64,000 bases of DNA, taken from contig CANKYF010000003.1 in assembly GCA_947487895.1 (NCBI GenBank), positions 124,001 through 188,000 of the forward strand, written 5' to 3'. The DNA comes from an uncultured Flavobacteriaceae bacterium. GTDB lineage: Bacteria; Bacteroidota; Bacteroidia; Flavobacteriales; Flavobacteriaceae. Positions 1-64,000 of this stretch are shown here, in pieces; the first letter of the stretch is position 1; every line of letters starts with the position of its first letter. A model generated the notes under the pieces. That model was not told the DNA's origin and searched no databases. It worked only from the letters and a program-made list of their open reading frames with translations. Both the position numbers and the translations under genes were made by a program.

Positions 1-1
1 A

Positions 2-460
2 TTTGTAAATGGCGGTTATTCTGCATTTAGTGATTCGTTTACATTTACAAATAGTGATCAAACATGGTTTGGCTCCTCACTACTAGGAATTAACATGAAC
101 ATTCCAATTTTTAGTTCAGGAGGAAGAAGCGCAGCAACCCAACGTGCTAAAATTAATCTTGAAAAAGCAAAAGAAGATTTAACTGAAGTAGAGCAACAAC
201 TCAAACTACAAATAGCTGCCGCTAAAAGCGATTATCAATTTGCTATTGAAGACTATGACAACAAAAAGCAAAACCTAAATTTAGCTGAAAGAATAGAACA
301 AAAAAACCAAACTAAATTTTCTGAAGGTATTGCTTCTAGTTTTGACTTAAGACAAGCACAAACGCAACTTTATAGTTCTCAACAAGAATTTCTTCAAGCC
401 ATGCTTGATGTCATCAATAAAAAAGCTGAATTAGACACCATTTTAAACTCAAAACAATAA
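2..460 (+). CDS. TolC-family outer membrane efflux protein, C-terminal part (5' end outside the window)
   Basis: The reading frame is open from base 2, so the gene begins before the window; about 152 residues are visible. The segment NMNIPIFSSGGRS followed by a long Lys/Glu/Gln-rich helical stretch is typical of the second half of TolC/OprM-type proteins, which form trimeric outer-membrane channels with a periplasmic alpha-barrel. The end (KAELDTILNSKQ) is the usual short tail of flavobacterial members. It is followed after 12 bases by the adaptor and then by the RND permease, so it is most likely the outer-membrane partner of that pump. The internal ATG at 95 is not the start. Confidence 0.9.
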   Translation, partial: FVNGGYSAFSDSFTFTNSDQTWFGSSLLGINMNIPIFSSGGRSAATQRAKINLEKAKEDLTEVEQQLKLQIAAAKSDYQFAIEDYDNKKQNLNLAERIEQKNQTKFSEGIASSFDLRQAQTQLYSSQQEFLQAMLDVINKKAELDTILNSKQ

Positions 461-472
461 CCCATCATTATT

Positions 473-1645
473 ATGAAATATTTTTATTTAACCGTTGTAA
501 GCGCCATAATACTAACATCATGTGGTGGAGAAAACAAACAATCTGTTGAAGACATTATAGCTTCTAAAGATTTAGAACTTATTAGAAAAAAGAAAACCGA
601 ACTTGATGCTAAAGCTCAAGAAATTTCTACTCAATTAAAAGAATTAGAAAAAGAAATTAAGGTTTTAGACCCTCAAGAAAAAATACCTTTAATTACAACT
701 TTTGCTGCTAAAGAAACTGTTTTTAATCACTTTGTAGAATTACAAGGTAATGTAAGCACCAAGCAAAACGTGGTTATCTATCCAGAATTTTCAGGTACAT
801 TAACTAGAGTATATGTAAAAGAAGGACAAAAAGTAAGCAAAGGACAAATACTTGCAAAAATTGATGATGGCGGATTAAGCCAACAATTAACACAATTACA
901 AATTCAAGCAGATTTAGCTAAAACAACTTTTGAACGCCAAGAAAGACTTTGGAATCAAAAAATAGGAAGCGAAATTCAATATTTACAAGCTAAATCTAGT
1001 TATGAAGCACAAGAACAAGCTGTAAGCCAATTAAAACAACAAGTTGGCAAAACCGTTGTTAGAGCACCTTTTTCAGGAACCATTGATGATGTCATCACAG
1101 AACAAGGTACCGTTGTAGCTCCCGGACAATCTATGCTATTTAGAATTGTAAACTTACAAGACATGTACATTGAAACAGATGTACCAGAACGTTACATTTC
1201 TAACGTAATTCCAGGCAAAAAGGTAGAAGTTGAATTCCCTATTCTTGGAAAAAAACTAGACGCAAAAATTCGTCAAGCAGGAAACTTTATCAATCCAGCG
1301 AATAGAACGTTTAAGGCAGAAATTGCCATTAATAATAAAAACAATAATATCAAACCAAACCTAACTGCAAAACTTAAAATCAACGATTATACCAGTGATA
1401 ATGCTATTTTAATTAAACAAAGTATCATTTCTGAAAATGCAGAAGGAGAACAATATGTTTATATCGTTTCAAATAAAAATAATTCTATGGCAAAAGCTAA
1501 ACGTGTCATTATAGAAACTGGAAAAACGCAAGGAGATAATATTGAAGTACTTTCTGGTTTAAAGAATGGCGATGAAATTATTGACGAAGGTGCTAGAAGC
1601 GTAAAAGACGGGCAAGATGTTAAAATCTTGAAAATTGAAGTTTAA
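473..1645 (+). CDS. RND efflux periplasmic adaptor lipoprotein (membrane fusion protein)
   Basis: Protein of 390 residues. The N-terminus MKYFYLTVVSAIILTSCGG is a lipoprotein signal with Cys17 as lipidation site, so it should be anchored facing the periplasm. Residues about 22-65 are rich in Lys/Glu and probably form an extra coiled coil. Then comes a lipoyl/barrel-sandwich half (VVIYPEFSGTLTRVYVKEGQ), a helical hairpin (about 145-190), the second lipoyl half (VVRAPFSGTIDDVITEQGT) and beta-barrel/membrane-proximal domains to the end. It bridges the TolC-like channel and the RND permease. It lies in an operon with both (12 bases after the former, 29 before the latter). The exported substrate cannot be told from sequence. 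Confidence 0.93.
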   Translation: MKYFYLTVVSAIILTSCGGENKQSVEDIIASKDLELIRKKKTELDAKAQEISTQLKELEKEIKVLDPQEKIPLITTFAAKETVFNHFVELQGNVSTKQNVVIYPEFSGTLTRVYVKEGQKVSKGQILAKIDDGGLSQQLTQLQIQADLAKTTFERQERLWNQKIGSEIQYLQAKSSYEAQEQAVSQLKQQVGKTVVRAPFSGTIDDVITEQGTVVAPGQSMLFRIVNLQDMYIETDVPERYISNVIPGKKVEVEFPILGKKLDAKIRQAGNFINPANRTFKAEIAINNKNNNIKPNLTAKLKINDYTSDNAILIKQSIISENAEGEQYVYIVSNKNNSMAKAKRVIIETGKTQGDNIEVLSGLKNGDEIIDEGARSVKDGQDVKILKIEV

Positions 1646-1674
1646 AAATACTAACGTCTAAAGAATACAGACTA

Positions 1675-4600
1675 ATGACCAAAAAGAAAAACAAAAAACA
1701 AGTAGATAAAGAATTTGGGTTATCATCTTGGGCTATTAATAACAAAACAACCATGTATGTGTTAATAGCACTCATCCTTATATTGGGTACAGGTGCTTAT
1801 TTTAGTATGCCAAGAGAAAATTTTCCAGAAATTAAAGAGACTAAAATATACATTAGTTCTATCTATCCAGGAAACACTGCAGAGGATATTGAAAAACTCA
1901 TTACAGATCCTATTGAAGACAAACTCAAAACAGTAAGTAATGTTGTTGAAATTACCTCAACATCTCAAGAAGATTATTCTATAGTTATTGTAGAATTTGA
2001 TGAAAACATTACTGTTGAAGCTGCAAAACAAAAGGTGAAAGACGAAGTAGATTCTGAAACATCTGGTGAAGATTGGCCAACTTTTAATGGTGCAAAAGTA
2101 GAACCTAATGTGTTCGATTTGAGCATGTCTGAAGAAATACCCATTCTAAATATCAATATTTCTGGAGACTACCCTGTGGATAAACTTAAAGAATATGGAG
2201 AATATTTAGAAGATGAAATTGAAGGTCTTGAAGAAATAAAACAAGTAGATATTCGTGGTGCGCAAGACAAAGAAGTTCAAGTAGCTGTAGACATTTATAA
2301 AATGATGGCGGCTCAAGTTAGCTTTGATGACATTATCAATACTATTAGTAGAGAGAATATGACCATGTCTGCTGGTAATTTAATTTCAAGCGGACAAAGA
2401 CGTACCATAAGAATTATAGGTGAGATAGAAGACCCCAAAGAACTAGAAAGCTTTGTAGTGAAATCTGAAAAAGGCAACTCTATTTATTTAAGAGATGTGG
2501 CACAAGTCACTTTTAAAGACGAAGACAAAACCACATACGCCAGAGAATTTGGGCATCCTGTAGTTATGCTTGATGTTAAGAAACGAGCAGGGAAAAACAT
2601 GGTAGATGCAGCTGAACAAATCCAAGAGATAGTAGACAACTCCATTGAAAATGTTTTTCCGCCAGATTTAACTGTAACTATTGCTAACGACCAATCCTCT
2701 AAAACCATTGGACAGGTAGACGACTTAGTGAATAACATCATTTTTGGTATTATACTAGTGGTAACTGTTTTAATGTTTTTCTTAGGATTTAAAAATGCAC
2801 TCTTTGTAGGGTTTGCAATCCCAATGTCTATGTTCATGTCTTTAATGATATTAGATATGCTTGGGTTCACTATGAACACCATGATTCTTTTCGGATTAAT
2901 TATGGGACTAGGTATGCTAGTAGACAACGGTATTGTTCTTGTGGAAAACGTATATCGTTTAATGAAGGATGAAGGCTTAACTAGAATCCAGGCAGCCAAA
3001 AAAGGAATTGGTGAAATAGCATTTCCTATCATTATTTCAACTGCCACAACAGTAGCTGCATTTATACCTCTAGGTTTGTGGCCAGGAGTTATGGGGCAAT
3101 TCATGATTTACTTCCCAAAAACCTTAGGGGTTGTTTTAGGCTCCTCATTATTTGTAGCAATATTTTTTAATTCGGTTTTAGTATCTCAATACATGACAAT
3201 CGAAGACAAAGAAATGCCATTTAAAAACATCATCAAATTATCGGCAATCGTAGGTGGGTTAGGTATATTAATTATGCTTTTAGGTGGTAGCTATCGCGGA
3301 CTAGGAACCGTAATGATTTTTACAATTATATTACTTTGGATGTATCGTTTATTCCTAAGAAATTGGGCTAACGGGTTTCAAAATAAAATCTTACCAAAGT
3401 GGGAACGCTTTTATGAGCGTATGCTTCGTGGCACACTCAAAGGCAAAATGCCTGCTGTAATTTCTATTGGAACTTTTGTTTTATTAATTGTTGCCTTTAT
3501 GGGCTTTGGTGCATCAGTTGGTAGTCAACGCACAAAGGTGGAATTTTTCCCAGACAATACACCTAATCAAATAATTGTCTACATAGAATATCCAGAAGGA
3601 ACAGACATAAAAAAAACCAATGCAATTACTAAAGATATTGAAGAGCGTGTTTATAAAATTATAAACGAAGAAGCTTACATGAATGGTGATTTCAACTTTT
3701 TGACTGAAAGCGCTGTTTCTCAAGTAGGTGAAGGTGCAGGAAACCCTCAGACCGATGGAGGTTCACAAGCTGAAATGCCTCACAGAGGAAAGATTACCGC
3801 TACCATGCGCGAATACAAATTTAGAGATGACGCAGATAGTAATGTACTGCTTAAAAAAGTACAAGAAGCATTAAAAGGCATTTACCCTGGTATTGCTATT
3901 TCAGTTGAAAAAGATGCGGTAGGTCCTCCAGCTGGGTACCCTATCAATATTGAAATAGAAGGAGATGATTATAGCGAGCTCATAGCTACAGCAGAAAAAA
4001 TGCGTGATTTCATAAATACTAAAAACATTCAGGGTATAGATGAATTAAAGATAGATGTGAATAAATCTAAACCATCAATGCAGGTTCTTGTAGACAGAAA
4101 AAAGGCTGGTGAATTAGGTGTAACATCAGGACAAGTTGGCCAACAATTACGTAATTCTATTTTTGGAGCCAAAGCAGGTATTTATAAAGAAGATGGTGAA
4201 GATTACGACATCTATGTTCGTTTTAATGAAGAAAATCGCTATAACACAAGTGCTATTTTTAATCAAAAAATCACCTTTAGAGATATGGCTTCTGGACAAA
4301 TTAAAGAAATTCCTGTTTCTACAGTAGCAAAACAAAATAACACCTCTGGATTTAGTGCTATTAAACACAGAAAAGTAAAACGTGTGGTTACTTTATATTC
4401 TGCCTTAGCACCAGGGTTTACTGATGCTCAAGCTATAGTAACTCAAATAGAAAATGAAACAAAAAGCTTTAGAGACGATGAAGTTTCAGGTGATATTAAA
4501 ATAGACTTTACTGGACAAATTGAGGAGCAAAATAAACAAATGAAATTCTTGATGGGGGCATTCTTTACTGGTTTAGGTCTCATTTTCTTTATTTTAATAT

Positions 4601-5214
4601 TTCAATTCAATTCTGTATCTAAACCAGCAATTATCATGTTGGCTATTTTCTTAAGCTTAATTGGTGTATTTGGAGGAATTGTCATTACAGGAAGTTCTTT
4701 TGTAATTATGATGACCATGATGGGTATTATATCACTCGCTGGAATTGTTGTAAATAACGGTGTAGTGCTCCTAGATTATACCCAACTTTTAATTGATAGA
4801 AAAAAGGAAGAACACAATTTAGATGAGGACGCTTATATTCCTAACAATGAGTTATTGGAAGCCATTGTGAAAGGAGGGAAAGCACGTTTACGTCCTGTAT
4901 TACTAACAGCTATTACAACTATTTTAGGGTTAATTCCGTTAGCAACAGGTTTAAACATTAACTTCTTTACACTTTTTAGTGAATTTAACCCTCACATTTA
5001 TGTTGGAGGTGACAATGTAATTTTCTGGGGCCCTTTAGCATGGACTGTTATTTATGGCCTTTTTATAGCCACGTTCTTAACTTTAATAGTTGTACCTATC
5101 TTATTCTATTTGGTAACAAAGCTTAAAATGAGGATATATAAACACAGAGCTGTAGAAAATTTAACGCCTCAAAAAGAAGTATTCAATATGGATCAAAGGC
5201 TTGAAGAAGCTTAA
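1675..5214 (+). CDS. RND-family efflux permease (AcrB-like)
   Basis: Protein of 1179 residues, longer than AcrB (about 1050). It shows the RND architecture: a first transmembrane helix (about 26-46), a large periplasmic loop, a TM2-6 block, a second periplasmic loop and a C-terminal TM block. In TM4 the motif is GMLVDNGIVLVEN, keeping the first of the two AcrB aspartates (D407) but having Asn at the second. In the C-terminal block GIVVNNGVVLLDY has Asn where AcrB has Lys940. Extra hydrophobic stretches at about 515-562, between the two halves, suggest two additional helices. This is the proton-driven engine of the pump encoded with the two preceding genes; substrate unknown. A terminator follows directly. 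Confidence 0.93.
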   Translation: MTKKKNKKQVDKEFGLSSWAINNKTTMYVLIALILILGTGAYFSMPRENFPEIKETKIYISSIYPGNTAEDIEKLITDPIEDKLKTVSNVVEITSTSQEDYSIVIVEFDENITVEAAKQKVKDEVDSETSGEDWPTFNGAKVEPNVFDLSMSEEIPILNINISGDYPVDKLKEYGEYLEDEIEGLEEIKQVDIRGAQDKEVQVAVDIYKMMAAQVSFDDIINTISRENMTMSAGNLISSGQRRTIRIIGEIEDPKELESFVVKSEKGNSIYLRDVAQVTFKDEDKTTYAREFGHPVVMLDVKKRAGKNMVDAAEQIQEIVDNSIENVFPPDLTVTIANDQSSKTIGQVDDLVNNIIFGIILVVTVLMFFLGFKNALFVGFAIPMSMFMSLMILDMLGFTMNTMILFGLIMGLGMLVDNGIVLVENVYRLMKDEGLTRIQAAKKGIGEIAFPIIISTATTVAAFIPLGLWPGVMGQFMIYFPKTLGVVLGSSLFVAIFFNSVLVSQYMTIEDKEMPFKNIIKLSAIVGGLGILIMLLGGSYRGLGTVMIFTIILLWMYRLFLRNWANGFQNKILPKWERFYERMLRGTLKGKMPAVISIGTFVLLIVAFMGFGASVGSQRTKVEFFPDNTPNQIIVYIEYPEGTDIKKTNAITKDIEERVYKIINEEAYMNGDFNFLTESAVSQVGEGAGNPQTDGGSQAEMPHRGKITATMREYKFRDDADSNVLLKKVQEALKGIYPGIAISVEKDAVGPPAGYPINIEIEGDDYSELIATAEKMRDFINTKNIQGIDELKIDVNKSKPSMQVLVDRKKAGELGVTSGQVGQQLRNSIFGAKAGIYKEDGEDYDIYVRFNEENRYNTSAIFNQKITFRDMASGQIKEIPVSTVAKQNNTSGFSAIKHRKVKRVVTLYSALAPGFTDAQAIVTQIENETKSFRDDEVSGDIKIDFTGQIEEQNKQMKFLMGAFFTGLGLIFFILIFQFNSVSKPAIIMLAIFLSLIGVFGGIVITGSSFVIMMTMMGIISLAGIVVNNGVVLLDYTQLLIDRKKEEHNLDEDAYIPNNELLEAIVKGGKARLRPVLLTAITTILGLIPLATGLNINFFTLFSEFNPHIYVGGDNVIFWGPLAWTVIYGLFIATFLTLIVVPILFYLVTKLKMRIYKHRAVENLTPQKEVFNMDQRLEEA

Positions 5215-5243
5215 TTAGTGACTAATTCAATTAATATGTATTG

Positions 5244-5272
5244 AGAGCTGCATTTATTGCAGCTCTTTTCTT
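5244..5272 (+). terminator. Intrinsic terminator after the RND operon
   Basis: Perfect stem GAGCTGCA (5245-5252) with TGCAGCTC (5258-5265), five-base loop, then a T-rich run. It closes the efflux operon and separates it from aspS. A TTG at 5257 in frame with aspS lies inside the loop, which argues against that codon as the aspS start. Confidence 0.85.
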
Positions 5273-5291
5273 TTTTATCATATAACTTCGT

Positions 5292-5299
5292 TAAATTTG
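5292..5299 (+). promoter_or_regulatory. Bacteroidetes -7 promoter element for aspS
   Basis: TAAATTTG matches the TAnnTTTG consensus of Bacteroidetes sigma-A promoters. It lies 20 bases before the aspS ATG and just after the upstream terminator. No clear TTG is found at the usual 17-23 bp upstream. Confidence 0.6.
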
Positions 5300-5319
5300 C
5301 ACTTCAATTTTCAAAGTCC

Positions 5320-7074
5320 ATGTACAGAAGTCATAACTGCGGTGAGTTAAGAGCAGAACATATAAATAAAGAAGTAACCCTTGCTGGTTGGGTACAAAAA
5401 TCTAGAGATAAAGGGTTTATTGTTTGGGTAGATTTACGTGATAGATACGGCATTACACAATTGGTGTTTGACGAAGAACGCACCTCTAAAGAGCTTATTG
5501 AAAAAGCTCAAAACTTAGGTAGAGAGTTTGTAATACAAGCCAAAGGCAAAGTAGTTGAACGCGCATCTAAAAATGCAAATATCCCTACTGGTGACATTGA
5601 AATTCTAGTATCAGAATTAAACATTTTGAATGAAGCCATTTTGCCTCCTTTTACTATTGAAGACGACACTGATGGCGGTGAGGAATTACGAATGAAATAC
5701 CGTTATTTAGATATTCGCCGTAACCCAGTAAAAGACAATTTAATATTTAGGCATAAAGTCACTCAAGAAGTTAGAAATTATTTATCTAAAGATGGTTTTA
5801 TTGAAGTTGAAACCCCTTATTTAATTAAATCTACGCCTGAAGGTGCTCGCGATTTCGTAGTACCATCAAGGATGAATGAAGGTGAGTTTTACGCCTTACC
5901 ACAATCGCCACAAACATTTAAGCAACTGCTTATGGTTGGTGGTATGGATAAATACTTTCAAATAGTAAAATGTTTTAGAGACGAAGATTTACGTGCCGAT
6001 AGACAACCAGAATTCACGCAGATAGATTGTGAAATGGCATTTATTGAACAAGAAGATATTTTAAATGCTTTTGAAGGTTTAACACGTCATTTACTAAAAG
6101 AAATCAATGGTGTTGAAGTCGATAAATTTCCAAGAATACAGTATGACGATGCCATGCGTTTATACGGAAACGACAAACCAGATATCCGTTTTGGAATGGA
6201 GTTCGGTGAATTAAATACTGTTGCACAACACAAAGATTTCAACGTTTTTAATAATGCCGAATTAGTTGTCGGTATTGCTGTCCCAGGAGGAAACACCTAT
6301 ACCCGAAAAGAAATAGACAAGCTTATTAGTTGGGTTAAGCGCCCGCAAATTGGAGCACTTGGTATGGTCTATTGTAGATGTAATGAAGATGGAACATTTA
6401 AATCATCTGTAGATAAGTTTTATGATCAAGATGATTTAGCAAAATGGGCAGAAGTTACAGGAGCAAAAGCAGGTGATTTAATTTGTGTACTTTCTGGAGA
6501 CACTAATAAAGTAAGAACTCAATTAAGTGCATTACGTATGGAATTAGCTGAACGCTTAGGTTTACGCAAACCAGATGAGTTTGCACCTCTTTGGGTAATG
6601 GACTTTCCTTTATTAGAATGGGATGAAGAAACAGAGCGCTATCATGCAATGCACCACCCGTTCACATCTCCAAAACCAGGACAAATAGAATTATTAAAAA
6701 CAGACCCAGGCGCTGTTAAAGCCAATGCTTACGATTTAGTATTAAACGGAAACGAAATTGGAGGTGGTTCTATAAGAATTCATGACAAAGAAACTCAAGC
6801 ATTAATGTTTGATTATTTAGGTTTTACAGAAGAAGAAGCTAAAGCGCAATTTGGATTCTTAATGGATGCTTTCCAATATGGAGCACCACCACATGGTGGG
6901 CTTGCATTTGGATTAGATAGATTGGTAGCCATTTTAGGCGGACAAGAAACTATAAGAGATTTTATTGCATTCCCAAAAAATAACTCTGGGCGAGATGTAA
7001 TGATAGATGCACCCGCTCCAATAGATGATGATCAACTAGAAGAACTTAGTTTAAAACTAAACTTAAAATCATAA
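5320..7074 (+). CDS. aspS: Aspartate--tRNA ligase
   Basis: Protein of 584 residues counted from [11 protein letters not shown], the normal length for bacterial AspRS. It charges tRNA-Asp with aspartate. Residues about 1-110 form the OB-fold anticodon-binding domain ([24 protein letters not shown]). The class II catalytic core follows, with motif 2 around [18 protein letters not shown], the bacterial GAD insertion in the middle, and motif 3 [15 protein letters not shown] near the end. The ATG at 5320 is chosen because an upstream in-frame TTG falls inside the preceding terminator and before the promoter element. Single-gene unit with its own terminator. Confidence 0.97.
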
Positions 7075-7080
7075 ATATGA

Positions 7081-7107
7081 AAATCCTGCCTAGTGCGGGA
7101 TTTTTTG
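7081..7107 (+). terminator. Intrinsic terminator after aspS
   Basis: Stem AAATCCTGC (7081-7089) with GCGGGATTT (7095-7103), one G-T wobble, loop CTAGT, followed by T residues. Confidence 0.85.
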
Positions 7108-7152
7108 TTAATTTTAATTAGGATTGTCCGCTAATATAAATACTAATGCACA

Positions 7153-7250
7153 TTGTCATGCTGAACTGTCACACTGAGCGCAGTCGAAGTGTTATTTCAG
7201 CATCTCAATAGTCTTAACTAAAGACTCTGAAACAAGTTCAGAGTGACGAC
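7153..7250. repeat. Dispersed palindromic repeat, copy A
   Basis: Intergenic segment starting TGTCATGCTGAAC, with CACTGAGCGCAGTCGAAGTG in the middle, and ending with the hairpin ACTCTGAA / TTCAGAGT (7224-7231 and 7237-7244). Related segments occur between other genes of the window (near 9.4, 14.4, 25.6, 26.8, 46.7 and 47.2 kb). No open frame; non-coding repeats of this GTCAT...TGAC type are common in Flavobacteriaceae. Confidence 0.7.
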
Positions 7251-7296
7251 AAAGTCTTAATCTAATCTTTTATTAGGGATATCTAAAATTTTAAAA

Positions 7297-9084
7297 ATGT
7301 CTTTAAAAGTTAAAGGTATATTACGAAAATTTCTCATCTGGAAATACAAACATATTTCCGAACGTCAGTTTGTATATATTTTAAGTGTTTTAGTTGGGTT
7401 TTTGGCAGGAATTGGAACTGTACTTCTTAAAAACCTCACGTATTATATTAGGCATTTTTTCAACCTCTATATTTTTAAAGATTACCAAAGCACACTTTAC
7501 TTTGTGTTACCAATTATTGGACTTTTATTAGTTTATATCATTAAACAAACGTGGTTAAAAAAACATATAGGTCATGGTATTTCAACCACTTTACATGCTA
7601 TTTCTAAACTTAATGGAATCATCCCAAGGTATAATATTTATGCAGGCTTGATTACCGCACCTTTAACAGTTGGTTTTGGTGGATCAGTAGGGTTACAAGG
7701 GCCTGCAGTAAGTATAGGTTCTGCCTTAGGATCTAATACTGCTAGGTTATTTCATATGAATACCAAAACACGCATGTTGCTCATTGGTTGTGCATCAGCA
7801 GGTGCAATGGCATCTATGTTTAAAGCGCCCATTGCCGCCATTGTATTTGCTATTGAAATTTTTAGCTTAGATATCGCATTCACCTCATTAGTGCCTTTAT
7901 TATTAGCATCTGTTTCGGCAGTAGTTACATCTTATTTTTTCTTAGGTACCGATGTGTTATTACGTTTTGAACTCATAGATAAATTTGAAATTAATGACAT
8001 TCTATTTTATATAGTACTTGGGTTAGTTACAGGGCTTGTTTCAGTTTATTTCTCCAAAGTATTTTTTAGTATTAGTAATTTTTTCAAACAATTTGAAAGT
8101 AGAGCAAAACGGTTGCTCATTGGCGGACTAGCAATAGGTACCATGCTATATATAATCCCACCGCTTTATGGTGAGGGTTACGGCATTATGAACAATCTTT
8201 TAAAGGGAGACCATTTAGCAGCTATAGGTACCACTCCTTTTAATTTAGATTTAGAAAATATCTGGATAGTCATTGGACTTCTTTTTGGAATCACTTTATT
8301 TAAAGCCATAGCCATGACAACAACATTTGGAGCTGGAGGCGTTGGTGGTGTTTTCATTCCTACACTAGTAATGGGAAGTGCACTAGGAAATGCTTTTGCT
8401 AAAGTCATCAACAATATTGGTTTTGGGTTTCAGGTATCAGAATCTAATTTCACATTAATAGGTATGACAGGATTAATGGCTGGTGTATTACATGCACCTC
8501 TAACAGCTATTTTCTTGATTGCTGAAATTACTGGCGGTTATGAATTATTTGTACCATTAATGTTAGTCTCAGCCATATCTTTCGCCATTACAAAATACTA
8601 TGTATCACATTCAGTATACACTCTAAAACTAGCTAAACGCGGTGAGTTAATTACACATGATAAAGATCAGAATGTGTTGATGATGCTAGAAATCGATAAA
8701 GTCATTGAAACTAACTTCGTTATTTTAACACCAGAAATGACTCTAGGTGACATTCTACAAAATGCCGTTGCTAAATCCTCTAGAAATCATTTTCCTGTTG
8801 TTAATGAAGACCATGAATTTTTAGGAGTTATAAGATTAGATGACATGAGACATATGATGTTTAACACTGAGCTTTACGATAAAATTACCGCCGAAAGTTT
8901 AATGCATGCTGATGCTGGTATAATTAATTATAATGAAGATTCTATGAATCACATTATGGATAAATTTAAAACATCTGGCGCTTGGAATTTACCTGTTATT
9001 AAAAACGGAAAATACTATGGTTATATTTCAAAATCTAAATTATTAACTGCTTATCGTAGACAATTAATAAACGTAACGCATTAA
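7297..9084 (+). CDS. CLC-family chloride channel/transporter with C-terminal CBS pair
   Basis: Protein of 595 residues: about ten hydrophobic segments (30-440) followed by two CBS domains (about 455-590). CLC landmarks are GHGIST (92-97, at the first selectivity-filter segment), GSVGLQGPAVSIGS (129-142) and GGVGGVFIPTLVMG (GxFxP-type motif). The position of the gating glutamate (GxEGP) holds Gln134, read from codon CAA. In studied CLC proteins replacing this Glu uncouples proton exchange, so this one may act as a passive anion path; that is inference. The CBS pair suggests nucleotide control. The gene overlaps the next by one base (TAATG), implying translational coupling. Confidence 0.93.
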   Translation: MSLKVKGILRKFLIWKYKHISERQFVYILSVLVGFLAGIGTVLLKNLTYYIRHFFNLYIFKDYQSTLYFVLPIIGLLLVYIIKQTWLKKHIGHGISTTLHAISKLNGIIPRYNIYAGLITAPLTVGFGGSVGLQGPAVSIGSALGSNTARLFHMNTKTRMLLIGCASAGAMASMFKAPIAAIVFAIEIFSLDIAFTSLVPLLLASVSAVVTSYFFLGTDVLLRFELIDKFEINDILFYIVLGLVTGLVSVYFSKVFFSISNFFKQFESRAKRLLIGGLAIGTMLYIIPPLYGEGYGIMNNLLKGDHLAAIGTTPFNLDLENIWIVIGLLFGITLFKAIAMTTTFGAGGVGGVFIPTLVMGSALGNAFAKVINNIGFGFQVSESNFTLIGMTGLMAGVLHAPLTAIFLIAEITGGYELFVPLMLVSAISFAITKYYVSHSVYTLKLAKRGELITHDKDQNVLMMLEIDKVIETNFVILTPEMTLGDILQNAVAKSSRNHFPVVNEDHEFLGVIRLDDMRHMMFNTELYDKITAESLMHADAGIINYNEDSMNHIMDKFKTSGAWNLPVIKNGKYYGYISKSKLLTAYRRQLINVTH

Positions 9085-9320
9085 TGAAAAACCTAATTTT
9101 AATATTATTTTTAGCTTCGGCTGGCTCTATCCTAACTGGCTTTTTAGTGGATTTAGAATACTCTCAAAAATTGATTGGTTTTGGGGTTGTTGGGTTATTT
9201 TTAGTAGTATTTCCACTGTTTTCCTATTACCGTTGGAAAGACAAAGACATTAAAGACTACATGCTAACTAAAGAGAATTTAGATAAAATGAAAGAGTCTC
9301 AGGAAGATAAAAAGCATTAA
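9084..9320 (+). CDS. Small membrane protein, unknown function
   Basis: Protein of 78 residues with two hydrophobic helices (about 3-22 and 30-48) and a charged, lysine-rich cytoplasmic tail (YRWKDKDIKDYMLTKENLDKMKESQED). Its ATG overlaps the stop of the CLC gene, so the two are probably made together. I do not recognise the family. It could be a small partner of the chloride protein, but only the gene overlap supports this. Confidence 0.8.
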   Translation: MKNLILILFLASAGSILTGFLVDLEYSQKLIGFGVVGLFLVVFPLFSYYRWKDKDIKDYMLTKENLDKMKESQEDKKH

Positions 9321-9330
9321 AAAATGAATG

Positions 9331-9435
9331 TCATTGCGAGGACGAAGGACGTGGCAATCTAGGGTATATTTTTAGGGTGATTTAGGTTACTTTTGTTTAA
9401 AAAAATAAGACCCTGAAACTAGTTCAGGGAGACAA
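9331..9435. repeat. Dispersed palindromic repeat, copy B
   Basis: Starts GTCATTGCGAGGACGAAGGA, contains GGCAATCT, and ends with the hairpin CCCTGAA / TTCAGGG (9411-9417 and 9423-9429). The last part matches the end of copy A (GACTCTGAA...TTCAGAGTGACGACAAAGTC). It lies between convergent genes, so the hairpin may also stop transcription. Confidence 0.65.
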
Positions 9436-9437
9436 AG

Positions 9438-9887
9438 TCAATTCAAATTACGCTTAGTAACAAAAAATCGTTTTAAAAGTTCACTTGCCTCATCTGCTAA
9501 AACTCCTCCTTCAATTTTAGTTTTAGGATGTAACTTAGTTTTCATATTTATGCACCCACGCTCTAAATCTCTTGCCCCATAAACAACTTTTGAAATCTGA
9601 CTCCAATACAAAGCGCCCGCACACATCTGGCAAGGCTCTAATGTTACATATAGTGTGCAGTTTTTCAAATATTTACCGCCTAAAAAATTAGCAGCAGCTG
9701 TAATGGCTTGCATTTCTGCATGAGCGGTTACATCATTCAACATCTCGGTAAGATTATGACCTCTAGCAATCACTCTATCATCAATAACAATAACAGCTCC
9801 CACAGGAATTTCGCCTTTATCAAAAGCCATTTCAGCCTCCTGTAAAGCCTTCCGCATAAAATAAGTGTCATCAAAAATGTTGTCCAT
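9438..9887 (-). CDS. tadA: tRNA-specific adenosine deaminase (nucleoside deaminase)
   Basis: Protein of 149 residues of the cytidine/deoxycytidylate deaminase fold. Zinc and catalytic motifs are H56-A-E58 (HAEMQAI) and P85-C86-Q-M-C89 (PCQMCAGA). TadA converts the wobble adenosine of tRNA-Arg(ACG) to inosine. Length and motifs fit TadA better than a free-base deaminase. The start is fixed by the flavobacterial N-terminus (DDTYFMRKALQEAEMAF). A TATTTTTG promoter element ends only five bases before the ATG, so the mRNA may have almost no leader. Confidence 0.9.
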   Translation of the reverse strand: MDNIFDDTYFMRKALQEAEMAFDKGEIPVGAVIVIDDRVIARGHNLTEMLNDVTAHAEMQAITAAANFLGGKYLKNCTLYVTLEPCQMCAGALYWSQISKVVYGARDLERGCINMKTKLHPKTKIEGGVLADEASELLKRFFVTKRNLN

Positions 9888-9892
9888 AGCAA

Positions 9893-9900
9893 CAAAAATA
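9893..9900 (-). promoter_or_regulatory. -7 promoter element of tadA, possible leaderless start
   Basis: Read on the minus strand, TATTTTTG fits TAnnTTTG. Five bases separate its G from the ATG, so a transcript starting at the usual distance would begin at or within about three bases of the start codon. No good -33 TTG is seen at 17-23 bp. Confidence 0.5.
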
Positions 9901-9968
9901 CAATTTCAATTTATCAAAAAACACTTCGGCAAGAAGTTTGATGAAAAAGTTTACAAAACACTCTCATC

Positions 9969-10910
9969 ATGAAAAAATACTACTCTATCTCAATTCCAGA
10001 GCCCTGTCATGAAAATTGGAATACTATGACTCCTAGAGAAAAGGGTCGTCATTGTGATTCGTGTGCTAAAACAGTTATTGACTTCACCAAAATGGATACT
10101 TTTGAAATTCAAGATTTCATTCATCAAAATAGAGATCATAACATTTGTGGACATTTTAAACACACTCAATTAGATAGTATTAACATTCATATCCCTTCAC
10201 AAATTTTAGAGAAACAGATTAGTTTTCACAAGTCATTTTTATTAGTATTATTAATAGTTATGGGGACTTCAATTATGAACTGCACAAATAAAAATGGGTC
10301 TAAACAAAAAATTGATAGTATTGAAGTTATAGATTCTATGAACCATAAAACTATTGATGTTTTAGGTGGTTTACCCCAAATTGAACAAATAGATTCTTTA
10401 TTTAAAAAAGAATGCAAGCCTGTTGCTCCTAAGAAAGAAACAATTGAAGTTCCAACAACTGAAGGAGAAATAGCAATAAATATATTGGGTGATATAGAAT
10501 TTACTGAACCAACAACTGGTTTAATAGAATATGAACCAGAAATTGAAGAAGAAATTATTATAGGTTTTGTAATAGTTGATACACCTCCTCAATTTAAAGA
10601 CACACCAGAAAACCTTACCATAAATGAAAAACGAGATTATTTCTCTGAAAAGGTAGCTCAAATAGTTACCAAGAATTTTAATAGTAATATTTGCTTAGAC
10701 CTTAAAGGCAAACAAAAAATTCAAACTCAATTTAAAATTGACACATTAGGCAATGTAATTGAAGTAAAAGCTAGAGCTCCTCACCCAACTTTAGAAAAAG
10801 AAGCCAAAAGAGTTATAAAACTACTCCCAAAATTTATTCCAGCCCAACAAAAAGGAAAACCTGTAAAAGTGGTTTACAGTTTGCCAATAATTTTTAAAGT
10901 TGAAGAATAA
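9969..10910 (+). CDS. TonB-like protein with N-terminal Cys-rich domain
   Basis: Protein of 313 residues. Residues 1-65 hold Cys13, Cys29, Cys32 and Cys60 plus His62 (PEPCHENW...GRHCDSCAKTV...ICGHF), which looks like a metal-binding module. One transmembrane helix follows (about 86-104). A Glu/Pro-rich linker leads to a C-terminal domain (about 215-313) resembling TonB_C: FKIDTLGNVIEVKARAPHPTLEKEAKRVIKLLPKFIP. TonB-type proteins pass energy from the inner membrane to outer-membrane receptors. The Cys-rich N-terminus would be cytoplasmic. No ExbB/ExbD neighbour is present. Divergent from tadA with an 81-bp gap; dxs begins 22 bases downstream. Confidence 0.75.
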   Translation: MKKYYSISIPEPCHENWNTMTPREKGRHCDSCAKTVIDFTKMDTFEIQDFIHQNRDHNICGHFKHTQLDSINIHIPSQILEKQISFHKSFLLVLLIVMGTSIMNCTNKNGSKQKIDSIEVIDSMNHKTIDVLGGLPQIEQIDSLFKKECKPVAPKKETIEVPTTEGEIAINILGDIEFTEPTTGLIEYEPEIEEEIIIGFVIVDTPPQFKDTPENLTINEKRDYFSEKVAQIVTKNFNSNICLDLKGKQKIQTQFKIDTLGNVIEVKARAPHPTLEKEAKRVIKLLPKFIPAQQKGKPVKVVYSLPIIFKVEE

Positions 10911-10927
10911 TAATTCTTGTACTTTTG
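10900..10927 (+). promoter_or_regulatory. Promoter of dxs (TTG-N17-TACTTTTG)
   Basis: TTG at 10900-10902, a 17-bp spacer, and TACTTTTG at 10920-10927 give a good Bacteroidetes promoter. It overlaps the end of the upstream gene. The inferred GTG start of dxs lies only four bases after the -7 element, so the mRNA may be leaderless. Confidence 0.65.
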
Positions 10928-10931
10928 CCTA

Positions 10932-12686
10932 GTGCAAAAACAATTATTATCACATATAAATTACCCAAAAGACTTACGCGCTTTAACTTTAGAAGATTTA
11001 CCAAACCTTGCTAAAGAATTACGTGAATTCATAATCAATATCGTAGCAACCAAAGAAGGCCATTTAGGTGCTAGTTTAGGCGTAGTTGAATTAACTATTG
11101 CATTACACTACGTTTTTAACACACCCAAAGATTTATTAATCTGGGATGTTGGCCATCAAGCTTACGGACATAAAATCTTAACAGGAAGAAAAGATATTTT
11201 TGAAACCAACCGACAGTTAGGTGGTATTAGTGGTTTCCCAAAACGCGATGAAAGTGAATATGATACCTTTGGTGTTGGACATTCTTCTACCTCTATTTCT
11301 GCAGCATTAGGGATGGCAATAGCATCAAAACTAAAAGGTGAAGACAAACATCATATAGCTGTTATTGGTGATGCATCTATTGCCAGCGGAATGGCTTTTG
11401 AAGGTTTGAATCATGCTGGTGTTACAGATGCTAATTTGCTAGTTATTTTAAATGATAATGCTATTGGCATAGATCCAAGTGTTGGGGCTTTAAAACAATA
11501 TTTAACCAATGTTAAAAAAGGCACTAATAAACGTAACAACATTATTGAGGCTTTAAATTTTGATTACTCAGGACCTATTGATGGACATGATATCAATAAA
11601 ATCATATCGGAATTAGAAAGACTTAAAAAAGTAAAAGGCCCTAAATTATTACACATAATCACCACCAAAGGCAAAGGTTTAAAACAAGCCGAAAAAGATC
11701 AAGTTAAATACCATGCTCCAGGTAAATTTAATGCTCAAACAGGAGATTTGATTCCAAAACCAGATCTTAAACAGCCGCCTAAATATCAAGATGTTTTTGG
11801 ATATACTATTGTAGAGCTTGCTAAAAACAATAAAAATATTATAGGGATAACTCCTGCAATGCCAACTGGTAGTTCGCTTAAATACATGATGGATGAAATT
11901 CCTGAACGTGCTTTTGATGTTGGTATTGCTGAACAACATGCTGTAACGTTAGCTGCAGGAATGACAACCCAAGGATTAATTCCTTTTTGCAACATCTACT
12001 CTACATTTTTACAACGTGCATATGATCAAATAATTCATGATGTAGCGTTGCAAAAATTACCCGTTATCTTTTGTTTAGATAGAGCTGGTTTAGTGGGTGA
12101 AGATGGTGCTACACATCATGGTGTTTTCGATTTAGCATATTTAAGATGTATTCCTAATCTTATCATTTTTGCACCTAGAAACGAAGTTGAATTACGCAAC
12201 ATTATGTACACAGCTCAACTTGGTTTAGAGTTACCGATAGCCATTCGTTATCCACGTGGTAGAGGTATAACCTTAGACTGGAAACAACCTTTTAGTAACA
12301 TAGAAATTGGTAAAGGCCATCAATTACAACAAGGTGAAAATATAGCAGTACTGAGTATTGGAACCATCGCTAAAAATGTATCAGAAGCCATTAATGGTTT
12401 AAACATTTCTCATTATGATATGCGTTTTGTTAAACCTTTAGATGAAGACTTACTTCATGAAGTTTTTAAAAGCCATAAAACTATTATTACTGTTGAAGAT
12501 GGTACCATAAAAGGTGCTTTTGGATCTGCCATTTTAGAATTCACTTCAGATAATAATTACAAAAACACAATTAAAACATTGGGTATTCCTGATACTTTTG
12601 TAGAACATGGAAAGGTTGATGAATTACAGAAATTAATTGGGTTAGATCTTGAGAGTTTACACTCGCTATTTGTTAAGCTTATGTAA
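10932..12686 (+). CDS. dxs: 1-deoxy-D-xylulose-5-phosphate synthase
   Basis: Protein of about 584 residues. It makes 1-deoxyxylulose 5-phosphate from pyruvate and glyceraldehyde 3-phosphate, the first step of the MEP isoprenoid pathway, using thiamine diphosphate. Visible landmarks: LGASLGVVELTIALHYVF, DVGHQAYGHKILTGR, the TPP-binding segment GDASIASGMAFEGLNHAG, and DRAGLVGEDGATHHG in the transketolase-like middle domain. The start is set at GTG 10932 (VQKQLLSHINYPKDLR), which aligns with the normal N-terminus. A TTG at 10917 lies upstream of the promoter -7 element and cannot be used if that promoter is real. Confidence 0.93.
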   Translation: MQKQLLSHINYPKDLRALTLEDLPNLAKELREFIINIVATKEGHLGASLGVVELTIALHYVFNTPKDLLIWDVGHQAYGHKILTGRKDIFETNRQLGGISGFPKRDESEYDTFGVGHSSTSISAALGMAIASKLKGEDKHHIAVIGDASIASGMAFEGLNHAGVTDANLLVILNDNAIGIDPSVGALKQYLTNVKKGTNKRNNIIEALNFDYSGPIDGHDINKIISELERLKKVKGPKLLHIITTKGKGLKQAEKDQVKYHAPGKFNAQTGDLIPKPDLKQPPKYQDVFGYTIVELAKNNKNIIGITPAMPTGSSLKYMMDEIPERAFDVGIAEQHAVTLAAGMTTQGLIPFCNIYSTFLQRAYDQIIHDVALQKLPVIFCLDRAGLVGEDGATHHGVFDLAYLRCIPNLIIFAPRNEVELRNIMYTAQLGLELPIAIRYPRGRGITLDWKQPFSNIEIGKGHQLQQGENIAVLSIGTIAKNVSEAINGLNISHYDMRFVKPLDEDLLHEVFKSHKTIITVEDGTIKGAFGSAILEFTSDNNYKNTIKTLGIPDTFVEHGKVDELQKLIGLDLESLHSLFVKLM

Positions 12687-12801
12687 AGCGTTCAATTTAA
12701 GGCAATTCTTATCAAGAACTTTTTAAATGGTTATTTCAACAAAGAAAAAACTAAAAAGCAACCTCTTGATTTTGTAAAAATTTCCAATTACCTTCGTTTA
12801 C

Positions 12802-12860
12802 TTAAGGTATAAATCACATATACTGAGCTTATCACAATATTAAAGGACGCTATACCTTAA
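12802..12860. promoter_or_regulatory. Inverted repeat upstream of the GH117-like gene
   Basis: TTAAGGTATA (12802-12811) and TATACCTTAA (12851-12860) are perfect inverted 10-mers 39 bases apart, ending 31 bases before the ATG. They could be operator halves or an mRNA structure. The remainder of 12687-12891 shows no gene. Confidence 0.4.
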
Positions 12861-12891
12861 AGTTAAAACTACTAAACTAAAACATTCTAAC

Positions 12892-14157
12892 ATGCTTACA
12901 TTTAAAAGAAACTTATTTTCTCTTACCATTTTTCTTGGCATTTGTTCTACTGCAATAGGGCAAAATACAGGCACTAAAAACATGCCTAAAGAAGAACAAA
13001 AAACCTATGAAAGCGCATCTTACAAACGTTTTCGTGAAGGCAAGGTACACTACGAAAAATACAACGAGTTTAATACTGAATTTAAATTTGTAAAACTGGA
13101 AGGGTTTGATTTTGAAAAGGGCATTGAACGCTATTATCCATCTAGTGTTATAAAAGTAGATGATCTATATTACATGTGGTACTCCAAGCCTATGTTAAAT
13201 GCTGAAGTGGTTGGACCAAATGATGCAACAGATACAACAAGAGCGTTTCATTGGGATTTATGTGAAGTATGGTATGCAACTTCTACTGATGGATACAAAT
13301 GGGAAGAGCAAGGTATTGCAATAAAACGAGGTAAAGCTGGACGTTACGATCACAGAAGTGTTTTTAACCCAGACATACTAGTGGCAGATGGCAAATATTA
13401 CTTATGCTATCAAGCAGCCGAAAGCCTAAAAGATGCGCGTTGGTCTAAACTATTTAAGACCTCCGGTGATTTTGCACCAAACGTCATTGGCATGTCTGTG
13501 GCAGATTCACCTAATGGTCCATGGAAAGCATTGGACAAACCTATTTTAAAGCCAGGACCTGAGGAAGATTCCTGGGATTCAGAAGTGATACACGAACCTA
13601 CATTTTTTGTTAAGGGAGGCAACTATTTTTTATACTATAAGAGTGATGGTAGATACCCATGGGAAGCTAACATAACATCAGGAGAATTTAATAAAGAACA
13701 TGCCGATATGCCCTTGGCGACAGGAGTTGCCATTGCTAATCATCCTGAAGGCCCGTATATTAAATCAAAATACAACCCTGTATTGATGGGAGGACACGGA
13801 AGCATGGTTTGGCCTTATAGAAATGGTGTATGTGCTACTTTACCAGAAGGACCAGAAAGAAATAGTATTCTATTTTCTGAAGATGGCATAAACTTCCACC
13901 CTGTCATTCAAGGGATCATTCCTCCTAAAGGCGGCGGCACTTATCGCTCAGGAAATTTCACCGATGTTGATGTCCAACCAGGACAAGGTTTAACTTGGGG
14001 TGTGGGGCATGCATTTTATCCTCAATATCATTTTGTTCGTTTTGATTGTAACTTATCATTAGAGCATGGTGACAACGTAAGGAAAGAACATAAAAAAATT
14101 CAAGATTATATGAATAGTGAAGGATATAAGTATGATTCTAGCTTAGATACCAAATAA
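12892..14157 (+). CDS. GH117/GH43-like beta-propeller glycoside hydrolase, exported
   Basis: Protein of 421 residues with a signal peptide (about 1-23, ending TAIGQ). The body is a five-bladed-propeller hydrolase: SSVIKVDDLYYMWYSKP, WDLCEVWYATSTDGYKWEEQG, RSVFNPDILVADGKYYLCYQA, HEPTFFVKGGNYFLYYKSDG and GGHGSMVWPYRNGV. These resemble GH117, whose characterised members remove 3,6-anhydro-L-galactose from agar oligosaccharides. GGHGSMVWPYR resembles the region with the proposed catalytic His of that family. Sugar specificity is inference; GH43-like is the alternative. It is alone, with no SusC/SusD, sulfatase or other polysaccharide genes around, and converges on dgt. Confidence 0.78.
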   Translation: MLTFKRNLFSLTIFLGICSTAIGQNTGTKNMPKEEQKTYESASYKRFREGKVHYEKYNEFNTEFKFVKLEGFDFEKGIERYYPSSVIKVDDLYYMWYSKPMLNAEVVGPNDATDTTRAFHWDLCEVWYATSTDGYKWEEQGIAIKRGKAGRYDHRSVFNPDILVADGKYYLCYQAAESLKDARWSKLFKTSGDFAPNVIGMSVADSPNGPWKALDKPILKPGPEEDSWDSEVIHEPTFFVKGGNYFLYYKSDGRYPWEANITSGEFNKEHADMPLATGVAIANHPEGPYIKSKYNPVLMGGHGSMVWPYRNGVCATLPEGPERNSILFSEDGINFHPVIQGIIPPKGGGTYRSGNFTDVDVQPGQGLTWGVGHAFYPQYHFVRFDCNLSLEHGDNVRKEHKKIQDYMNSEGYKYDSSLDTK

Positions 14158-14177
14158 GTTATTAGTAAAATCCTTGA

Positions 14178-14268
14178 TATAAACATATAAAGTATCAGAC
14201 TTAAAATCCTGTTAGATGTTGAAATAAATTCAGCATCAAACAGGATTTCTTCTACTTATATGTTTATA
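14178..14268. terminator. Long compound hairpin, probable bidirectional terminator
   Basis: Core stem AAATCCTGTT (14204-14213) with AACAGGATTT (14239-14248), extended inward by GATGTTGAA (14215-14223) with TTCAGCATC (14229-14237), loop ATAAA. An outer pair, 14178-14194 with 14253-14268, has one bulged base. The whole folds as a nearly continuous palindrome of about 90 nt between the convergent GH117-like gene and dgt. Confidence 0.7.
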
Positions 14269-14322
14269 AAACTTAATGTGAAACCTTTTACGTTAGACTC
14301 CTCATAAGACCATTGAGCTAAG

Positions 14323-14513
14323 TTAACGTGAGTTCGATATAAGAAATTTGATTTTTAATTTATTATCGTTGTCATTCCGAACGAAGTATGAGGAGGAATC
14401 TCATTATTCTGAGATTTCTCGTCACTCGTTCCTCGCTCTGTCGAAATGACAAACATCTAAAAATCAAAATTTTATATTTATAAACACCTAATTTCTTATA
14501 TCGAACTCACATT
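14323..14513. repeat. Dispersed palindromic repeat, copy C, inside a 24-bp terminal inverted repeat
   Basis: Outer arms 14325-14348 and 14490-14513 are inverted copies (GTGAGTTCGATATAAGAAAT and its complement, one mismatch overall). A second inner pair is TTGATTTTTA / TAAAAATCAA-like. The centre, 14371-14450, starts GTCATTCCGAACGAAG and ends CTCTGTCGAAATGAC, itself inverted at its ends and containing CTCGTCACTCGTTCCTCGCT. No open frame. It resembles a miniature, non-coding mobile or palindromic element. Together with the hairpin at 14178-14268 it fills most of the 398-bp gap 14158-14555. Confidence 0.7.
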
Positions 14514-14555
14514 AAGTCACTAAGAAAAGTCGAAGTATGATGAAAATAACAATGA

Positions 14556-15881
14556 CTAAAAAGTTACCCCTTCAATAGTCTTAAAATTTAGAATGGCTTT
14601 ACTATCAGATAATAATGACACATAATGACACACAGCCAATAACCTAGAGTACAAATCTTTACTAGAAAAATTAATGGTTTTTGGCAGACCTTTTAAAATG
14701 AGTTTATCATAGTTAGAAGCGTTACCATTAAAGCTATTATTCACTGCTTTGGTATAAACGCCTAAAAGTTTATTGATTATTTGATAACCCGCAATTTCTT
14801 TATCAATTACTTCTTCAGATTGATAAATATTTTCTACGCTTATTTTAATAATATCTTTTATCTGGGCTTCGTATTTACTCTTATCAAGCAATGCAGAATC
14901 AAAAGTACCATTTAAAATAGCTTCTTCATTATTCATAAAAATAGTGACAGCTTCATCTATTAAAGTCCCTATAGCCAAAGCCCTAAGATAACTTACACGC
15001 TCCTCTCTATTGGTAAGCGCATAATAAATATCTGTTCTAATAGTATCTCTTACTAAGTTAATTAAGTATTCTAGTGCATACTCTTCTTCAATTAAACCAA
15101 GGTTAATACCGTCTTCAAAATCTATAATGGTATAGCAAATATCATCTGCAGCTTCTACTAAATATGCTAGTGGGTGACGTGAAAAACTAATAGCTGTTTT
15201 GCTTCGTCTTAGCAACCCTAAATCATTAGCAACATTATCAAAAAGTTCTTTTTCAGATTGAAAAAAACCATATTTCTTATCAGCTATATGATTGGTTGGC
15301 TTTTTAGGCAAAGACTCTTTAGGGTATTTCATAAACGCCCCTAAAGTAGCATAACTTAAGCGCAATTTGTTTTGAGTAATAATTTTGAATCCGTTAGCAT
15401 TCCCTTCAAAATCACAAAGATCTTGATATTCTTTATCAGTTAATTGGTCTTTATATTTTAAACCTTCTCCTGTTTTAAAAAACTCTCCAATGGCTTTCTC
15501 ACCAGAATGACCAAACGGCGGATTCCCTATATCATGCGCCAATGCTGCTGCAGCTACTATAGCACCAAAATCATTAATTTGGTATCCGTGAACCTCTTTT
15601 AAATATGGATGCTTTTCTAAAAGTTTTTGTCCCACTTTACGCCCCAATGAACGCCCAACCACACTTACCTCTAAACTATGCGTTAAGCGCGTGTGTACAA
15701 AATCTGTTTGAGACAAAGGAATGACCTGAGTTTTATCTTGCAGACTTCTAAACTCTTGCGAAAAAATAACGCGATCATAATCTACTTCAAAACCAACACG
15801 AGTTTCATCTTGTTCTTTTCTTAATCTTTTATTAGTATCGCCAAAGCGTTTTAAGGAAAGTAATTGTTCCCAGTTCATCAT
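14556..15881 (-). CDS. dgt: Deoxyguanosinetriphosphate triphosphohydrolase (dGTPase)
   Basis: Protein of 441 residues. HD-domain metal ligands are visible: H68 (HTRLTHSLEVS), H116-D117 (ALAHDIGNPPFGHSGE) and a later Asp in LVEAADDICYTIIDFEDG. The N-terminal segment RVIFSQEFRSLQDKTQV is characteristic of dGTPase/Dgt proteins, which cleave dGTP to deoxyguanosine and triphosphate. Two successive ATG codons (15881 and 15878) are possible starts. Single-gene unit, convergent with the GH117-like gene. Confidence 0.92.
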   Translation of the reverse strand: MMNWEQLLSLKRFGDTNKRLRKEQDETRVGFEVDYDRVIFSQEFRSLQDKTQVIPLSQTDFVHTRLTHSLEVSVVGRSLGRKVGQKLLEKHPYLKEVHGYQINDFGAIVAAAALAHDIGNPPFGHSGEKAIGEFFKTGEGLKYKDQLTDKEYQDLCDFEGNANGFKIITQNKLRLSYATLGAFMKYPKESLPKKPTNHIADKKYGFFQSEKELFDNVANDLGLLRRSKTAISFSRHPLAYLVEAADDICYTIIDFEDGINLGLIEEEYALEYLINLVRDTIRTDIYYALTNREERVSYLRALAIGTLIDEAVTIFMNNEEAILNGTFDSALLDKSKYEAQIKDIIKISVENIYQSEEVIDKEIAGYQIINKLLGVYTKAVNNSFNGNASNYDKLILKGLPKTINFSSKDLYSRLLAVCHYVSLLSDSKAILNFKTIEGVTF

Positions 15882-15940
15882 AATTTTGGTAAAAGCTAGG
15901 GCAAGATAAAGAAATTAGAGTTAACCAAAACTAAAATTAC

Positions 15941-16018
15941 TTAACATTAAAGTAACATAAAAATTATAAACGATTAACAATTACATAACATTGAACCCCT
16001 TATTATGTCGGTACTTTG
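15941..16018 (+). promoter_or_regulatory. Pho-box-like promoter before the CarboxypepD_reg gene
   Basis: Hexamers at an exact 11-bp spacing: TTAACA 15941, GTAACA 15952, ATTATA 15963 (weak), TTAACA 15974, ATAACA 15985. TTG at 15991 and TACTTTG at 16012-16018 form the -33 and -7 elements. The last hexamer starts 30 bp before TTTG. Direct repeats with an 11-bp period are the hallmark of PhoB/PhoP boxes (Bacillus PhoP: TTAACA-like hexamers with 5-bp spacers). That a PhoB-type protein binds here is inference. Confidence 0.7.
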
Positions 16019-16041
16019 CACAACGCTTTTAAAGACTCAAA

Positions 16042-16425
16042 ATGAAATATTTAGCAACTTTATTTTTTATTGTTTTCACATCATTTGCCTTTGCTCAAGA
16101 CACAGGTTTAATTGTTGGTAAAGTTTTAGATAAAGAATTAAATAACACACCATTAGCATTCGCTAATGTATCTATTAAAGGGTCTAACTTAAGTGTAACT
16201 TCAGACTTCTCTGGAATGTTTCTTTTAGAAAATCTTAAAGACGGGAAATATACATTGGTTTGTAATTTTCCTGGGTATGAAACTAAAGAGATTGACGTAA
16301 CGATCACTTCAAACGAGCCTGCAGAAGTTGAACTATCATTAGGCTCATTTACATTACCTGCTATTGAAGTTGCTTCAGCTGAAAACAATAGCAAAGCCAT
16401 TAAAGCTTCTGCAAGCCTAAAGTAA
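16042..16425 (+). CDS. Stand-alone CarboxypepD_reg-like domain protein, exported
   Basis: Protein of 127 residues: signal peptide (MKYLATLFFIVFTSFAFAQ) followed by one carboxypeptidase-regulatory-like beta-sandwich (GLIVGKVLDKELNNTPLAFANVSIKG...GYETKEIDVTI). It closely resembles residues 1-110 of the TonB receptor encoded 239 bases downstream (QDTG.(V/I)VGK..DK..NN.PL.FANV.IKG), but stops where the plug and barrel would begin. It has its own promoter of the same type as the receptor, so it looks like a functional small protein from a duplication. A receptor remnant is the alternative. Confidence 0.75.
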   Translation: MKYLATLFFIVFTSFAFAQDTGLIVGKVLDKELNNTPLAFANVSIKGSNLSVTSDFSGMFLLENLKDGKYTLVCNFPGYETKEIDVTITSNEPAEVELSLGSFTLPAIEVASAENNSKAIKASASLK

Positions 16426-16563
16426 AACTTACTTTACTACTAATTAGAGACTTATATATAAGTAATATTAATCATATAGAAATCTATATAATTAGTTGCT
16501 ATACACTATTTAGACCTAATGTTAATTTATTGTTTTTAACGCCCGCATAAAACACCTTATTTC

Positions 16564-16641
16564 ATAACATTAAAATAACATACATATCACGTTTCCTTAA
16601 ACTCATAATAACGTGTTCTTCATGTTCTATAGCGTTCTTTG
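16564..16641 (+). promoter_or_regulatory. Pho-box-like promoter before the TonB receptor
   Basis: Hexamers in 11-bp register: ATAACA 16564, ATAACA 16575, ATCACG 16586, TTAAAC 16597, ATAACG 16608, then TTCTTTG at 16635-16641. The last hexamer starts 30 bp before TTTG. No TTG -33 is present, as expected of an activator-dependent promoter. The -7 region GT(A/T)CTTTGCACAA is shared with the promoter at 16012. Confidence 0.68.
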
Positions 16642-16664
16642 CACAAAAATTAAATATCTTAAAA

Positions 16665-19445
16665 ATGATAAAAAATTTATCACTGTTATTATTATTAATA
16701 ACTTCGATATTTTCTTACTCTCAAGACACTGGATCTGTAGTAGGAAAGATTACCGACAAAGATTATAACAATGAGCCTTTACCTTTTGCTAATGTTTTAA
16801 TTAAAGGCACTACAACTGGAACAACATCAGACTTTGATGGGTTATATTCTCTAGATGGCCTATCTCCTGGTAACTATACACTTGTTTTTAGTTTTGTTGG
16901 TTATGAAACCACCGAAATTAACGCAACTGTTGCTGCTGGAAAAGTTACAGAAATTAACGTTCCTTTAGGGGCTAGCGCTGCTGCTCTTGATGAAATTATC
17001 ATTGAAGCACCAAAGGCAAGAGGAGAAAGCGAAACTGCATTACTTTTAGCGCAAAAGAAAGCTGTTGAAATAAAAACAGCAATAGGTTCTCAAGAGCTTA
17101 GTAAAAAAGCTGTTTCTGATGCTGCAGGTGCAACTTTAAAAGTAACAGGTGTTAATAAAAAAGAAGGTTCTAGTAAAATTTATGTTAGAGGTCTAGGTGA
17201 TAGATACAATAGTACTACACTAAATGGATTACCGCTTCCTTCTAATGATCCAAGAAACAAAAATATCGACTTATCTTTATTTAGCTCAGACATTATACAA
17301 AGTGTTGGTATAGGGAAAGCTTTTTCTTCTTACATGTCGTCTGATGTTGCTGGTGCAAATATTGATATTGTTAGTAAAGAAACATCTAAAAAATCACTTT
17401 TTAAAGTTGGTATTTCAGCTGGAGGAAATACTATAACAACTTTTAATGATTTTAAAGAAATGGATGGCGCTAATTGGTTTGGAGTTAACTCTAATACAAA
17501 ACACAAAATTAGAGATTTAGGTGTTTATAACTTTGAAAACAGTTATTCTCCTAATGCTACAACCGCGAATCCTAATTTGGGACTTTCTCTTAACTATGGT
17601 AAAAAAATCACATTAGGTGATGAAAGCAATATTAGTGTTTTCTTAGTTGGATCATTCAATAACAAATATACATTTCAAGAAGGTAGATCTGATGCCATTG
17701 TTGACATTAACGATAATGGAGACCTAAATGTTGGTACTATTTTCGACACAGAGACTTATTCCTACAATGCATCAAAAATGTTAATGGGTAATGTTGTTTA
17801 CAAAATTAACAGTAACCATAAATTAAGTTATAACCATTTATTTGTTCATTCAAACTCTCAAAAAATTCAAGATTTTGTAGGTACCACAAATGATATAGGT
17901 AGAGACTCTGATGATAATAGATTAGTAAATGTATTATTACAAACTGAAATACAAAATAGATTATTTGTTAATCAATTAATGTCTACTAATAAATTTGGTG
18001 AATCTATTGATGTAAATGCAGCTGTTGCTTACAATGCTATCTATAATGATGAACCAGACAGAAGAAAAAACACATTCATAATTAACAACGATACAAACAC
18101 TACCAGAATATCTCAAAATGCAGTAAGAGACAACAGTAGGTTCTATGGAAATCTATTTGAAAACAGTGTTGCTGGAAACTTAAACGTTATTAAATATTTA
18201 GGTGAGCGTTTTGAAAATAACGGAAAAATCACTCTAGGTTACAACGGAAGTATTACCGATAGACAATTTGATGGTATCTATTTTGATCATAATTTCGCAA
18301 ACCCTAGAGCTGCTTTTGTTGATGTTAATAATCTAGATGCAACATTCAATCAAAATAACTTAAATAGTGGACTTTTTGGAATTGAAACTTCTAGAGGTAG
18401 AAATAGTAACGATGCCGAAACTTATTTACCTCAACTATATGATGCAGAAAAAACTATTCATTCTGCTTATATTGATGCTGTATATAAATTCAATGAAAAA
18501 TTTACTGCCAATGTTGGTTTAAGAGCAGAGGATGTTAAAATGGATGTTACATGGAATACTAACATTAGTTTCCCTGGCTTTTCTAACAACAGTCAAATTG
18601 CTTTAGATAAACAATACGTTTTACCTACTTTTAATTTAAAGTATGCTCTTACTGAAAAATCTAACTTAAGAGCTTCTGGAAGTCTTACTTATACTTATCC
18701 GCAGTTTAAGGAAATAGCTCCTTTTACTTATGAAGGTATTAACTTTCAAGAAAGTGGTAACCCAGCATTACAACCTTCAGACAACTATAACGCAGAGTTA
18801 AAATATGAAATATTCCCTAATAACAGTGAATTAGTATCCATTGGTGTATTTGGTAAATTAATAGAAAACTCAATAAACCGTTTAGAAAGAAACTCAGCTG
18901 TAGAAAGAGACTTTACTTTTGACAACTCTGGAGATGCCACTGTTTTTGGTGCAGAAATAGAAGGTAGATTAAATATTTTATCTAAAGAATCTGAAGATGA
19001 AGAAACATCTAAAACACTTGCTTTAGGAGGAAATATAACCTTAATGAAAACAAAACTAGAGTATAACACTGCGAATACATTATTTAATTATACTGGTGAT
19101 AGCTCAGAATTAGAAGGAGCTTCTCCATTTACAATAAACGCAGATTTATCTTATAGATTTAAAGTAAATGAAAAAGAAACTATATCTACATTAGTATTTA
19201 ACTACCAAAGTGATAAAGTTTATAGTATTGGTACAAACTTTCAAGAAAATATTGTTGAGAAAGGAGTTCCTTTATTAGACTTTGTATTTAGCCATAAGTT
19301 TAATAAAAACTTAAGTGTTAAGTTTAATGCTAAAAACTTATTAAATCCAAGTTTTGAAAGGTATAGAGATATCCCAGAAAAATTAACTATGAACTCTTAT
19401 AAGAGAGGTACATCTATATCCGTTGGTGTAAACTATAGCTTATAG
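16665..19445 (+). CDS. TonB-dependent outer membrane receptor with N-terminal CarboxypepD_reg domain
   Basis: Protein of 926 residues: signal peptide (to about 19, ..SIFSYSQ), CarboxypepD_reg domain (about 20-110), plug (about 125-240, with GSSKIYVRGLGDRYNSTTLNG) and a 22-strand-type barrel to the end (final residues SISVGVNYSL, ending in hydrophobic residue plus Leu). It imports a substrate across the outer membrane using TonB energy. Its Pho-box-like promoter and its neighbours (surface lipoprotein, PiT) suggest a phosphorus-containing substrate; this is inference. The SusD partner typical of sugar systems is absent. A 23-bp hairpin terminator follows. Confidence 0.92.
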   Translation: MIKNLSLLLLLITSIFSYSQDTGSVVGKITDKDYNNEPLPFANVLIKGTTTGTTSDFDGLYSLDGLSPGNYTLVFSFVGYETTEINATVAAGKVTEINVPLGASAAALDEIIIEAPKARGESETALLLAQKKAVEIKTAIGSQELSKKAVSDAAGATLKVTGVNKKEGSSKIYVRGLGDRYNSTTLNGLPLPSNDPRNKNIDLSLFSSDIIQSVGIGKAFSSYMSSDVAGANIDIVSKETSKKSLFKVGISAGGNTITTFNDFKEMDGANWFGVNSNTKHKIRDLGVYNFENSYSPNATTANPNLGLSLNYGKKITLGDESNISVFLVGSFNNKYTFQEGRSDAIVDINDNGDLNVGTIFDTETYSYNASKMLMGNVVYKINSNHKLSYNHLFVHSNSQKIQDFVGTTNDIGRDSDDNRLVNVLLQTEIQNRLFVNQLMSTNKFGESIDVNAAVAYNAIYNDEPDRRKNTFIINNDTNTTRISQNAVRDNSRFYGNLFENSVAGNLNVIKYLGERFENNGKITLGYNGSITDRQFDGIYFDHNFANPRAAFVDVNNLDATFNQNNLNSGLFGIETSRGRNSNDAETYLPQLYDAEKTIHSAYIDAVYKFNEKFTANVGLRAEDVKMDVTWNTNISFPGFSNNSQIALDKQYVLPTFNLKYALTEKSNLRASGSLTYTYPQFKEIAPFTYEGINFQESGNPALQPSDNYNAELKYEIFPNNSELVSIGVFGKLIENSINRLERNSAVERDFTFDNSGDATVFGAEIEGRLNILSKESEDEETSKTLALGGNITLMKTKLEYNTANTLFNYTGDSSELEGASPFTINADLSYRFKVNEKETISTLVFNYQSDKVYSIGTNFQENIVEKGVPLLDFVFSHKFNKNLSVKFNAKNLLNPSFERYRDIPEKLTMNSYKRGTSISVGVNYSL

Positions 19446-19463
19446 AATAGATTAAAATATTCA

Positions 19464-19512
19464 TTTATAAACAAAAGCCCTTAAAATTATTTTAAGGGCT
19501 TTTGTTTATAAA
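19464..19512. terminator. 23-bp perfect hairpin after the TonB receptor
   Basis: Arms 19464-19486 and 19490-19512 are perfect complements, with core AAAAGCCCTTAAAA and a 3-base loop; the right arm contains a TTTT run. It separates the receptor from the lipoprotein gene, which has its own promoter. Confidence 0.85.
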
Positions 19513-19562
19513 AGTTTCATTATTTCTATAGAGAAACATTAAATTAACATTCACCTAAATTC

Positions 19563-19618
19563 TTAACATTATACTAATACAGGCATAAAAGTGTAATCAT
19601 ACTACTGCCGTTAATTTG
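19563..19618 (+). promoter_or_regulatory. Pho-box-like promoter before the beta-helix lipoprotein
   Basis: Hexamers in 11-bp register: TTAACA 19563, CTAATA 19574, ATAAAA 19585, then TAATTTG at 19612-19618. The last hexamer starts 30 bp before TTTG. A further TTAACA at 19544, preceded by GAAACA at 19533, is 11-bp spaced internally but out of phase with the proximal set. No TTG -33. Confidence 0.6.
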
Positions 19619-19650
19619 CATCATAATTATAAAAAACTAAAAAAATCAAA

Positions 19651-20853
19651 ATGAAAACTTTAAAGAACTTTCTATTAGCTGCAACAGTAGTTTCAATTTT
19701 CGCATGTTCATCTGATGATGACAACAGAACTATAGACCCAGGTAATGGTGGTGGAAATGGCATTACTGGTACTGAATTAACTGGAGAACTTACAACAGAT
19801 GGTACATTAGAAGCTAGTAAAGAATATACTTTAACAGGATCTTTTACTGTAAAAAGCGGTACTACTTTAACTATTGAACCAGGAACAGTAATTAAAGCTA
19901 AAAGCGGTAGAACAGATGTGTTCTTAGCTGTAGAAAGAGGTGCTAAATTAATTGCAAAAGGTACTGCCGCTAACCCTATTAAATTTACTTCTGATGCTGC
20001 TTCACCAAAAGCTGGAGACTGGGGAGGAATTGTTTTAGCTGGTAAAGCAAGAAGTAATAAAGGTACAGATGTTCAATCTGAGGTTGCTGGTGTACTTTAC
20101 GGTGGAACTGAAGATGGAGATAGTTCAGGTGAATTAAGCTATATTATTGCTGAATACACTGGTGCTAAGATTAACGGTGAGCAAGAATTCAACGGAATTT
20201 CTTTCTTTGGTGTTGGTAGCGGTACTGTTGTAAATAACATTGTTGTTAGCAATGGTAATGATGATGGTATTGAATTCTTTGGTGGTTCAGTTAACGTAAC
20301 TAATGTTTACTGTGCTAACATTGCTGATGATATGTTTGATTGGACTGGTGGTTACACTGGTACTGTAACAAATGCGTTTGGTGTTCGTAACGATGGTTTC
20401 GATGCTGCTACAGATGACCCAAGAGGTATTGAAGGAGACAGTAACAGTTCAGATCCTACTGCTGCTCCTATTTCTACTCCAACGTTAAAAAATGTTACTA
20501 TCTTAAACCTTAACCCTGATGTTTCTCTTAAAGCTGGTGCTGAAATTAGAAGAGGTACTGAAGCTGTTATTACTAACATTTTATTTGCTGCTTACGGAAA
20601 TGCTTCTTTTGGAAACAGAATAGATACTAAAGATGATAAAGGAAACGGAATCTTAACTATTTCTAGTGCTTCTTCTCAAGGTAATGTAGGTGATGATAAA
20701 GTTGGTGGAGAGATTACTGGTTCTGTAACAGAGATTACAGACGGAATTACTGTTTCTGCTGATAACACAGTTGAAACTAAAGCTGGTGTTGGTGCTGACT
20801 TATCTGCATTCGATTGGGCTAACCAAAGCTTTGTAGTTACAATGTTAAACTAA
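19651..20853 (+). CDS. Surface lipoprotein with predicted right-handed beta-helix
   Basis: Protein of 400 residues. Lipoprotein signal MKTLKNFLLAATVVSIFAC with Cys19, followed by the Asp-rich SSDDD common in surface-exposed flavobacterial lipoproteins and a Gly-rich linker. The body reads like a beta-helix: TLTIEPGTVIKAKSG, GAKLIAKGTAANPIKFTSD, GDWGGIVLAG, NGNDDGIEFFGGSVNVTN, ADDMFDWTGGYTG. The product is very rich in Gly, Asn, Asp and Thr and lacks Cys-His sites. It directly follows the TonB receptor and shares the promoter type, so it may be the receptor's surface-binding partner in place of a SusD. Specific function unknown. Confidence 0.8.
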   Translation: MKTLKNFLLAATVVSIFACSSDDDNRTIDPGNGGGNGITGTELTGELTTDGTLEASKEYTLTGSFTVKSGTTLTIEPGTVIKAKSGRTDVFLAVERGAKLIAKGTAANPIKFTSDAASPKAGDWGGIVLAGKARSNKGTDVQSEVAGVLYGGTEDGDSSGELSYIIAEYTGAKINGEQEFNGISFFGVGSGTVVNNIVVSNGNDDGIEFFGGSVNVTNVYCANIADDMFDWTGGYTGTVTNAFGVRNDGFDAATDDPRGIEGDSNSSDPTAAPISTPTLKNVTILNLNPDVSLKAGAEIRRGTEAVITNILFAAYGNASFGNRIDTKDDKGNGILTISSASSQGNVGDDKVGGEITGSVTEITDGITVSADNTVETKAGVGADLSAFDWANQSFVVTMLN

Positions 20854-20888
20854 GCTTGTTTATAAAATATTATCTTAGAGATAAAGAG

Positions 20889-20916
20889 AAAGCCTCCCAA
20901 ATGGGGGGCTTTTTTA
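20889..20916 (+). terminator. Terminator after the beta-helix lipoprotein
   Basis: AAAGCCTCCC (20889-20898), loop AAAT, GGGGGGCTTT (20903-20912), then T residues. Confidence 0.85.
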
Positions 20917-21001
20917 TTAACCTATATTTAATATCAACTTAATCCCCTACATTAATTGAAGGTTTATTTTCACTTTATTATAATCTTAAACATCAATTAA
21001 A

Positions 21002-22522
21002 ATGAAAAAACTTATTTTGATATCCTTTTTTATTTTAGGAATCACTCAATCTTTTGCGCAAAATTACAAATGGCATAAGTTCTATTCAGTAATTAATGGA
21101 GCTACAATTACACAACAATTTGCTGAAAACAATTGTGGGCAAACCTTTTCTAACTCTCAATTAAGAGGAAGAAATTATGTAAATATTCAAATAGAGACTT
21201 CTTTAGGTCATAATAAATTCTATTTATTAAATTTTGGGGAAGGTTTAAAGTACTATTATTTAAAGTCTTCTAGTACCAATGCTCATAATGACGAAGATTA
21301 TACATTAAGCCTCCCTTATACTATAACTTCAATCTGTACTCCAATAGATAGTGATGGTGATAACATACCAAATTTTATAGATAATTGTCCTGATACTCCA
21401 AATACTAATCAGATTGATACAGACGGAGATGGTATTGGAGACGTTTGTGATAATAACTTAACTCAAGCGATGCCTTATAGAAGTCATACATTTTACGCAC
21501 GACTCAACAATAATACCATATTTCAAAGTACGACATTAAATAATTGTGGAAATTCATTCTCAACATCTCAATTAAGTGAAAGGTATTATGTTAACATACA
21601 AACTCAAACACAATTAATACCTAATAGGTTTTATTATTTAAATTTTGGTAGGGGTTATGGATATTATTATTTAAAATATTCTAGTTCTGGTGAACATAAC
21701 GATGAAGACTACAGAATTAATTACCACAATGATATAGTTCAACCTTGCCCTGATACTGATAACGATGGTATTTTAGATGCTAATGATAATTGCCCAAACC
21801 AAGCCGGTACTTCTCAGCATAACGGATGTCCTGATACAGATGGTGATGGAATACCTGATATTGATGATGATTGCCCTAACGAACATGGTCACCCTGAAAA
21901 TGACGGATGCCCTTTACCAGATTTTTGGGTTAAAAGTTTTAGTATTACACGAGAAGATTTAAGCGATGAATTTGCAACTCAATATCTACATAAATTCTGC
22001 GCAACAATTGCAAATAGTGGTGGTGCTGGTGGTAGTATAGGTAAAATAGATATCATTGCTACAACAAGAGGTGAATCAAGTAACCCAGGAACAATAAACA
22101 CTATTATTTCAACTGGTCATAATAAATATATTAATGCAGGAAACACCATTGATATCTGTTATGAACATTTATCTAATTCATATGATCCAGTTTTTGGTGA
22201 TCGCAGGCTATCAGCCTATAATTATATATGGGTTATAATTGAAGAAGGTGATCAAGAATCTGTTACAAATAATAATGATAAATTCTTCTCTAATTCAGTT
22301 ACAACAGCAAAAAGAACATCTGCTAAATCATCCAGAGACCCGTTGCTAGATGATAAAAAACTTAAAATGTATGACTATTATATATATGATTTATCAGGGA
22401 AATTAATAAAATCAGGAAAAACTAATTCAATACAACAAGAGAATAATATTATCAATGAACTCCCTACCAAAGGGCCTTATATTATCAAATCTCCTAATAA
22501 AACCAGAAAAGTCGTTAAGTAA
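21002..22522 (+). CDS. Secreted protein with thrombospondin type-3 repeats and two copies of an unrecognised ~82-residue domain
   Basis: Protein of 506 residues. Signal peptide 1-20 (ITQSFAQ). Two copies of an unfamiliar domain at about 25-105 and 162-242 share NNCG.(T/S)FS.SQL..R.YVNIQ, N(K/R)FY.LNFG.G and HNDEDY. Each copy is followed by calcium-binding thrombospondin-3 repeats (DSDGDNIPNFIDNCPDT; DTDGDGIGDVCD; DTDNDGILDANDNCP; DTDGDGIPDIDDDCP). Next comes a CARDB-like beta-sandwich (about 309-430). The end (DYYIYDLSGKLIKSGKT...GPYIIKSPNKTRKVVK) resembles a type A sorting tail of the type IX secretion system. Likely a cell-surface or secreted binding/adhesion protein; ligand unknown. Confidence 0.82.
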   Translation: MKKLILISFFILGITQSFAQNYKWHKFYSVINGATITQQFAENNCGQTFSNSQLRGRNYVNIQIETSLGHNKFYLLNFGEGLKYYYLKSSSTNAHNDEDYTLSLPYTITSICTPIDSDGDNIPNFIDNCPDTPNTNQIDTDGDGIGDVCDNNLTQAMPYRSHTFYARLNNNTIFQSTTLNNCGNSFSTSQLSERYYVNIQTQTQLIPNRFYYLNFGRGYGYYYLKYSSSGEHNDEDYRINYHNDIVQPCPDTDNDGILDANDNCPNQAGTSQHNGCPDTDGDGIPDIDDDCPNEHGHPENDGCPLPDFWVKSFSITREDLSDEFATQYLHKFCATIANSGGAGGSIGKIDIIATTRGESSNPGTINTIISTGHNKYINAGNTIDICYEHLSNSYDPVFGDRRLSAYNYIWVIIEEGDQESVTNNNDKFFSNSVTTAKRTSAKSSRDPLLDDKKLKMYDYYIYDLSGKLIKSGKTNSIQQENNIINELPTKGPYIIKSPNKTRKVVK

Positions 22523-22540
22523 GTAAAACTTAAGCATCAA

Positions 22541-22566
22541 AAAAGCCTCCCAAATGGGAGGCTTTT
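22541..22566. terminator. Bidirectional terminator
   Basis: Perfect stem AAAAGCCTCCC (22541-22551) with GGGAGGCTTTT (22556-22566), loop AAAT, between two convergent genes. Confidence 0.88.
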
Positions 22567-22590
22567 CATATTAGAAAAAACTATAATCAT

Positions 22591-22941
22591 TTATAAACTG
22601 GAGCTCTTATCTTTTTGTGTAACTCTAGTAATCTTAGAATCTACATAGCTTACTTGCTTTACGTCTCCATCAACCCAGAAAGTCCATTTACCAACTTTTT
22701 TACCATTTTCATATTTACCAACAGCTACTTTGTTTCCTATAGCATCAAAACTGGTCCAAGTACCATGTAATTTTCCATCTTTATTAAATGTTCCTTTTTG
22801 TTGTATGTTTCCATCAGCATAAAAATAAGTAGACTCTACTAAATCTCCTTTCTGTACATGCTTCACTTTTACATTTGTATCTTGTGCATAAACTTGTGTT
22901 CCTATAAAAACTACAACTAATATTAATATATATTTTCTCAT
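22591..22941 (-). CDS. Small exported MORN-like repeat protein
   Basis: Protein of 116 residues from ATG 22941: MRKYILILVVVFIGTQVYAQ is a signal peptide, so the longer version from an upstream TTG is rejected. The mature part carries MORN-like repeats typical of Bacteroidetes toxin-antitoxin-like/MORN variants: YADGNIQQKGTFNKDGKLHGTW, DAIGNKVAVGKYENGKKVGKWTFW, DGDVKQVSYVDSKI. Its function is not known; such proteins are periplasmic or surface-associated. It shares an intergenic region with the divergent PiT gene. Confidence 0.8.
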   Translation of the reverse strand: MRKYILILVVVFIGTQVYAQDTNVKVKHVQKGDLVESTYFYADGNIQQKGTFNKDGKLHGTWTSFDAIGNKVAVGKYENGKKVGKWTFWVDGDVKQVSYVDSKITRVTQKDKSSSL

Positions 22942-22973
22942 AACGTATGGGGTTTTATTTAACAATTACTTTA

Positions 22974-23003
22974 CAAATATACATTTATAATTTACATTTG
23001 CAA
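22974..23003 (-). promoter_or_regulatory. Promoter of the MORN-like gene (TTG-N19-TATATTTG)
   Basis: On the minus strand, TTG (23003-23001), 19-bp spacer, TATATTTG (22981-22974); the ATG is 32 bases downstream. A good match to the Bacteroidetes consensus. Confidence 0.7.
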
Positions 23004-23029
23004 AACATTTACATAACATTAAATTAACA
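23002..23029 (+). promoter_or_regulatory. Distal Pho-box-like repeat block
   Basis: AAAACA 23002, ATAACA 23013, TTAACA 23024, spaced 11 bp. It is read in the direction of the PiT gene but lies about 190 bp from its ATG, and it abuts the -33 of the divergent MORN-like gene. It may serve either gene or neither. Confidence 0.45.
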
Positions 23030-23145
23030 TTAAACGTGTAATTATTTGATTTATAGATATTTAAATATTGTAAAATATTTTATTTTTCGATTAAAAGCAT
23101 ATTTACTGAGACTAACTATATCTATCAAAAAACAAGCCTTAGAAC

Positions 23146-23190
23146 ATAACATTCCGTTAACATTAGGTTTAATAAAAAACAAGACATTTG
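23146..23190 (+). promoter_or_regulatory. Pho-box-like promoter before the PiT gene
   Basis: ATAACA 23146 and TTAACA 23157 in 11-bp spacing, then GACATTTG (23183-23190) as the -7 element. TTAACA starts 30 bp before TTTG, the same geometry as the promoters at 16012, 16635 and 19612. The ATG follows at 23216. Confidence 0.65.
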
Positions 23191-23215
23191 CCTTTTATTT
23201 TATACTCATATTTTA

Positions 23216-25507
23216 ATGGATAACCTTTATACTTTTATGATTATTGCGCTTGCTGTTTTAGCAATAGCAGATTTAGTAGTTGGTGTAAGTAATGATGCTG
23301 TAAATTTCCTTAATTCAGCCATAGGTTCTAAAGCCGTTTCTTTTAAAACCTTAATGATTGTTGCCAGTGTTGGTGTTGCTTTTGGCGCTCTATCATCTAG
23401 TGGTATGATGGAAATTGCACGTAAAGGTATTTTTGTTCCAGGTGAATTTGTCTTCGATGAAATCATGATCATTTTTATGGCAGTAATGATTACAGATATA
23501 CTGCTTCTTGATTTCTTTAATACTTTAGGGCTACCTACGTCTACAACCGTTTCAATTGTTTTTGAACTTTTGGGCGCATCTGTTTGTATTGCTTTAATTA
23601 AAATTTCAGCCGATAATAATCAATCTTTTTTAGACCTAGGCAACTATATTAACAACGAAAAAGCCATTGAAATCATATTAGGTATTCTGCTCTCAGTGGT
23701 AGTCGCCTTTTCTGTAGGCGCCATCATACAGTATGTATCTCGATTATTGTTATCATTTAACTTTAATGATAAACCTAAGTTTTACGGAGCTATTTTTAGC
23801 GGATTTGCAGTAACATCTATTATGTATTTTATCCTTATTAAAGGTATTAAAAATGCTAGCTTTATGAATGCTGATATTAAAAGTATGATATCCAGCAATA
23901 CTGAAGCAACGCTTGCTATTGGTTTTGTAATCTTTACACTTATATCCTTCTTACTAATAACACTTCTAAAAACTAATATTTACAGAATCATTATTATAGT
24001 TGGAACTTTTGCTTTAGCTGTAGCCTTTGCAGGAAATGACCTTGTAAACTTTATAGGTCCAACAACAGGAGCTTATCAAGCCTATATAGATTTTGGAAAT
24101 CCTGAGGTAAATACTCTGGGATTATCTGCTACAGAATTTACTATGGAAAGTCTGGGTAAAAAAATATACACCCCCACCATTATACTTTTAATTGCTGGTT
24201 TGGTAATGGTATTAACGTTATGGTTTTCCAGTAAAGCTAAAGCGGTAGTAAAAACATCGGTAGACTTATCGCGTCAAGACGATGTAAAAGAACGTTTTGA
24301 GCCTAACTTTCTATCTAGAAGCATTGTAAGAATGACTATTGCTGCTTCAGAAAGTATTAATAGTATATTGCCTAACTCAGCAAAACGTGTTATTGATAAA
24401 CAATTTGAAAAGCCTGCATTATCTGCTGCAATTAAAAAAGAAGACATGCCTGCTTTTGATATGGTAAGAGCCGCTGTAAATTTAATGGTTGCTAGTGTAC
24501 TTATCTCTATTGCTACATCTATGAAACTACCACTTTCTACAACCTATGTTACTTTTATGGTTGCCATGGGTACGTCTTTAGCAGACAGAGCTTGGGGTAG
24601 TGAAAGTGCTGTTTACAGAGTAGCAGGTGTACTTAACGTTATTGGTGGTTGGTTTTTAACTGCTTTAAGTGCTTTTGTTGCAGCTTCTTTAATGGCTTTA
24701 ATTTTATACTACGGAAGAGGCTACGCCTTAGTTGCTTTAATAACTTTCGCCATTTTTGTACTATTTAGAAACTACTTGAAACACAGAAAAGAATCTAGAA
24801 TACTTAAAGAGGAAGATACTTTGCAAAAAGCTGAAAGTAGCTCAACCCAAGGTGTTATTGTAGAAAGTGCAAGTAATATTGCCAATGTAGTAAAAAGAGG
24901 AAACAGAATTTATACCAATGCTGTAAACGGGCTTGCCACGCATAATCTAAAAATGCTAAAAAAGAATAAGTCGCAAGTAGAAAGTTTAGCCGATGAGATT
25001 GATGAGTTAAAAGATAATATTTTCTATTTCATTAAAAATCTAGACGAGCCTAGTGTTAATGCTAGTAATTTCTACTTAAGCATTTTAAGGCATTTACAAG
25101 ACATGGCACAATCTTTAGCTTATATTTCTAATTCTAGCTACAAACACGTAAATAACAACCATAAGAAGTTGAAATTTAGCCAAATTAAAGAGCTTAAAGA
25201 AATTGATGAAGTGTTTGAAGGCCTATTCAAAGAAACCAAAACTGCTTTCACTTCCGGGTCTTTCAATCAAATAGGTGCTGTTTTAGAAAGAAAGCATGAT
25301 GTGATTAATATGCTTACTGAAAAAATTCAGAAACAAGTTGAGCGTACCAGAACTGAAGAATCCAGTCCTAAAAACACTACTTTATACTTTGGTATTTTAC
25401 TTGAAACTAAAGATTTATTAATTGCAACAATGAGTCTTCTTGAAGAATACTTTAATTCTCATGATGATTCTGTAGAGCCTGCAAAGGTTATTAATGAAGA
25501 AGAGTAA
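23216..25507 (+). CDS. PiT-family inorganic phosphate transporter fused to a PhoU-like domain
   Basis: Protein of 763 residues. The N-terminal two thirds is a PiT permease with inverted signature repeats GVSNDAVNFLNSAIGSKA (about 23-40) and FAGNDLVNFIGPTTGAYQAY (about 268-287), each inside hydrophobic segments. It should carry phosphate across the inner membrane with Na+ or H+. From about 545 the protein is soluble and helical (QGVIVESASNIANVVKRG...ADEIDELKDNIFYFIKNL), resembling PhoU, a regulator of Pi uptake. So transporter and regulator are one chain. The promoter carries a Pho-box-like block. A 15-bp hairpin terminator follows. Confidence 0.9.
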   Translation: MDNLYTFMIIALAVLAIADLVVGVSNDAVNFLNSAIGSKAVSFKTLMIVASVGVAFGALSSSGMMEIARKGIFVPGEFVFDEIMIIFMAVMITDILLLDFFNTLGLPTSTTVSIVFELLGASVCIALIKISADNNQSFLDLGNYINNEKAIEIILGILLSVVVAFSVGAIIQYVSRLLLSFNFNDKPKFYGAIFSGFAVTSIMYFILIKGIKNASFMNADIKSMISSNTEATLAIGFVIFTLISFLLITLLKTNIYRIIIIVGTFALAVAFAGNDLVNFIGPTTGAYQAYIDFGNPEVNTLGLSATEFTMESLGKKIYTPTIILLIAGLVMVLTLWFSSKAKAVVKTSVDLSRQDDVKERFEPNFLSRSIVRMTIAASESINSILPNSAKRVIDKQFEKPALSAAIKKEDMPAFDMVRAAVNLMVASVLISIATSMKLPLSTTYVTFMVAMGTSLADRAWGSESAVYRVAGVLNVIGGWFLTALSAFVAASLMALILYYGRGYALVALITFAIFVLFRNYLKHRKESRILKEEDTLQKAESSSTQGVIVESASNIANVVKRGNRIYTNAVNGLATHNLKMLKKNKSQVESLADEIDELKDNIFYFIKNLDEPSVNASNFYLSILRHLQDMAQSLAYISNSSYKHVNNNHKKLKFSQIKELKEIDEVFEGLFKETKTAFTSGSFNQIGAVLERKHDVINMLTEKIQKQVERTRTEESSPKNTTLYFGILLETKDLLIATMSLLEEYFNSHDDSVEPAKVINEEE

Positions 25508-25530
25508 ATACATATTCTAAATAATTATTT

Positions 25531-25566
25531 AAAAGGTCTTATGAAAATTCATAAGACCTTTTTGTT
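25531..25566 (+). terminator. Terminator after the PiT-PhoU gene
   Basis: 15-bp stem, AAAAGGTCTTATGAA (25531-25545) with its complement (25548-25562), 2-base loop, followed by T residues. Confidence 0.88.
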
Positions 25567-25567
25567 T

Positions 25568-25672
25568 GTCATTTCGACAGAACGAGGTACGAGTGACGAG
25601 AAATCTCATAATAAAGCTTCGTGTATATCTTCATACAAAATATATTTTGTTTTTGATAGCGTTCGGGATGAC
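25568..25672. repeat. Dispersed palindromic repeat, copy D
   Basis: Starts GTCATTTCGACAGAACGAGG and ends GCGTTCGGGATGAC. The inside segment 25614-25656 (AAGCTTCGTGTATATCTTC...) is found in reverse orientation at 26801-26843 with about two mismatches. It fills most of the 302-bp gap 25508-25809; I see nothing else there apart from the terminator before it. Confidence 0.75.
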
Positions 25673-25809
25673 ATGGATAATTAATTTTAAACGCTTAATA
25701 AATTAAAGATCAGATTTTACATATGATCTCGCATCGTACTCAAGTTAATTTATGCATTTAAACGTCCAGATCTGCACTTTTATCGTACATAAAACAAACC
25801 TAATTAATT

Positions 25810-26673
25810 ATGAAAAAAACATCCATTGCACTATTAATAGCTTTTATTAGCTTTTCGTGTGTTTCAAAGAAAAAGTACTTAGCACTACAACAAGAAAACG
25901 GTGAAATTAAAAGTGAATTATTAAAAACTAAAGTTGCTAAAGACGATTTAGAAGCTAAGTTTGATAAAATTCAAGCCAGAGTTGATACTTATAACTCTAA
26001 AATAGCATCACTTAAACAAGAAAATGATACCAAATTAGATGCTGTAGGTAATATTGCTGTAATTTCTAATGACACTAAAGTGAAAATGCGTGAGACATTA
26101 AAAAATGTGAACGCTGAAAAATTAGCAAGCGCTAAAACACTAAAGGATTCTATGAATCTTGCTGTGGCTTACAACTTAGAAAAAACAATAAGTGAGAGCA
26201 ATATGAATGACGATGATGATTTTGCAGTAAACATCAACGAAACTGTTGTCATGATTTCTATTGCTGATGATATGCTTTTTAATACAGGAAGTTATAGATT
26301 AAGTTCTAAAGCAGATAGTGTTCTTAAAAAATTAGCTGATGTTATTAATTCTGAACCAAGCTTAGATGTTATGGTTGAAGGGCACACCGATGCTAGAACA
26401 ATTAATACAGAATTTTTAGCCGATAACTGGGATTTAAGTGTAATGAGAGCAACCTCAGTAGTTCGTAAACTTCAATCAAAATATAGTGTAGCTCCAGAAA
26501 AGTTGATTGCAGCAGGTAGAAGTAGTTACCAACCTATTGCTAATAATAACTCAAAAGAAAATAGAGCTAAAAACAGACGTACAAAAATCATTATTCTACC
26601 AAACATTGATAAGTTTTTTGCTTTAATGTCTGAAAATAATAATGCTGTTGCTAACAATAATATATTAGATTAA
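25810..26673 (+). CDS. OmpA-family lipoprotein
   Basis: Protein of 287 residues. Lipoprotein signal MKKTSIALLIAFISFSC (Cys17), then a coiled coil (about 20-75, LQQENGEIKSELLKTKVAKDDLEAKF). The C-terminal OmpA domain (about 155-272) has VEGHTDART, NWDLSVMRATSVVRKLQ and ENRAKNRRTKIIILP, the peptidoglycan-binding signature. It should link the outer membrane to peptidoglycan. A Pal-like role is possible, but there are no tol genes nearby. Its own terminator follows. Confidence 0.9.
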   Translation: MKKTSIALLIAFISFSCVSKKKYLALQQENGEIKSELLKTKVAKDDLEAKFDKIQARVDTYNSKIASLKQENDTKLDAVGNIAVISNDTKVKMRETLKNVNAEKLASAKTLKDSMNLAVAYNLEKTISESNMNDDDDFAVNINETVVMISIADDMLFNTGSYRLSSKADSVLKKLADVINSEPSLDVMVEGHTDARTINTEFLADNWDLSVMRATSVVRKLQSKYSVAPEKLIAAGRSSYQPIANNNSKENRAKNRRTKIIILPNIDKFFALMSENNNAVANNNILD

Positions 26674-26696
26674 TTAATCCATTGATTTAATACCAG

Positions 26697-26727
26697 AAAA
26701 GCCACCTACCCTCATAGGTGGTTTTTT
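26697..26727 (+). terminator. Terminator after the OmpA-family gene
   Basis: GCCACCTA (26701-26708), loop CCCTCA, TAGGTGGT (26715-26722), flanked by A and T runs. Confidence 0.85.
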
Positions 26728-26785
26728 GTTTAAAATCTTGATATAAAACTATTGATAAATAGAAATTCATATAATAGAAATCGTT

Positions 26786-26934
26786 GTCATTCAGACACTG
26801 TCAAAAACAAAATATATTTTGTATGAAGATATAAGCGAAGCTTTTGAGGAAGCATCTACACTAAATAAGATGATTTCTCGTAGTTCACTTCGACTTCGCT
26901 CAGCACAACGCGTTCCTCTCTCTGTCGAAATAAC
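26786..26934. repeat. Dispersed palindromic repeat, copy E
   Basis: Starts GTCATTCAGACACTG and ends CTCTCTGTCGAAATAAC. It includes the inverted copy (26801-26843) of the segment in copy D and the string CACTTCGACTTCGCTCAGCA also typical of this family. It occupies most of the 304-bp gap 26674-26977; nothing else is seen there. Confidence 0.75.
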
Positions 26935-26977
26935 ATAGTGCTAAAATCAAATCAAGTTATGTTGAATGCTCGTTTAT

Positions 26978-27502
26978 TTATAAATCTTGTGAAACTCCTA
27001 TTAAATCTAGTTCGTTTGCAGCTTTCTTTTTAGCTTCAAATTTAGCAATATCTACTACATAGGTTTTAGATATGGTATCATGCCAACCCCTTCCTTCATC
27101 TCCTAGAAATGAAAATTGCTCAAACGGAATGATTCTTGAAAAGCTTCTTCTTAAAAAATCTGCAGCCCTAGGCGTTGACCCGTCTTCTAACACTACTTTT
27201 GTCTTTGTAATATATTTACCAATACTTCTTCCTTTAGTCAGCAATTCCAATACAAAATAAAGTATTGCTAAAACTATACTTGTTATCAATCTATCTAATA
27301 AAGGATTAGGATCTTCCTCTTCAAATACATAGGCATCTAAAGCACTAGTATCATCAGCAACTGAATAAAAAATCACACCAAAAACCAGAAATATCAGAAC
27401 AACTGTAACATATAAAATTATTAAATCAACAATATAATTAGCAAATCGATTTCCTTTTGTTGCATATAAATCTGGAGTAACTATAAAATTTTCTGAAGTC
27501 AT
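26978..27502 (-). CDS. RDD-family membrane protein
   Basis: Protein of 174 residues. RDD-type features: the Arg near the first helix (GNRFANYIVDLIILYVTVVLIFLVFG), a second hydrophobic block (LLDRLITSIVLAILYFVLELLTKG) with GRSIGKYITKTKVV, and a C-terminal GRGWHDTISKTYVV. RDD proteins are small inner-membrane proteins; some have been linked to ion transport, but the role here is unknown. Downstream of nrdA on the same strand, separated by a terminator. Confidence 0.85.
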   Translation of the reverse strand: MTSENFIVTPDLYATKGNRFANYIVDLIILYVTVVLIFLVFGVIFYSVADDTSALDAYVFEEEDPNPLLDRLITSIVLAILYFVLELLTKGRSIGKYITKTKVVLEDGSTPRAADFLRRSFSRIIPFEQFSFLGDEGRGWHDTISKTYVVDIAKFEAKKKAANELDLIGVSQDL

Positions 27503-27546
27503 ATTAACGGGTTTAATTCACAAACCTAATATAATCTTTTATTTAC

Positions 27547-27613
27547 AAAAAAAGCACCTCAAAAGAGGTGCTTTTATAAATTTGGGGGTTCCCCCTTTCG
27601 AGGGAACTACCCC
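27547..27613 (-). terminator. Two hairpins ending the nrdB-nrdA unit
   Basis: AAAAGCACCTC with GAGGTGCTTTT around an AAAA loop (27547-27576), and next to the nrdA stop a G/C-rich hairpin GGGGGTTCCC with GGGAACTACCCC (27584-27613, bulged). Confidence 0.75.
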
Positions 27614-27618
27614 AGTTC

Positions 27619-30117
27619 TTAAGATCCGCACATTAAGCAATCATCACCTTCGCCAGCCTTGGCTTGTGCAATAAGTGCTTTCATTTCTTCTGGAGACATT
27701 GGTTCTACATCTACCTCTGTAGCGGGAGTACTTTGCTTAGCAAATTTAGCGGCATTTTGTGCTGCTAACTTTTCTTTTTTAGCTTTATGTTGCGCTGTTT
27801 CAACAGTATTATCTACTTCTACTACTTCTGCAACTGGTTCTTCTTTCTTACTTGTTTGAAGCGTAAACTTAATAGCATCTACAGCACTCTTAGTACGTAA
27901 GTAATACATCCCTGTTTTTAAGCCGCTTTTCCAAGCATAAAAATGCATTGACGTTAATTTAGCCATAGTTGCACCTTCCATAAACAAATTAAGAGATTGA
28001 GATTGATCTATGAAGTAACCTCTTTGACGAGACATATCTATGATATCCTTCATACTTAACTCCCAAACAGTTTTATAAAGATCTTTAATTTCTTGAGGAA
28101 TAATATCTATACCTTGAATAGAACCATTAGCTCTCATAATATCTTGTTTAAGCGCTTCGTTCCAAAGGCCTAATTCTACTAAATCTTCTAATAAATGTTT
28201 ATTAACGACAATAAACTCACCAGACAATACACGACGTGTATAAATGTTTGATGTATAAGGCTCAAAGCACTCATTATTTCCAAGAATTTGAGATGTAGAG
28301 GCTGTTGGCATTGGTGCTACTAATAACGAGTTACGAACTCCATGTTTAAGTACTTGCTTACGTAGCTTAGCCCAGTCCCATCGTCCGCTTAATTCTTCAT
28401 CTTTAACATTCCAAAGGTTATGCTGGAATTCTCCTTTACTAATTGGAGATCCTTCATACGTTTGGTAAGCGCCATCTGCTTTTGCTTCTTCTACACTTGC
28501 TGTTACTGCAGCATAGTATAACGTTTCAAAAATCTCTTGATTTAATTTTTTAGCTTCATCACTCGTAAAAGGCATACGCAACTGAATGAACGTATCTGCC
28601 AATCCTTGCACCCCTAAACCTATAGGGCGGTGACGCATGTTTGAGTTTTCAGCTTCTTTAACAGGATAATAATTTCTATCTATTACCTTATTTAAGTTTT
28701 TAGTAACACGTTTAGTAATACGGAATAATTCTTTGTGATCAAACTCACCATTTTTAACAAACATTGGCAAAGCAATAGATGCTAAGTTACATACTGCAAC
28801 CTCATCTGGCGATGTATATTCTAAAATCTCAGTACATAAGTTTGAAGAACGAATGGTTCCTAAATTTTGTTGATTAGACTTACGGTTAGCCGAATCTTTA
28901 TACAACATGTATGGTGTACCCGTTTCAATTTGAGATTCTAATATTTTCTCCCAAAGTTCACGTGCTTTAATGGTCTTTCTTCCTTTGTTTTCTGCTTCAT
29001 ATTTTAAATATAAAGTTTCAAACGCTTCGCTATGAGCGTCTGGAAGCCCTGGACATTCATTAGGACACATTAACGTCCACTCAGCATCTTCTTCAACACG
29101 TTTCATGAATAAATCTGGAATCCACATAGCATAGAATAAATCGCGAGCACGCATTTCCTCTTTACCATGGTTTTTCTTCAAATCTAAAAAGTCAAAAATA
29201 TCTGCATGCCAAGGTTCTAAATACATTGCAAAGCTACCTTTACGCTTTCCACCACCTTGATCTACATAACGCGCCGTATCGTTAAACACACGTAACATTG
29301 GTACAATACCGTTACTTGTTCCGTTAGTTCCAGCAATATAACTTCCTGTAGCTCTAATATTATGCATAGCTAAACCAATACCTCCAGCAGATTGAGATAT
29401 TTTAGCTGTTTGCTTTAATGTATCATAAATACCATCAATGCTATCATCTTTCATTGTTAATAAAAAACATGAAGACATTTGAGGTTTTGGTGTTCCTGAG
29501 TTAAACAACGTAGGCGTTGCATGTGTAAAGTACTTTTTAGACATTAACTCATAGGTTTCTATAGCAGAATCTATATCATCTAAATGTATACCAACAGACA
29601 CACGCATTAACATGTGTTGTGGTCGTTCAGCTATTTTACCATTAAGCTTTAATAAATAAGAGCGTTCTAATGTTTTAAACCCAAAGTAATCATACCCAAA
29701 ATCACGGTTGTAAATAATAGTGGAGTCGAGACGTTCTTTATTTTCCATTATTATATTATAAACCTCATCTGATAGTAAAGGTGCATCTTTACTTGTTCTT
29801 GGATTCACGTATGTATATAAATCTTCCATAACCTCACTAAATGTCTTTTTAGTGTTTTTATGAAGGTTAGATACCGAAATTCTTGCTGCCAAACGTGCAT
29901 AATCTGGATGCGCGGTTGTCATTGTAGCGGCAATTTCTGCTGCTAAATTATCCAGTTCGCTGGTAGTGACACCATCATACAGACCTTCTATTACACGCAT
30001 GGTAACTTTTAATGGGTCTACTAATTCATTTAATCCGTAACATAGTTTTCTCACCCTAGCGGTGATTTTGTCGAACATTATTTGTTCTTTTCTGCCGTCT
30101 CTTTTAATTACATACAT
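27619..30117 (-). CDS. nrdA: Ribonucleoside-diphosphate reductase, alpha subunit (class I)
   Basis: Protein of 832 residues. It reduces ribonucleoside diphosphates to deoxy forms with the radical supplied by the beta subunit. Domains: N-terminal ATP-cone ([25 protein letters not shown]) for allosteric control, then the large catalytic barrel ([53 protein letters not shown]). The tail DDCLMCGS carries the shuttle Cys pair as CxxC, after a long Lys/Glu/Ala linker (about 755-820). The beta-subunit gene lies immediately upstream on the same strand, 174 bases away. Confidence 0.96.
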
Positions 30118-30291
30118 GTTGTTTGATACTTTTTAGGTTTCTTTCTGAATTGCTCCAGAAAATGGATTAGTTAGTTATTCTAAAAATTTGCTCTAGTGGT
30201 TAATTAGAGAATATTTAGTTAGGGTATAGTTATAAATTTGTTTGTTTATTTTCCTTTGGAAAATAATTAAGGTTCAGAAGAAAAACTCTGA

Positions 30292-31272
30292 TTAAAAATC
30301 AGCGTCAAAGCTAAATTTGTCTTTTTCTTCTTCTTTATTTAAAACACCTGCTTTTTGATATTCAGACACACGTTTTTCAAAGAAATTGGTTTTTCCTTGT
30401 AGAGAGATCATGTCCATAAAATCAAACGGATTAGACGTATTGTATACTTTATCACATCCTAATTCACTTAAAAGTCTGTCTGTAACAAACTCTAAATATT
30501 GAGTCATTAATTTAGCATTCATACCAATTAAACTAACTGGTAAAGACTCTGTTATAAATTCACGTTCTATATTAAGTGCATCTACTAAAATTTCGGTTAT
30601 TCTAGATTTAGGCACTTTATTAATTAAATGTTTTTGATGTAAATGAACTGCAAAATCACAGTGTACACCTTCATCTCTTGAGATTAACTCGTTAGAAAAT
30701 GTTAGTCCAGGCATTAACCCACGTTTTTTCAACCAGAAAATAGAACAAAAAGCTCCAGAGAAAAAGATACCTTCTACTGCTGCAAAAGCAATTAATCTTT
30801 CTGCAAAACTTGGAGACTCAATCCATTTTAAAGCCCAATCTGCTTTCTTTTTAATAGCTGGAAAATTTTCTAATGCTTTAAACAGAATATCTTTTTCTTT
30901 TTCATCTTTAACATACGTATCAATTAATAATGAATAGGTTTCACTATGAATATTTTCCATCATAATTTGGAATCCATAGAAAAATTTTGCTTCACTATAC
31001 TGTACTTCATTTACAAAGTTTTCTGCTAAATTTTCATTTACAATACCATCACTTGCAGCAAAAAATGCTAAAATGTGTTTAATAAAATAACGCTCATCAT
31101 CTGTTAACTTAGTCGCCCAATCTGTTAAATCTTGGTGTAAGTCAATTTCTTCTGCAGTCCAAAAACTAGCCTCCGATTTTTTATACCATTCCCAAATATC
31201 ATGATGTTCAATTGGAAAAATAACAAAACGATCTTTGTTTTCTTGAAGGATAGGTTCTACTGCCTGAGACAT
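30292..31272 (-). CDS. nrdB: Ribonucleoside-diphosphate reductase, beta subunit (class I)
   Basis: Protein of 326 residues. Diiron ligands can be placed at Asp44 (WTAEEIDL), Glu106 and His109 ([13 protein letters not shown]), with further Glu/His ligands later ([20 protein letters not shown]). Tyr113 in HSETYSLL is the likely radical tyrosine. The sequence resembles the eukaryote-like class Ia form. It supplies the radical to NrdA. First gene of the minus-strand nrdB-nrdA unit; the order beta before alpha is usual in Bacteroidetes. Confidence 0.96.
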
Positions 31273-31577
31273 AATTTTTTTCGATTTTTATGATTAAAAT
31301 TTAGATAATTTGTTTCCTTGTGTTGCGGATAACAAAGATTGCAAAATGATTGGTAAGTTTTATCTTTTTTATGGAAAGATTTTCAACAAGTTTTTAACAA
31401 AAACCAAAACACTGATTTTCAGAAAGTTTACAAGAAAAAACACTTAATTTTTTGATTTTCAATATATTATGTTTTTTTAAAACTCAAAAAGTTAACAAAA
31501 AAATAATAGGTTTTTAACAGAAAGAATCCTTTTAAACAAAGGGTTTTTCAGTGTTTTTATAAGATATTTTTAAGTTG
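31273..31577. other. AT-rich intergenic region upstream of nrdB
   Basis: 305 bp between nrdB and the DUF3109 gene, both on the minus strand. It is dominated by A and T runs with recurring words such as TTTTTAACA and TTTTCAACA. No gene, clear TAnnTTTG element or NrdR-type palindrome was recognised. It presumably holds the nrd promoter. Confidence 0.5.
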
Positions 31578-32141
31578 TTAAAAAGTCTTAGCAACTTTCT
31601 CTAACTCCATATACCAGTCTTCACCAAATTTTCTAATTAGAGCCTCTTTCACAAATTTATATACTGGAACTCCTAACTCTTTTCCTAACTCACAAGCATC
31701 ATCGCAAATTTGCCATCTATGATAATTTACTGCCGAAAATTCTGTGTAATCAGATACCCTAACTGGGTATAAATGACATGACACTGGTTTTTTCCAATTT
31801 ATTTCACCTTGATTATAGGCTTCTTCAATACCACACATAGCAACTTCATTTTCATCAAAGACTACATAGGCACAATCGGCATTATTAATAAGGGGTGTTT
31901 CAAGCTCTCCTTCTTCTGTAGTGATATAGGTTCCTTGCTCTTCAATAGCTTTAATGCCTTCTTCACGTAAAAATGGCTTTACTTTTGGGTAAATAGCTTC
32001 TAACATTTCAATTTCTTCTTTATCAAGTGGCGCTCCAGCATCACCATCTATACAACAAGCCCCTTTGCATGCAGACAAATTACACACAAAATCTTTCTTT
32101 ATTACCTCTTCTGAAACAATAGTTTTACCAAGTTGAAACAT
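31578..32141 (-). CDS. DUF3109 family Cys-rich protein
   Basis: Protein of 187 residues. It carries a Cys cluster CNLSACKGACC (from Cys19), further Cys in NADCAYVVF, AMCGIEEA, VSCHLYPVR and ICDDACELG, a pattern like that of zinc- or iron-sulfur-binding YkgJ-related proteins. The family is conserved in Bacteroidetes; the function is unknown. A minus-strand TATTTTTG element lies at 32162-32169, about 20 bases upstream of the ATG. Confidence 0.85.
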   Translation of the reverse strand: MFQLGKTIVSEEVIKKDFVCNLSACKGACCIDGDAGAPLDKEEIEMLEAIYPKVKPFLREEGIKAIEEQGTYITTEEGELETPLINNADCAYVVFDENEVAMCGIEEAYNQGEINWKKPVSCHLYPVRVSDYTEFSAVNYHRWQICDDACELGKELGVPVYKFVKEALIRKFGEDWYMELEKVAKTF

Positions 32142-32161
32142 ATATCTGTTTTATTAAAGTG

Positions 32162-32169
32162 CAAAAATA
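32162..32169 (-). promoter_or_regulatory. -7 element of the DUF3109 gene
   Basis: TATTTTTG on the minus strand fits TAnnTTTG and lies 20 bases before the ATG. Confidence 0.55.
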
Positions 32170-32251
32170 GAGAAACTTTAAATTTTAAATAAAGAATTTC
32201 TTGAGGCACCTCCTAAAAAGAAGGTAATAATAGTTTCTAGTAGAATTATTT

Positions 32252-32294
32252 TTAGATTCCAGTTTTGTTTTCACAGGAATGACAATTTCAATGG
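32252..32294. repeat. Short intergenic repeat F
   Basis: TAGATTCCAG, a short variable centre, then GGAATGACAATTTCAATGGA. A matching pair (TAGATTCCCG ... GGAATGACAATTTCAACGGA) occurs at 33236-33299. The ends TTCC/GGAATGAC are inverted, as in other flavobacterial GGAATGACA repeats. Confidence 0.65.
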
Positions 32295-32378
32295 AAACCC
32301 GATTCAAGTATCGAGGAATTCTTTTTCGATTAAGATTAAAATACCGACCTTTGTAATTAGAATTAATCAACCACACAT

Positions 32379-32960
32379 ATGCAATTAGTTTTTAAAGAAA
32401 TCTTTACTGCATTTATGGTATTATTTGCAGTAATAGATATTATTGGTAATATTCCAATTATTATAGATTTACGAAAAAAGGTAGGGCACATTCAAAGTGA
32501 AAAAGCATCTTTAATTGCCGGAGCCATCATGATTATTTTTCTGTTTCTAGGAAAAAGTATTCTTAACCTTATTGGTATAGATGTTAATTCTTTTGCTATT
32601 GCAGGTGCCTTTATTCTATTCTTTATTGCTTTAGAAATGATATTAGGCATCACTCTTTATAAAGAAGAAGAGAATAGCGTAATGACTGCTTCTATTTTTC
32701 CCTTAGCATTTCCATTAATTGCTGGCCCAGGTAGTTTAACTACTTTACTTTCATTAAGAGCAGAGTTTAGAGTTGAAAATATCATTATTGCCATTATACT
32801 TAACGTACTGGTTATATTTATTGTTCTTAAAACTTCTAAAAAAATAGAAGGCTTTTTAGGGCAAAACGGTATTAGTATTATTAGAAAAGTTTTTGGTGTT
32901 ATTCTTTTAGCAATTGCTGTAAAGTTATTTGCCGTAAACATTAAAGTGTTATTTAATTAA
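32379..32960 (+). CDS. MarC-family integral membrane protein
   Basis: Protein of 193 residues with about six hydrophobic helices. Family landmarks: FMVLFAVIDIIGNIPIIIDL near the start, and AFPLIAGPGSLTTLL in the middle. MarC/UPF0056 proteins are inner-membrane proteins of unsettled function, once linked wrongly to antibiotic resistance in Escherichia coli. A small membrane protein gene follows after 26 bases. Confidence 0.9.
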   Translation: MQLVFKEIFTAFMVLFAVIDIIGNIPIIIDLRKKVGHIQSEKASLIAGAIMIIFLFLGKSILNLIGIDVNSFAIAGAFILFFIALEMILGITLYKEEENSVMTASIFPLAFPLIAGPGSLTTLLSLRAEFRVENIIIAIILNVLVIFIVLKTSKKIEGFLGQNGISIIRKVFGVILLAIAVKLFAVNIKVLFN

Positions 32961-32986
32961 TTCTATTAAAAACAAGATTAAAACGA

Positions 32987-33190
32987 ATGAAAATAGCTTC
33001 TACAATTGTTATCATATTAGCCAGTATAATGGCCATATTTAACTTTACAAAAATAGATTTTAACGCACCTCTTGAAGGCGAAAGCATAACAGCTGTAATA
33101 ACAGTTTTAGCCTCTTTATGTGCTATTCTTTTAATGTCTATATTAAAAGTATCTAGACGTATTGAACAAAAAGCTAAACAACGTAAATAA
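32987..33190 (+). CDS. Small membrane protein, unknown
   Basis: Protein of 67 residues with two hydrophobic helices (about 4-24 and 33-53) and a basic tail (KVSRRIEQKAKQRK). Likely co-transcribed with the MarC gene. I do not recognise it. Confidence 0.7.
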   Translation: MKIASTIVIILASIMAIFNFTKIDFNAPLEGESITAVITVLASLCAILLMSILKVSRRIEQKAKQRK

Positions 33191-33235
33191 AGATTTTTAA
33201 TTTTTGCCTACAATTTAAATTCGAAATCTTTATTT

Positions 33236-33299
33236 TAGATTCCCGCTGGAGTTTATCTTGAGCGATAGTCCAAAAGACGGGAATGACAATTTCAACGGA
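33236..33299. repeat. Short intergenic repeat G
   Basis: Second copy of the element at 32252-32294, with a longer centre. The inner ends (TCCCG / CGGGA) are inverted. The two copies flank the MarC gene and its small partner. Confidence 0.65.
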
Positions 33300-33334
33300 T
33301 ACATTGAGCAAACCTCAATGAATACTATTTCAAT

Positions 33335-33943
33335 ATGTTTGATACTTTAATTATTGGTGGCGGTGCTGCAGGTTTATCTTGCGCTTTAGTATTAGGTTCT
33401 GCTAAAGAAAAACCTTTTGCCAAAGAAAAACGCATTGGCATTATTGTTCATCAAAAAACATCACATTTACAAAATGCTTTATTTAATAACGTTCTTGGAT
33501 TAACGCCAGGCACTACTGGTGCTTCTATTTTAGAAAATGGCAAACAACAATTAACCAACTTATATCCTCAGATAGAACAAATTGACAAAGAAAAGGTTTT
33601 AGCCATCACAAAATCTAAAGATGGTTTTGAGGTAAAAACTAATAAAAATACTTACCAAGCTAAAATAGTTGTGATTACTGTTGGTTACACTAATTTAATG
33701 CGCATTAAAGGCTTAGAACAATATATTAAACCTCATCCAAGAGCTGCCATTGAAAAAGACCGAATTTGGTTAAAAAATACAGATCATTTAATTGAAGATA
33801 ATTTATATGTTGCAGGTTCTCTTGCAGGTTGGCGTAGCCAATTCGCTATAGCTTCTGGTAGTGGTGCACATGTAGCTACAGATATTTTAACACTTTGGAA
33901 TAACGGAAAGCATACTAAAGTGCATGATAAGATTGAATCTTAA
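33335..33943 (+). CDS. Short FAD-dependent oxidoreductase of thioredoxin-reductase type
   Basis: Protein of 202 residues. N-terminal FAD-binding MFDTLIIGGGAAGLSCALVLG (GxGxxG) and a C-terminal FAD motif (IEDNLYVAGSLAGWRSQFAIASGSGAHVA) like thioredoxin reductase. It is much shorter than TrxR (about 310) because the central NADPH domain with the CxxC is missing. Similar short proteins occur in other bacteria; partner and substrate are unknown. Converges on the globin gene. Confidence 0.8.
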   Translation: MFDTLIIGGGAAGLSCALVLGSAKEKPFAKEKRIGIIVHQKTSHLQNALFNNVLGLTPGTTGASILENGKQQLTNLYPQIEQIDKEKVLAITKSKDGFEVKTNKNTYQAKIVVITVGYTNLMRIKGLEQYIKPHPRAAIEKDRIWLKNTDHLIEDNLYVAGSLAGWRSQFAIASGSGAHVATDILTLWNNGKHTKVHDKIES

Positions 33944-33962
33944 AATAAGTCTGCAAAACTAA

Positions 33963-33990
33963 AAAAGCAGGGATATTACCTGCTTTTGTA
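33963..33990. terminator. Bidirectional terminator
   Basis: AAAAGCAGG (33963-33971) with CCTGCTTTT (33979-33987) between convergent genes. Confidence 0.82.
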
Positions 33991-34007
33991 TTTCATTAAG
34001 AGTTTAT

Positions 34008-34481
34008 TTACCAAAATTTCCACCAAGGTTTTGATTCGCTTGTAGAAACTGCTTCTGGCTTACTAGGTATTTCAACTTTACTTGCTGCATCTTTCATAGT
34101 CGTTGCTAAAAGCGTATAAACTTCCACCCAAGCATCTTTAACCTCAGACGTAAAACCTTCTCCTAAACCTGTTTCTAAGGTATAAATAAGTGCACTACCA
34201 ACAGTATCATAATGACTGTCTTCAACACCATATCCTACGTGGTTTCTACCAAGATTTTGTACAGCTGGAACAATAGCTTCTAAATTATTTAATCCGTTTA
34301 CTGCAGTGCCTATCATTGTCATTAATTTAGCGCCCTGTTCTTTCATATCACCTTTAAACAAAGGTTTTAATTTTGGGTCTAACTCAAATAACTTATCATA
34401 GAAAATTTCTGCAGCCTTATCTGCAATTGGAACTACTTTCTCAAACGTTCCTTGAACCAACTCAATAGTTTTAGCTTCCAT
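34008..34481 (-). CDS. Single-domain bacterial globin
   Basis: Protein of 157 residues. Globin fold with Phe42 (LKPLFKGDM, CD1) and proximal His81 (GRNHVGYGV, F8). Similar to the globin domain of flavohaemoglobins and Vitreoscilla haemoglobin but with no reductase domain. A Pro/Ser/Lys tail ends in KPWWKFW. Probably binds O2 or NO in the cytoplasm; no denitrification or NO-response genes are nearby. A TAGTTTTG element (34523-34530, minus strand) lies about 40 bases upstream. Confidence 0.88.
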   Translation of the reverse strand: MEAKTIELVQGTFEKVVPIADKAAEIFYDKLFELDPKLKPLFKGDMKEQGAKLMTMIGTAVNGLNNLEAIVPAVQNLGRNHVGYGVEDSHYDTVGSALIYTLETGLGEGFTSEVKDAWVEVYTLLATTMKDAASKVEIPSKPEAVSTSESKPWWKFW

Positions 34482-34522
34482 ATATTAGATTTTGTTTCTA
34501 ATTGTAAATCAATAATTGCAAG

Positions 34523-34530
34523 CAAAACTA
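34523..34530 (-). promoter_or_regulatory. -7 element of the globin gene
   Basis: TAGTTTTG on the minus strand fits TAnnTTTG; 41 bases before the ATG. No clear -33 TTG. Confidence 0.5.
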
Positions 34531-34605
34531 CATGCTATTTAAAAATTTAAATATGGATAATCGCAGTAAAAAATATGATTAATGGCAGGCTTAAAATAAG
34601 GGTTC

Positions 34606-36198
34606 TTATTCTACTTTACTCAATCTAATCACCTCATGGATCATAATGTCTTTTTGGTTCATAACTTCTTCAAAAGTCCCATTACCAAATAATTGCTCAC
34701 CAAGTGCCGCTTTTAAATATTGCTTCACTTCATCATGATAAGCCACAAAAGTGACTGTAGTGCGGGTTTGTGTATTTACATAATCTTGAAATTTAATAAC
34801 CAGACTGTCATCTAATTCAAAATTATTTATAAAATAATCTCTAGAAATACCATCATAAGCATGACGGTCTAAATCTAATTGTCTGAATATAAAATTATCA
34901 AAGAACTGATACTGTTCAATATATTGTAATGTTTCGTTATGCAGACTATTATCTAAAGGCACAAATACATCTGGTATTATACCGCCACCACCATACACCA
35001 CCTTACCATTTGGAGTTGTGAATTTTAATGAATCTGCTACTTCAATTTTACTAGGGTCTAGTAATTCGCCACTATCTAATCTATCTGAATATTCATCATA
35101 GTAATCTTTATGACCATTCTTTTTATAAGGCCTTTGAATAGATCTTCCTGTTGGCGTATAATAACGTGATACCGTTAAGCGCACCGCACTGCCATCTCCT
35201 AAATTCATTTCGCGTTGTACAAGCCCTTTTCCATAACTTCTTCTTCCAACAATTGTACCCTTATCATTATCTTGAAGAGCACCGGCAACTATTTCACTAG
35301 CAGAAGCAGAATTTTCATTAATTAAAACATATACTTTACCATCTTCAAAATCACCTCTTTTAGTGGCATAACTTTCTTCAACATGACCTCTTTTGTTTTT
35401 AGTAAATAAAATAAGCTTGTCCTTGCCTAAAAACTCATCTACCATTTGTTCTGCAATGCTTAAAAAGCCTCCTGGGTTTTCTCTTAAATCTAAAGCTATT
35501 TCTGTTGCACCTAAATCAATAAGTTTGTCTAGACCTTTTTTAAATTCTTTATAGGTAGACTCTGCAAATCTATTCACTTTAATATACCCTAACTTATCAG
35601 TAAGCATATAGGCTGCATCCACACTTTTAATTGGTATAACCCCTCTTTTAACTTTGAAATTTAAAAATTCTGGCTCCCCCCTTCTATACACTGTTAAATT
35701 AACATTAGACCCTACAGGCCCTTTTAACCTTTTTACAATATCACCACCTTGAACACTGCTTCCGTAAAGAGAATCTCCATCTGCCAACAAAATTCTATCA
35801 CCTCCCTTTATTCCAGCTTTTTCACTAGGTCCTCCTTCAATGGTTCTAATAACTGTTATGGTATCTCTATACGTATAAAAGCTAACACCAATCCCTACAA
35901 AATCTCCTTTCATATTCTCGGTAACGCTAGCTAACTCTTCTTTTGGAATGTAAACTGAATGTGGGTCTAGATTTTCTAAAATACCATTTACTGTAACGTC
36001 TACAATACTATCAGTATTAATTTCTTCAACGTAGTCATACTCAATGTAATCAATGAGTCTATTAAGCTTGTCTTTGCTACTATTTTTAGTAAACAGTTTT
36101 TCTGGAGTATCTCTAAAATTTAATTTACCACCAATAAAAATACCAGCGCCAATAGCAACACCCAAAATTAAAGGCAAATATTTTTTTTGATAAGACAT
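34606..36198 (-). CDS. C-terminal processing peptidase (S41 family, CtpA-like)
   Basis: Protein of 530 residues. An N-terminal signal anchor (YLPLILGVAIGAGIFIGG), a PDZ domain (about 88-172; FVGIGVSFYTYRDTITVIR) and the S41 protease core. By analogy with E. coli Prc, the catalytic Ser is Ser299 (NENSASASEIVAGAL) and the Lys is Lys324 (RRSYGKGLVQ), 25 residues apart as in Prc. It trims or degrades periplasmic proteins. Its ATG overlaps the stop of the dCMP deaminase gene by one base. Confidence 0.94.
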   Translation of the reverse strand: MSYQKKYLPLILGVAIGAGIFIGGKLNFRDTPEKLFTKNSSKDKLNRLIDYIEYDYVEEINTDSIVDVTVNGILENLDPHSVYIPKEELASVTENMKGDFVGIGVSFYTYRDTITVIRTIEGGPSEKAGIKGGDRILLADGDSLYGSSVQGGDIVKRLKGPVGSNVNLTVYRRGEPEFLNFKVKRGVIPIKSVDAAYMLTDKLGYIKVNRFAESTYKEFKKGLDKLIDLGATEIALDLRENPGGFLSIAEQMVDEFLGKDKLILFTKNKRGHVEESYATKRGDFEDGKVYVLINENSASASEIVAGALQDNDKGTIVGRRSYGKGLVQREMNLGDGSAVRLTVSRYYTPTGRSIQRPYKKNGHKDYYDEYSDRLDSGELLDPSKIEVADSLKFTTPNGKVVYGGGGIIPDVFVPLDNSLHNETLQYIEQYQFFDNFIFRQLDLDRHAYDGISRDYFINNFELDDSLVIKFQDYVNTQTRTTVTFVAYHDEVKQYLKAALGEQLFGNGTFEEVMNQKDIMIHEVIRLSKVE

Positions 36199-36629
36199 TA
36201 GGCCGTTAAATCTTCTATTAATTTTAATTCTATACCCGCTTTTTCCAAAAATTTCAATCCAGAATCATCTTTATAAGCGCTATTGTAAACTACCCTAACA
36301 ATCCCAGACTGATGGATTAATTTACTGCACTCTTTACAAGGTGATAAAGTTATATATAGCGTAGCGCCTTTACAAGATTGCGTTGAGGCAGCAACCTTTA
36401 AAATAGCATTGGCTTCTGCATGCAATACATACCACTTTGTATACCCTTCTTCATCTTCGCAAAAGTTTTCAAAGCCAGATGGTGTACCATTATACCCGTC
36501 TGAAATAATCATTCTATCTTTTACAATAACTGCTCCAACTTGTTTCCGTTTGCAGTAAGATAGTTTTCCCCATTCTTTTGCTATTCTTAAATACGCTTTA
36601 TCGTATTTTAACTGTTTTTGTTTTGGCAT
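36198..36629 (-). CDS. dCMP deaminase (ComEB-like)
   Basis: Protein of 143 residues. Zinc site His70-Ala-Glu72 (HAEANAI) and Pro97-Cys98-x-x-Cys101 (PCKECSKL). It converts dCMP to dUMP, feeding dTMP synthesis. The extended loop (GYNGTPSGFENFCEDEEG) is typical of dCMP deaminases rather than TadA. First gene of a two-gene unit with the CtpA-like protease (TAATG overlap). A minus-strand TAAATTTG element lies at 36680-36687. Confidence 0.9.
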   Translation of the reverse strand: MPKQKQLKYDKAYLRIAKEWGKLSYCKRKQVGAVIVKDRMIISDGYNGTPSGFENFCEDEEGYTKWYVLHAEANAILKVAASTQSCKGATLYITLSPCKECSKLIHQSGIVRVVYNSAYKDDSGLKFLEKAGIELKLIEDLTA

Positions 36630-36679
36630 TAAATCTTTTTAAATTGTAGTACATGTAATTAGCTACACCGTATCAAAAT

Positions 36680-36687
36680 CAAATTTA
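36680..36687 (-). promoter_or_regulatory. -7 element of the dCMP deaminase-protease unit
   Basis: TAAATTTG on the minus strand, 50 bases before the ATG. A TTG lies 24 bp further upstream (36712-36714), slightly beyond the usual spacing. Confidence 0.5.
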
Positions 36688-36910
36688 AGGATACCGTTGT
36701 AACCCTTTATGCAAAACATAATAACGAATATACTTGGTTAGTATTTCAATTACAACGCTTGTTAGTTAAAGTTTTTTAAAAGTTTAGCGCTTTTAAGCTA
36801 TTTTTCCAAATCTGTTAATAATTGAAGTTGTTTTCGGAGCTCTCTTGATGTAAAATCGCGAGGCACTACCTTTTCAGTAGTCTAGGTAAAAAGGGAAATC
36901 TATATAACTA

Positions 36911-37501
36911 TTAAGCTAAAAAATTACTATTCAAAATCATTGGTATTACTAACCCAATAACAATGGCAGATACTACCATTACCCAATCTCTTTTTGAAAA
37001 CCTGAAAATAGTTTGTCCTAAAAAACCTAAAAACAAGACTATAAAAACAATAATGAGTTGTGCAAATTCAATACCAAGCGCAAATTCGAGTAAGAGCACT
37101 AGTTTATTATCTGCATCTCCAAACATCATTTGAAATTCTCTAGCAAACCCTAAACCATGTACTAACCCAAAAAATAGTGTTGATACAAATAAAACCCCAA
37201 CTTTTGTTTTTTGCACATTCTTACCAGCTGTAAACACATTAAAAACACCCATTATTAAAATAGTAATTGGTATTAAAAACTCTACTATTTGTACATTAAT
37301 TTTCACAACACCATATGCCGCTAAAACCAAAGATAATGTATGTCCTAAAGTAAAGACAGATACTAAAAGCAGTACACGTTTCCAATCTTTAAATAAGTAG
37401 GGAACGGTTAAAACTATAAGAAATAAAACATGATCGTAGGCATTAATATCTAAAACATGATTAACACCATATGTCACATTATCCCAAAAATTTTCTAACA
37501 T
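36911..37501 (-). CDS. HupE/UreJ-family membrane protein
   Basis: Protein of 196 residues with about six hydrophobic helices. Family features: HVLDINAYDHVLFLIVL, FTLGHTLSLVLAAYG (His-rich helix) and FVSTLFFGLVHGLGFA. HupE/UreJ proteins have been linked to nickel or cobalt uptake; no urease or hydrogenase gene is nearby, so the metal is uncertain. The 281-bp gap after it toward dCMP deaminase shows no gene. Confidence 0.85.
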   Translation of the reverse strand: MLENFWDNVTYGVNHVLDINAYDHVLFLIVLTVPYLFKDWKRVLLLVSVFTLGHTLSLVLAAYGVVKINVQIVEFLIPITILIMGVFNVFTAGKNVQKTKVGVLFVSTLFFGLVHGLGFAREFQMMFGDADNKLVLLLEFALGIEFAQLIIVFIVLFLGFLGQTIFRFSKRDWVMVVSAIVIGLVIPMILNSNFLA

Positions 37502-37618
37502 ATTAATTTGAAATTAGGAAGCACTCAAAAGTACATGAATTTTTTATAAAATATTTATAAAACCCTATGAATAAAGTTACATTTAAATTTATTTAAACTA
37601 AAAAATAAACTATTAGTA

Positions 37619-37626
37619 TATATTTG
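37619..37626 (+). promoter_or_regulatory. -7 element before a small lipoprotein gene
   Basis: TATATTTG fits TAnnTTTG, 25 bases before the ATG at 37652. Confidence 0.6.
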
Positions 37627-37651
37627 CGTTATACATGTAAAACACTTGGTT

Positions 37652-38164
37652 ATGTACAAATATTTATTGGTTGCAATTTGTTTATTTTTTATGGTTTTTT
37701 CTTGTAAAAAAACTCAAAGCTCTACCTTAGAAAACCAAGACGTTTCTAGTAAAGAATTAACAGAAAAAGAAACGTCTAAAATAAAATATGATGATTTTTT
37801 ACTTGATGATAAAACGCAAAATTTAATTGTAGACTGGGACGAATATATTCAAATACAAGAGGTTTTAGATAATTTAAAAAAGGCCGATTTAAGTTTTATT
37901 ATTGAAAATAAAGAGGTAACAATTGCCACTTTAAAAGACTTTAAGAAAAATATCCCCCAGGAATTAAATACACCATCAATTATTGCTAGAATAAATGTAT
38001 TTGAGACCAAATTTTTAAAACTAGAAAGTTTAGCAAATTTATCTTCTACTTCTAAAAAAGAATTGATGCTTAGCATAAAAGATGTGCTAATTTCTTTTTC
38101 TAACCTTAATTTACAAATGAATAAAAAGGTAGAATTTGATAATTTAAATATTCAAAAACCTTAA
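37652..38164 (+). CDS. Hypothetical lipoprotein
   Basis: Protein of 170 residues from ATG 37652 (MYKYLLVAICLFFMVFSCKK, lipidation at Cys18); an upstream TTG at 37646 is less likely. The mature part is helical and charged (IQIQEVLDNLKKADLSFI; FETKFLKLESLANLSSTSKKEL). No recognised domain. It has its own promoter and a strong terminator, so it is a real single-gene unit. Confidence 0.8.
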   Translation: MYKYLLVAICLFFMVFSCKKTQSSTLENQDVSSKELTEKETSKIKYDDFLLDDKTQNLIVDWDEYIQIQEVLDNLKKADLSFIIENKEVTIATLKDFKKNIPQELNTPSIIARINVFETKFLKLESLANLSSTSKKELMLSIKDVLISFSNLNLQMNKKVEFDNLNIQKP

Positions 38165-38189
38165 ACTATAATTCTTCTATATTTTAAGT

Positions 38190-38216
38190 AGGCGCATTTA
38201 AAATGCGCCTTTTTTG
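38190..38216 (+). terminator. Terminator after the hypothetical lipoprotein
   Basis: Near-perfect palindrome AGGCGCATTT / AAATGCGCCT followed by TTTTTT. Confidence 0.88.
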
Positions 38217-38379
38217 TGTTAAATTTTATTAAATATATGTTAATATATTAATCAATATATCAAATAAAGTATTATTAAGCTGTAAATTGTAACGATAAAA
38301 CTTTTTTAACATAAAAAATGAAACTTTTTACATCAAAAAACGTCTCATTTTAAAATTCAACATAAATTATTTCAAAAAA

Positions 38380-40473
38380 ATGAAAACCAATTCAAAAATG
38401 TTATCCTTTTGGAGTTTTATGCTCTTACTAGGATTCGTTTCATGTAAAAATGAAACTAAAAAAGAAATTGTCAAAGCAGAAATTATTCCAGGTATAAATT
38501 TAGAATACATGGATACAAATGTTAAACCTAGTGACGACTTCTTTAGATATGTTAATGGTAAATGGCTTGATAATAACAAAATTCCAGATGACAGAAGTAG
38601 ATGGGGAAGTTTTGATGAATTAATGAAAAATACTAATGATGATGCTTTATCTATTTTAAAATCTGCAATGACAGACAATAAAGATCTCAAAAAAATTGAT
38701 GTAATACCAGGTTCAGACCAAGACAAAGCTGTAAAGCTTTTTCAAAGTATTATGGATACAGTTAACAGAAACAAACAAGGCCTAGACCCAATTAAACCTT
38801 ACTTAGAAAAAATAAACGCTATTTCATCTGTTAACGATTTACAAAATTATTTAGTTGAAATGGAACCAACTGGTGGTGGTGGTTTTATTAGTTTTTTTGT
38901 GAGACCTCATACAAAAAACAGCGACTTAAATGCTGCCTATTTGAGCACTGGTGGATTAGGACTTCCTGATAGAGATTATTATGTTAAAGATGATGAAGAT
39001 TCTAAACAAAAAAGAGAACAATACGTTGCTTATATTGCAAAAATGCTTAAATTTTTAGGTAATGATGAAACTTCAGCAAATAACGAAGCAAACCAAATTC
39101 TAGCTTTTGAAACACGTTTAGCTGAACCTAGAATGGATAAAGTTGATAGAAGAGATGTACGTAAACGTTATAATCCGAGATCAATTTCAGATTTACAAAA
39201 AATGGTCCCAGCTATTAAATGGGATACTTATTTTAAAGGTATTGGTGTTAAAGCAATAGATACTGTTATTGTAAGCGAAGTAAAATATATGGATGCTTTG
39301 CAAACTATTTTAGCTGAAAATAATGTAAATGATTGGAAATCTTATTTACGCTGGAATTTATTCAACTCAGCTTCAAGAGCTTTAAGCACTGACTTAGAAA
39401 CTGCTAGATGGGAGTTTTATAGTAAAACACTACGTGGTGCTAAAAAGCAAAGACCTAGAGATGAAAGAGCTCTACAAGTTTTAAATGGTACTATTGGCGA
39501 AGCTTTGGGTAAATTATATGTTGATGAGAAGTTCCCACCTGAAGCTAAAGTAAAGGCAGAAAAAATGATTGCCAATGTTATTAAAGCATTTGAAAATAGA
39601 ATTAATAAACTTGACTGGATGACTGAGGATACTAAAGCTAAAGCCGTTGAAAAACTTTTAGCCTTAAAAGTAAAAATTGCTTATCCTGATAAATGGAGAG
39701 ACTATTCAGATTTAGAAATTACTGGTGTAAATGATGGCGGCTCTTTCTTTCAAAATGCTTTAAATGCCAATGTTTGGTCTCACAAAAGAAATCTAGAAGA
39801 TCTTGGAAACCAAGTAGACAAAAGTCGTTGGTATATGGCTCCTCAAGTAGTTAACGCTTACTTTAATCCTCCTTTTAATGAAATTGTATTTCCAGCTGCT
39901 ATTTTACAACCACCATTCTATAATTGGCAAGCAGATGATGCAGTAAACTATGGAGGCATAGGTGCGGTAATAGGTCATGAAATTTCTCATTGTTTTGACG
40001 ACTCTGGATCGCGTTATGATAAAGAAGGGAACTTAAATAATTGGTGGACAGACGAAGACTTAACACAATTTGAAGCGCTAGGAAAGAATCTGGCAGATCA
40101 ATATAGTGCTATTGAAATATTGCCAGAAACCTTTATTAATGGTCCATTTACTTTAGGTGAAAACATTGGTGATTTAGGAGGTGTTTTAGCAGCTTATGAT
40201 GCACTTCAACTAAACTTTAAAGAAAATGGAAGACCAGAAAACATTGATGAGTTCACACCAGAACAACGTTTCTTTATGTCTTGGGGAACTATCTGGAGAA
40301 CTAAGATGAGAGATGATGCATTGAAAAATCAAATAAAAACAGACCCTCATTCTCCAGGAATAACAAGAGCTGTACAACCTCTTTTAAATGTTGATGCTTT
40401 TTATGATGCTTTTAATATTAAAGAAGGAGATTCATTATACATTAAACCAGAAGACCGTGTGAGAATTTGGTAA
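38380..40473 (+). CDS. M13-family zinc metallopeptidase (neprilysin-like), lipoprotein
   Basis: Protein of 697 residues. Lipoprotein signal ending at Cys22 (LLGFVSCKN). Zinc site HEISH at 533-537 (IGHEISHCFDDSGSRYD) with the third ligand Glu594 (LGENIGDLGG). The N-terminal helical domain has PGINLEYMDTNVKPSDDFFRYVNGKW. M13 enzymes cut oligopeptides, so this is probably a periplasmic or surface peptidase. The C-terminal end KPEDRVRIW matches the family. Convergent with the TPR gene. Confidence 0.95.
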   Translation: MKTNSKMLSFWSFMLLLGFVSCKNETKKEIVKAEIIPGINLEYMDTNVKPSDDFFRYVNGKWLDNNKIPDDRSRWGSFDELMKNTNDDALSILKSAMTDNKDLKKIDVIPGSDQDKAVKLFQSIMDTVNRNKQGLDPIKPYLEKINAISSVNDLQNYLVEMEPTGGGGFISFFVRPHTKNSDLNAAYLSTGGLGLPDRDYYVKDDEDSKQKREQYVAYIAKMLKFLGNDETSANNEANQILAFETRLAEPRMDKVDRRDVRKRYNPRSISDLQKMVPAIKWDTYFKGIGVKAIDTVIVSEVKYMDALQTILAENNVNDWKSYLRWNLFNSASRALSTDLETARWEFYSKTLRGAKKQRPRDERALQVLNGTIGEALGKLYVDEKFPPEAKVKAEKMIANVIKAFENRINKLDWMTEDTKAKAVEKLLALKVKIAYPDKWRDYSDLEITGVNDGGSFFQNALNANVWSHKRNLEDLGNQVDKSRWYMAPQVVNAYFNPPFNEIVFPAAILQPPFYNWQADDAVNYGGIGAVIGHEISHCFDDSGSRYDKEGNLNNWWTDEDLTQFEALGKNLADQYSAIEILPETFINGPFTLGENIGDLGGVLAAYDALQLNFKENGRPENIDEFTPEQRFFMSWGTIWRTKMRDDALKNQIKTDPHSPGITRAVQPLLNVDAFYDAFNIKEGDSLYIKPEDRVRIW

Positions 40474-40490
40474 TTTTTAAACACCCTGTA

Positions 40491-40532
40491 AAAATAGAAA
40501 AGCGGCATTCAAAGATGCCGCTTTTCTATTTT
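40491..40532. terminator. 18-bp bidirectional terminator
   Basis: Perfect arms 40491-40508 and 40515-40532 (core AAAAGCGGCAT / ATGCCGCTTTT), 6-base loop, between convergent genes. Confidence 0.9.
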
Positions 40533-40548
40533 GTTTAAAGTCTTCTTT

Positions 40549-41256
40549 TTAATTCTTAGACGCTTCAGCTTGCATCGCCTGTTTTTGTCTTAATAATTCA
40601 TTTTTGGTAATTTGAATCATATTAAAGTTTGGTGCTTCCTTTAAAGCTGCATCTAAAATATCTACAGCGGCATCAATATTGTTTTTGTTATCCTTAGAAT
40701 ATGTGTTAATAGCATTTAAATACATAAAAGCAGCTTTTAAAGGTACTTCATATGGTTGCTGTGTTTCAAAATACGCCTTTTTCATATCAGCTTTAGAATT
40801 TGCAAGCCCATAGTTAATATGAGTTTCAGCTACTGCATTATTTTTTAACTGTATGTTTAATTCTGCTAGTTCATAGGCAATTAAAGCGCCTGGATTCCTT
40901 TTAAACATTTCATCAAAAAAAGGAACTGCCATTTGGGGTTGTTTTAATGCTTTTAAAGATAAAGCCTTAACTTGAAGAGCAATATCAGAATCGTTGGCGT
41001 TCTTTTCATACCCAATAGTATTTATAGCCTGAGTATTCTTACCTTGATCCATATAAATAAAGGCTAGTGTATCTTTTCTAGCTTGAGATGGAGATAAAAT
41101 ATTTAAATGTGTCATTGCATTAATAACACCTTGAATATCTCCTTGTGCTTTCATTTGTTTGTAATATGCTTCATAATGTCCTAATAACTCTGCATTGCTT
41201 TGAGCTGTCATTGTAAAACTGCTAATAAGCAAGACCAATCCTAATAATCGTTTCAT
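40549..41256 (-). CDS. Exported tetratricopeptide-like protein
   Basis: Protein of 235 residues from ATG 41256 (MKRLLGLVLLISSFTMTAQ signal peptide); an upstream TTG at 41265 is less likely. TPR-like helical pairs are seen: AFIYMDQGKNTQAINTIGYE, ALSLKALKQPQMAVPFFDEMF, ALIAYELAELNIQLKNNAVA, and AVDILDAALKEAPNFNMI. Periplasmic; partners unknown. Confidence 0.85.
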   Translation of the reverse strand: MKRLLGLVLLISSFTMTAQSNAELLGHYEAYYKQMKAQGDIQGVINAMTHLNILSPSQARKDTLAFIYMDQGKNTQAINTIGYEKNANDSDIALQVKALSLKALKQPQMAVPFFDEMFKRNPGALIAYELAELNIQLKNNAVAETHINYGLANSKADMKKAYFETQQPYEVPLKAAFMYLNAINTYSKDNKNNIDAAVDILDAALKEAPNFNMIQITKNELLRQKQAMQAEASKN

Positions 41257-41458
41257 GTGTTTCAAATTTTAATGGGGCTAAAACTAAAAAAAATTAACAC
41301 TTATTCTCTTAAAACTATGCTAATTATTTTATAACAAGCGTAATATATTTTCATTTTAGAATTTAAACGATTATACCTTAACATCTCCTCAGATAGCGTA
41401 AGCATTAGGAAAAACCAAAAAAATTAGCTACATTTAGTTACAACTAAACAAGAGAGAT

Positions 41459-41929
41459 ATGGGAATAAAAAGTTTTCAAGGAGCCAGAAGGCAAAAGACC
41501 AATATAATAGATAATACACCTTTAAAGGTAAGTGATTATATGACACGAAATTTGATTACGTTTACTCCAGATCAAACTATTGAAAGTGTAATGCAAGCAT
41601 TAATTAAGAATAGAATTTCTGGAGGCCCTGTCGTGAACGAAAAGCATGAATTAATTGGTATTATTTCTGAAGGCGATTGTATTAAGCAAATTAGCGAGAG
41701 CCGATATTACAATCTACCAATGCAAGATAAAACCATAAAAAAACATATGGCCACAAACATTGAAACTATAGATGGCAATATGAACATTTTTGATGCTGCT
41801 AATAAATTTCTAAATGCTAAACGCAGACGTTTTCCAATTGTTGAGAAAGGAAAATTGGTTGGTCAAATAAGTCAAAAAGATGTTTTAAAAGCTGCCATGG
41901 AACTTAAAGGTCAAAATTGGTGGAAATAA
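41459..41929 (+). CDS. Two-CBS-domain protein
   Basis: Protein of 156 residues made of an N-terminal extension and two CBS domains (about 23-85 and 92-150): VSDYMTRNLITFTPDQTIESV, GPVVNEKHELIGIISEGDCI, AAN-type KRRRFPIVEKGKLVGQISQKDVL. CBS pairs bind adenine nucleotides and regulate partner proteins. No partner gene is adjacent. A TACATTTA sequence near 41428 is one mismatch from the -7 consensus. Confidence 0.9.
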   Translation: MGIKSFQGARRQKTNIIDNTPLKVSDYMTRNLITFTPDQTIESVMQALIKNRISGGPVVNEKHELIGIISEGDCIKQISESRYYNLPMQDKTIKKHMATNIETIDGNMNIFDAANKFLNAKRRRFPIVEKGKLVGQISQKDVLKAAMELKGQNWWK

Positions 41930-41956
41930 ATAACAATTAACACATAACCTTATTTA

Positions 41957-41984
41957 AAACCGGTACGAACGTATCGGTTTTTTT
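41957..41984 (+). terminator. Terminator after the CBS gene
   Basis: AAACCGGTAC with GTATCGGTTT (one G-T pair), loop GAAC, followed by T residues. It lies just before the ArsR operators. Confidence 0.85.
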
Positions 41985-42000
41985 ATCAAAAAAAATTTGC

Positions 42001-42042
42001 GTAACCAAATAGTTACATTTATATTTGTAACCAATTAGTTAC
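42001..42042 (+). promoter_or_regulatory. Two operators flanking the -7 element of the ArsR gene
   Basis: GTAACCAAATAGTTAC (42001-42016) and GTAACCAATTAGTTAC (42027-42042) both have the form GTAAC-N6-GTTAC. Their centres are 26 bp apart, and the -7 element TATATTTG lies between them at 42020-42027. Symmetric sites of this size suit a dimeric winged-helix repressor such as the ArsR protein encoded 8 bases downstream, predicting autoregulation. Confidence 0.75.
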
Positions 42043-42049
42043 GCATTTT

Positions 42050-42379
42050 ATGAGAAGAGATGTATTCCAAGCAATAGCAGACCCTGTTAGAAGAGAAATA
42101 ATAGATATTCTTGCTAACCAAGAATTATCGGTTAACGAAGTTGCAGAAAAATTTAACATTAGTAGACCAGCAGTTTCTAAACACTTAAAAATACTTGATG
42201 AATGCGGCATTCTTTCTTTTGAAAAAAGAGGTAGAGAAAGGTTCTGTAAAGTCAATACAGAACAGCTGGTGCCCGCATTCTTGTGGATTGAAAAATACAA
42301 CAAAGAGTGGAAACAGAAAATTGACTCTTTTGAAAATTATATAAATCAATTAAAATCAAAAAATGAACAAAATGAATGA
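42050..42379 (+). CDS. ArsR-family transcriptional regulator
   Basis: Protein of 109 residues with the ArsR winged helix: MRRDVFQAIADPVRREIIDIL, LSVNEVAEKFNISRPAVSKHLKIL, ECGILSFEKRGRERFCKV. It lacks the CxC metal site of ArsR/SmtB proteins. Members of this branch are usually coupled to an AHSA1/SRPBCC gene, as here. Two palindromes at its promoter are its likely operators. Its end overlaps the next gene by 17 bases. Confidence 0.93.
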   Translation: MRRDVFQAIADPVRREIIDILANQELSVNEVAEKFNISRPAVSKHLKILDECGILSFEKRGRERFCKVNTEQLVPAFLWIEKYNKEWKQKIDSFENYINQLKSKNEQNE

Positions 42380-42824
42380 ATTAGCCAACAGAACACTTAC
42401 CATTGAAAAAACGCTTAATGCCCCAATTGATCTTGTATGGAAGGCATGGACACAATCTGAGCATATTGTAAAATGGTGGGCGCCTGCAGGTATGAATATT
42501 AATGTAGAAGTACATAATTTTGAAGTGGGTGGTAAGTGGAAATACAACATGCCTATGCCAGATGGTTCACAATTTATTTCAGAAGGTATTTATAAAGAAA
42601 TTATTGAGCATGAAAAAATTGTTACTAGTGCAGATTTTAAACCTATGACCGAGAACGTTGAGCTTATCGCTACTTTTCAATCTGTAGGTAATACTACCAA
42701 ATTTACTTTTAGCGTAATCCATGAAACTGAGGCATATTGTAAACAACAAGAAGAAATGGGATTCTATAACGGTTGGGGTTCTGCTTTTGATAGGTTAGCT
42801 TCTAGTTTAGAAAACATATCTTAA
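42363..42824 (+). CDS. SRPBCC/AHSA1-family protein
   Basis: Protein of 153 residues with the AHSA1 layout: TIEKTLNAPIDLVWKAWTQSEHIVKWWAPAGM at the start, FEVGGKWKYNMPMPDGS and FSVIHETEAYCKQQEEMGFYNGWGSAFDRLA at the end. The fold has a hydrophobic ligand pocket; ligand unknown. Translational coupling with the ArsR gene is suggested by the overlap. A second ATG at 42372 is also possible. Confidence 0.9.
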   Translation: MNKMNELANRTLTIEKTLNAPIDLVWKAWTQSEHIVKWWAPAGMNINVEVHNFEVGGKWKYNMPMPDGSQFISEGIYKEIIEHEKIVTSADFKPMTENVELIATFQSVGNTTKFTFSVIHETEAYCKQQEEMGFYNGWGSAFDRLASSLENIS

Positions 42825-42832
42825 AATAGTGA

Positions 42833-42868
42833 AAGTACAGTTACAAACTACTTATTGTAACTGTACTT
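42833..42868. terminator. Bidirectional terminator
   Basis: 14-bp perfect arms AAGTACAGTTACAA and TTGTAACTGTACTT with an 8-base loop. The right arm runs into the stop codon of the convergent minus-strand gene. Confidence 0.82.
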
Positions 42869-43565
42869 AATTTCTTTTTCTGCGAGCTTCTGGTAAATCT
42901 GTTATAAAAAGCTTTTGTTCATTGGTACTTTCTAATGCTGCTATTTTAGAATAATTATAGCCTTCTATTGGTTGCTCTAAAGACTTCCACTTTGCAATAC
43001 CAGCAACTACTACAATTTCACCTATTTCTAAAATCCTTTCAGAGTATCTTAACGTTTTATTGAAACCGAAAAACCCTTCAGATTTAATATTAAAATCTTC
43101 TAATAACTTTAAAAATTCAGGAGTTGGATCATTAAAGGTTCCTGAAGAAATACTTTTGTCTTTCACCAAATAACTATGGTAATTTTTAGGTGATTTGGTT
43201 GGTTTTATCATAACCACTTCTCCTCTTTCTTCAATAAAAAAATCTTGTATATCTTCTTTATGTACTAAAGTTTTCCATCTAGAATTTTTACCAGAACTTA
43301 CTTTCTGTTCTATTTTAATCTCATAGGCCACGCATTTTCTTTTACTAAAAGGCACAACAAAAGGTTCATGGGTTTGCAATACTTTACCCATTATTTTAGT
43401 GAGCTCATTAGTTCTAAATTGCGAAATACTTTTAAACTGAGATTTAGAGAGTTTTCTTATAAGAATCATCTTTTTATTAAAATAAAATATTGAAATGACT
43501 ATGATTAAAAATATTCCCATGAAAATAAAAGGAATGATAAAATCAAAGTTTAAAGCTATAATCAT
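42867..43565 (-). CDS. Membrane-anchored GIDE-like domain protein
   Basis: Protein of 232 residues. One N-terminal transmembrane helix (about 7-28). The rest resembles the GIDE domain known from eukaryotic mitochondrial MUL1-type E3 ligases and found alone in bacteria: GKVLQTHEPFVVPFSKRKCVAYEI, DFFIEERGEVVMI, LRYSERILEIGEIVVVAGIA. No RING domain is present, so ligase activity is not implied. Function in bacteria unknown. Confidence 0.75.
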   Translation of the reverse strand: MIIALNFDFIIPFIFMGIFLIIVISIFYFNKKMILIRKLSKSQFKSISQFRTNELTKIMGKVLQTHEPFVVPFSKRKCVAYEIKIEQKVSSGKNSRWKTLVHKEDIQDFFIEERGEVVMIKPTKSPKNYHSYLVKDKSISSGTFNDPTPEFLKLLEDFNIKSEGFFGFNKTLRYSERILEIGEIVVVAGIAKWKSLEQPIEGYNYSKIAALESTNEQKLFITDLPEARRKRN

Positions 43566-43613
43566 ATGGTGTTTTTTAAATATAAGCTAATACAGAAAGC
43601 CATGTTACAAGCA

Positions 43614-43964
43614 TTAATTATCTCTTTTCACTAAAGCATAATAATCGCCTTCTAAAGGTAAATACCCTTGGTCATATACAAAGTAATAAACAGTTCCTGC
43701 TTTTGTAGTATAAATACTTGTAAAATAATTAAAATCGAAGCCTTTCTCTATTAGCTTAGCGCGTGATACCTTAGTTTTATCTTTAGGATTTAGTAACTCT
43801 AGTATTCTGTAATTTTTCCTTAACCTATTATTCGTATTTCTAATAAGGTTTTTGCTGTCTTTATTTATCCTGTTGTTATAAGCGTTTCTGCAACCATCAC
43901 TGCAGAATTTCTTATCAATACGGCCAACAATTTTTTCACCACATTCCAAACATTGTTTTTCCAT
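43614..43964 (-). CDS. Small protein with N-terminal zinc-ribbon-like motif
   Basis: Protein of 116 residues. CLECGEKI...KKFCSDGCRNAYNNR (Cys5, Cys8, then a second Cys pair) looks like a zinc ribbon; a basic stretch (NLIRNTNNRLRKNYRIL) follows. The C-terminal part (FDFNYFTSIYTTKAGTVYYFVYDQGYLPLEGDYYALV) is compact and aromatic. I know it only as a conserved flavobacterial type. Its ATG overlaps the stop of the acetyltransferase gene. Confidence 0.8.
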   Translation of the reverse strand: MEKQCLECGEKIVGRIDKKFCSDGCRNAYNNRINKDSKNLIRNTNNRLRKNYRILELLNPKDKTKVSRAKLIEKGFDFNYFTSIYTTKAGTVYYFVYDQGYLPLEGDYYALVKRDN

Positions 43965-44497
43965 TAGTTTTCGTTTTTAATGTTGTACCAACGCAACTGT
44001 AAATCTTCAGCTTCAAAATAAAAATCTTCAATATAACTTAGTCCTATTTTCAACAATGCCTTGTGAGATGCTTGATTATTTATCTCTGTAGTAGCATATA
44101 ATTCTGAAAGATTTAAAGTATTAAATGCATAATTAACTGCAGCCCTTCCAGATTCGGTAGCATAACCTTTACCCCAATACCGTTTTATAAACCTATACCC
44201 AACATCATAATATTTGGCATACCCATTCATATTGTATTCGGTATTTAAACGAATTCCGGACCAGCCAATAAATTCACCTGAAACTTTTTCAATCTCTGCC
44301 CAACGTCCAATACCTCTTTCTTCATATTGATTTAAAACACTTTGCAATATTTTTTGAGATTCTGCTTTTGTTTTCACAGGCTTATTTCCTAAATATTTAT
44401 GTACTTCAGGATCTGAGTCTAATTCAAACATTCCATCTAAATCTGTCAATCGTAACTCTCTTAATATTAATCGTTCTGTTTCAATATGAAAAACCAT
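43964..44497 (-). CDS. GNAT-family N-acetyltransferase (RimJ/RimL type)
   Basis: Protein of 177 residues. Start FHIETERLILRELRLTDLDGMFEL and acetyl-CoA motif region YRFIKRYWGKGYATESGRAAVNYAF are typical of RimJ/RimL-like acetyltransferases, followed by TTEINNQASHKALLKIGL. Substrate unknown. Lies 12 bases after the aldo/keto reductase gene and overlaps the next gene by one base (TAATG). Confidence 0.9.
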   Translation of the reverse strand: MVFHIETERLILRELRLTDLDGMFELDSDPEVHKYLGNKPVKTKAESQKILQSVLNQYEERGIGRWAEIEKVSGEFIGWSGIRLNTEYNMNGYAKYYDVGYRFIKRYWGKGYATESGRAAVNYAFNTLNLSELYATTEINNQASHKALLKIGLSYIEDFYFEAEDLQLRWYNIKNEN

Positions 44498-44509
44498 GAT
44501 CTTATATCA

Positions 44510-45460
44510 TTACCTCCAAATACTCTCTAGCGTATAGGAGCTTCCTTCATACAACCAATGTTCTCCGCTTAAGTATCTGTGATTTTTATTTAAAGACGCT
44601 ATGTTATTCATATCGCTTTCAGATAACTCTACTGTTTGCGCTTCAAAATTTTGTGCAATTCTTCCAGGATTTACAGATTTAGGAATTACAGCAGTCCCTC
44701 TATGTAAAGCCCAACTTATTAATACCTGACCAGGTGTTACATTTTTAGATGCTGCTATTTCAAAAATAACAGGATCTTGTAAAAGTCTAGGTTCATTTTC
44801 GGTTTTAAATTTATCTGGTCTATCTGAAGATCCTAACGGAGAATACGCTGTAACATGTATACCATGCTCTTTACAAAAAGATAACATATCTTCTTGCTGA
44901 AAATATGGGTGCGACTCTACCTGATTCATTTCTGGTTTAATTTTAGCACTTGCTATAAGATCCTGTAATGCTTTTGGTCCAAAATTAGAAACGCCAATGT
45001 GTTTTGTTAATCCTAGTTCAACAGCTTTTTCCATACCTTGCCAAGTAAGCTCATTAGGCAACTCTTCTAAAGAAATAAAATCTTCTCCTTTGCTGACAAA
45101 AGGGATTTCTTTTTTTTGAGCTACTGGCCAATGTATTAAGTATAAATCTAGATACTCTAACTGTAAATCACTCAAAGTTTTATTTAGCGCAATAATAACA
45201 TCTTCTTTTGCATGCATGTTACACCATAATTTTGATGTAACCCACAGGTCTTCTCTTTTTACAACACCCTCTTCTATAACTTCTTTAAGTGCTTTACCAA
45301 CTTCATTTTCATTACCATAAGCTGCTGCACAATCTATATGTCTATACCCATTTTTAATGGCTGTCTTTACAGCGTTGTATACATCTCCTTCTGCAGATTT
45401 CCATGTCCCCAAACCAAATGCTGGCATTTCATCATTATTACTAAATTTTAGTCTTCTCAT
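44510..45460 (-). CDS. Aldo/keto reductase
   Basis: Protein of 316 residues. AKR signatures: GLGTWKSAEGDVYNAVKTAI, GYRHIDCAAAYGNENEVGKAL with catalytic Asp and Tyr, LWVTSKLW with the catalytic Lys, YLIHWP (here YLDLYLIHWP), GVSNFGPKALQDLI and VIPKSVNPGRIAQNF for NADPH binding. Reduces aldehydes or ketones; substrate unknown. First gene of the run AKR, GNAT, zinc-ribbon protein. Confidence 0.93.
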   Translation of the reverse strand: MRRLKFSNNDEMPAFGLGTWKSAEGDVYNAVKTAIKNGYRHIDCAAAYGNENEVGKALKEVIEEGVVKREDLWVTSKLWCNMHAKEDVIIALNKTLSDLQLEYLDLYLIHWPVAQKKEIPFVSKGEDFISLEELPNELTWQGMEKAVELGLTKHIGVSNFGPKALQDLIASAKIKPEMNQVESHPYFQQEDMLSFCKEHGIHVTAYSPLGSSDRPDKFKTENEPRLLQDPVIFEIAASKNVTPGQVLISWALHRGTAVIPKSVNPGRIAQNFEAQTVELSESDMNNIASLNKNHRYLSGEHWLYEGSSYTLESIWR

Positions 45461-45512
45461 GATTTAATTACTATGTTTCTTTATTTTTATTAGTGCTAAA
45501 TTAATATACTTT

Positions 45513-46022
45513 TTACCAATTTCCGGCATAGTCTAAGGAAGTATCTGCATGAGCCTGAAAATACTCATACTGATACCTAATAATTTGACGTATATGTAAA
45601 TAATCATGAGCCAACCAATTATTTAAAAATTGTTTAGCTGTTATCTCACCCAATTCTGGATGGTTGTATACATTATTCCAATTGGCACCTATTTGAGTCT
45701 CTAACCATTTAATAGATTTAGATCTTTCTTCTAAAAAAGCTGCTAAAGTTTTATTATAATCTTTTGAGGCATAATCATGTTTCTGCACCCAACTTTCAGG
45801 ATTAATAGCAGGTGTTGATTCTAGAGGCGTTTCAAGTGTATGTTTTGTTCTTCTCTTAAAATCTAGAATTTCTTCATCTAATAAGTGGCACACAATTTCA
45901 TGTAGATTCCATTTATTGGATTGCGGGCGCCATAGGTATTCGGCTTGTGGTTTTCCTTCTAATAGTGACTTGAAGACATATTGGTTTTGTTTGAGTTTGC
46001 TTATGATTTGTTCTGGTTTCAT
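45513..46022 (-). CDS. DinB-family putative metal-dependent protein
   Basis: Protein of 169 residues with DinB four-helix pattern and three likely metal His residues: NLHEIVCHLLDEE and WLAHDYLHIRQI. The N-terminal LWRPQSNKWNLHEIVCHL is typical. Family members include thiol transferases and uncharacterised proteins. Likely last gene of a minus-strand group with two small proteins. Confidence 0.88.
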   Translation of the reverse strand: MKPEQIISKLKQNQYVFKSLLEGKPQAEYLWRPQSNKWNLHEIVCHLLDEEILDFKRRTKHTLETPLESTPAINPESWVQKHDYASKDYNKTLAAFLEERSKSIKWLETQIGANWNNVYNHPELGEITAKQFLNNWLAHDYLHIRQIIRYQYEYFQAHADTSLDYAGNW

Positions 46023-46061
46023 AACAACAAATTAAATACTTTTAAAGACAATCTACTTTTT

Positions 46062-46217
46062 TTAATTAAAATCCTTATTTGATAATAGATTTAATCCACC
46101 TCCAAAATAATATCCCTTTTTTACCAATAATTCCAAAATATCATCAAGTTCTTTTTCGGTTATTTCGGAATTGTCATTTTTAGCAATTATACCGTCTATT
46201 TCTATTTGATTTTTCAT
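46062..46217 (-). CDS. Small 51-residue protein, unknown
   Basis: ATG at 46217 (complement of CAT 46215-46217) gives 51 residues, starting MKNQIEIDGIIAKND and ending GGGLNLLSNKDFN, with an acidic middle EITEKELDDILELLVKKGYY. It lies 19 bases after the small membrane protein gene and 39 bases before the DinB gene, all on the minus strand. Spacing and composition look like a real small gene. No function is known. Confidence 0.6.
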   Translation of the reverse strand: MKNQIEIDGIIAKNDNSEITEKELDDILELLVKKGYYFGGGLNLLSNKDFN

Positions 46218-46236
46218 CGTTTATAATTAAATAAAT

Positions 46237-46458
46237 TTAAACTTCTATAATACCAAACGCTAATAATTTACCTAATACCCACATAGCACCAAAAACTACT
46301 ATTAAGATATAGAGTACAATCTTAGGTAGTTTTGGTAGGGTTTCAAGAAACTTTTTGTCAAGGTATTGCCATGTACTCATTATCAAATAAACAGATGCAG
46401 CTAATACTATACATTTTAAACCAAATACTGCAATTTCATAAAGTTTACTTGTTTCCAT
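46237..46458 (-). CDS. Small membrane protein, unknown
   Basis: Protein of 73 residues with two hydrophobic helices (about 8-27 and 43-66, LPKIVLYILIVVFGAMWVLGKLLAFG). It starts the minus-strand group with the 51-residue protein and DinB. A good promoter with a triple repeat lies upstream. Confidence 0.72.
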   Translation of the reverse strand: METSKLYEIAVFGLKCIVLAASVYLIMSTWQYLDKKFLETLPKLPKIVLYILIVVFGAMWVLGKLLAFGIIEV

Positions 46459-46530
46459 TAGGTAAACCTAATTAAAAAACATCAACACTACAAAATGGAT
46501 TAGTAAAAGTTAAAAACACTTATCGAGAAT

Positions 46531-46581
46531 CAAATATAATAATTTATATTCATTTACAAACGACTACAAACATTTACAAAC
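46531..46581 (-). promoter_or_regulatory. Promoter with triple TACAAAC repeat
   Basis: On the minus strand TTG (46559-46557), 18-bp spacer, TATATTTG (46538-46531). Read on the plus strand, TACAAAC occurs at 46555, 46565 and 46575, exactly 10 bp apart, overlapping and extending upstream of the -33. It drives the minus-strand group starting at 46458 and may be an operator. Confidence 0.6.
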
Positions 46582-46648
46582 GAATTTAAATAAGTAAAAA
46601 CCGAATAAAGATTGCTTCTCATTTCATATTTGCAGTGTCGATTTGATT

Positions 46649-46709
46649 TGTCATATTGAGTGTTACATTGAGATGTCATACTGAGCTTGTCGAAGTATTG
46701 TCGAAATGC
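46649..46709. repeat. Dispersed palindromic repeat, copy H
   Basis: TGTCATATTGAGTG, ATGTCATACTGAGCTTGTCG and AGTATTGTCGAAAT; the GTCATxCTGAG...GTCGAAGT words match copy A. With the promoter at 46531-46581 it explains most of the 310-bp gap 46459-46768; no gene is seen there. A CATATTTG at 46625-46632 is one mismatch from a -7 element but lies 137 bases from the ssb ATG. Confidence 0.6.
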
Positions 46710-46768
46710 ACAATCCAGATGTCTTTCAAATTCGATAGTATCAATTGTTTAACATTAAAAAATAAATT

Positions 46769-47101
46769 ATGAACGCACTTAGAAACAAAGTACAGTTGAT
46801 TGGAAGATTAGGTCAAGACCCAGAAATCATTAACTTTTCAGATGGTAACAAAATGGCAAAATTCACACTTGCTACAGATGACAGTTACAAAGACAAAAAT
46901 GGCAACAAAGTGGAACGCGCTTATTGGCACAACATTGTTGTAAAAGGCGGTTTGGTAAATGTTGTTGAGAACTATATTACTAAAGGCAAAGAAATTGCTG
47001 TTGAAGGGAAACTCACTAATAGAACTTACGAAACCAAAGAAGGTGAAAAACGATATATCACAGAAATACTTTGTAATGAATTATTGATGCTGAGTAAATA
47101 A
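46769..47101 (+). CDS. Short single-stranded DNA-binding protein
   Basis: Protein of 110 residues consisting only of the OB fold: NKVQLIGRLGQDPEIINFSDGNKMAKFTLAT, AYWHNIVVKGGLVNVVENYI and KGKEIAVEGKLTNRTYETKEG. It lacks the Gly/Pro-rich linker and the acidic DDxPF tip of full SSB, so it would not recruit repair partners as E. coli SSB does. Probably a secondary SSB paralogue. It is not in the usual ssb neighbourhood. Confidence 0.9.
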   Translation: MNALRNKVQLIGRLGQDPEIINFSDGNKMAKFTLATDDSYKDKNGNKVERAYWHNIVVKGGLVNVVENYITKGKEIAVEGKLTNRTYETKEGEKRYITEILCNELLMLSK

Positions 47102-47117
47102 CCTTTTTTTGTCCCCA

Positions 47118-47227
47118 AAATAAAGAAGCTGTCTAAAATAGTTGTTTTGTCAATCTGAACTTGTTTCAGATTCTGAAATAAATTCAGAATGACAGTTTCT
47201 AATACTATTAAGACAGCTTCTTTATTT
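47118..47227. terminator. 17-bp inverted repeat enclosing copy I of the dispersed repeat
   Basis: Arms AAATAAAGAAGCTGTCT (47118-47134) and its perfect complement (47211-47227). Inside, TCTGAACTTGTTTCAGATTC and TTCTGAA / TTCAGAA form two more hairpins, with GTCAAT ... GAATGAC ends. It lies between convergent ssb and nadB; likely a bidirectional terminator formed around a repeat. Confidence 0.75.
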
Positions 47228-48781
47228 TTTCACATTATCCTTATTAAAGTAACCCCCTTTATTTTCTTTTCTGTCTAAAGACTGACTTATAATAAGGTGC
47301 GCTACGTTAATCATATTTCTGAGTTCACAAAGCGAAGGCGTTATTTTAGATTCACGATATAAATCTTCAACTTCAGTATACATTAAATCTAAATGTTTAA
47401 TGGCACGTCTTAAACGTTTATTGCTTCTAACGATACCTACATAATCCCGCATCAAAGCTTGTAAACTTTTAAGATTGTGTTTTATTAAAACGTGTTCTTC
47501 AGGTATAACAGTGCCTTCGTCATTCCACTCAGGAATCACAATATCATGAGATGCGTACTCTTTCTTAGCATGATGCTTGTAAATATTGTGTGCATAAACC
47601 AACGCTTCTAATAAGGAATTAGATGCTAATCTATTAGCACCATGCAACCCTGTTCTGGAACATTCGCCACAAGCAAATAGATTTTCTACAGTAGTCTTTC
47701 CTTTTTTAGAAACCTTAATCCCTCCGCACAAATAATGAGAAGCTGGTACTACTGGAATCCAATCTTTTTCTATGTTAATATGAAGCGATAAACATTTATT
47801 ATAAATAGTTGGAAAATGCTTTTTAAAACCTTCAATATCTAAATGCGTACAATCTAAATACACATGATTGTCACCAGACTTTTTTAATTCGGCATCAATA
47901 CTTTGCGACACAATATCTCTAGAAGCAAGTTCAGCACGTTCATCATATTCTGGCATGAAACGATGTCCTTTTCCATTTCTTAAATAAGCTCCAAAACCTC
48001 TAACAGCTTCAGAAATTAAAAAAGCGGACTCCCCTTTTTCTTGATATAATGCCGTTGGGTGGAATTGAATAAACTCCATGTCTTTTATTCTAGCCTTAGC
48101 TCTATAAGCCATAGCGACCCCATCTCCTGTAGCAATTACAGGGTTCGTTGTATGTCCATAAACACACCCAATACCTCCCGAAGCTAACAAAGTAGCATTG
48201 GCTTTAATTGTAAAAATATCACCAGTTCTTTGATTTAATACATAAGCCCCATAGCAGACAACATCTTCAACGTCTACATTTTTAACATGATGATTAGTAA
48301 CTAAATCTATAGCAAAATGATGTGGTAAGAGGGTAATATTTGATAGTTGGTGTGCACGTTTTATAAGCGTACGCTCAATTTCTGCACCTGTTAAATCTTT
48401 ATGATGGACAATTCTGTATTCAGAATGCCCCCCTTCTTTTCCTAAGTCTAAGTTTCCTTCTCCATCTTCATCAAAATTAGCACCCCATTCAATGAGTTCT
48501 TCTAATCGCTTAGGACCTTCTTTAACTACTAATTTAACGACTTCTTCATTGCATAATCCGTCACCAGCAATTAAAGTATCTTTTATATGTTTTTTAAACG
48601 AATCTTCTTCTTTATTCAACACTACTGCCATACCACCTTGAGCATACTTAGTGTTAGATTCATCTTCACTATCTTTTGTTATGATAACAACTTTTCTATC
48701 CGGAAATTTTTCTGCAATTTTAACTGAGAAGGTTAAACCCGCAATTCCAGAGCCTATGACTAAATAATTAGTTTCTAGCAT
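47222..48781 (-). CDS. nadB: L-aspartate oxidase
   Basis: Protein of 519 residues. FAD-binding YLVIGSGIAGLTFSVKIA; flavoprotein motifs TKYAQGGMAVVL, SEYRIVHHKDLTGAEIE, GVAMAYRAKARIKDMEFIQFHP and LFACGECSRTGLHGANRLASNSLLEAL. It oxidises aspartate to iminoaspartate, the first step of de novo NAD synthesis. Succinate dehydrogenase subunit A is a relative, but pairing with nadA settles the call. Lies three bases after nadA, likely coupled. Confidence 0.96.
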   Translation of the reverse strand: MLETNYLVIGSGIAGLTFSVKIAEKFPDRKVVIITKDSEDESNTKYAQGGMAVVLNKEEDSFKKHIKDTLIAGDGLCNEEVVKLVVKEGPKRLEELIEWGANFDEDGEGNLDLGKEGGHSEYRIVHHKDLTGAEIERTLIKRAHQLSNITLLPHHFAIDLVTNHHVKNVDVEDVVCYGAYVLNQRTGDIFTIKANATLLASGGIGCVYGHTTNPVIATGDGVAMAYRAKARIKDMEFIQFHPTALYQEKGESAFLISEAVRGFGAYLRNGKGHRFMPEYDERAELASRDIVSQSIDAELKKSGDNHVYLDCTHLDIEGFKKHFPTIYNKCLSLHINIEKDWIPVVPASHYLCGGIKVSKKGKTTVENLFACGECSRTGLHGANRLASNSLLEALVYAHNIYKHHAKKEYASHDIVIPEWNDEGTVIPEEHVLIKHNLKSLQALMRDYVGIVRSNKRLRRAIKHLDLMYTEVEDLYRESKITPSLCELRNMINVAHLIISQSLDRKENKGGYFNKDNVKK

Positions 48782-48784
48782 ACG

Positions 48785-49711
48785 TTATTTAGATAATTCT
48801 AACATACGCTCTATAGGCAATAGTGCACGTGATCTTAAAGGTTCTGGAACATCAATACTTGGGCTTTCGTTTAACAAGCAATTATATAACTTTTCCATGG
48901 TATTCATTTTCATGAAATGACACTCACTACAAGCACAGGTATTATCTTCTTCTGCTGGCGCAGGAATTAATTCTGTATTTGGCATTTCTAATTGCATTTT
49001 ATGCAAAATTCCAGCCTCTGTAGCTACTATAAATTTTTCTTCCTGATGCTCTTTAACATAATTAATCATTCCAGAAGTTGAACCAATGTAAGTAGCTGTA
49101 TCTAGTATATGTTCTTCAGACTCTGGGTGTGCAATAATTTTATAATCTGGGTATTTTTTATGAAGCTCAATTAACTTATCCATAGAAAACGCTTCATGCA
49201 CCACACAACTACCATCCCAAAGTAGCATATCTCTTCCTGTTTCTTTTATAATATAACGTCCTAAATTCTTATCAGGCGCAAAAATAATTGGCGTATCTTT
49301 TGGTATAGAATTTACAATTTTTAACGCATTTGATGATGTACAAACTATATCACTTAACGCTTTAATTTCTGCTGAACAATTCACATAGGTAATCACAATA
49401 TGATCTGGATGACTTTCCGTAAATTCTTTAAAAGCTGGAGGCGGACAAGAATCTGCCAATGAACAACCTGCTTTTAAATCTGGTAATACCACCGTTTTAG
49501 ACGGGTTCAAAATTTTAGCCGTTTCAGCCATAAAATGCACCCCTGCAAATACTATAATATCAGCATCAGTCTCAGCCGCTTTTTGAGATAACCCTAAACT
49601 ATCACCAACATAATCTGCAATATCTTGAATAGCACCTTCTTGATAATAATGCGCTAAAATTACAGCATTTTTTTCCTTCCTTAATCGGTTTATCTCTTTT
49701 ACAAAATCCAT
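48785..49711 (-). CDS. nadA: Quinolinate synthase
   Basis: Protein of 308 residues. It condenses iminoaspartate with dihydroxyacetone phosphate to quinolinate. The 4Fe-4S-type Cys appear in [34 protein letters not shown] and [21 protein letters not shown]. Also [27 protein letters not shown] at the start. First gene of nadA-nadB on the minus strand. A minus-strand TATCTTTG (49751-49758) lies 40 bases upstream. Confidence 0.96.
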
Positions 49712-49750
49712 TTCTAATTGTTTATACTTCTTCTTTTAAATAGGAGGATA

Positions 49751-49758
49751 CAAAGATA
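49751..49758 (-). promoter_or_regulatory. -7 element of nadA-nadB
   Basis: TATCTTTG on the minus strand fits TAnnTTTG; 40 bases before the nadA ATG. Nothing in the divergent nadA-ppc gap was recognised as an NAD-responsive operator. Confidence 0.6.
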
Positions 49759-49941
49759 CAATTAAATCTATTTAAAACAGTTGAACCTTTATTTAGTAGG
49801 TTTTCTTGGAGAATTATTTTTTTTACTTGTAATAATTAAAAAGATAATTAAAGTTTCTTTAATTTTTCTTAATTACTTGAAGGCAAAGCCCAGAAATCAA
49901 TAAAACTTCAAATAGCATAGGGGGCTTTCATATTCCTTTAG

Positions 49942-49949
49942 TATTTTTG
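49942..49949 (+). promoter_or_regulatory. -7 element of ppc
   Basis: TATTTTTG fits TAnnTTTG, 26 bases before the ATG. No clear -33 TTG. Confidence 0.6.
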
Positions 49950-49974
49950 CTACGAATTAATAGAAAAGCAAAGA

Positions 49975-52566
49975 ATGTCCATTGAACCAAAATTAAAAAG
50001 ATTTGATCAAAATGTTATGTCCAAATATCAAATATACAACAGTATATTTATGACATTACCTTTTGATAGTGTAACAAAAACAGGTGTATTGCTTCCACTA
50101 TTTCACGAAACTTGTGAAAAAGGATTTGCTAATGGAGACGACCCTACAACAATTGTAAACACATTCTTTGAAAAATATCAAGCCAGAAGAAACAAAGAAA
50201 GTCAAATAAATCTTCTTTTTAGATTTATACAATATATTGAGCGCCAAGTAGTATTGTTTGATGCTATTGAAGATGCTGCTTTTCCTATTGTAAACAATAT
50301 GGATGGCGTTGGTACTTTAAGAAACTTAAAAGGGAATGCTAGATCTGAAGGTAAACTAGAAGAACTTAAAGAATTTCTTGAAGAATTTAAAGTACGTATT
50401 GTTTTAACAGCACACCCTACGCAGTTTTACCCTGGTTCGGTTTTAGGTATTATTACTAACCTTACTAAAGCTATTAAAAATAATGACCTTAATGGTATTA
50501 ATAACCTATTTGGTCAATTGGGTAAAACACCTTTTTTCAAACATAAAAAGCCAACCCCTTATCAAGAGGCTAAAAGCTTGATTTGGTATCTAGAGAATGT
50601 ATTTTATAAAACCTTTGGTGATATCTATAATTACATTCAGTCAAACATTTTTGATGATGGAAAAAGACATAATGACATTATAAATATTGGTTTTTGGCCA
50701 GGTGGTGATAGAGACGGAAATCCTTTCGTTAAACCAGAAACCACATTAAAAGTTGCTAAGAAACTTAAAAAAGCTATTCTTAAAAAATACTATCAAGACT
50801 TAAAAGATTTAAGGAAAAAACTAACGTTTAGAGGTATTGAGGAACGCATTATTAGCCTTGAAACTATGATGTATGATTATAGTATCAACCTTAAAACTAA
50901 AAAAGCAATAAGTGCTAGTGATTTAAAAAAGGAGCTTTTAAGTATTAGAGATACGGTAATTGAAGAGCACCAATCTTTATATGTAAATGATATTAATAAC
51001 CTAATAAATAGAATACATCTGTTTGATTACAGATTTGCTTCTCTAGATATTAGACAAGATAGTAGAATACATCACGATGTATTTACTACTGTAATAGATA
51101 AATTAATTGCTTCTGGAAATTCTTCTTTCCCAGACAACTATCATGATTTATCTGAAGCCGAACAAATAGAGATACTTTCTAAAGCTACTGATGATGTAGG
51201 TGATTTAGATGCTTTTGAAGATGAAATGGTTAGAAATACATTAAAAACCATTGCTATTATAAAAGACATTCAGGAAGCAAACGGAGAGCGTGGTGCTAAC
51301 AGATACATTATTAGCAATAACCAAACAGCATTAAACGTCATGCAACTATTTGGCATGTTAAAAATGGTAGCATTTAAAGATGAATTAACTGTTGATGTAG
51401 CGCCATTGTTTGAAACTATTCCAGATTTAGAAAATGCGCCTGGTGTTATGGAACAATTGTACCTCAACCCAGAATATAGGGCACATTTAAAAGCGAGAGG
51501 AAACAAACAACACATCATGTTAGGTTTCTCTGACGGAACTAAAGATGGTGGCTATTTAATGGCAAACTGGGGTATTTACAAAGCCAAAGAGTTGCTAACC
51601 GAAATGTCTAGAAAGTACGACATCACTGTAATTTTCTTTGATGGACGTGGAGGACCACCAGCACGTGGAGGTGGAAAAACACATAATTTCTATTCATCAT
51701 TAGGCCCTACTATTGAAGATAAAGAAGTTCAAATAACGATACAAGGACAAACAGTAAGTTCTAATTTTGGAACTAATGATTCGTCTCAATATAACTTAGA
51801 ACAACTAATTAGTTCTGGTATTAAGAATAGAATTGATGGTGAAAAGAATCGCTTATCTGATGAAGACAGAGCTGTAATGACAGATCTTGCCGAATCTAGT
51901 TACCAAACATATAAAGATTTTAAGAGCCATCCAATGTTTATTCCTTACTTGGAACGCATGAGTACTTTAAAGTATTATGCTAAAACTAACATTGGTAGTA
52001 GACCATCTAAACGTGGTAAATCTGATAAATTAGTGTTCTCAGATTTAAGAGCCATCCCTTTTGTAGGGTCTTGGAGCCAGTTAAAACAAAATGTACCTGG
52101 ATTCTATGGTGTAGGTACAGCTTTAAAAGCTTATGAAGATAACGGTGAATGGGATAAAGTAGAACAGCTTTATAATAACTCTAAGTTCTTTAAGACATTG
52201 TTAGAAAACAGTATGATGTCTTTAACAAAATCATTCTTTGATTTAACTAAATACATGTCTAAAGACGAAGAGTTTGGTGAGTTCTGGAAAATTATTTTCG
52301 AGGAATATAAAATCACCAAAAGGTTATTATTAAAACTAACAGGTTATAGTGAATTAATGGAAAATGAACCTGCTGGCAAGGCTTCTATTCAAGTGAGAGA
52401 GTCTATTGTACTACCTTTATTAACTATTCAGCAATACGCTCTTAAAAAGGTTCAGGATTTTGATAAAGCAGGTGTACCAAAAGATGATGCTGAACGCTTA
52501 ATTTTTGAAAAGATTGTAACACGTTCTCTGTTTGGTAATATTAATGCTAGTAGGAACTCGGCGTAA
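49975..52566 (+). CDS. ppc: Phosphoenolpyruvate carboxylase
   Basis: Protein of 863 residues. It carboxylates PEP to oxaloacetate, an anaplerotic step. Motifs: RIVLTAHPTQFYPGSV (with catalytic His), GFWPGGDRDGNPFV, DIRQDSRIHHDV, HIMLGFSDGTKDGGYLMANWGIYKA, FDGRGGPPARGGGKTHNFY and the C-terminal end FGNINASRNSA (the family ends in a Gly or similar after Asn-x-x-x-x-x). Slightly divergent from the proteobacterial form but with all catalytic parts. Diverges from nadA. Supplies the carbon skeleton for aspartate, used by the neighbouring NAD genes. Confidence 0.95.
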   Translation: MSIEPKLKRFDQNVMSKYQIYNSIFMTLPFDSVTKTGVLLPLFHETCEKGFANGDDPTTIVNTFFEKYQARRNKESQINLLFRFIQYIERQVVLFDAIEDAAFPIVNNMDGVGTLRNLKGNARSEGKLEELKEFLEEFKVRIVLTAHPTQFYPGSVLGIITNLTKAIKNNDLNGINNLFGQLGKTPFFKHKKPTPYQEAKSLIWYLENVFYKTFGDIYNYIQSNIFDDGKRHNDIINIGFWPGGDRDGNPFVKPETTLKVAKKLKKAILKKYYQDLKDLRKKLTFRGIEERIISLETMMYDYSINLKTKKAISASDLKKELLSIRDTVIEEHQSLYVNDINNLINRIHLFDYRFASLDIRQDSRIHHDVFTTVIDKLIASGNSSFPDNYHDLSEAEQIEILSKATDDVGDLDAFEDEMVRNTLKTIAIIKDIQEANGERGANRYIISNNQTALNVMQLFGMLKMVAFKDELTVDVAPLFETIPDLENAPGVMEQLYLNPEYRAHLKARGNKQHIMLGFSDGTKDGGYLMANWGIYKAKELLTEMSRKYDITVIFFDGRGGPPARGGGKTHNFYSSLGPTIEDKEVQITIQGQTVSSNFGTNDSSQYNLEQLISSGIKNRIDGEKNRLSDEDRAVMTDLAESSYQTYKDFKSHPMFIPYLERMSTLKYYAKTNIGSRPSKRGKSDKLVFSDLRAIPFVGSWSQLKQNVPGFYGVGTALKAYEDNGEWDKVEQLYNNSKFFKTLLENSMMSLTKSFFDLTKYMSKDEEFGEFWKIIFEEYKITKRLLLKLTGYSELMENEPAGKASIQVRESIVLPLLTIQQYALKKVQDFDKAGVPKDDAERLIFEKIVTRSLFGNINASRNSA

Positions 52567-52590
52567 AGAGAACATACACATTATATTAAT

Positions 52591-52617
52591 GAAGCCTTCG
52601 GAAACGGAGGCTTTTTC
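52591..52617 (+). terminator. Terminator after ppc
   Basis: AAGCCTTCG with CGGAGGCTT closed by a GAAA tetraloop, followed by T residues. Confidence 0.88.
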
Positions 52618-52814
52618 TTTTCTAGTATTTATTACAAGCTTCAAGACACATTTTACAACCAAGTATCTTTATAAGGCTACTATTTGTTCTTCATTTTAAA
52701 GAATGGAAAATCAATTTATTTTAAATATTAAGTGTTTTCAGTAATAAAACAAACCCCAGGATATAACATCTCAGGGTTTCTAATTAACACTTTTAGTTAG
52801 GATAAAAAAGCATA

Positions 52815-52846
52815 GAAAAGGCATTCAAACTAATGAATGCCTTTTC
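52815..52846. terminator. Terminator after the amt gene
   Basis: 13-bp perfect arms GAAAAGGCATTCA and TGAATGCCTTTTC. With the ppc terminator it brackets the 310-bp gap 52567-52876; between them an imperfect AAACCC / GGGTTT hairpin (52751-52780) is the only other structure and no gene is seen. Confidence 0.85.
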
Positions 52847-52876
52847 TTAAATTATATATATTTTAATCTAATTTAT

Positions 52877-54106
52877 TTAGTGTTCATTCATTCTAAAATC
52901 TGAATAAGCACTCATACCGTGTTCATGAGTATCAAGACCTTCTAATTCTTCTCTTTCAGAAACTCTAATACCTACTGTTTTCTTAAGTATAAAGAAAATG
53001 ATAAATGAAGATACCACACAAATAGCAGCATAACATCCCACTCCTATTAATTGTGTTAAAAACGAATGATCTGGATTCGTTGAAAATATCCCAACTGCTA
53101 ATGTTCCCCAAATACCGCATACTAAATGTACTGCAATTGCTCCTACTGGATCATCTAATTTAATAGCATCTATAAACCCAACAGCAAATACAATTAAAGC
53201 ACCTGCAATAGCACCAATAATAATAGCGCTTTCTGGCGTAACAACATCAGCACTAGCAGTAATACCTACTAGACCTCCTAAAATACCATTTAAGAACATT
53301 GTTAAGTCTAAGTTCTTATAACGTAAAAACGATACAAAAGCAGAAACAACTCCACCAGCTGCAGCAGCTAAACAAGTAGTTACTAGAACAAGAGACGTTC
53401 CTTCTGGATCTGCAGATAATACAGAGCCTCCATTAAACCCAAACCATCCTAACCATAAAATTAATACACCAGCTGTTGCCAATGGAATGTTGTGGCCAGG
53501 AATTGCTTGCGGTTTTCCATCTTTAAATTTACCTATTCTAGCTCCTAATAACCAAACTGCTACTAAAGCAGCCCAACCACCAACAGAGTGCACTAAAGTA
53601 GAACCTGCAAAGTCATGAAAACCCATTTCGTCTAAAAACCCAGCTCCCCATTTCCAAGAACCTGCAATTGGATATACAAGACCTACATATATTACTGTGA
53701 ATATCATAAATGGTCCTATTTTAATACGTTCAGCAACAGCACCAGATACAATAGTTGCAGCAGTAGCAGCAAACATACCTTGGAATAAGAAATCTGTCCA
53801 CCAAGTATATCCTCCATCAGCATACTCTGGAGTCATTCCATTTTCAGGTGGTGCGATACCAAAACCTGCGAAATCTAAAATTCCAGCTGATCCTTCTTCA
53901 AACCCAGGATACATTAAATTAAATCCGGCTATGTAGTATAATAATAAACCTACCGTTATAATAAAGATATTTTTAAATAAAATATTGATGGTGTTTTTTT
54001 GTCTTGTTAATCCTATTTCTAAAAATGCAAAACCTGTATGCATAAAAAAAACAAGCGCCGTACAGACCATCATCCATACGTTATTTGCTGTAAATAATCC
54101 TTCCAT
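52877..54106 (-). CDS. Ammonium transporter (Amt family), copy 1
   Basis: Protein of 409 residues with about eleven hydrophobic helices. Twin His residues of the pore are seen in DFAGSTLVHSVGGWAAL and AIAVHLVCGIWGTL. Other landmarks: TAATIVSGAVAERIK, LGWFGFNGGS. The cytoplasmic tail VGIRVSEREELEGLDTHEHGMSAYSDF is the type bound by P-II proteins. Carries ammonium across the inner membrane. Downstream of the P-II gene on the same strand (37 bases), the usual glnK-amt pairing. Confidence 0.95.
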   Translation of the reverse strand: MEGLFTANNVWMMVCTALVFFMHTGFAFLEIGLTRQKNTINILFKNIFIITVGLLLYYIAGFNLMYPGFEEGSAGILDFAGFGIAPPENGMTPEYADGGYTWWTDFLFQGMFAATAATIVSGAVAERIKIGPFMIFTVIYVGLVYPIAGSWKWGAGFLDEMGFHDFAGSTLVHSVGGWAALVAVWLLGARIGKFKDGKPQAIPGHNIPLATAGVLILWLGWFGFNGGSVLSADPEGTSLVLVTTCLAAAAGGVVSAFVSFLRYKNLDLTMFLNGILGGLVGITASADVVTPESAIIIGAIAGALIVFAVGFIDAIKLDDPVGAIAVHLVCGIWGTLAVGIFSTNPDHSFLTQLIGVGCYAAICVVSSFIIFFILKKTVGIRVSEREELEGLDTHEHGMSAYSDFRMNEH

Positions 54107-54142
54107 AATTTCTTTGTGAGTGTTGTTAGTTTGTTTAATATT

Positions 54143-54481
54143 TTATTTCAAGGTGTCCCCACCTTTTTCTCCAGTTCTTATTCTGTAACATTCTGAAACA
54201 TCAGAAACAAAGATTTTACCATCTCCAACCTCACCTGTTCCGGCAGAGTCAAGAATAGCTTTAATTGTTTTTTCTTCAAAATCATCATTTACAACAATAG
54301 ATAAGTATCTACGTTGAATGTCACTTGTACTATAAGATACTCCTCTGTATACATGTCCCTCTTTTTCATTACCAAGACCTGTTACATCCCAATAAGAAAA
54401 GAAATTAACTCCAACTGAGTGTAACGCCTCTTTAACAGCGCTGTATTTGGATTTTCTAATAATAGCTTCAATTTTCTTCAT
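54143..54481 (-). CDS. Nitrogen regulatory protein P-II
   Basis: Protein of 112 residues. P-II signature parts: MKKIEAIIRKSKYSAVKEAL, T-loop GHVYRGVSYSTSDIQRRYLSIVV with Tyr50 at about the uridylylated position, and GTGEVGDGKIFVSDVSECYRIRTGEKG. It senses ATP/ADP and 2-oxoglutarate and blocks Amt by inserting the T-loop. The T-loop (LGNEKEGHVYRGVSY) differs from the GRGxxKG form of proteobacteria, so its modification is uncertain. Lies between two amt genes. Confidence 0.95.
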   Translation of the reverse strand: MKKIEAIIRKSKYSAVKEALHSVGVNFFSYWDVTGLGNEKEGHVYRGVSYSTSDIQRRYLSIVVNDDFEEKTIKAILDSAGTGEVGDGKIFVSDVSECYRIRTGEKGGDTLK

Positions 54482-54594
54482 TTGTCTGTTATTATTTTAA
54501 ATTGGTTAATTTTCAAAAATAAAAAAATACTTAGTTTACTAAGAATTATGCAGCATTAATAAAAAAATATTATCACTTTAATAATAAAACAAAC

Positions 54595-54632
54595 AAAAAA
54601 GGCGTGTTTTTAAACAAAACACACCTTTTTTT
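54595..54632 (-). terminator. Terminator after the second amt gene
   Basis: AAAAAAGG-GTGTTTT with AAAACACACCTTTTTT (one mismatch) between amt copy 2 and the P-II gene. Confidence 0.75.
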
Positions 54633-54674
54633 ACTAAACTAAATAATCTTTAAATTATTATTTTTTGTATTTTT

Positions 54675-55958
54675 TTATTCTTCTATTTCTCTTTGTCTCT
54701 TACCAGGGTAAGCTAAAGCTCCGTGCTCTGATAAATCAAGACCTTCAATTTCAACTTTTTCAGAAACTCTTAATCCAACAGTTTTCTTTAAGATGAATAA
54801 GAACACAAAAGAAGTAACAACTGCCCATATAGCATAGGCAAAAGTACCTATTAACTGAGCTAAGAATTGGTTTGCTCCACCACCGTTAAATAATCCAATA
54901 GCAGTATCACCATCTATTCCCCAAAGACCAATAACTAAAGTACCCCAAGCACCAGCTACGCCGTGTACTGAGAATGCACCTACAGCATCATCAATCTTAA
55001 GTTTTTGCTCTACAAACTCCATAGAGAATACCACAATGATACCTCCAATGAAACCAGCAATAATTGCTCCACCTTCACCCATATTACCACAACCAGCAGT
55101 AATACTTACTAAACCTGCTAATGCACCATTAAGTGTCATGTCTAAGTTTGGCTTTTTATACTTAATCCAAGATAAGAATAAAGCACCTAGAGCACCAGCA
55201 GCAGCAGCTAAGTTAGTTACTAAAACTACCATAGAAGCTCCTGTAGCATCATCACCACCCCAAGCTAATTGAGAACCTCCATTAAAACCAAACCATCCAA
55301 ACCATAGGATAAATACACCAATAGTAGCTAATAATTTGTTATGACCTGGAATACTAACCGCTTTTCCATCTGCAGTATATTTCCCTAATCTAGGGCCTAC
55401 TAAGATTGCAGCTACTAAAGCAGCCCAACCACCAACAGCATGTACAACAGAAGAACCTGCAAAATCGATAAACTCAGCTGGCATAATACCATCTGTATTG
55501 TTTAACCATCCGCCATTCCATTCCCATCCACCAGCAATTGGATAAATAAAAGCAGTTAAAACTACTGAGAAAATTATGTAAGTTGAATATTTTGTTCTAC
55601 CAGCAATAGCTCCAGAAACAATAGTAGCTGCAGTAGCACAGAATACTGTTTGGAAGAATAAATCTGCTGGCCCTTGGTTAAACATAAGACCACTCCAACC
55701 AATCCAACCACTAGCAGATTCTCCGTACATTAGAGAATATCCAATGAACCAGAATACTAAAGATCCAACTGCAATGTCTAATACGTTTTTCATTGCTATA
55801 TTAACAACGTTCTTAGAACGTGTCATTCCAGATTCAACTAATGTGAATCCTGCCTGCATTAAGAATACTAAAATACCTGAAATAAGCATCCAAAGCATTC
55901 CCATGTCGCCTTCAACTGCGGCGGTGTCTTGTATAAAAAGTGGTATATTATTCAACAT
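54675..55958 (-). CDS. Ammonium transporter (Amt family), copy 2
   Basis: Protein of 427 residues, paralogue of copy 1. Pore His in DFAGSSVVHAVGGWAAL and AFSVHGVAGAWGTL; tail VGLRVSEKVEIEGLDLSEHGALAYPG is again of the P-II-binding type. Two Amt proteins around one P-II protein suggest different affinities or conditions. It has its own terminator and is transcribed toward the P-II gene, on the minus strand. Confidence 0.95.
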   Translation of the reverse strand: MLNNIPLFIQDTAAVEGDMGMLWMLISGILVFLMQAGFTLVESGMTRSKNVVNIAMKNVLDIAVGSLVFWFIGYSLMYGESASGWIGWSGLMFNQGPADLFFQTVFCATAATIVSGAIAGRTKYSTYIIFSVVLTAFIYPIAGGWEWNGGWLNNTDGIMPAEFIDFAGSSVVHAVGGWAALVAAILVGPRLGKYTADGKAVSIPGHNKLLATIGVFILWFGWFGFNGGSQLAWGGDDATGASMVVLVTNLAAAAGALGALFLSWIKYKKPNLDMTLNGALAGLVSITAGCGNMGEGGAIIAGFIGGIIVVFSMEFVEQKLKIDDAVGAFSVHGVAGAWGTLVIGLWGIDGDTAIGLFNGGGANQFLAQLIGTFAYAIWAVVTSFVFLFILKKTVGLRVSEKVEIEGLDLSEHGALAYPGKRQREIEE

Positions 55959-55996
55959 AATAATAATTTTTTATGGTTAGTAATTTATTTAAAAAA

Positions 55997-56024
55997 CTTA
56001 GGCATTCTTTAAAGAATGCCTAAG
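55997..56024. terminator. 14-bp palindrome, terminator after the porin gene
   Basis: CTTAGGCATTCTTT and its perfect complement with no separate loop bases; runs of A precede it on the plus strand, so it acts as a T-tailed terminator for the minus-strand porin gene. Confidence 0.82.
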
Positions 56025-56036
56025 AGTAATTTTATA

Positions 56037-57098
56037 TTAGAAAGAGTAGATTGCGGCTAAAACAAATGAACCTAAGCTTTTAGATCCAGCTAAATCATTA
56101 TCTATAAAAGCTTCTTCACTTGCACTATCAAGTCTAATTTCTGGCTTTATAGTTAAGTTATCAACTTCTAAGCTACCAGTTAAAGTAAGAGCAAACACAG
56201 AACTATCTCCATCAGCATCACTAGCTCCAATAGCTCCAAAGAAATCAGTTTCTGTAAAGTACTCACCTCTTAAACCAATAGTAAATGTATCAGAAGTAGC
56301 TAATTGTGGGTACAATGCAGCACCTGCAAAAGAACCTCCATCATCTTCTACTGTTAAGTAAGCAGCATTGATACCTAAGAAGAAATCATCAGATAAGTCA
56401 AAACCACCTGTGAAATCTATTTCAGTAAATGACGGATCTAATAAGAAGTTTAAGTATTGTCCTGAATATCCTAATTGAGCGCCAAATGCATAATCACCAG
56501 TTGAATTAAACTCAGTTAAATCAGTATCATTCATTACTCCTAACATTAAACTAAAGTCATCAGATAAAGCAATATCAGCTTTTATTCCAGTATGACTAAA
56601 TGGACCATAAGAGAATAAGTAAGATGTACTGTAGTTAAAGTTAGCTGTTGGAGAAATAACTTCATATCCTAAGAACGTATTGAAGTTACCAATAGTTAAC
56701 GTTACAGCATCACTTACATTCCAATAAGCATATAACTGATTAACAATATTTGAAGAACGATAAAAACCTTGGTCTCCAGCAGGCTGTAGTTGAGGAGAGT
56801 TAAAAACAGCATCAGCACCTCTTGGGCCAAATACTAAATCTGCAACAAAACCAGCTTTCTCTCCTTCATAAGAGAACACTACGTTTGCCATACCTATAGC
56901 GAAACCTGGTAAATTAGCAAATGATGATCCTGGTGCAATCGCATTTTCATCATTTGGAGCAGTTAAGTTAGCTCTGTAATAAGCATCTACACTACCACTA
57001 ACATTAAATGATGGTTTAGACTCTTCTTCTTGCGCAAATAAAACAGATGCTACAAAAAGAAATGAAAGAGTAAATAATTTTTTCATAATAGTTTTCAT
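56037..57098 (-). CDS. Outer membrane porin-like beta-barrel protein
   Basis: Protein of 353 residues. Signal peptide (KKLFTLSFLFVASVLFAQ), acidic mature start (EEESKPSFNVSGSVDAYYRAN), then alternating amphipathic strands (AGFVADLVFGPRG, AVTLTIGNFNTFLGYEV) and a terminal aromatic residue (VLAAIYSF). Resembles OmpL47/BBP2-type porins of Bacteroidetes. No plug domain, so not a TonB receptor. Its position next to amt genes suggests passive entry of a nitrogen compound. Start at 57098 or 57086. Confidence 0.82.
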   Translation of the reverse strand: MKTIMKKLFTLSFLFVASVLFAQEEESKPSFNVSGSVDAYYRANLTAPNDENAIAPGSSFANLPGFAIGMANVVFSYEGEKAGFVADLVFGPRGADAVFNSPQLQPAGDQGFYRSSNIVNQLYAYWNVSDAVTLTIGNFNTFLGYEVISPTANFNYSTSYLFSYGPFSHTGIKADIALSDDFSLMLGVMNDTDLTEFNSTGDYAFGAQLGYSGQYLNFLLDPSFTEIDFTGGFDLSDDFFLGINAAYLTVEDDGGSFAGAALYPQLATSDTFTIGLRGEYFTETDFFGAIGASDADGDSSVFALTLTGSLEVDNLTIKPEIRLDSASEEAFIDNDLAGSKSLGSFVLAAIYSF

Positions 57099-57553
57099 TT
57101 TTAAGATTAATTTTTTGTGTTAATTTTTCCTTAAGAACGGATCAAAACTATGTTAAAAAAATATAACCCCCATAAAAATAGGGGGTGTTTGATTAATTTT
57201 TGTTGATATTTTAATTTTTACCTCATTTTTTTAGAGGTATTCATATAATTTTTTGATTTTTTGGAGATTCAACAACAATAAACATTGAATTATTGTCAGT
57301 AATTTCTATTTAACCATGCTTTTATTTTTAAGAATATCATATTTCGTTATTATTAATTCACATATCCTCATTTATTAACAAATTTTAACGATTGAATATT
57401 TATTAAAAAACAAAAAGATTATTGATATATAATTATTTTTATCTCTACTTATTCACTAAAATCGAAATAATGAATTACGCATTATTATATATTTAAAATG
57501 TATAACTATCTTCGCTTACTTAGTCATGTTTTAAACCATATAATTAGTTGATT
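57099..57553. other. 455-bp intergenic region between the porin gene and gltB
   Basis: Divergent control region. It contains one hairpin, ACCCCC (57166-57171) with GGGGGT (57181-57186), upstream of the porin gene; the rest is very AT-rich with no gene or recognised operator. No sigma-54 site was found. Confidence 0.5.
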
Positions 57554-60500
57554 ATGCTGAAGAAACAAGGATTGTATTCACCTGAATTTGAACACGAAAA
57601 TTGCGGTGCTGGTTTTATTTGTAATCTTAAAGGAGAAAAGACAAATCAAATCATTCACGACGCTTTAGAAATCCTGGTAAAATTGGAACACCGTGGTGGT
57701 GTTAGTGCCGATGGAAAAACTGGAGATGGAGCTGGTTTATTAATTGATATCCCTCACGATTATTTTAAGCGCGTTTGTGATTTTGATTTACCTGCCCAAA
57801 GAGAGTATGCTGTGGGTATGATATTCTTGCCAAAAATTTATAACCAATATGAATTTTGTAAAGACACATTAGAACGTGAAATTAAAGCACAAGGTCTAAG
57901 TGTTTTAGGATGGAGAAGTGTTCCTGTAGATTCAACTCAATTAGGAAGTATTGCAAAAGCTTCTGAGCCAGAAATAGAACAACTATTTATTGGTAAAACA
58001 GATGCTATAGATGAGGCTACTTTTAAAGCTAAATTATATGCTGCTAGAAAAATCGCTGAACATGAAATTAGATTATCTAAGATTTCACAAAGTGATTATT
58101 TCTACATTCCAAGTTTATCAATTACTACCTTAATATATAAGGGTATAATAATGCCTGAAGACATTGGGCCTTATTATACAGATTTACAACAAGAAGATCT
58201 TGTTACTAGATTGGCTTTGGTACACCAACGTTTCTCTACTAACACCATGCCTGCTTGGGAATTAGCACAACCATTCCGTTATATGTGTCAGAATGGTGAG
58301 ATTAACACTCTTAGAGGTAACGTAAGCAGAATGCGTGTGCGTGAAGAGATTATGAAGAGTGATGTTTTTGGACCTCAAATTGATAGGCTTTTCCCAATTG
58401 TTTTACCTGGTAAATCAGATTCTGCTTCTATGGATATGGTGGTAGAATTATTAACACATACAGACCGCTCTTTACCAGAAATCATGATGATGATGATTCC
58501 TGAAGCATGGGAAAAACACAATACCATGAGTGAAGAGAAAAAGGCATTCTATGAATACAACTGTTGTATTATGGAGCCTTGGGATGGACCTGCTTCTATA
58601 CCATTTACAGATGGTGATTATGTTGGAGCATTATTAGATAGAAATGGTTTAAGACCATCTAGATATACATTGACTAAGAGTGGTAAATTAATCATGTCTT
58701 CAGAAGTTGGTGTGGTTGATGTAGATCCTGCCGATGTTGAATTACATGGAAGATTAGAACCAGGAAAAATGTTCTTGGTTGATATGAATAAAGGACGTAT
58801 TATTGATGATGAAGAAATTAAAAATAAAATTGTTTCAGAAAGACCATATAAAGAATGGTTAGATAAAACAAGGCTACATTTAAGAGATGTACCTTATACT
58901 AATGAAACATGCCCAATAGAAACTATTGATATTAAAACGCGCCAGCGTTTATTCAATTATACTATTGAAGATATTCAAGAGGTGATTACGCCAATGGCTC
59001 AAAAAGGGAAAGAAGCTCTTGGTTCTATGGGTATTGATACACCTTTAGCTGTTTTATCAGATAGACCTCAACTAATTTCAAATTACTTTAAGCAATTATT
59101 CGCTCAGGTTACTAATCCGCCATTAGATGGTATTCGAGAAGAAATTGTAACAGATATTAGCTTAAATCTTGGTAAAGACCGTAACATTTTCAGTATAACT
59201 GACAGACAGTGTAGAAAATTAAGAATTCAAAACCCTGTAATTTCTAATGCAGATTTAGAAAAAATCAGGACCATAAATATTGAAAGTTTTAAAGCTGAAA
59301 CCATCCATATGTTATATCCTAAATCTCAAGGATTAAACGGATTAGAAGATGCTTTAGAAGATATTATCAAACAAGTAGAAAAAGCTGTAGAGAGAAAAAC
59401 AAATATCATTATTCTTTCTGATAGAGGCGTAAATAAAGACTTTGCTCCTATACCAGCGTTATTAGCTTGTTCTTATGTAAACCATCAATTAAACCGTTTA
59501 CGTAAGCGTTCTTATTTCGATATTATTATCGAATCTGCAGAACCTCGTGAACCACATCATTTTGCTACGTTATTTGGGTATGGTGCTTCTGCCATTAATC
59601 CATATATGGTGAATGAAATCATCAGAATGCAAGTAAAAGATGGATTCATTACAGATTACAATGAAGAGGAAGCTGTTGATAACTTCAATAAAGCTATCGG
59701 TAAAGGATTATTAAAAATCATGAATAAGATCGGGATCTCTACATTACACTCGTACAGAGGTTCTCAAATCTTTGAAATTGTTGGTTTCAATTCTCAATTT
59801 GTTGAGAAATACTTCCCATATACAGCCTCAAGAGTTGAAGGTATTGGGCTTTACGAAATAGAAAAAGAAATTAATGAGCGTTATAAATATGCGTATCCAG
59901 ATACGCAAATCAAAAACCGTTTAGGATTAAATATTGGTGGTGATTACAGATGGAGACGTAATGGTGAACGCCACATGTTTAACCCAACTACTGTTGCTAA
60001 ATTACAACAAGCAGTGAGGTTAAGTGATCAAAATAGTTATGATATTTATTCCAAAACTATCAACGAGCAGTCTGAAAGATTAATGACTATTCGTGGATTG
60101 TTTCAATTTGACAAGTTAGATCCAATTCCAATTGAAGAAGTAGAACCTTGGACAGACATTGTAAAGCGTTTTAAAACTGGTGCCATGTCTTACGGCTCTA
60201 TTTCTAGAGAGGCACATGAGAATTTAGCAATAGCTATGAACCGTATTGGAGGAAAATCTAATTCTGGTGAAGGTGGAGAAGATAGAAGACGTTTTCAAAA
60301 AGACGTAAATGGAGATAGTAGAAATTCTGCCATTAAGCAAGTAGCTTCTGGTAGATTTGGTGTGACATCTCATTACTTAACAAATGCCAAGGAGATTCAA
60401 ATTAAAATGGCGCAAGGTGCTAAGCCTGGTGAAGGTGGTCAGCTTCCTGGTGAAAAAGTATTACCATGGATTGCAGATGCAAGAAACTCAACACCTTTTG

Positions 60501-62068
60501 TTGGTTTAATTTCACCTCCTCCACATCACGATATTTACTCTATTGAAGATTTAGCACAATTAATTTACGATTTAAAGAATGCCAATCGTGAAGCTAGAAT
60601 TAATGTAAAACTAGTATCTGAAGTTGGTGTTGGTACTATTGCTGCTGGTGTTGCTAAAGCAAAAGCAGATGTCGTATTAATCTCTGGTTTTGATGGTGGT
60701 ACTGGAGCTTCTCCTTTAACATCTTTAAAGCATGCAGGATTACCTTGGGAACTTGGTTTATCTGAAGCACAACAAACGTTAGTACTTAATAACTTAAGAA
60801 GTAGAATTGTTGTAGAATGCGACGGACAGCTAAAAACAGGACGTGATGTTGCTATAGCAGCTTTACTTGGTGCTGAAGAATTTGGTTTTGCTACAGCTCC
60901 TTTAGTAGCTTCAGGATGTATCATGATGCGTAAGTGTCATTTAAACACATGTCCTGTTGGAGTTGCAACTCAAGATAAAGAGTTACGTAAAAACTTTAAA
61001 GGAACACCAGAACACGTTATTAATTTCTTCTACTATGTTGCTGAAGAATTAAGAGGGATCATGGCGCAATTAGGGTTTAGAACTCTTGCAGAAATGGTTG
61101 GACAAACGCATAAAATTAATGCTAACAAAGCCATTAAGCATTACAAAGCAAAAGGCTTAGACCTTTCAAGCATATTACACAGACCTGCTGAATATAATCA
61201 ACTTACAATTAAAAACACTGAACAACAAGATCATAATTTAGAAAACGTTATAGATTTCACTATTCTTAAGGACTCTCACAGAGCACTTTATAGAAAAGAA
61301 AAAATGACACTTGCCTATCCTATTAAAAATGTAGATAGAACTGTTGGTGCTATTGTAAGTAATGAAATTTCAAAAATTTACGGGCACTTAGGCTTACCTG
61401 AAGACACCTTAAACATTAACTTTACGGGATCTGCAGGACAAAGTTTTGGAGCCTTTGGGGCACACGGTCTAACATTTACTTTAGAAGGAAATACAAACGA
61501 TTATTTAGGTAAAGGATTATCTGGAGCAAAATTAATTGTTAAGAAACCAGCTAAAGCAGATTTTGTTGCTGAAGAAAACATTATTGTTGGTAATGTATGT
61601 TTATTTGGTGCTGTTCATGGTGAAGCTTATATAAATGGTATTGCCGGAGAACGTTTCGCTGTGAGAAACTCTGGAGCCACAACTGTAGTTGAAGGTGTTG
61701 GTGATCACTGTTGCGAATATATGACAGGAGGAAAAGTTGTAGTATTAGGTAAAACAGGTAGAAACTTTGCTGCTGGAATGAGTGGTGGTTATGCCTTTGT
61801 TTTAAATGAATCTGGTCAATTTACTAATGGTTTATGTAATGAAGAAACTATAGATTTTGATCCAATAACTGAAGCTGATGAGGCAGAATTAAAACAATTA
61901 ATTACTAATCATGTAGCTTATACCAATAGTAATAAAGGTAAAGAGGTTTTAGCAGATTGGGACACTTACATTAGCAAATTTGTTAAAGTAATGCCTAAAG
62001 AATATAAAGTAGCGTTAGAAAGAATAGCTAACGAAGAGCCAATGGTTGAAGAATTAACATTTGCATAG
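57554..62068 (+). CDS. gltB: Glutamate synthase, large (alpha) subunit
   Basis: Protein of 1504 residues from ATG 57554 ([21 protein letters not shown]). With GltD it makes two glutamates from glutamine and 2-oxoglutarate. The N-terminal amidotransferase has Cys17 (ENCGAGF) as nucleophile after a 16-residue propeptide. The FMN/central part has [14 protein letters not shown] and [22 protein letters not shown], the 3Fe-4S Cys are in [20 protein letters not shown], and the C-terminal GXGXG beta-helix domain ends the protein. gltD follows after two bases. The TTG six bases upstream is rejected as start. Confidence 0.97.
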
Positions 62069-62070
62069 TC

Positions 62071-63534
62071 ATGGGAAAAGTAACAGGATTTAAAGAATTT
62101 GACAGACAGGATGAAGCTTACAAACCGGTTGATGACCGTGTAAAGCATTATAAAGAATTTACTGTTCCATTATCTGAGGAAGAAATTACAAAACAAGGAT
62201 CACGTTGTATGGATTGTGGTATTCCGTTTTGTCACAGTGGTTGTCCACTAGGGAATTTAATTCCAGATTTCAACCATATGGTGCATCAAGGCGAATGGCA
62301 AAAGGCATCATGGATTTTACATTCAACTAATAATTTCCCAGAGTTTACAGGTAGATTATGCCCTGCTCCATGTGAAAAATCATGTGTATTAGGTATTATT
62401 GAAGATCCTGTATCTATTGAGAATATTGAGAAAAATATTGTAGAACGTGCCTTTAAAGAAGGTTGGATTAAACCACAACCTCCAAAAGTACGTACAGGCA
62501 AAACTGTTGCTGTTGTAGGTTCAGGACCTGCTGGCTTAGCTACAGCACAACAATTAAATAGAGCGGGACACACTGTAACTGTTTTTGAGAGAGATGATGA
62601 AATTGGTGGATTATTACGCTATGGCATCCCTAACTTTAAAATGGAAAAAGGCATTATAGACCGTCGTGTTGCCATTTTAGAAGCTGAAGGCATTACCTTT
62701 AAGGTAAATGTAAACGTTGGTGTTAATTATGACGTAGAAGACCTAAAAGCATTTGACGCTGTTGTTTTATGTGGTGGTGCCACAGAAAGACGTAGTTTGC
62801 CAACACCTGGTATTGATGCCGATGGTGTGGTACAAGCCATGGATTTCTTAACACAACAAACTAAGGTTGTTTTTGGAAAAGAAGTTAAAGACCAAGTATT
62901 AGCAACAGATAAAGACGTTATTGTAATTGGTGGTGGTGATACTGGTTCAGATTGTATTGGTACTTCTAACCGTCACGGAGCAAAATCGGTAACTAATTTT
63001 GAAATTATGCCTAAGCCTCCAGGACATCGTTCACCATCTACTCCTTGGCCTTTTTGGCCATTACAGTTAAAAACGTCTTCTTCTCATCAAGAAGGTGTTG
63101 AACGTAACTGGTTAATTAACACAAAAGAATTTGTTACCGATAAAAACGGAAAATTAACAGCTTTAAAAACGGTTAATGTTGAATGGGAAATGATTCCTGG
63201 TCAACGTCCTAAATTAATTGAAGTTGAAGGTACTGAAAAAACATGGCCATGTGATTTAGCTCTTTTAGCATTAGGTTTTACAGGACCAGAAAGTACATTA
63301 GCAGACAAATTAGGTATTGAAAGAGATGCGCGTTCAAACTACAAAGCTGAGTACGGAAAATACCAAACTAATGTTTCAAACATTTTTACTGCAGGTGATA
63401 TGCGTCGTGGACAATCATTAATTGTTTGGGCTATTTCTGAAGGTAGAGAAGCTGCAAGACAGGTTGATATTTACTTAATGGGTAAATCAGATTTACCTAC
63501 TAAAAATGCAGCTGGGGATTTAGTGGCTCTTTAA
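62071..63534 (+). CDS. gltD: Glutamate synthase, small (beta) subunit
   Basis: Protein of 487 residues. 4Fe-4S Cys in CMDCGIPFCHSGCPLGN and CPAPCEKSCVLG; FAD motif VAVVGSGPAGLATAQQL; NADPH motif VIVIGGGDTGSDCIG; end VAL-type (NAAGDLVAL). It takes electrons from NADPH and passes them through FAD to the large subunit. Operon partner of gltB, two bases downstream. Confidence 0.97.
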   Translation: MGKVTGFKEFDRQDEAYKPVDDRVKHYKEFTVPLSEEEITKQGSRCMDCGIPFCHSGCPLGNLIPDFNHMVHQGEWQKASWILHSTNNFPEFTGRLCPAPCEKSCVLGIIEDPVSIENIEKNIVERAFKEGWIKPQPPKVRTGKTVAVVGSGPAGLATAQQLNRAGHTVTVFERDDEIGGLLRYGIPNFKMEKGIIDRRVAILEAEGITFKVNVNVGVNYDVEDLKAFDAVVLCGGATERRSLPTPGIDADGVVQAMDFLTQQTKVVFGKEVKDQVLATDKDVIVIGGGDTGSDCIGTSNRHGAKSVTNFEIMPKPPGHRSPSTPWPFWPLQLKTSSSHQEGVERNWLINTKEFVTDKNGKLTALKTVNVEWEMIPGQRPKLIEVEGTEKTWPCDLALLALGFTGPESTLADKLGIERDARSNYKAEYGKYQTNVSNIFTAGDMRRGQSLIVWAISEGREAARQVDIYLMGKSDLPTKNAAGDLVAL

Positions 63535-63562
63535 AATAGAACATCTTTTAGTTATATAATTT

Positions 63563-63592
63563 AAAAGCGAACCGTAGGGTTCGCTTTTTTCT
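63563..63592. terminator. Terminator after gltD
   Basis: AAAAGCGAACC (63563-63573) with GGTTCGCTTTT (63578-63588), loop GTAG, then T residues; lies between gltD and the convergent fbp gene. Confidence 0.88.
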
Positions 63593-63637
63593 TTTCATCA
63601 GTTAAAAACTATTTATTTTAAATAGGTAGTTTTTCTA

Positions 63638-64000
63638 TTAAAGCATCCGTTCTACAGAGATTCTCATAAATTCTTCGGCTTTGTCTACCATATTCTTGCT
63701 ACCACAAATAAATGGCACACGTTGGTGTAATTCTGTTGGACTAATTTCCATGATTCTTGTAAAACCATCACTGGCTTTCCCCTTAGCTTGTTCTGCTAAA
63801 AATGCCATTGGGTTACATTCATAGAGCAAACGTAATTTTCCGCTAGGGTTTTTAGAACTTTGTGGATATAAATAAATACCACCTTTTATCATGTTTCTAT
63901 GAAAATCTGAAACTAAAGATCCAATATACCTTGCTGTGTAAGGTCTATCATCTACTTCCTCCTGGCAGTATTTTATATAACTTTTAATCCCTTGCGGAAA
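63638..64000 (-). CDS. fbp: Fructose-1,6-bisphosphatase class I, C-terminal part (5' end beyond the window)
   Basis: Frame open to base 64000, so only the last 120 residues are visible. Features: [61 protein letters not shown] and [18 protein letters not shown], matching the C-terminal half of class I FBPase, a gluconeogenic enzyme that removes the 1-phosphate of fructose 1,6-bisphosphate. The internal ATG at 63892 is not the start. Confidence 0.93.

Follow-up and report, generated by a model that had tools for sequence, protein, structure and literature searches.

We analyzed a 64,000-nucleotide stretch of DNA from an uncultured Flavobacteriaceae bacterium (hereafter, the window), which carries genes for a small CarboxypepD_reg-domain protein, a TonB-dependent receptor, a lipoprotein, a small MORN protein and a PiT-type phosphate transporter, together with arrays of short direct repeats upstream of these genes. 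The features, in coordinates of the window, are the following.

15941–15990, + strand: array upstream of the CarboxypepD gene, with units at 15941, 15952, 15974 and 15985 plus a weak one at 15963, that is, at −74, −63, −52 (weak), −41 and −30 relative to TTTG
16015–16018, + strand: TTTG of the putative −7 element of the CarboxypepD promoter
16042–16425, + strand: small CarboxypepD_reg-domain protein, 127 aa
16564–16613, + strand: array upstream of the TonB receptor, with units at 16564, 16575 and 16608 (ATAACG) and weaker units at 16586 (weak) and 16597 (TTAAAC)
16638–16641, + strand: TTTG of the putative −7 element of the TonB receptor promoter
16665–19445, + strand: TonB-dependent receptor, 926 aa
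19533–19590, + strand: degenerate array upstream of the lipoprotein, the weakest of the four, with in-register units at 19563 (TTAACA), 19574 (CTAATA) and 19585 (ATAAAA) and a pair farther upstream, at 19533/19544, that is offset from the register by 3 bp
19615–19618, + strand: TTTG of the putative −7 element of the lipoprotein promoter
19651–20853, + strand: lipoprotein, 400 aa
22591–22941, − strand: MORN gene, small protein of 116 aa divergent from PiT, with a sub-threshold MORN_2 match (obtained for a range that started 6 bases before the ATG)
22974–22981, − strand: putative −7 element of the MORN gene, TATATTTG
22991–23029, + strand: fifth array, over the −33 region of the MORN gene and reversed relative to it, with units at 22991 (TTTACA), 23002 (AAAACA), 23013 (ATAACA) and 23024 (TTAACA)
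23146–23162, + strand: two-unit box upstream of PiT, ATAACATTCCGTTAACA, at −41 and −30
23187–23190, + strand: TTTG of the putative −7 element of the PiT promoter
23216–25507, + strand: PiT-type phosphate transporter with a PHO4 domain, 763 aa

The name "beta-helix" given to the lipoprotein in the first-pass annotation is a label only of that annotation, and no Pfam or NCBIfam family matched the protein at E ≤ 0.001. The transporter had been called PiT-PhoU; the phosphate carrier part of this name is borne out by the PHO4 domain, whereas Pfam found no PhoU match in the protein. A thrombospondin type 3 repeat protein (21002–22522) lies between the lipoprotein and the MORN gene and is the best match of a single ORF across the 80 loci of relatives described below. 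The stand-alone CarboxypepD protein and the N-terminal domain of the adjacent TonB receptor (16665–16973) are 50% identical over 88 aa and their promoters have the array layout in common, perhaps reflecting a partial duplication.

Promoters of Bacteroidota are of the −33/−7 type. It had been proposed that the promoters of the CarboxypepD, TonB receptor, lipoprotein and phosphate carrier genes share an 11-bp repeat box, the last unit of which starts 30 bp before the TTTG of the −7 element. All four coordinate pairs proved correct, with the TTTG at 16015, 16638, 19615 and 23187 preceded by ATAACA (15985), ATAACG (16608), ATAAAA (19585) and TTAACA (23157), respectively; the sequence and spacing of the units are observed directly. 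The box itself holds for the CarboxypepD, TonB receptor and PiT promoters, whereas the lipoprotein promoter is a weak case, with one TAAC in register, at 19563, and a score of 10.8 bits for the site at 19533. As had also been noted, the −33 TTG is missing from 3 of the 4 promoters, a TTG 24 bp before TTTG being present in only 1.

The register was assessed by counting TAAC cores at −74, −63, −52, −41 and −30 from 991 TTTG in the window, 430 of them on the + strand and 561 on the − strand, namely all those with more than 100 bases of their own strand before them. At least 2 TAAC were in register at only 3 of these TTTG, namely, 16015 (4 cores), 16638 (3) and 23187 (2), and the 4 promoters together had 10 TAAC at the claimed register vs 0 or 1 at shifts of 1–5 bp. 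When up to 3 mismatches were allowed, the loose pattern TTAACA-N5-TTAACA was not enriched in the window (277 matches vs 260.5 expected, with 15 of 100 shuffles reaching at least the observed number), indicating that what carries the signal is the precise spacing together with the register to the −7 element. A position weight matrix (PWM) built solely from PiT promoters of other genomes ranked highest the sites at 16564 (21.3 bits), 23146 and 23013 (20.4 bits each), 15941 (16.5), 12284 (14.9, outside the locus), 23002 (14.8) and 15974 (14.3); the maxima of 20 Markov shuffles of the window averaged 14.0 bits, with a highest value of 19.4, and only the sites at 16564, 23146 and 23013 scored above all 20. 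Across the source genome, 2 scans with the strict motif gave a modest excess over the reversed control (31 vs 18 and 391 vs 343), with further matches near tsf, a porphyranase gene, the RNase R gene and a CAP-domain protein gene, which we do not claim as boxes. None of the 3 further matches to the lipoprotein in this genome (contigs C20, C22 and C1) had an intergenic array in the stretches examined.

Conservation of the arrays was observed directly in relatives. The 80 best of 432 PiT relatives, all from named genomes, amount to about 29 effectively independent loci at 80% identity. A box search blind to TTTG gave a distance of precisely 30 bp between the second repeat and TTTG in 71 of these 80 loci, with no other distance occurring in more than 4. 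The boxes had 0 mismatches in 23 loci, 1 in 32, 2 in 17 and 3 in 8. A second placement with up to 4 mismatches retained 78 of the 80 loci, 75 of them with TTTG, a count that leans to the 30-bp register by virtue of its bonus for TTT[G/A] at +30; a TTG was present 24 bp before TTTG in 17 of these 78 sites. In many close relatives (L051–L055 and others), the PiT box is flanked by a GAAC … GTTC inverted repeat lying outside the direct repeats.

The cluster recurs in relatives in the order HD-domain gene (− strand), CarboxypepD, TonB receptor, lipoprotein, MORN (− strand) and PiT, with best-hit ORFs over the 80 loci numbering 80 for TonB (two in some loci), 80 for PiT, 69 for MORN, 66 for the lipoprotein, 62 for HD, 35 for OmpA, 26 for CarboxypepD and 11 for PhoB. 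Because the PiT-trained PWM under-scores the receptor and lipoprotein promoters, in-register TAAC counts were used for these genes instead. Spacing and register were assessed for genes with an upstream gap of at least 100 bp by our ORF calls, which kept 56 of 80 PiT, 59 of 80 TonB receptor, 29 of 66 lipoprotein and 25 of 26 CarboxypepD genes. In all four classes, the spacing between TAAC cores peaked at 11 bp (87 pairs for PiT, 60 for TonB, 25 for CarboxypepD and 24 for the lipoprotein); 414 other genes displayed no peak, with 8 pairs at 11 bp and 12 at 8 bp. At least 2 TAAC in register with TTTG were found in 52 of 56 PiT, 46 of 59 TonB receptor, 23 of 29 lipoprotein and 17 of 25 CarboxypepD promoters, and in 1 of 570 control genes. 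Shifting the register by 2–5 bp left 0–5 promoters per class in all four classes, and when it was moved by −1, 8 of 25 CarboxypepD and 5 of 56 PiT promoters remained. OmpA genes from the same loci had a box of at least 10 bits in 0 of 26 cases.

Taken together, 84 sites from TonB receptor, lipoprotein and CarboxypepD promoters give a composite with six units from −74 to −19, followed by TTTG: tTAACATT (−74), cTAACaTT (−63), ATtAC (−52), TTAAT (−41), gTAACa (−30) and TTtACA (−19). The sites had been selected for TAAC at −74 or −63, and the patterns at −52, −41 and −19, which are not TAAC, were unselected; the C of TAAC is conserved at 94–98% in the strong units, partly owing to this selection. 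In the window, the CarboxypepD and TonB receptor promoters match the composite from −74 to −30, their −19 units being unrecognizable, and the PiT promoter has the −41 and −30 units only.

The fifth array (22991–23029), which was absent from the first-pass annotation, covers the promoter of the divergent MORN gene in reversed orientation. In relatives, the distance between the reversed box and TAnnTTTG is 30 bp in 49 of 69 cases and 29 bp in 6 more. Of these 55 sites, once aligned, 43 have a TTG 23 bp before TAnnTTTG; the corresponding distance in the window is 22 bp. Thus, the array covers a promoter that seemingly has both elements, from which we infer that it might occlude this promoter and repress the gene when PhoB is active. 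Another reading is that it would be a distal activating site for PiT, because it is in forward orientation to PiT, about 190–225 bp before the PiT start. The broader possibility that one regulator acts in two orientations, with forward arrays replacing the −33 element and activating, and the reversed array over the complete −33/−7 promoter of the MORN gene repressing, is a tentative idea that we consider somewhat doubtful; if true, array orientation would set the sign of the phosphate response.

The source genome (4.39 Mb, 99.87% complete) encodes three PF00486 proteins. One is PhoB-like (G000:C7:92946-93623), with a PhoR/PnpS-like kinase gene behind it. TIGR02154 was the best of 99 NCBIfam families matched by this protein, although both partners score below the equivalog cut-offs (222 vs 296.2 bits for TIGR02154 and 212 vs 270 for NF053854 in the case of the PhoB-like protein; 246 vs 400 and 233 vs 334 bits in the case of the PhoR-like protein), and a search against the PDB returned only general OmpR-family relatives. 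The second (contig C12) is RprY-like and has a receiver domain, with NF051850 as its best family (283 bits vs a cut-off of 370), and in the third Pfam found no receiver domain. Of 100 genomes searched, including the source genome, 97 had a best match to the PhoB-like protein with E ≤ 1e-84. Among the 30 best-scoring loci of these 100 genomes, again including the source genome, a TAAC pair with 11-bp spacing was found within 250 bp upstream of phoB on the opposite strand in 29, and on the phoB strand in 0; 27 matches to TAnnTTT[G/A] were found on the phoB strand, at a distance of 37 or 38 bp from where the box ends. This array may serve the divergent gene, since it is on the opposite strand, or phoB, or both. 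The gene divergent from phoB in the source genome and at L284, L285 and L287 encodes a small secretion-tail protein.

Linkage of phoBR to the genes of the cluster was likewise observed, with gene identities established by BLASTP. At L280, phoBR is divergent from a TonB receptor–lipoprotein pair with an array in between; at L281, phoBR, the TonB receptor, the lipoprotein, a porin-like gene and PiT form one cluster; at L282, phoBR adjoins a lipoprotein–TonB receptor pair; and in Aquimarina (L108), PiT, phoB and phoR are contiguous.

Other phosphate genes gave a patchier picture. PhoU, PstS, PhoX, PF00245 alkaline phosphatase and Porin_O_P were not found by Pfam in the source genome. The 11-bp TAAC pair was present upstream of pstS in 3 of 10 cases in the family and in none of the 30 pstS loci that scored best in a sample of the phylum, and upstream of PhoX in 0 of 7 relatives, the start codons of two of the ORFs examined (L220 and L221) being doubtful; a looser site of 14.8 bits, including the −7 element, was present at one PhoX locus (L226). 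A low-scoring PF05787 set had the pair in 3 of 22 cases and is hence not a clean negative control. Among the weak PF05787 proteins, L247 and L248, and more loosely L246, have TAAC repeats upstream and may be further phosphate-regulated genes.

Co-occurrence of the PiT box with PhoB was followed in 12 hand-picked genomes in which PhoB was absent (3) or of low identity (9; 57–68%), a set that left out some other genomes with 67–68% PhoB identity. A PiT box of at least 12 bits was present in 2 of the 13 PiT loci of these genomes, namely the second copy in G046 and the one in G069, a genome 82% complete in which no PhoB orthologue was detected; the strong box was missing from the other 11. Nor was a PhoB orthologue detected in G044 (99% complete) and G076 (86%), where the PiT box was missing, and the box was missing from 8 of the 9 genomes with low-identity PhoB. 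As boxless PiT genes occur both where PhoB is absent and where it is of low identity, the comparison does not separate the two groups cleanly and its outcome is mixed.

Published work on other Bacteroidota bears on the cluster in several ways. In the PhoBR operon/PUSIV of Flavobacterium johnsoniae, a TonB receptor and an IPR011050 lipoprotein are clustered with phoBR (PMC8115612), a likeness to our loci at the level of gene type. There, phosphate depletion raises the TonB receptor Fjoh_0545 (fold change 8.02 as printed), the IPR011050 lipoprotein Fjoh_0546 (9.91) and PhoB, Fjoh_0544 (3.06), with PhoR at 0.76 (adjusted p 0.056); the words "promoter", "Pho-box" and "PhoU" do not occur in the main text of that paper, and no binding site is given there (PMC8115612). 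In Riemerella anatipestifer, DAP-seq of PhoP yielded a motif in which TTTAACA is best conserved, with a site upstream of phoPR, and the motif was likened to that of ArcA; in the text available to us, its targets are not phosphate genes, "direct repeat" does not occur, and neither a −7 spacing nor a PiT link is given (PMC9603813). The TTTAACA core is common to this motif and ours, and both organisms belong to the order Flavobacteriales, orthology of PhoP to the PhoB-like protein being assumed from neither point (PMC9603813). Deletion of phoB in B. fragilis leaves only trace pstC expression, with no motif given in the part of that paper available to us (PMC3547664), and Pho boxes have been predicted in plcP clusters (PMC4796936). 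Among the matches listed, we recognized no paper describing a WTAACAT 11-bp box of Flavobacteriaceae.

We consider it probable, at roughly 0.85, that the repeats are a Pho box of Flavobacteriaceae, that is, tandem WTAACAT half-sites bound by the PhoB-like regulator. Box conservation, linkage to phoBR and the arrays at phoB loci make such a box well supported by comparison. Several results speak against it: the pair is missing at PhoX and infrequent at pstS, most PiT loci of the genomes with absent or low-identity PhoB have no strong box, the PhoB-like and PhoR-like proteins fall short of the equivalog cut-offs, the arrays beside phoB may belong to the divergent gene, the Riemerella targets in the text available to us are not phosphate genes, and the genome-wide excess of the strict motif is modest. 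The Bacteroidetes Pho box suggested in the first-pass annotation thus gains from the constant distance in 71 of 80 PiT loci, the cassette adjoining phoBR and the arrays at 29 of 30 phoB loci, as well as from the reported low-phosphate induction in F. johnsoniae (PMC8115612, for the parts available to us). The elements are 11-bp tandem direct repeats that keep a fixed distance to the putative −7 element and occupy the position of the upstream element, and they precede genes of phosphate acquisition (PiT, and the TonB receptor and lipoprotein classes, whose role is taken from the literature). Under the Pho-box interpretation, WTAACAT half-sites, one per 11 bp, would be bound by the PhoB-like OmpR-family response regulator, which, upon phosphate starvation, would be phosphorylated and fill the array. 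The half-site 30 bp before TTTG, overlapping the place of the −33 TTG, would then recruit sigma to the presumed −7 element. The phosphate carrier would be switched on through one half-site pair (−41/−30), and the TonB receptor, lipoprotein and CarboxypepD genes through up to three pairs (−74 to −19), with a corresponding number of dimers.

Direct repeats with a period near 11 bp are frequent binding sites of OmpR-family proteins, and the arrays could in principle be bound by another member of the family, the link to phosphate being incidental. The RprY-like protein is the most plausible candidate, since no other PF00486 protein found in the source genome, apart from the PhoB-like one, has a receiver domain. 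However, its gene (8088–8792, + strand, of its own stretch of that genome) has no 11-bp TAAC pair just upstream, the pairs there being at 6465 and 10812 (− strand) only, whereas nearly all phoB loci examined do carry such a pair and the cluster adjoins phoBR in some relatives; we regard binding by this protein as improbable. Slightly less credible still is an element intrinsic to the promoter, such as a UP-like element or bent A+T-rich DNA, acting with no dedicated activator: the repeats are A+T-rich, their period is near the helix repeat and they are fixed relative to TTTG, but the C of TAAC in the strong units is nearly invariant (in part through site selection), the layout is nearly absent from the control genes, the OmpA genes of the same loci lack the box, and at MORN and phoB the motif is found in reversed orientation as well. 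Coincidence in A+T-rich intergenic DNA would accord with the loose TTAACA pattern being unenriched in the window, but we give it next to no weight in view of the exact register kept across relatives, assessed with shifted and reversed controls.

The Pho box of E. coli PhoB consists of two TGTCA-type repeats with 11-bp spacing, which replace the −35 element, the half-site being CTGTCAT. The Flavobacteriaceae box resembles it in its 11-bp direct repeats, a half-site ending in CAT, its position before phosphate uptake genes and its fixed distance to the downstream promoter element with the upstream element overlapped. It differs in the half-site, WTAACAT rather than CTGTCAT, in its coupling to the TTTG of the Bacteroidota −7 element and in its arrays of up to six units, which are reversed at MORN and phoB. 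The PhoP box of Bacillus has TTAACA-like repeats with spacers of about 5 bp, so that hexamer and spacing look nearly identical, although the phylum and promoter type are different. Very probably, then, the repeats are a Pho box of the type present in E. coli and Bacillus, distinguished by a half-site sequence of their own, by composite arrays that reach six units and by the constant register to TTTG. Flavobacteriaceae are common in the sea and in soil. Of 120 genomes of the family that were searched, only 10 had a PstS match above 100 bits, so that pst alone is not enough to infer how these bacteria control phosphate. If the Pho box keeps a fixed register to the −7 element, it would allow sequence-based prediction of phosphate regulons in the family, and it offers a test of how an OmpR-family activator works with the −33/−7 promoters of Bacteroidota.

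Two further observations concern the neighborhoods of these genes. A protein of 102–114 aa, mainly a type IX secretion tail, is encoded divergently from phoB (in the source genome, L047:8409-8753, contig C7) or in the same cluster (L280 and L282); Pfam recognizes Por_Secre_tail in L047, L284, L285, L287 and L280, and BLASTP links these proteins. The order of the receptor and lipoprotein genes also varies: in the window, the TonB receptor precedes the lipoprotein (400 aa), and in Seonamhaeicola algicola (L050), a lipoprotein of 446 aa precedes a TonB receptor of low identity to that of the window, with the same flanking genes, so that the pair may have been swapped as a cassette (16042–20853 in the window).
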